Shown piece by piece: positions 1 through 11,999 of a DNA stretch of 11,999 bases (position 1 is the stretch's first letter; each line of letters begins with the position of its first letter). Under the pieces are notes generated by a model. That model worked only from the letters and a program-made list of their open reading frames with translations, did no database searches and was not told the origin of the DNA. Source of the DNA: Chitinophagaceae bacterium (GTDB lineage Bacteria > Bacteroidota > Bacteroidia > Chitinophagales > Chitinophagaceae). A program made the position numbers and the translations under genes. The stretch covers positions 1 through 11,999 of the forward strand of contig JAHEZA010000030.1 in the NCBI GenBank assembly GCA_023251335.1. The letters run 5' to 3'.

Positions 1-226
1 CTACAATATGCCCGGATTAAATGGTGCCGAAATATTAAAATCACTTGGTGTCAACAAAAAGGTAAAAAACATACCCAAAGTGATTTGGAGTACTTCGGGT
101 GCTAACCAATACAAAAGTGGTTGCCTTGCATTGGGAGCTTATGATTACCTTGTAAAACCTTCAACGATGGATGAACTCAAAAATCTTTTGAAATATATGT
201 TATCCCTTTCCAAAGCAGTTGATTAA
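1..226 (+). CDS. Response regulator receiver domain protein, C-terminal part (cut by window edge)
   Basis: Only the last 74 or so residues are present, ending at the TAA at 224-226. The reading frame opens with Y-N-M-P-G-L-N-G, which matches the loop just after the phospho-acceptor aspartate of receiver (REC) domains. Base 1 is the third base of the preceding codon, and a C there is compatible with GAC (Asp), so the phosphorylation site probably lies right at the edge. Further on come the beta-4 segment VIWSTSGA and the conserved Lys-Pro in YLVKPS, followed by the final helix. No output domain follows, so this appears to be a stand-alone receiver that passes phosphate or binds partners and does not bind DNA. 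It converges on the receiver gene at 228-584 with one base between the stop codons. Family is clear; partner kinase and output are unknown. Confidence 0.85.
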   Translation, partial: YNMPGLNGAEILKSLGVNKKVKNIPKVIWSTSGANQYKSGCLALGAYDYLVKPSTMDELKNLLKYMLSLSKAVD

Positions 227-227
227 A

Positions 228-584
228 CTAAGATCCAATCCTATTGAACACTGAGGCCAGTTTCCTTAGTGAAAGTGGTTTTTCCCAAACGTTTACATTC
301 AGCAGGTTTTTAAATTCATGTGAAGATTCATTGTAAGCAGTTATAAGATTGATATTTAACGATGGATATTTTTTGATAAGGCAGGTCGTTTGTTTCCATC
401 CTTCACCGTCTGGCAGGTTATTATCCATAAATAAGACTTCAGGGGATTGTTCTTCCAGAAGCCGGAGACCATCCGTAAGTGATCCGGCAGTTAATACTTC
501 AAGTCCGATGGTTTTAAAAAATGATCCTATATTTTCACAGAAATCTTCTTCATCATCTATAATTAATACCTTTACTTTTGGCAT
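228..584 (-). CDS. Stand-alone response regulator (single REC domain)
   Basis: A 118-residue cytosolic protein made only of a receiver domain. From the ATG at 584 it shows the acidic pair D10-D11 in VLIIDDEED, the phospho-acceptor D54 in VLFMDNNLPDGEG, T82 in LITAY and the conserved K102-P103 in WEKPLS. These are the standard REC phosphorylation residues, so it should accept phosphate from a histidine kinase. It has no DNA-binding or enzymatic domain, as in CheY/Spo0F-type shuttles. The frame stays open to a TTG at 590, but ATG at 584 places the protein start at the usual distance before the first beta strand and is preferred. The gene points away from the kinase genes at 632-2885 and could be fed by either; that pairing is inference. 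A TATATTTG promoter element lies 35 bases upstream of the start. Confidence 0.9.
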   Translation of the reverse strand: MPKVKVLIIDDEEDFCENIGSFFKTIGLEVLTAGSLTDGLRLLEEQSPEVLFMDNNLPDGEGWKQTTCLIKKYPSLNINLITAYNESSHEFKNLLNVNVWEKPLSLRKLASVFNRIGS

Positions 585-618
585 AGACAACTTTTTTAAT
601 GCGATATTGTGATAGCTT

Positions 619-626
619 CAAATATA
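619..626 (-). promoter_or_regulatory. Candidate Bacteroidota -7 promoter element (TATATTTG)
   Basis: Read on the minus strand, TATATTTG matches the TAnnTTTG consensus described for the main sigma factor of Bacteroidota. It ends 34 bases before the ATG of the receiver gene at 584. I see no clear TTTG-type -33 box at the expected spacing, so support is moderate to weak. It overlaps the leader of the divergent kinase gene. Confidence 0.35.
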
Positions 627-631
627 AAAAG

Positions 632-1447
632 ATGGCAGGAAAATCTTCCGAAAATGTGCAAAAAAATATCGATTTAGAGGAAAAAATAATTTTGCTCAAC
701 AAAAGAGTAAAAGAATTAAGTAATGAAAAAGAACTTTTTCTTCAGCTCACGGCGCATGAATTAATGTCGCCACTTAGAAAAATTGCCATCTTTGCAAATC
801 TGCTGGAAAGTAAATGCAACGGAAACATTCCTCCGGAAGCCTTGAATTATATTCAAAGGATACGGAAAAATACCACTGCTATGCAATCCATTATTGATGA
901 CCTGACATCACTCGCTTCAATTGCAGGTAATGTTTGCAGGACTTGTGATCTAAATAAGATATTGTCGGAAACTCTTGCCAAATTATCCGGACCTATCATT
1001 GAAAGCAATGCGGTTATCCGGATTTGTACTTTGCCGGTAATGGAAGCAGATTCTTCAAATATGAAAACTCTCTTTCACAATCTTCTAAGCAATTCTATAA
1101 AATTCCGCAAGCAGGATGAAATGTTGGAAATTAATATAAGCTGCGCTGAATTAACAATTGAAGAAAAAAATAATTTTTATATACCATTTGAAAACACGTA
1201 TTATAAAATTAAATTTGCTGATAACGGAATTGGCTTCAATCAACAGCAAGCATCAAAAATATTTGAGCCTTTTGTGCAATTGAATGGTAAAAGTGAATTT
1301 TATGGAAATGGTTTAGGTCTTTCTATATGCAAAAAAATTGCAGAACTGCACGGTGGTATAATTTATTCCGAAAGCAATAATGCTGGTTCTTGTTTTACAT
1401 TAATTTTACCCAAATTGGCCAATGATGCTGACCCAGGAGAAAATTAA
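632..1447 (+). CDS. Soluble sensor histidine kinase (HisKA + HATPase_c)
   Basis: A 271-residue kinase with no membrane segment or recognisable sensor domain. Residues 10-38 look like a coiled coil, leading into the dimerisation/phospho-acceptor helix with the H-box A-H42-E-L-M-S-P-L-R. The ATP-binding domain shows the N-box (HNLLSNSIKF, N154), the D-box (FADNGIGF, D197) and the G2 box GNGLGLSI (225-230), followed by the usual AELHGG. All residues expected for autophosphorylation are present. The fourth residue after His is Ser, where many phosphatase-active kinases have Thr or Asn. The frame is open from an upstream ATG at 599 (11 more residues). I prefer 632 because an A-rich leader typical of the phylum precedes it. 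The 3' end overlaps the next kinase gene by 26 bases, so the two are surely co-transcribed and perhaps translationally coupled. Signal unknown. Confidence 0.9.
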   Translation: MAGKSSENVQKNIDLEEKIILLNKRVKELSNEKELFLQLTAHELMSPLRKIAIFANLLESKCNGNIPPEALNYIQRIRKNTTAMQSIIDDLTSLASIAGNVCRTCDLNKILSETLAKLSGPIIESNAVIRICTLPVMEADSSNMKTLFHNLLSNSIKFRKQDEMLEINISCAELTIEEKNNFYIPFENTYYKIKFADNGIGFNQQQASKIFEPFVQLNGKSEFYGNGLGLSICKKIAELHGGIIYSESNNAGSCFTLILPKLANDADPGEN

Positions 1448-2885
1448 AGTGTTGATAATTGATGATGACGAAGATGATTTTTTTATCATCTCCGATTATC
1501 TTAATGACATTGACGGAACTCAATTTGTTCCCTGTTGGTGCAATAATTACAAAGAGGCAGTTTCAAAAATTAACGATGGAGATAATGATATATATCTTAT
1601 AGATTACCGTTTGGGGGCAAGCACCGGCCTGGATTTATTAAAAGAGGTTTCCTGTATGGAAGATTGTAAACCATTAATTCTATTAACTGGTAAAGGTAAT
1701 AGGCAGATTGATGTGGAAGCTATGAAGTTTGGTGCTACGGATTATCTTATAAAATCTGATTTGGATTCTGAAAAATTAGAAAGATGCATCCGATATTCAC
1801 TTGACCGTTACGCCTCTTTAAAAGCTCTTAAAGAAAGTGAAAACAAATACCGCAATCTTTTTGAAAGTTCGAGCGATATATTATTCATTGCCTACAACAA
1901 CGAGTTGCTTCTGAATGAAGTAAATGAAACGGCTGTCAGTTTTTTTGGATATGATAAGAATCAATTAAAGGACAGGATTTTATATGATTTTATCCCTGAT
2001 GTCCTCATGAAGGAAAAAATAAAAACCCGGGTTCTGGATAGAAAAAATATCAATGAACTTGAAATAGAAATTGAAACCTGTAAAAGGGAAAAAAGAAATT
2101 GTATTCTTTCATTATTGGTGGAGACAAATGCAGTAGGGGAAGAACTGTACAGGGGGATTATCCATAATATAACCAATATAAAGAGATCTGAACAAATCAA
2201 TTTGCAGTCCGCCAAACTTGCTGCAAATGAAAGATTGGTCAGGATCCTGGCGCATGAAATAAGAAATCCATTAAATAATATTCAGCTTTCTGCTGAGAAT
2301 CTCGAAATTCTTTTGGAGGAATCTTCCTCCCAGCAACCCTTAATAAATATCATTATCAGGAACACCGACCGGATTAATCAGATGATAACAGAACTTCTAA
2401 CTTCTACTAAAACTATGGAACTTGCATTTGAAATGCATGCTTTGCAGGATGTAGTAGAGGAAAGTCTTTTGGTGGCAAGAGATAGGATTCACCTTCAAAA
2501 AATAAAGTTAAACAGACTTTTTTTTCCAAATCCTTTGTATGTATGGGTTGACAAGCCAAAACTACAGATTGCATTTTCAAATATATTTATCAATGCAATT
2601 GAAGCTATGGAATCTAACAAAGGAGAACTATCAGTTTCAATTATAGATGCGGCTGAATGCTACCGTGTGGCTATCAAAGATAATGGGAAGGGTATACCTC
2701 CCGAGTATTTATCTAATATCTTTGAACCTTTTTTCACTTTGAAAAAAAATGGAATGGGCTTAGGATTGTCTGCAGCCTATGGCATTTTCCAGTCTCACAG
2801 GGCCACTTTGGAGGTTGAAAGCCTTCCCAATAATGGAACTACTTTTATAATAGATTTTAATAAAATTCCTGGTGGTCACTTATAA
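1422..2885 (+). CDS. Hybrid histidine kinase, REC-PAS-HisKA-HATPase_c
   Basis: A 487-residue soluble protein. Residues 9-125 form a receiver domain: acidic cluster D14-D18 in IIDDDEDDF, phospho-acceptor D61 in YLIDYRLG, T89 and K111 in YLIKSD. Residues 138-256 form a PAS domain (NKYRNLFESSSDILFI to HNITNIKRSE). HisKA follows with A-H278-E-I-R-N-P-L-N-N-I, then the catalytic domain with N391 (FINAIEA), D420-N-G-K-G424 and NGMGLGLS (443-450). With the receiver at the N-terminus, the kinase core can be controlled by phosphate arriving from another kinase as well as by whatever the PAS pocket senses, an arrangement typical of phosphorelay nodes. The ATG at 1422 (followed at once by a second ATG) lies inside the upstream kinase gene, in another frame. 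The upstream kinase is the obvious candidate donor for D61; that is inference. Confidence 0.93.
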   Translation: MMLTQEKIKVLIIDDDEDDFFIISDYLNDIDGTQFVPCWCNNYKEAVSKINDGDNDIYLIDYRLGASTGLDLLKEVSCMEDCKPLILLTGKGNRQIDVEAMKFGATDYLIKSDLDSEKLERCIRYSLDRYASLKALKESENKYRNLFESSSDILFIAYNNELLLNEVNETAVSFFGYDKNQLKDRILYDFIPDVLMKEKIKTRVLDRKNINELEIEIETCKREKRNCILSLLVETNAVGEELYRGIIHNITNIKRSEQINLQSAKLAANERLVRILAHEIRNPLNNIQLSAENLEILLEESSSQQPLINIIIRNTDRINQMITELLTSTKTMELAFEMHALQDVVEESLLVARDRIHLQKIKLNRLFFPNPLYVWVDKPKLQIAFSNIFINAIEAMESNKGELSVSIIDAAECYRVAIKDNGKGIPPEYLSNIFEPFFTLKKNGMGLGLSAAYGIFQSHRATLEVESLPNNGTTFIIDFNKIPGGHL

Positions 2886-2951
2886 TGATTTTATTTCACT
2901 GTCCGTCTTCTATTGGATAAAACAGTGATAAAACAATAAGTTAGGGGAGAC

Positions 2952-2988
2952 AAAAAACCAGAAAGGCTACTATGTATCATGCCTTTCT
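2952..2988 (-). terminator. Rho-independent terminator of the tRNA-Arg gene
   Basis: On the minus strand, five bases downstream of the tRNA 3' end, AGAAAGGC (from 2988) pairs perfectly with GCCTTTCT (ending 2960) around a 13-base loop. It is followed by GG and a run of six T (2957-2952). Stem, loop and U-tract in this order are the classic intrinsic terminator, and the orientation fits only the tRNA transcript. Confidence 0.8.
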
Positions 2989-2992
2989 CGTA

Positions 2993-3067
2993 TGGTAGTC
3001 CCGACAAGAATCGAACTTGTATCTAAAGTTTAGGAAACTTCTATTCTATCCATTGAACTACGGGACC
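2993..3067 (-). tRNA. tRNA-Arg (anticodon CCU)
   Basis: The minus strand folds into a complete 75-nt cloverleaf. The acceptor stem is GGTCCCG paired with CGGGACT (one G-U at the end), then A and an encoded CCA. The D stem is GTTC/GAAT, the anticodon stem GAAGT/ACTTT closes the loop TTCCTAA, the variable loop is 4 nt, and the T stem ACAAG/CTTGT encloses TTCGATT. The loop places CCT at positions 34-36, so it reads the arginine codon AGG. It is a single-gene unit with its own terminator and a candidate promoter upstream. I find no duplicated 3' end in the window that would indicate an integrated element. Confidence 0.95.
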
Positions 3068-3086
3068 ATCCCTGTTTTAAGGACGG

Positions 3087-3094
3087 CAAAATTA
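3087..3094 (-). promoter_or_regulatory. Candidate -7 promoter element of tRNA-Arg (TAATTTTG)
   Basis: On the minus strand TAATTTTG matches TAnnTTTG and ends 19 bases before the mature tRNA 5' end, leaving room for a short leader removed by RNase P. The -33 box is not obvious; the upstream segment is an A/T tract. The oxidoreductase gene starts on the other strand at 3148, so its promoter must share or overlap this 80-base interval. Confidence 0.45.
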
Positions 3095-3147
3095 ATGGAA
3101 TTTTTTTTAAGAAAAACAGGCTGCAAATTTGTAATAAATATTCACTC

Positions 3148-4215
3148 ATGGCACTACTTTTTGAACCAATTACGATTCGGGATATCACCTTAAAAAACAG
3201 GCTGGTAGTTTCTCCTATGTGCCAATATTCAAGTGTCGACGGGTTTGCCAACGACTGGCATTTGGTTCACTTGGGTTCAAGGGCGGTCGGTGGCGCTTCG
3301 TTGGTTTTTACAGAAGCAACAGCCGTTTCAGCTGAAGGCCGGATCACGCGGGATGATTTAGGTATCTGGAAAGAAGAACATATTTTTTTCTTAAAAAAAA
3401 TAACGGACTTTATCAAACAAAATGATGCTGTCCCAGGGATCCAACTTGCACATGCCGGAAGAAAAGCGAGCCATGTAAGCCCGTGGAAGGGCAGCCATTC
3501 TTTGAACCAAAATGAAGGAGGCTGGAAAACGTTAGCGCCAAGTCCAATTGCCTATAAAGAAGGAGATCATGTACCAAAACAAATGTCAAAAGAAGAAATT
3601 AAACAACTCATAAAAGATTTTGGAAGCGCAGCAAAAAGAGCGCTGGAGGCGGGGTTCCTGATCTTTGAAATACATGCAGCACATGGTTATCTCATCAATG
3701 AATTTTTATCGCCAGTAAGTAACAAACGAACTGATGAATATGGAGGGTCGTTTGAAAATCGGACAAGATTGTTGATGCAAATAGTTTTGGAAATGAGACA
3801 TGTTATTGGAGATAGTTTGCCTCTTTTTGTACGCATCTCCGCCACGGATTGGGTAGAGAACGGTTGGGATGAAAACGATTCTGTGGCCCTGGCAAAAATT
3901 TTAAAAAATAATGGCGTTGATGTGATTGATTGTTCTACCGGAGGCAATACGCACGAGCAAATAGTGCCGGTAGCTCCTTTGTACCAGGTACCCTTTTCCG
4001 AAAAAATAAAAAAAGAGTCTGATATTTTAACCGCAGCAGTTGGGCTTATCACTACCGCCAACGAAGCTGAAGATATTCTTAATGAAAAAAAAGCAGATAT
4101 GATAATTATGGCACGCCAATTCCTGCGCGAGCCTTATTTTCCTTTGCATGCAGCCAAACAGTTTGGAATTGATCTTCCCTGGCCGGTTCAGTATGAACGG
4201 GCAAAAAAGTTCTAA
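3148..4215 (+). CDS. NADH:flavin oxidoreductase, Old Yellow Enzyme family (YqjM/NamA-like)
   Basis: A 355-residue FMN-dependent ene-reductase of TIM-barrel fold, cytosolic. It would reduce the C=C bond of alpha,beta-unsaturated carbonyl compounds using NAD(P)H; the physiological substrate is unknown. The sequence carries the marks of the YqjM class: C25 and Y27 in SPMCQYS (the Cys that tunes the flavin), Q99 in IQLAHAGRK, the substrate-binding pair H176/H179 and Y181 in HAAHGYLINEFLSP, the SNKRTDEYGGS motif, R229 in the barrel, and phosphate-binding GL/ARQFLREP near the C-terminus. R351 in the terminal QYER matches the arginine that reaches into the neighbouring subunit in YqjM. Length fits the class. 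It stands alone between a divergent tRNA gene and a hairpin terminator at 4360-4388. Start ATG at 3148 gives the canonical N-terminus. Confidence 0.95.
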   Translation: MALLFEPITIRDITLKNRLVVSPMCQYSSVDGFANDWHLVHLGSRAVGGASLVFTEATAVSAEGRITRDDLGIWKEEHIFFLKKITDFIKQNDAVPGIQLAHAGRKASHVSPWKGSHSLNQNEGGWKTLAPSPIAYKEGDHVPKQMSKEEIKQLIKDFGSAAKRALEAGFLIFEIHAAHGYLINEFLSPVSNKRTDEYGGSFENRTRLLMQIVLEMRHVIGDSLPLFVRISATDWVENGWDENDSVALAKILKNNGVDVIDCSTGGNTHEQIVPVAPLYQVPFSEKIKKESDILTAAVGLITTANEAEDILNEKKADMIIMARQFLREPYFPLHAAKQFGIDLPWPVQYERAKKF

Positions 4216-4359
4216 TCCAAAACTAGATTCTTTTTATCCACAAAAGATGGGTTTGGCATAATATTTATACTACTGATCCGAAAACCACATCAAATGTATT
4301 TAGGACTTTGCCGTTGCACCTATGAAAATTACCCGGCTCGTTTTAAATGCTATTAAAAA

Positions 4360-4388
4360 GGGGCGGGAATTATTCCGCCTTCTTTTAT
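4360..4388 (+). terminator. Rho-independent terminator after the ene-reductase gene
   Basis: GGCGG (4362-4366) pairs with CCGCC (4375-4379), and the adjoining AA/TT pairs extend the stem past one bulged G. TTCTTTTAT follows. It lies about 145 bases after the stop codon at 4215. The stretch 4216-4359 between them holds no gene that I can support. Confidence 0.65.
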
Positions 4389-4410
4389 AAATAAAGATCC
4401 CTATTGAAAT

Positions 4411-4456
4411 AAAAAGGGCTTTCACAAATTATGCTGAAAGCCCTTTAATTTTTTGT
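4411..4456. terminator. Strong bidirectional terminator
   Basis: A perfect 12-bp stem, AAAGGGCTTTCA (4413-4424) with TGAAAGCCCTTT (4435-4446), encloses a 10-base loop. On the plus strand it is followed by AATTTTTTG. On the minus strand the 3' arm runs into TTTTTATTT. It sits directly after the stop codon of the HmuY-like gene on the minus strand, ends that operon, and backs up the terminator at 4360-4388 for the converging gene. Confidence 0.9.
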
Positions 4457-5059
4457 TTATTGCAAATTGGTTGTTCCGTCCGCCTGGTAATTATAGCGGA
4501 ATTTATAAATTAAAGTAGTAGGCGGAGATGTTTGAGATACAAAACCTGCGTAAGTAACCGACAATATTTCCATCTTTACATAATGGTTGTCTGCAGTTCT
4601 AATTACGAAAAATTGTCCTGCTTTGGGGCTAAATACATGCGTTGCATCATCATAATTATACCAGCCTGTTGTCAGACCTGCATCAACACCCGTCTGAGTA
4701 GCTGTTGTGTCATAAGCATACCCGGTTGTCGGTGCCGTTATATAATTATCGTAAATACCAGGTTGCGTGATAACGCCCCCATTTCCCGGTCCACTCGAGT
4801 GGCTGTTGACAATAATACTCACAAACCGCAAACCAAAATCCCATTTGGTAGTAGCAGAATCAGCGGCAGCAACAACAGCGCTGTCTTTAAACCTATAGAA
4901 CAAATAATGGTTAGTGCTGAAAGGTATCTCTACCGAATCTGTAATGGATACGGTCGGTGTTGGCGGCGGTGCCGGCACTTCTTCTTTCCCGCAGGAAACC
5001 AATCCCGCGACAACTACGGCTACAGCAAGCAAACTTAATTTCATGTTTTTCATTTTCAT
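4457..5059 (-). CDS. hmuY: HmuY-family heme-binding lipoprotein
   Basis: A 200-residue exported lipoprotein. The N-terminus MKMKNMKLSLLAVAVVVAGLVSC is a lipoprotein signal with a lipobox ending at C23, then a Pro-rich linker (28-36). The body shows the family features: TKWDFGLRF (71-79), the run YVKMEILSVTYAG (160-172) and the C-terminal IYKFRYNYQADGTTNL. In Porphyromonas HmuY, the family type member, the protein sits on the cell surface, takes heme from host hemoproteins and hands it to the TonB-dependent receptor HmuR. Histidines are present at H51, H87, H141 and H159, but which residue would ligate heme cannot be settled without alignment. The frame extends to a TTG at 5068; ATG at 5059 (or 5053) is preferred because it gives a normal signal peptide. 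It follows the receptor gene by 29 bases and is the last gene before the terminator. The gene looks more G+C-rich than its neighbours. Confidence 0.88.
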   Translation of the reverse strand: MKMKNMKLSLLAVAVVVAGLVSCGKEEVPAPPPTPTVSITDSVEIPFSTNHYLFYRFKDSAVVAAADSATTKWDFGLRFVSIIVNSHSSGPGNGGVITQPGIYDNYITAPTTGYAYDTTATQTGVDAGLTTGWYNYDDATHVFSPKAGQFFVIRTADNHYVKMEILSVTYAGFVSQTSPPTTLIYKFRYNYQADGTTNLQ

Positions 5060-5068
5060 GGTCTTCAA

Positions 5069-5090
5069 TTTTTGTTTTTGTTTTTGTTTT
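5069..5090 (-). repeat. Hexanucleotide microsatellite (CAAAAA) in the hmuY leader
   Basis: On the plus strand TTTTTG is repeated three times without error (5069-5086) and followed by TTTT. On the coding (minus) strand this is an A-rich tract with C every sixth base, filling the whole gap between the receptor stop codon (TAA, 5091-5089) and the HmuY start at 5059. A-rich leaders act as translation enhancers in Bacteroidota, so the tract probably serves as the ribosome loading site. Because it is a perfect short tandem repeat, its length may vary between strains. Confidence 0.75.
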
Positions 5091-7233
5091 ATTTTTCGAA
5101 TTTAAAATTTACGTTGATAAAATAGCTTCTGCCAAATATATTCGGCATCAGAAGCTTGTTGGTGTAGTTAAGGATATTTTCAATGCCTCCCTGCAATTCC
5201 CATCGATTAGCAATTTGCTTTGAAATGGTAGCATTCAAAAGAACATATCCCTTTACGGTTTCCCTGTCATCATCATAGATACCGCTTCCGTCCTGGAAAC
5301 CATTCAGGCCGCTGAAACCGTATCCACCTCTGTATTTGGCTGTGATGAACGCAGTGGCTTTGTAAAGAATATTGTTGTACTGGAACCGCAAATTTCCATT
5401 GTTGCTGCTTCGGTTATATAAACCTTTATATTCATTCTTTGTAACAACAGTCGTTTGGTAAGTAACCGGATCTCTTTTGTATAATTTGCCTTTCTCAATT
5501 TTATCAATCACATCTTTATCTTTTGCGATCAGGAACTGGTAGCCTGCAAATATTGAAAAATGCTGATTAAATTTATAAGAGAAACTCGCTTCGAAGCCTT
5601 CTGTGAACACCCTGTCAAGATTCATGTAAGAATAGATAGATTGGTTGTTCGTTTTATTAAAAGGAAGGTTATAACTTTCTATAAGATTACTGATATCATT
5701 TCTGAAAAAATTCAATTTGGCTATGGCCTTTTTATTGATGGTATAGTCAAAGCCGGCATTAATGCCGAGCGATCTTTCCGGTGAAAGCCGGGGATTTTCT
5801 TTATAAGGAGAAAGATTAATATCCGGGCTTATTTGCCCTGATTCCTGGAGCGTTTCCAACCCATGGCTCAGCTCGTTAGCACCCAATAAGGTATATCCAA
5901 TAAGAGAATTTGAAAAATTGAGAAACTGCTGACGGAAATCAGGTGCTTTAAAGCCTGCACCTATGCTTCCTTTTAGAATAAAATTCGGTTTTATTTTATA
6001 TGCAACAGCCAGCTTCGGGCTAAGTTGTGCGTTATACAATGAGTTTTTATCATACCGTGCTCCTGCAATAATATTTACTTTATCCTTAATTTGAAATTGC
6101 TTTTGAGCAAAGAGATATCCCGCATTCAAATTATCCACTGCCGCGTAACGCGTAGAGTTGACGTTTTCAAAATTGAAACCTATACCGGTTACAAACAAAG
6201 AAGCAGGATTTTTTCCAATATTTACTTGTAATTCGGGCCGTAGCATGAAATCAGAAAGCCTGATAGTTTCATATAAGGAATCGTTTTTCTGCATAAAAAC
6301 CGAAGCATTGTTGCTGTAAGCTGTGGCATATACAGAGGCGAGGTAAGTAACTTTATTATTTATTTTGTGCTCAAACCTTGCAAATAAACTACCATCCGTT
6401 TCAATCGTTTTTCCCTTTACAATTTCAGCTTCAGATTTAGGGTAGATAAGATAATTATTGAATTGAGTCTCCGTAAAAAATCTTCCTGACAATGTCAGTT
6501 TACTTTTGTCGCTAAGCTGGTAGGTTAGTTTCGCATTAGCCGAATAATCAATGAAAGGGTCAATAGTTTGCCCATAAATATCCTTGTCAAAATCATACCC
6601 ATCGCTACTATACCGGTTTGCAAAAAGCGCTATTCCCATTTTTTTATTTACAATCGTCCCGGCGCCCGTTAATCCTAATGTATTGTTAGTGCCATAATGC
6701 GCCTGAAATTTTGCTGAATTTTTTGTAGGATTTTCTGTGATAATATTAATCACGCCGGCCAGTGCATCGGAGCCATAAAGACAAGTTGCCGGACCCCGAA
6801 TAATTTCAATTTGTTTGATATTTCCAATGGCTATTCTTCCAAGATTAATAATGCCGGCGTTCCTTCCAATAAGCGGTTCGCCGTCTACGAGTATCAAGGT
6901 ATATGCGGGATCAAGACCCTGCATTTGAATGCCATCACCAAATGGATTAGGGTATCCCTGCAAAGCGGTTCCCAGCGGATTGGAGGCAATTACTAACCCG
7001 GTTTGCATTTGAAGAATATCTATTAGATTTTGCGAGCCTGAAAGATGAATATTTTTTGCAGAAATCACGTCAATAGGTAATGGAATATTGGAAACTTTGT
7101 TTTCAGTGCGGGTAGCGGTTACCACCACTTCGTCCAGCAATTTTGCCAAAGAATCTTCCTGGGGTTTCGATTGACCGGAAACCTTTATTAATAAAGCAAT
7201 TGCAAGAAAAGTATATAAAAATTTCCGGAACAT
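5089..7233 (-). CDS. TonB-dependent outer-membrane receptor (HmuR-like heme/iron type)
   Basis: A 714-residue outer-membrane active transporter. A signal peptide spans about residues 1-20 (ending VSGQ), followed by the TonB box region DEVVVTATR (34-42), a plug domain (about 48-168, with LILVDGEPLIGR and IEIIRGPATCLYGSDALAGVINIIT) and a 22-strand-type barrel to the C-terminus YFINVNFKFEK. It lacks the N-terminal carboxypeptidase-like and signalling extensions common in SusC-type receptors of this phylum, which fits a metal or heme importer. Heme receptors carry FRAP and NPNL boxes flanking a functional histidine. Here FKAPDFRQQF (428-437) and ENPRLSPERS (479-488) flank H457. With an HmuY-like lipoprotein directly downstream and an AraC regulator upstream, heme is the likely cargo; a siderophore is the alternative. 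The 215-base upstream gap holds two dyads that may be operators. Confidence 0.92.
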   Translation of the reverse strand: MFRKFLYTFLAIALLIKVSGQSKPQEDSLAKLLDEVVVTATRTENKVSNIPLPIDVISAKNIHLSGSQNLIDILQMQTGLVIASNPLGTALQGYPNPFGDGIQMQGLDPAYTLILVDGEPLIGRNAGIINLGRIAIGNIKQIEIIRGPATCLYGSDALAGVINIITENPTKNSAKFQAHYGTNNTLGLTGAGTIVNKKMGIALFANRYSSDGYDFDKDIYGQTIDPFIDYSANAKLTYQLSDKSKLTLSGRFFTETQFNNYLIYPKSEAEIVKGKTIETDGSLFARFEHKINNKVTYLASVYATAYSNNASVFMQKNDSLYETIRLSDFMLRPELQVNIGKNPASLFVTGIGFNFENVNSTRYAAVDNLNAGYLFAQKQFQIKDKVNIIAGARYDKNSLYNAQLSPKLAVAYKIKPNFILKGSIGAGFKAPDFRQQFLNFSNSLIGYTLLGANELSHGLETLQESGQISPDINLSPYKENPRLSPERSLGINAGFDYTINKKAIAKLNFFRNDISNLIESYNLPFNKTNNQSIYSYMNLDRVFTEGFEASFSYKFNQHFSIFAGYQFLIAKDKDVIDKIEKGKLYKRDPVTYQTTVVTKNEYKGLYNRSSNNGNLRFQYNNILYKATAFITAKYRGGYGFSGLNGFQDGSGIYDDDRETVKGYVLLNATISKQIANRWELQGGIENILNYTNKLLMPNIFGRSYFINVNFKFEK

Positions 7234-7295
7234 ATTGAACTTACGAAATTGCTTTATAAAAAGAGAACTTTTATCACAATACTGTCACAGAAGCG

Positions 7296-7310
7296 TATGA
7301 TTCTCATCAT
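7296..7310 (-). promoter_or_regulatory. Candidate operator A (ATGAT-N4-ATCAT dyad) before the receptor gene
   Basis: TATGATTCTCATCAT contains ATGAT (7297-7301) and ATCAT (7306-7310), a 5-4-5 inverted repeat. On the minus strand it reads ATGATGAGAATCATA and matches 13 of 15 bases of the site at 8454-8468. It lies 63 bases upstream of the receptor start codon. The spacing differs from a classical Fur box (6-1-6), so the AraC regulator encoded next door is the more likely ligand; this is inference. Confidence 0.45.
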
Positions 7311-7320
7311 GTGAATGATC

Positions 7321-7337
7321 GTTCGAATCTTTCGAAC
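7321..7337. promoter_or_regulatory. Inverted repeat GTTCGAA-TCT-TTCGAAC upstream of the receptor gene
   Basis: A perfect 7-bp dyad with a 3-base spacer, 10 bases further upstream than operator A and about 88-104 bases from the receptor start. It has no T-tract, so it is more likely a protein-binding site than a terminator. I do not see a copy near the other genes. Confidence 0.4.
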
Positions 7338-7386
7338 CAAAAACTGCGATAATTGGAAAATAATTAATAGACGATTGTATTCGTTT

Positions 7387-7408
7387 GAAAACCTTCAGAA
7401 GGATTTTC
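7387..7408 (-). terminator. Weak terminator-like hairpin after the AraC gene
   Basis: On the minus strand, 40 bases past the regulator stop codon, GAAAA-T-CCTT pairs with AAGG-TTTTC around the loop CTG, with one bulged T. The T-tract is part of the 3' arm and not an added tail, so termination would be partial at best. Some read-through from the regulator into the receptor gene is therefore possible. Confidence 0.3.
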
Positions 7409-7448
7409 TCATTTCGTAAATTCTTTTGATTCCAGTAAACGAACAAAA

Positions 7449-8384
7449 TCAGCGAAATAGTAATTCGCACGGTTTAAGGCCGGTATGTTTTTTGAAAGCG
7501 GTAGAAAAATGCGAAATAGAAGAGTAACCCAAAGAGGCAGAAACTTCTGTAACAGTCAATCCCTTTTCATACAAAAGATATTTGGCGTGTTCCATTCGCT
7601 GGCTCTGAAAAAAATCAAAAATGGTGGTGCCATACATTTCTTTAAATCCTTTCTTCAGATAGCATTCGTTGATAGCTGCTTTCCGGCTCAGTTCCCTGAT
7701 GGTGAGCGGCTCTCCGATATGCTGAATCAGTACTTCACGGGCCAGAGAAATTTTGTCACGGTCAGCTTCATTTTCCAAAAACTTGCAGGAAAAATCTTCT
7801 TCACCTTCGCCCGCCATACATTCCATGCTATATAATAACAGCATTTGTGTTTGAGCATTAATGAAAATATTTTCCATACTCTCGGTATAAGTATGATTCA
7901 TTAAAGAATCTAAAACAGTTCTGGTCTTTCCACAAAGTGGCAGCGTTTTAGAAAAGGATGAAGTATGTTTAAAATTCAGGATATCTTCTGAAAATGAAGT
8001 GGTCTTTAATCCTTTAACAAACTGAGAAAGATGATCGCTGTTAAACCGGAAACAGGCTACATCAATTGTGTCTATCAGTTCATCGCAATTATGCGATTGG
8101 GAGTGCTTACAAAAATCACACTCTTTGTCTTTTACTTTGCAATACCTGTTGCCTTCCAGGCAAAACACCAATTCAAGATTTCCCGATTTTTTTTCTTCGG
8201 CGTTATAATTATAAACCATCATGCCGACTTCCTGGATGTTGACATTAGGAGATTTGCGATACCGGTTGATGACATATTGAACGGACCCGGGGATATACTG
8301 CGAACTATGATGTACCAGTTCCATCTCCTCCTGCATTACAGGATGATTAAGTGCGATTGATAAAATATTTTGAGCAGATTCCAT
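7449..8384 (-). CDS. AraC-family transcriptional regulator, PchR-like, with Cys-rich sensor domain
   Basis: A 311-residue cytosolic DNA-binding protein. Residues 205-311 form the double helix-turn-helix of the AraC family: LTIRELSRKAAINECYLKKGFKEMYG is the first, and LTVTEVSASLGYSSISHFSTAFKKHTG the second with its recognition helix. The sequence KKGFKEMYGTTIFDFFQSQRM resembles PchR-type regulators that control siderophore and heme receptors. The N-terminal domain holds C75, C82, C89, C92, C100 and C111, a spacing that could bind metal or respond to redox state; this is inference. The gene lies directly upstream of the receptor/HmuY pair on the same strand, the usual place for a local activator. 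The frame extends to a TTG at 8417, but that codon lies just upstream of the promoter hexamer at 8407-8414, so ATG at 8384 is the better start. Confidence 0.9.
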   Translation of the reverse strand: MESAQNILSIALNHPVMQEEMELVHHSSQYIPGSVQYVINRYRKSPNVNIQEVGMMVYNYNAEEKKSGNLELVFCLEGNRYCKVKDKECDFCKHSQSHNCDELIDTIDVACFRFNSDHLSQFVKGLKTTSFSEDILNFKHTSSFSKTLPLCGKTRTVLDSLMNHTYTESMENIFINAQTQMLLLYSMECMAGEGEEDFSCKFLENEADRDKISLAREVLIQHIGEPLTIRELSRKAAINECYLKKGFKEMYGTTIFDFFQSQRMEHAKYLLYEKGLTVTEVSASLGYSSISHFSTAFKKHTGLKPCELLFR

Positions 8385-8406
8385 AACGAAGTATAAAAAA
8401 GCAGGG

Positions 8407-8414
8407 CAAAGATA
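8407..8414 (-). promoter_or_regulatory. -7 promoter element of the AraC gene (TATCTTTG)
   Basis: On the minus strand TATCTTTG is an exact TAnnTTTG match and ends 22 bases before the ATG at 8384, implying a very short leader. The dyad at 8454-8467 lies 39 bases further upstream, a position suited to an activator or to autoregulation. A clean -33 TTTG is not seen, which would fit an activator-dependent promoter. Confidence 0.6.
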
Positions 8415-8453
8415 CAATCTTACTGGCAGATTTTGGCGGCATGAAAGGTTAAG

Positions 8454-8468
8454 ATGATCAGGATCATA
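8454..8468. promoter_or_regulatory. Candidate operator B (ATGAT-N4-ATCAT dyad) between AraC and DUF962 genes
   Basis: ATGATCAGGATCATA contains the perfect 6-2-6 dyad ATGATC-AG-GATCAT (8454-8467). It shares 13 of 15 bases with the minus-strand reading of operator A and lies 69 bases upstream of the regulator start, nearly the same distance as operator A from the receptor. It could also touch the promoter of the divergent gene at 8549. Confidence 0.45.
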
Positions 8469-8548
8469 TTAATTTATAATTGTGGAAATCAAAATAAAAT
8501 AATAATTTGTATTGGGATTTTTCATTTATTTCAAATAAAAGATTTAGA

Positions 8549-9013
8549 ATGAAAACGGTAAACCAATGGCTGGATGAATATGGTGAAAGTCACAAAAATG
8601 AAACCAACAAATCAATCCATTGGGTATGCGTACCGGCCATTTTCTTTTCGATTTTTGGCGTGCTTTACACGATTAAAGTTCCGCTATGGATTGACGGTCA
8701 TCATCTGAATGTAGCCATGTTTGCCATGGCACTCGTCATTTTATATTACCTGCGCCTTTCATTTTCACTCGGAATCGGAATGCTTTTTTTTGGAATTGTT
8801 TGTCTTATTCTGTACCATCTGATTGAAAAATATATACCGGTCTCGCTTTGGATAGTCTGTCTTGTTATTTTCGTAGTTGCCTGGGTCGGGCAGTTTTACG
8901 GACATAATATTGAGGGTAAAAAACCATCGTTTCTCAAAGACATTCAGTTTTTATTAATAGGCCCGATGTGGTTGATGAGTTTTATTTATAAAAAAATGGG
9001 GATTGCGTTTTAA
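8549..9013 (+). CDS. DUF962 / Mpo1-like small membrane protein
   Basis: A 154-residue protein with about four membrane-spanning segments (roughly residues 24-42, 54-72, 74-92 and 97-116). It carries the family's conserved histidine motifs: Y-x-x-x-H-x-N-x-x-N-x-x-I-H near residues 11-24, and the C-terminal GQFYGHNIEGKKPSFLKDIQFLLIGPMWLM. The yeast member Mpo1 is an Fe(II)-dependent dioxygenase that shortens 2-hydroxy fatty acids in phytosphingosine breakdown. Bacterial members have no firmly assigned job, though many Bacteroidota make sphingolipids and 2-hydroxy fatty acids. The open frame begins at a TTG at 8507; ATG at 8549, after an A/T-rich leader, gives the normal family N-terminus (MKTVNQWLDEYGESH). 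It is a single gene, divergent from the AraC gene and convergent with the nucleotidyltransferase. Confidence 0.88.
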   Translation: MKTVNQWLDEYGESHKNETNKSIHWVCVPAIFFSIFGVLYTIKVPLWIDGHHLNVAMFAMALVILYYLRLSFSLGIGMLFFGIVCLILYHLIEKYIPVSLWIVCLVIFVVAWVGQFYGHNIEGKKPSFLKDIQFLLIGPMWLMSFIYKKMGIAF

Positions 9014-9054
9014 AAAGCAGTAAAGCAACAAATAATTTAAAATTCTATTTCATC

Positions 9055-9774
9055 TCAAATGAAAAACTGCTCCGCTTTTAAAATGCTTTCCGGTTTGCCC
9101 ACATCAATAAATTTCGATTCGCTATGATCAAACGCCATAATATCCTGTGTTTTGGCTAAATCAAGATAAACATCCACCATAGAAAATTTACCTTCCATTT
9201 TTATCAAATCAAAAATTTTTGGCGAAAGAACCTGGATACCACTGAACGCTTTTTGAATATAATTTTTTGATGCCCTGCTGATTTTTTGTTCGCCGGTATT
9301 TTCATTTTTCCATCCGCATAAATGATCCATTTTATCAAACAAAAAATAGCGGGAAGTAATTCGCGAAGAAACCGCAAGAGTTGCAAGAGAATTACTTTTT
9401 TTATGCTGAAGCATCATTTGCTCCAGGTTCATATCAGTAAGAATATCCACGTTCATTACAATAAAAGGCGCTTCATCCTTTTCAAAAAACCAGGCCACCT
9501 TTTTTATACCTCCTCCGGTTTCCAACACTTCGCGTGTTTCATCAGAAAAAGTAATAACACTTCCAAACCCATTATTTGCTTTTATCAAATCAATAATCTG
9601 GTCAGCAAAATGGTGCACATTTACAATCACTTCCCGGATTCCGAACGATGCGAGGTATTCAATATTTCTTTGTAAAATAGTTTTCCCATTTACGATAGCC
9701 AGTGCTTTAGGATGCTTATCAGTAAAAGGCTTCAACCTTGTGCCCAAACCTGCGGCAAGGATCATTGCTTTCAT
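9055..9774 (-). CDS. Sugar-1-phosphate nucleotidyltransferase (MurU-like)
   Basis: A 239-residue cytosolic enzyme of the NTP_transferase family, which joins a sugar 1-phosphate to an NTP to give an NDP-sugar. It opens directly with the nucleotide-binding signature AAGLGTRLKPFT (7-18) and PKAL (22-25). The acidic metal site is in VMNVDIL, and FIDVGKPES near the C-terminus supplies the second conserved Asp. The short length (no left-handed beta-helix domain) matches MurU, the N-acetylmuramate-1-phosphate uridylyltransferase of cell-wall recycling, rather than GlmU or the longer glucose-1-phosphate enzymes. The gene starts 5 bases after the stop of the AmgK-like kinase fusion at 9780-11237, and AmgK and MurU are consecutive steps of one pathway. 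Mannose-1-phosphate guanylyltransferase is the main alternative. Its start ATG is at 9774. Confidence 0.85.
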   Translation of the reverse strand: MKAMILAAGLGTRLKPFTDKHPKALAIVNGKTILQRNIEYLASFGIREVIVNVHHFADQIIDLIKANNGFGSVITFSDETREVLETGGGIKKVAWFFEKDEAPFIVMNVDILTDMNLEQMMLQHKKSNSLATLAVSSRITSRYFLFDKMDHLCGWKNENTGEQKISRASKNYIQKAFSGIQVLSPKIFDLIKMEGKFSMVDVYLDLAKTQDIMAFDHSESKFIDVGKPESILKAEQFFI

Positions 9775-9779
9775 AAAAG

Positions 9780-11237
9780 TTAGTTTTCAAAACCTTTTAA
9801 TTCATGGATATTTTGTTCAATATGGTTTAGGCTGATTTTTACTTTGAATTTATTTCTAAGGTATCTTGATAGCGCGTCAGCGGCATACACACTCCGGTGT
9901 TGCCCACCGGTGCAACCAAAACTAATCGTTAATGATTCAAAATTTCTTTTGAGATAATCTTCTACGGAAATATCTACTATATTATAAACTCCATTCAAAA
10001 ATTCAGGCATATCTGTTCTTTGCTCCAGGAAATCCATAACAGGTTTATCTCTTCCGGTCAATGGTTTAAATTCATCAAACCGGCCTGGGTTCATCAATCC
10101 CCTGCAATCAAAAACAAAACCGCCGCCATTGTTACTTTGTTCTTTTGGATACCCGGTTTTTAAATATGAAAAACTGTTAATGGTTACAATCAATGGTGTG
10201 GCATCATTTGCCTGCAAAGGTTTGAAACGATTTACAACTTCATCCTGCACAATCAAACTTAGCAAGCGATCATATTCCGGCAAAGCAATTCCCATGTTTT
10301 TATTTTCCTGGAACCATTTAAGATTGGTAAGCGCCAGCGGAATGCTTGTAAGGAACTGTGCTTTTCTTTCAAACAAACCACGAAAACCATAAGCGCCTAA
10401 CACCTGCATCAATCTTATTAATACATATCCATTATATTGGCTGGTAAAACGGGGGCGGTCTATAGACTTCTCCAAAATTTCGCTGATGCAATCCATATAA
10501 TATTCCAATAGAGAATTCTTCCAATCTTCCGAAAGATTAGCCCGCGCCTGCCATAGCAACGAAGCCGCATCATAATGCAATGCACCTTTCATTCCGCCCT
10601 GGTAGTCTATAAAATGTACCTCGTCATCTTGTATATAAATGTTCCTGCTTTGAAAATCGCGAAACATAAAATATTTGTATTCTACGTGGGTGAGGTAAGT
10701 GCTCAATGCTTCAAAATCATCAATCAGTTTTTCTTTATCGTAAGGGATTTTAAGCGTATCAAGAAAGTAATATTTAAAATATAAAAGGTCGCTTATGATA
10801 GCTTGCTTTCCAAATTCTTTTGAAGTAAGGCAATAAGAATCGTCCAGGTTATCAATGCCTTTAATTTGCAAAAAAGCAAGGGCTTTTAAACTCTTTTTAA
10901 ATAAGCTGTAAACATAATCGTTCTCTCCAAATTTTTCCAATGCGTTCAAAAGTGAAATGCTCCCAAAGTCTTGCTGTATATATATTTTAGCATCTTCAGA
11001 CGTATAGTAAACTTCAGGAACAGGCGCATTTATTTTAGAGAAATGCCGGGTAAAATATAAAAACGTTTTACTTTCTTTCAGGTTTTCGTTATACGCAACT
11101 ATGTAAGATTTCTTTTCTGTAATGATGCGAAAATAAATGCGGTCGCCGCCCGACTTTGGTAATTTTTCAATCTGTGTGATTGGTTCATTATTTTCACTTT
11201 GAAAAAATGCCCTGATGTTTTCCGCTACAGTTTCCAT
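9780..11237 (-). CDS. Fusion protein: AmgK-like aminoglycoside-phosphotransferase-fold sugar kinase + RapZ C-terminal domain
   Basis: A 485-residue cytosolic two-domain protein. Residues 1-325 are an APH-fold kinase: KSGGDRIYFRI (28-38) in the ATP-binding lobe, the catalytic loop MFRDFQSRNIYI with D194 and N199, and the metal-binding F-I-D211-Y-Q-G-G. AmgK is the anomeric kinase of N-acetylmuramate/N-acetylglucosamine in cell-wall recycling. Residues 348-480 match the C-terminal half of RapZ: VTINSFSYLKTG, FVFDCRGLMNPG, LTGRDKPVMDFL and the signature GCTGGQHRSVY (441-451). In E. coli RapZ that half binds RNA partners and senses glucosamine-6-phosphate. The N-terminal P-loop half of RapZ is absent, replaced by the kinase. 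The MurU-like gene follows after 5 bases, so kinase and uridylyltransferase form an operon. A plausible reading is a sugar kinase under allosteric control by an aminosugar phosphate; the substrate is not proven by sequence. Confidence 0.88.
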   Translation of the reverse strand: METVAENIRAFFQSENNEPITQIEKLPKSGGDRIYFRIITEKKSYIVAYNENLKESKTFLYFTRHFSKINAPVPEVYYTSEDAKIYIQQDFGSISLLNALEKFGENDYVYSLFKKSLKALAFLQIKGIDNLDDSYCLTSKEFGKQAIISDLLYFKYYFLDTLKIPYDKEKLIDDFEALSTYLTHVEYKYFMFRDFQSRNIYIQDDEVHFIDYQGGMKGALHYDAASLLWQARANLSEDWKNSLLEYYMDCISEILEKSIDRPRFTSQYNGYVLIRLMQVLGAYGFRGLFERKAQFLTSIPLALTNLKWFQENKNMGIALPEYDRLLSLIVQDEVVNRFKPLQANDATPLIVTINSFSYLKTGYPKEQSNNGGGFVFDCRGLMNPGRFDEFKPLTGRDKPVMDFLEQRTDMPEFLNGVYNIVDISVEDYLKRNFESLTISFGCTGGQHRSVYAADALSRYLRNKFKVKISLNHIEQNIHELKGFEN

Positions 11238-11545
11238 ATAAATCGATTAGTGGTAAAAATAGTGGTTTTTAAAAAAACAAATCGGTTTTACAATTGCCGG
11301 CGTAGATTGTATTAAAAAGTATTTTTATTGATGAAATGAAAAATAGAAATAAATTTTAAACTCATTGTTCAAATTAGCTACATTTGAAAATCACTTTAGC
11401 CAAAAACAGACTACAGTTTTGATATTGTCAAATTTCCCCTTGTCGCAAATTATAACTAACGAATGTTACATACCTGTTTTAAGTTTTTGAAACAATGTTT
11501 CGGAGAAACCAAAAATTATTCAACAATGAAATTAATCAGAAATAT
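11238..11545. other. 308-base divergent intergenic region
   Basis: Very A/T-rich spacer between the kinase fusion (minus) and the lipoprotein (plus), so it must hold both promoters. I see one TAnnTTTG match for the plus strand (11379-11386) and a set of alternating 5-mers GAAAC-AAT-GTTTC-GGA-GAAAC at 11489-11509. An open stretch from the ATG at 11495 merely extends the lipoprotein frame. No RNA gene or separate coding sequence is evident. Confidence 0.6.
11379..11386 (+). promoter_or_regulatory. Candidate -7 promoter element (TACATTTG)
   Basis: Exact TAnnTTTG match about 160 bases before the lipoprotein start, which would give a leader of roughly 150 nt. A TTG at 11365-11367 is too close to serve as the -33 box, so support is moderate. 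Confidence 0.35.
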
Positions 11546-11869
11546 ATGAAAAATGTTCGTTTACTGCTTTTTTGCACAGCCTTGTTTTGTTCCTGTCAAA
11601 ACGAACGCAATGCCGCAGACATGAGGCAGATAATGGCAAAGGACGACATATTGAGCCAGTTGCATAAAATTAGTTCTTTTGACATTACAGGATTTAAGGA
11701 GGATACGCTCACCGATATTATCCCCGGAACCAGTTTGAAAAGGACAATTAGATATGAGTTGGATATCAGCTATGTGGATTCCAATAAAGTGCAACAAAAT
11801 AAAAAGGGAATTGTATTATTTACTCCCGATGGAAAATCAATAATTAGCGCTGAGATAACTGACAAATAG
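11546..11869 (+). CDS. Small putative lipoprotein of unknown function
   Basis: A 107-residue protein that I do not recognise. MKNVRLLLFCTALFCSC is a lipoprotein-type signal, ending at C17, with two further Cys in the hydrophobic part. The mature part is about 90 residues, polar, with a likely beta-rich end (RYELDISYVDSNKVQQNKKGIVLFTPDGKSIISAEI), so it should be anchored in the inner or outer membrane facing the periplasm or surface. The frame is open from an ATG at 11495, but only the ATG at 11546 puts the hydrophobic segment at the N-terminus. The next gene starts 32 bases downstream on the same strand, so the two may be co-transcribed. Confidence 0.7.
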   Translation: MKNVRLLLFCTALFCSCQNERNAADMRQIMAKDDILSQLHKISSFDITGFKEDTLTDIIPGTSLKRTIRYELDISYVDSNKVQQNKKGIVLFTPDGKSIISAEITDK

Positions 11870-11901
11870 TTTACACAATTTTTTAAAAAATTTATTGCAA
11901 C

Positions 11902-11999
11902 ATGAGTGAATTGAAAAAAAGGTTTTTATCCCTGGATGTTTTTCGGGGAATGACCATTTGTTTTATGATCATTGTAAATACACCCGGGAGTGGCGCAGA
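11902..11999 (+). CDS. DUF5009 / HGSNAT-like membrane acyltransferase, N-terminal fragment (cut by window edge)
   Basis: Only the first 32 codons are present. MSELKKRFLSLDVFRGMTICFMIIVNTPGSGA matches the start of the DUF5009 / heparan-alpha-glucosaminide N-acetyltransferase family: a short cytosolic lead, the R-x-L-S-L-D-V-F-R-G-M-T motif, then a first membrane helix ending in V-N-T-P-G. Human HGSNAT acetylates terminal glucosamine across the lysosomal membrane; bacterial members are multi-pass membrane proteins usually thought to act on glycans. The Asp-x-x-Arg-Gly motif alone also occurs in related acyltransferase families, so the exact subfamily needs the missing part. An A/T-rich leader precedes the ATG. 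Confidence 0.75.
   Translation, partial: MSELKKRFLSLDVFRGMTICFMIIVNTPGSGA

Follow-up and report, generated by a model that had tools for sequence, protein, structure and literature searches.

MurNAc-6-phosphate (MurNAc-6P) is made by AnmK and converted to GlcNAc-6P by MurQ, and E. coli murQ mutants accumulate it; Pseudomonas lacks MurQ and relies on MupP to dephosphorylate MurNAc-6P for AmgK and MurU (PMC5371407). MurK of T. forsythia, a kinase of the BadF family of Pfam, is specific for MurNAc and also makes MurNAc-6P (PMC5790795). This bacterium imports free MurNAc by MurT, has AmgK, MurU, MurK and MurQ, and reportedly lacks AnmK (PMC7670621). As for RapZ, its pocket has been likened to the loop of Cys-dependent tyrosine phosphatases, the CX5R motif being mentioned in connection with Cys-based phosphatases and hydrolysis of GlcN6P being offered as a speculation (PMC7199280), and the RapZ homologue YvcJ reportedly has phosphatase activity (PMC7525490).

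The window (the whole stretch of DNA analysed, 11,999 nucleotides) comes from a MAG that is 85.8% complete, is divided into 671 contigs and contains one match to the RapZ C-terminal domain (RapZ_C). This domain is fused to an AmgK-like kinase, and we propose that the fusion is probably a bifunctional MurNAc-6P phosphatase/MurNAc 1-kinase; our confidence goes no higher because of the phylogenetic clustering of the genomes compared and because, among the enzymes that make or consume MurNAc-6P, the comparison covered AnmK, MurK-like kinases and MurQ. The features of the locus are as follows.

9780..11237, minus strand: gene of the 485-aa fusion of an APH/AmgK-like kinase and the RapZ C-terminal domain (ORF list, Pfam, NCBIfam)
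10221..11237, minus strand: kinase half, residues 1-339, with invariant D194, N199 and D211
9810..10205, minus strand: RapZ_C domain, residues 345-476
9891..9917, minus strand: GCTGGQHRS, residues 441-449, CX5RS phosphate-loop signature (C442, R448, S449), invariant in 63/63 fusions
10101..10112, minus strand: F376-D377-C378-R379, with D377 and R379 invariant in the alignment and D377 a candidate general acid
10080..10091, minus strand: N383-P384-G385-R386, at the position of N-P-[H/Y]-[W/Y] in full-length RapZ; G385 corresponds to E. coli H190
10119..10127, minus strand: G371-G373 glycine loop, inside an insertion relative to full-length RapZ, invariant in 63 fusions and absent from seven full-length RapZ
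9822..9824, minus strand: H472, corresponding to E. coli H276, invariant in the alignment of 63 fusions
9055..9774, minus strand: MurU-like nucleotidyltransferase, 239 aa (PF00483, 75.8 bits; NF045761, 133.2 bits)

A preliminary description of this DNA had reported a 485-residue protein joining an APH/AmgK-type kinase to the RapZ C-terminal domain, devoid of the RapZ ATPase half and followed after 5 bases by a MurU-like gene. The ORF and both Pfam matches, to PF01636 (APH, 27.1 bits for a cut-off of 23.2, residues 33-247) and PF22740 (RapZ_C, 106.5 bits for a cut-off of 27, residues 350-473), confirm this architecture. The Pfam search of the fusion protein detected neither the Walker ATPase-like N-terminal domain of RapZ (PF03668) nor a match to any HAD model, and the MurU-like ORF indeed lies 5 bases downstream. 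The predicted structure of the 485-aa protein (pLDDT 92.3, pTM 0.84) presents the RapZ fold in the C-terminal half, in addition to the profile match. Both proteins score below the NCBIfam equivalog cut-offs (44.6 versus 550 bits for AmgK, 133.2 versus 250 bits for MurU), and the names AmgK and MurU are therefore used here by similarity only. Anomeric phosphorylation of MurNAc or GlcNAc, which we take to be the activity defining AmgK, is predicted from sequence for the kinase of the fusion. Near relatives that carry a name correspond to MAGs called Hanamia and Ginsengibacter, and fusions are labelled 'RNase adapter RapZ', 'RapZ C-terminal domain-containing protein' or 'phosphotransferase' in databases. 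Operon neighbours in the window encode an AraC-family regulator (7449-8417, minus strand) and an Mpo1-like protein (8507-9013, plus strand), with no evident link.

A CX5R[ST] loop is a defining feature of Cys-based phosphatases. This loop is present as C442-X5-R448-S449 in all 63 fusions that we aligned, including that of the window. The positions previously assigned to D194, N199 and D211 and to GCTGGQHRS (441-449) were right, and these residues are invariant; the same holds, besides the loop residues C, T, G, G, Q, H, R and S, for D377, R379, N383 and H472 (63/63). Five residues of E. coli RapZ, namely H190, T248, G249, H252 and R253, hold its ligand, a malonate or a sulfate (PMC5737377). 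The GlcN6P pocket, the conservation of which was a question raised in the preliminary description, is not kept in full: the RapZ fold and four of these five residues are retained (T443, G444, H447 and R448), whereas H190 is replaced by glycine (G385) in 63/63 fusions. The following position, 386, is basic in 62/63, and C247 of E. coli RapZ corresponds to C442 in 63/63. Seven full-length RapZ from Gamma- and Alphaproteobacteria, Bacilli and Fusobacterium have His or Tyr instead of this glycine, and no GGG insertion. A quick tree separates the fused and stand-alone RapZ_C of the Bacteroidota/Ignavibacteria type, by a branch of length 1.79 (SH-aLRT 100), from RapZ plus a long-branched domain of Streptomyces plasmids.

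The alignment also bears on the second option of the preliminary description, a kinase that binds RNA as well and couples wall recycling to the expression of hexosamine genes. GlmY is bound by E. coli RapZ_C alone (PMC5737377), and the window protein is basic at four of the eight RNA-linked positions (R196, R266, R268 and K270), the first three being basic in 57, 45 and 50 of the 63 fusions, respectively. However, it has lost the basic residue at the four others, R223, K281, R282 and K283, which are basic in 2, 17, 27 and 5 of the 63 fusions, respectively. Moreover, the RNA-binding region is reportedly restricted to Enterobacteriaceae (PMC7073468), the RNA-binding motif is reportedly absent from YvcJ homologues (PMC7525490), and the RapZ N-terminal domain was detected above cut-off in 0/198 Bacteroidota genomes, with one weak match (22.8 bits) in genome G130. 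These data make RNA binding less likely, and we regard a kinase that binds RNA and couples wall recycling to hexosamine genes as extremely improbable.

A protein search recovered at least 8000 relatives of the fusion (464-559 aa among the 120 matches listed); every scored candidate was a relative, indicating that the recurrence of this architecture goes far beyond chance. We scored 198 Bacteroidota genomes for the kinase, RapZ_C, RapZ_N, AnmK, MurQ and MurK-like kinases. The kinase is present in 67 of them and RapZ_C in 24, each of which also has the kinase and a MurU homologue. Twenty of these 24 genomes encode RapZ_C and the kinase in one frame, in agreement with the recurrence in Bacteroidota that had been supposed at the outset, whereas three have RapZ_C in a separate neighbouring frame (G012, G031 and G095) and one has it on another contig (G180). 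In the family of the window, 109/117 genomes have RapZ_C. The MurU homologue is found at E 4.3e-39 or better in 24/24 RapZ_C genomes, and within about 0.5 kb in 18 of them. Among ten kinase-negative controls, nine gave no MurU match at E 1e-12 and one (G021) gave a 28% match at 3.5e-15.

We also analysed 80 loci from named contigs, the best-scoring 80 of at least 583. RapZ_C is fused in 71 of them (L150 being confirmed as such), separate beside the kinase in six, beside MurU with no kinase nearby in one (L165) and alone in two (L089 and L093); among these best-scoring loci, MurU is adjacent in 40 of the 71 with room to show it. Kinase, RapZ_C and MurU are encoded by three consecutive genes in L091, L100 and L125, and MurU is located 361 bases after the RapZ_C gene in L121. 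In a Bacteroidaceae MAG, one ORF of 751 aa (L156:3398-5653) combines the APH, RapZ_C and NTP_transferase domains as a triple fusion, the kinase-RapZ_C fusion is followed by a MurU homologue in Parabacteroides distasonis, and the gene order in L165:818-7100 is murC-like, a gene for a 295-aa protein, ftsA, ftsZ, RapZ_C and murU-like. RapZ_C genes that are separate from the kinase, whether they lie next to it, next to MurU or on another contig, are easier to reconcile with an enzyme than with a gate built into the kinase.

Stand-alone RapZ_C matches correspond to 4393 proteins (about 73-233 aa, clustered at 90%), some of which may be fragments. The stand-alone gene adjoins that of an Endonuclease I carrying a secretion tail in L089:5998-8093 (Ignavibacteriae) and in L064:5801-7836 (genome G180). 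In L093:5998-7695, 3 bases separate it from the next gene, which encodes an MFS transporter without NCBIfam match at E 1e-10. Plasmids of the Actinomycetota Streptomyces, Nocardiopsis and Planobispora also have matches to RapZ_C alone, most of them labelled 'RNase adapter RapZ'; in L194:3001-3483, no kinase or MurU is annotated nearby.

AnmK is present in 136 and MurQ in 140 of the 198 Bacteroidota genomes. RapZ_C is encoded by all eight genomes with AnmK and without MurQ (seven without the incomplete MAG of the window). Counting either AnmK or a MurK-like BadF-family kinase as a likely maker of MurNAc-6P, a maker is present in 24/24 RapZ_C genomes and in 0/43 genomes with the kinase and without RapZ_C. 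RapZ_C is found in 14/14 genomes, from seven families, that have a maker and no MurQ (13/13 without the window's incomplete MAG), versus 10/140 with a maker and MurQ. The Fisher P values, 7e-14 for the MurQ contrast and 1e-18 for the kinase contrast, both ignore kinship, and the latter contrast amounts to about two lineages, since 42 of the 43 kinase-only genomes belong to one family. Ten of the 24 RapZ_C genomes also carry MurQ. The distribution of RapZ_C follows that of a MurNAc-6P source and, to some extent, the lack of MurQ. Within the family of the window, MurQ is present in 8/8 RapZ_C-negative genomes and RapZ_C in 29/29 MurQ-negative ones (P 0.094); two of these 29 (G226 and G292) have no AnmK, and the sister genome of the window's MAG (G236) has MurQ.

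The seven RapZ_C genomes without AnmK each encode a BadF-family MurK-like kinase (85-144 bits), whose gene adjoins that of an AmpG-like transporter in six cases and is one gene away in the seventh (G156); in G031, this pair is followed by a NagZ-like gene. In L186:4207-9001, a MurK-like kinase gene and a gene for an AmpG-like transporter stand in a row with one that encodes a fusion of a GH3/NagZ-like protein with a beta-lactamase-family domain. The two MurK-like proteins that we scanned match best NagK_SO3507 (104 and 107 bits), a GlcNAc kinase model. This would suit a RapZ_C phosphatase acting on another sugar phosphate, GlcNAc-6P or GlcN-6P, and supplying GlcNAc to the anomeric kinase, all the more as NCBIfam names AmgK an N-acetylmuramate/N-acetylglucosamine kinase and as GlcN6P is a ligand of RapZ. 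Against such a substrate, RapZ_C tracks AnmK and MurQ, which both act on MurNAc compounds, it is accompanied by a MurU homologue in every RapZ_C genome, and the change from H190 to Gly, with a basic neighbour in 62/63 fusions, could suit a larger, acidic sugar. We consider this alternative quite unlikely.

Two of the three kinase-only loci examined (G044 and G032, from one family) contain, in this order, the kinase, MurU, NamZ and a sodium:solute symporter, suggesting that free MurNAc is released and imported there and that dephosphorylation is never needed. The third (G009) has a TonB_C/MORN gene in place of NamZ and the symporter; it encodes MurU and a fusion-type kinase 38% identical to that of the window, and searches of this genome for RapZ_C, AnmK, MurQ and MurK found none of them. 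The pattern formed by the makers, MurQ and the kinase-only loci leads us to read RapZ_C as a MurNAc-6P phosphatase, in which case the fusion would catalyse two successive steps.

The same observations can be confronted with a non-catalytic RapZ_C that would sense MurNAc-6P (or GlcN6P) by binding it and act as a gate on the kinase, restricting salvage to conditions in which recycling products are available. The first option of the preliminary description was a salvage kinase gated by an aminosugar phosphate; the kinase half, RapZ_C, the MurU partner and the link to MurNAc salvage stand, whereas the replacement of H190 speaks against GlcN6P gating as the best reading. E. coli RapZ_C binds GlcN6P and thereby controls its partner GlmY (PMC7073468), the fold and phosphate loop are kept in fusions, and MurQ provides another outlet for MurNAc-6P in 10 of the 24 RapZ_C genomes, all of which would agree with a sensor. 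Nevertheless, a sensor would leave MurNAc-6P without known use, as far as the enzymes scored are concerned, in the eight genomes with AnmK and without MurQ (seven without the window's MAG), and RapZ_C is away from the kinase in G180, L089, L093 and L165. In addition, GlcN6P would be expected in kinase-only genomes too, yet RapZ_C is absent there, and binding alone should not require an invariant C442. A sensor therefore appears unlikely to us.

In the bifunctional phosphatase/kinase that we propose, MurNAc-6P would be provided by AnmK acting on 1,6-anhydroMurNAc, or by a MurK-like kinase of the BadF family acting on MurNAc, and RapZ_C would strip off its 6-phosphate by cysteine chemistry. C442 would be the attacker, R448 and the loop amides would hold the phosphate, and D377 or H472 would act as acid/base, roles suggested by the invariance of these residues and by the chemistry of CX5R enzymes. 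As a guess, G385-R386 could make room for, and read, the lactyl group of MurNAc-6P. The kinase half, with D194 as catalytic residue, would then add a phosphate to C1 of the freed MurNAc, and MurU would convert the resulting MurNAc-1P into UDP-MurNAc, used by MurC, bypassing MurA and MurB. RapZ_C would thus occupy the place held in Pseudomonas by the HAD enzyme MupP.

It is quite possible, although we advance it tentatively, that RapZ_C is a widespread and separate MurNAc-6P phosphatase family, fused in Bacteroidota and stand-alone in Ignavibacteria, that would process MurNAc-6P in a third way, next to those of MurQ and MupP, and that the GlcN6P sensor RapZ of E. coli is a recycling enzyme turned regulator. 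The accumulation of MurNAc-6P in E. coli murQ mutants implies that E. coli RapZ does not dephosphorylate it efficiently. The fusion architecture itself was already visible in databases. Our literature search, with most subscription journals outside it, found no paper joining RapZ with AmgK, with CX5R or with Bacteroidota, and no mention of the role proposed here; a review covering RapZ and Bacteroidetes treats the distribution of RNase E and cyanobacterial RapZ, and not the kinase-RapZ_C fusion (PMC10989914). If correct, our proposal would supply the phosphatase reaction of peptidoglycan recycling in part of a major phylum (24/198 genomes, and 109/117 in the family of the window), give a function to fusions now labelled 'RNase adapter RapZ' and suggest where the RapZ sensor domain came from in evolution. 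The question of ligand hydrolysis by the RapZ pocket, as raised in PMC7199280, would also become directly testable in a protein for which the pathway hints at the substrate.

Compared with known systems, the fusion resembles the MurNAc/GlcNAc 1-kinase AmgK of Pseudomonas in its APH family, its catalytic residues (D194, N199 and D211, 63/63) and its MurU partner, but its score of 44.6 bits is far from the 550 bits of the equivalog cut-off, and it carries an extra domain. It shares with RapZ/YvcJ the C-terminal fold, the phosphate loop and the residues equivalent to RapZ D182, R184, C247, H252, R253 and H276, but differs from them by the lack of the Walker ATPase half, by the GGG insert, by NPG[RK] in place of NP[HY][WY] and by its position across the branch with SH-aLRT 100. 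The downstream protein resembles MurU in its NTP_transferase domain and in the location of its gene beside that of an AmgK-like kinase, but reaches 133 of the 250 bits of the NCBIfam cut-off. Finally, the reaction and pathway place proposed for RapZ_C are those of the MurNAc-6P phosphatase MupP (PMC5371407), whereas the two belong to different protein families, MupP being a HAD enzyme and the fusion having no HAD match.
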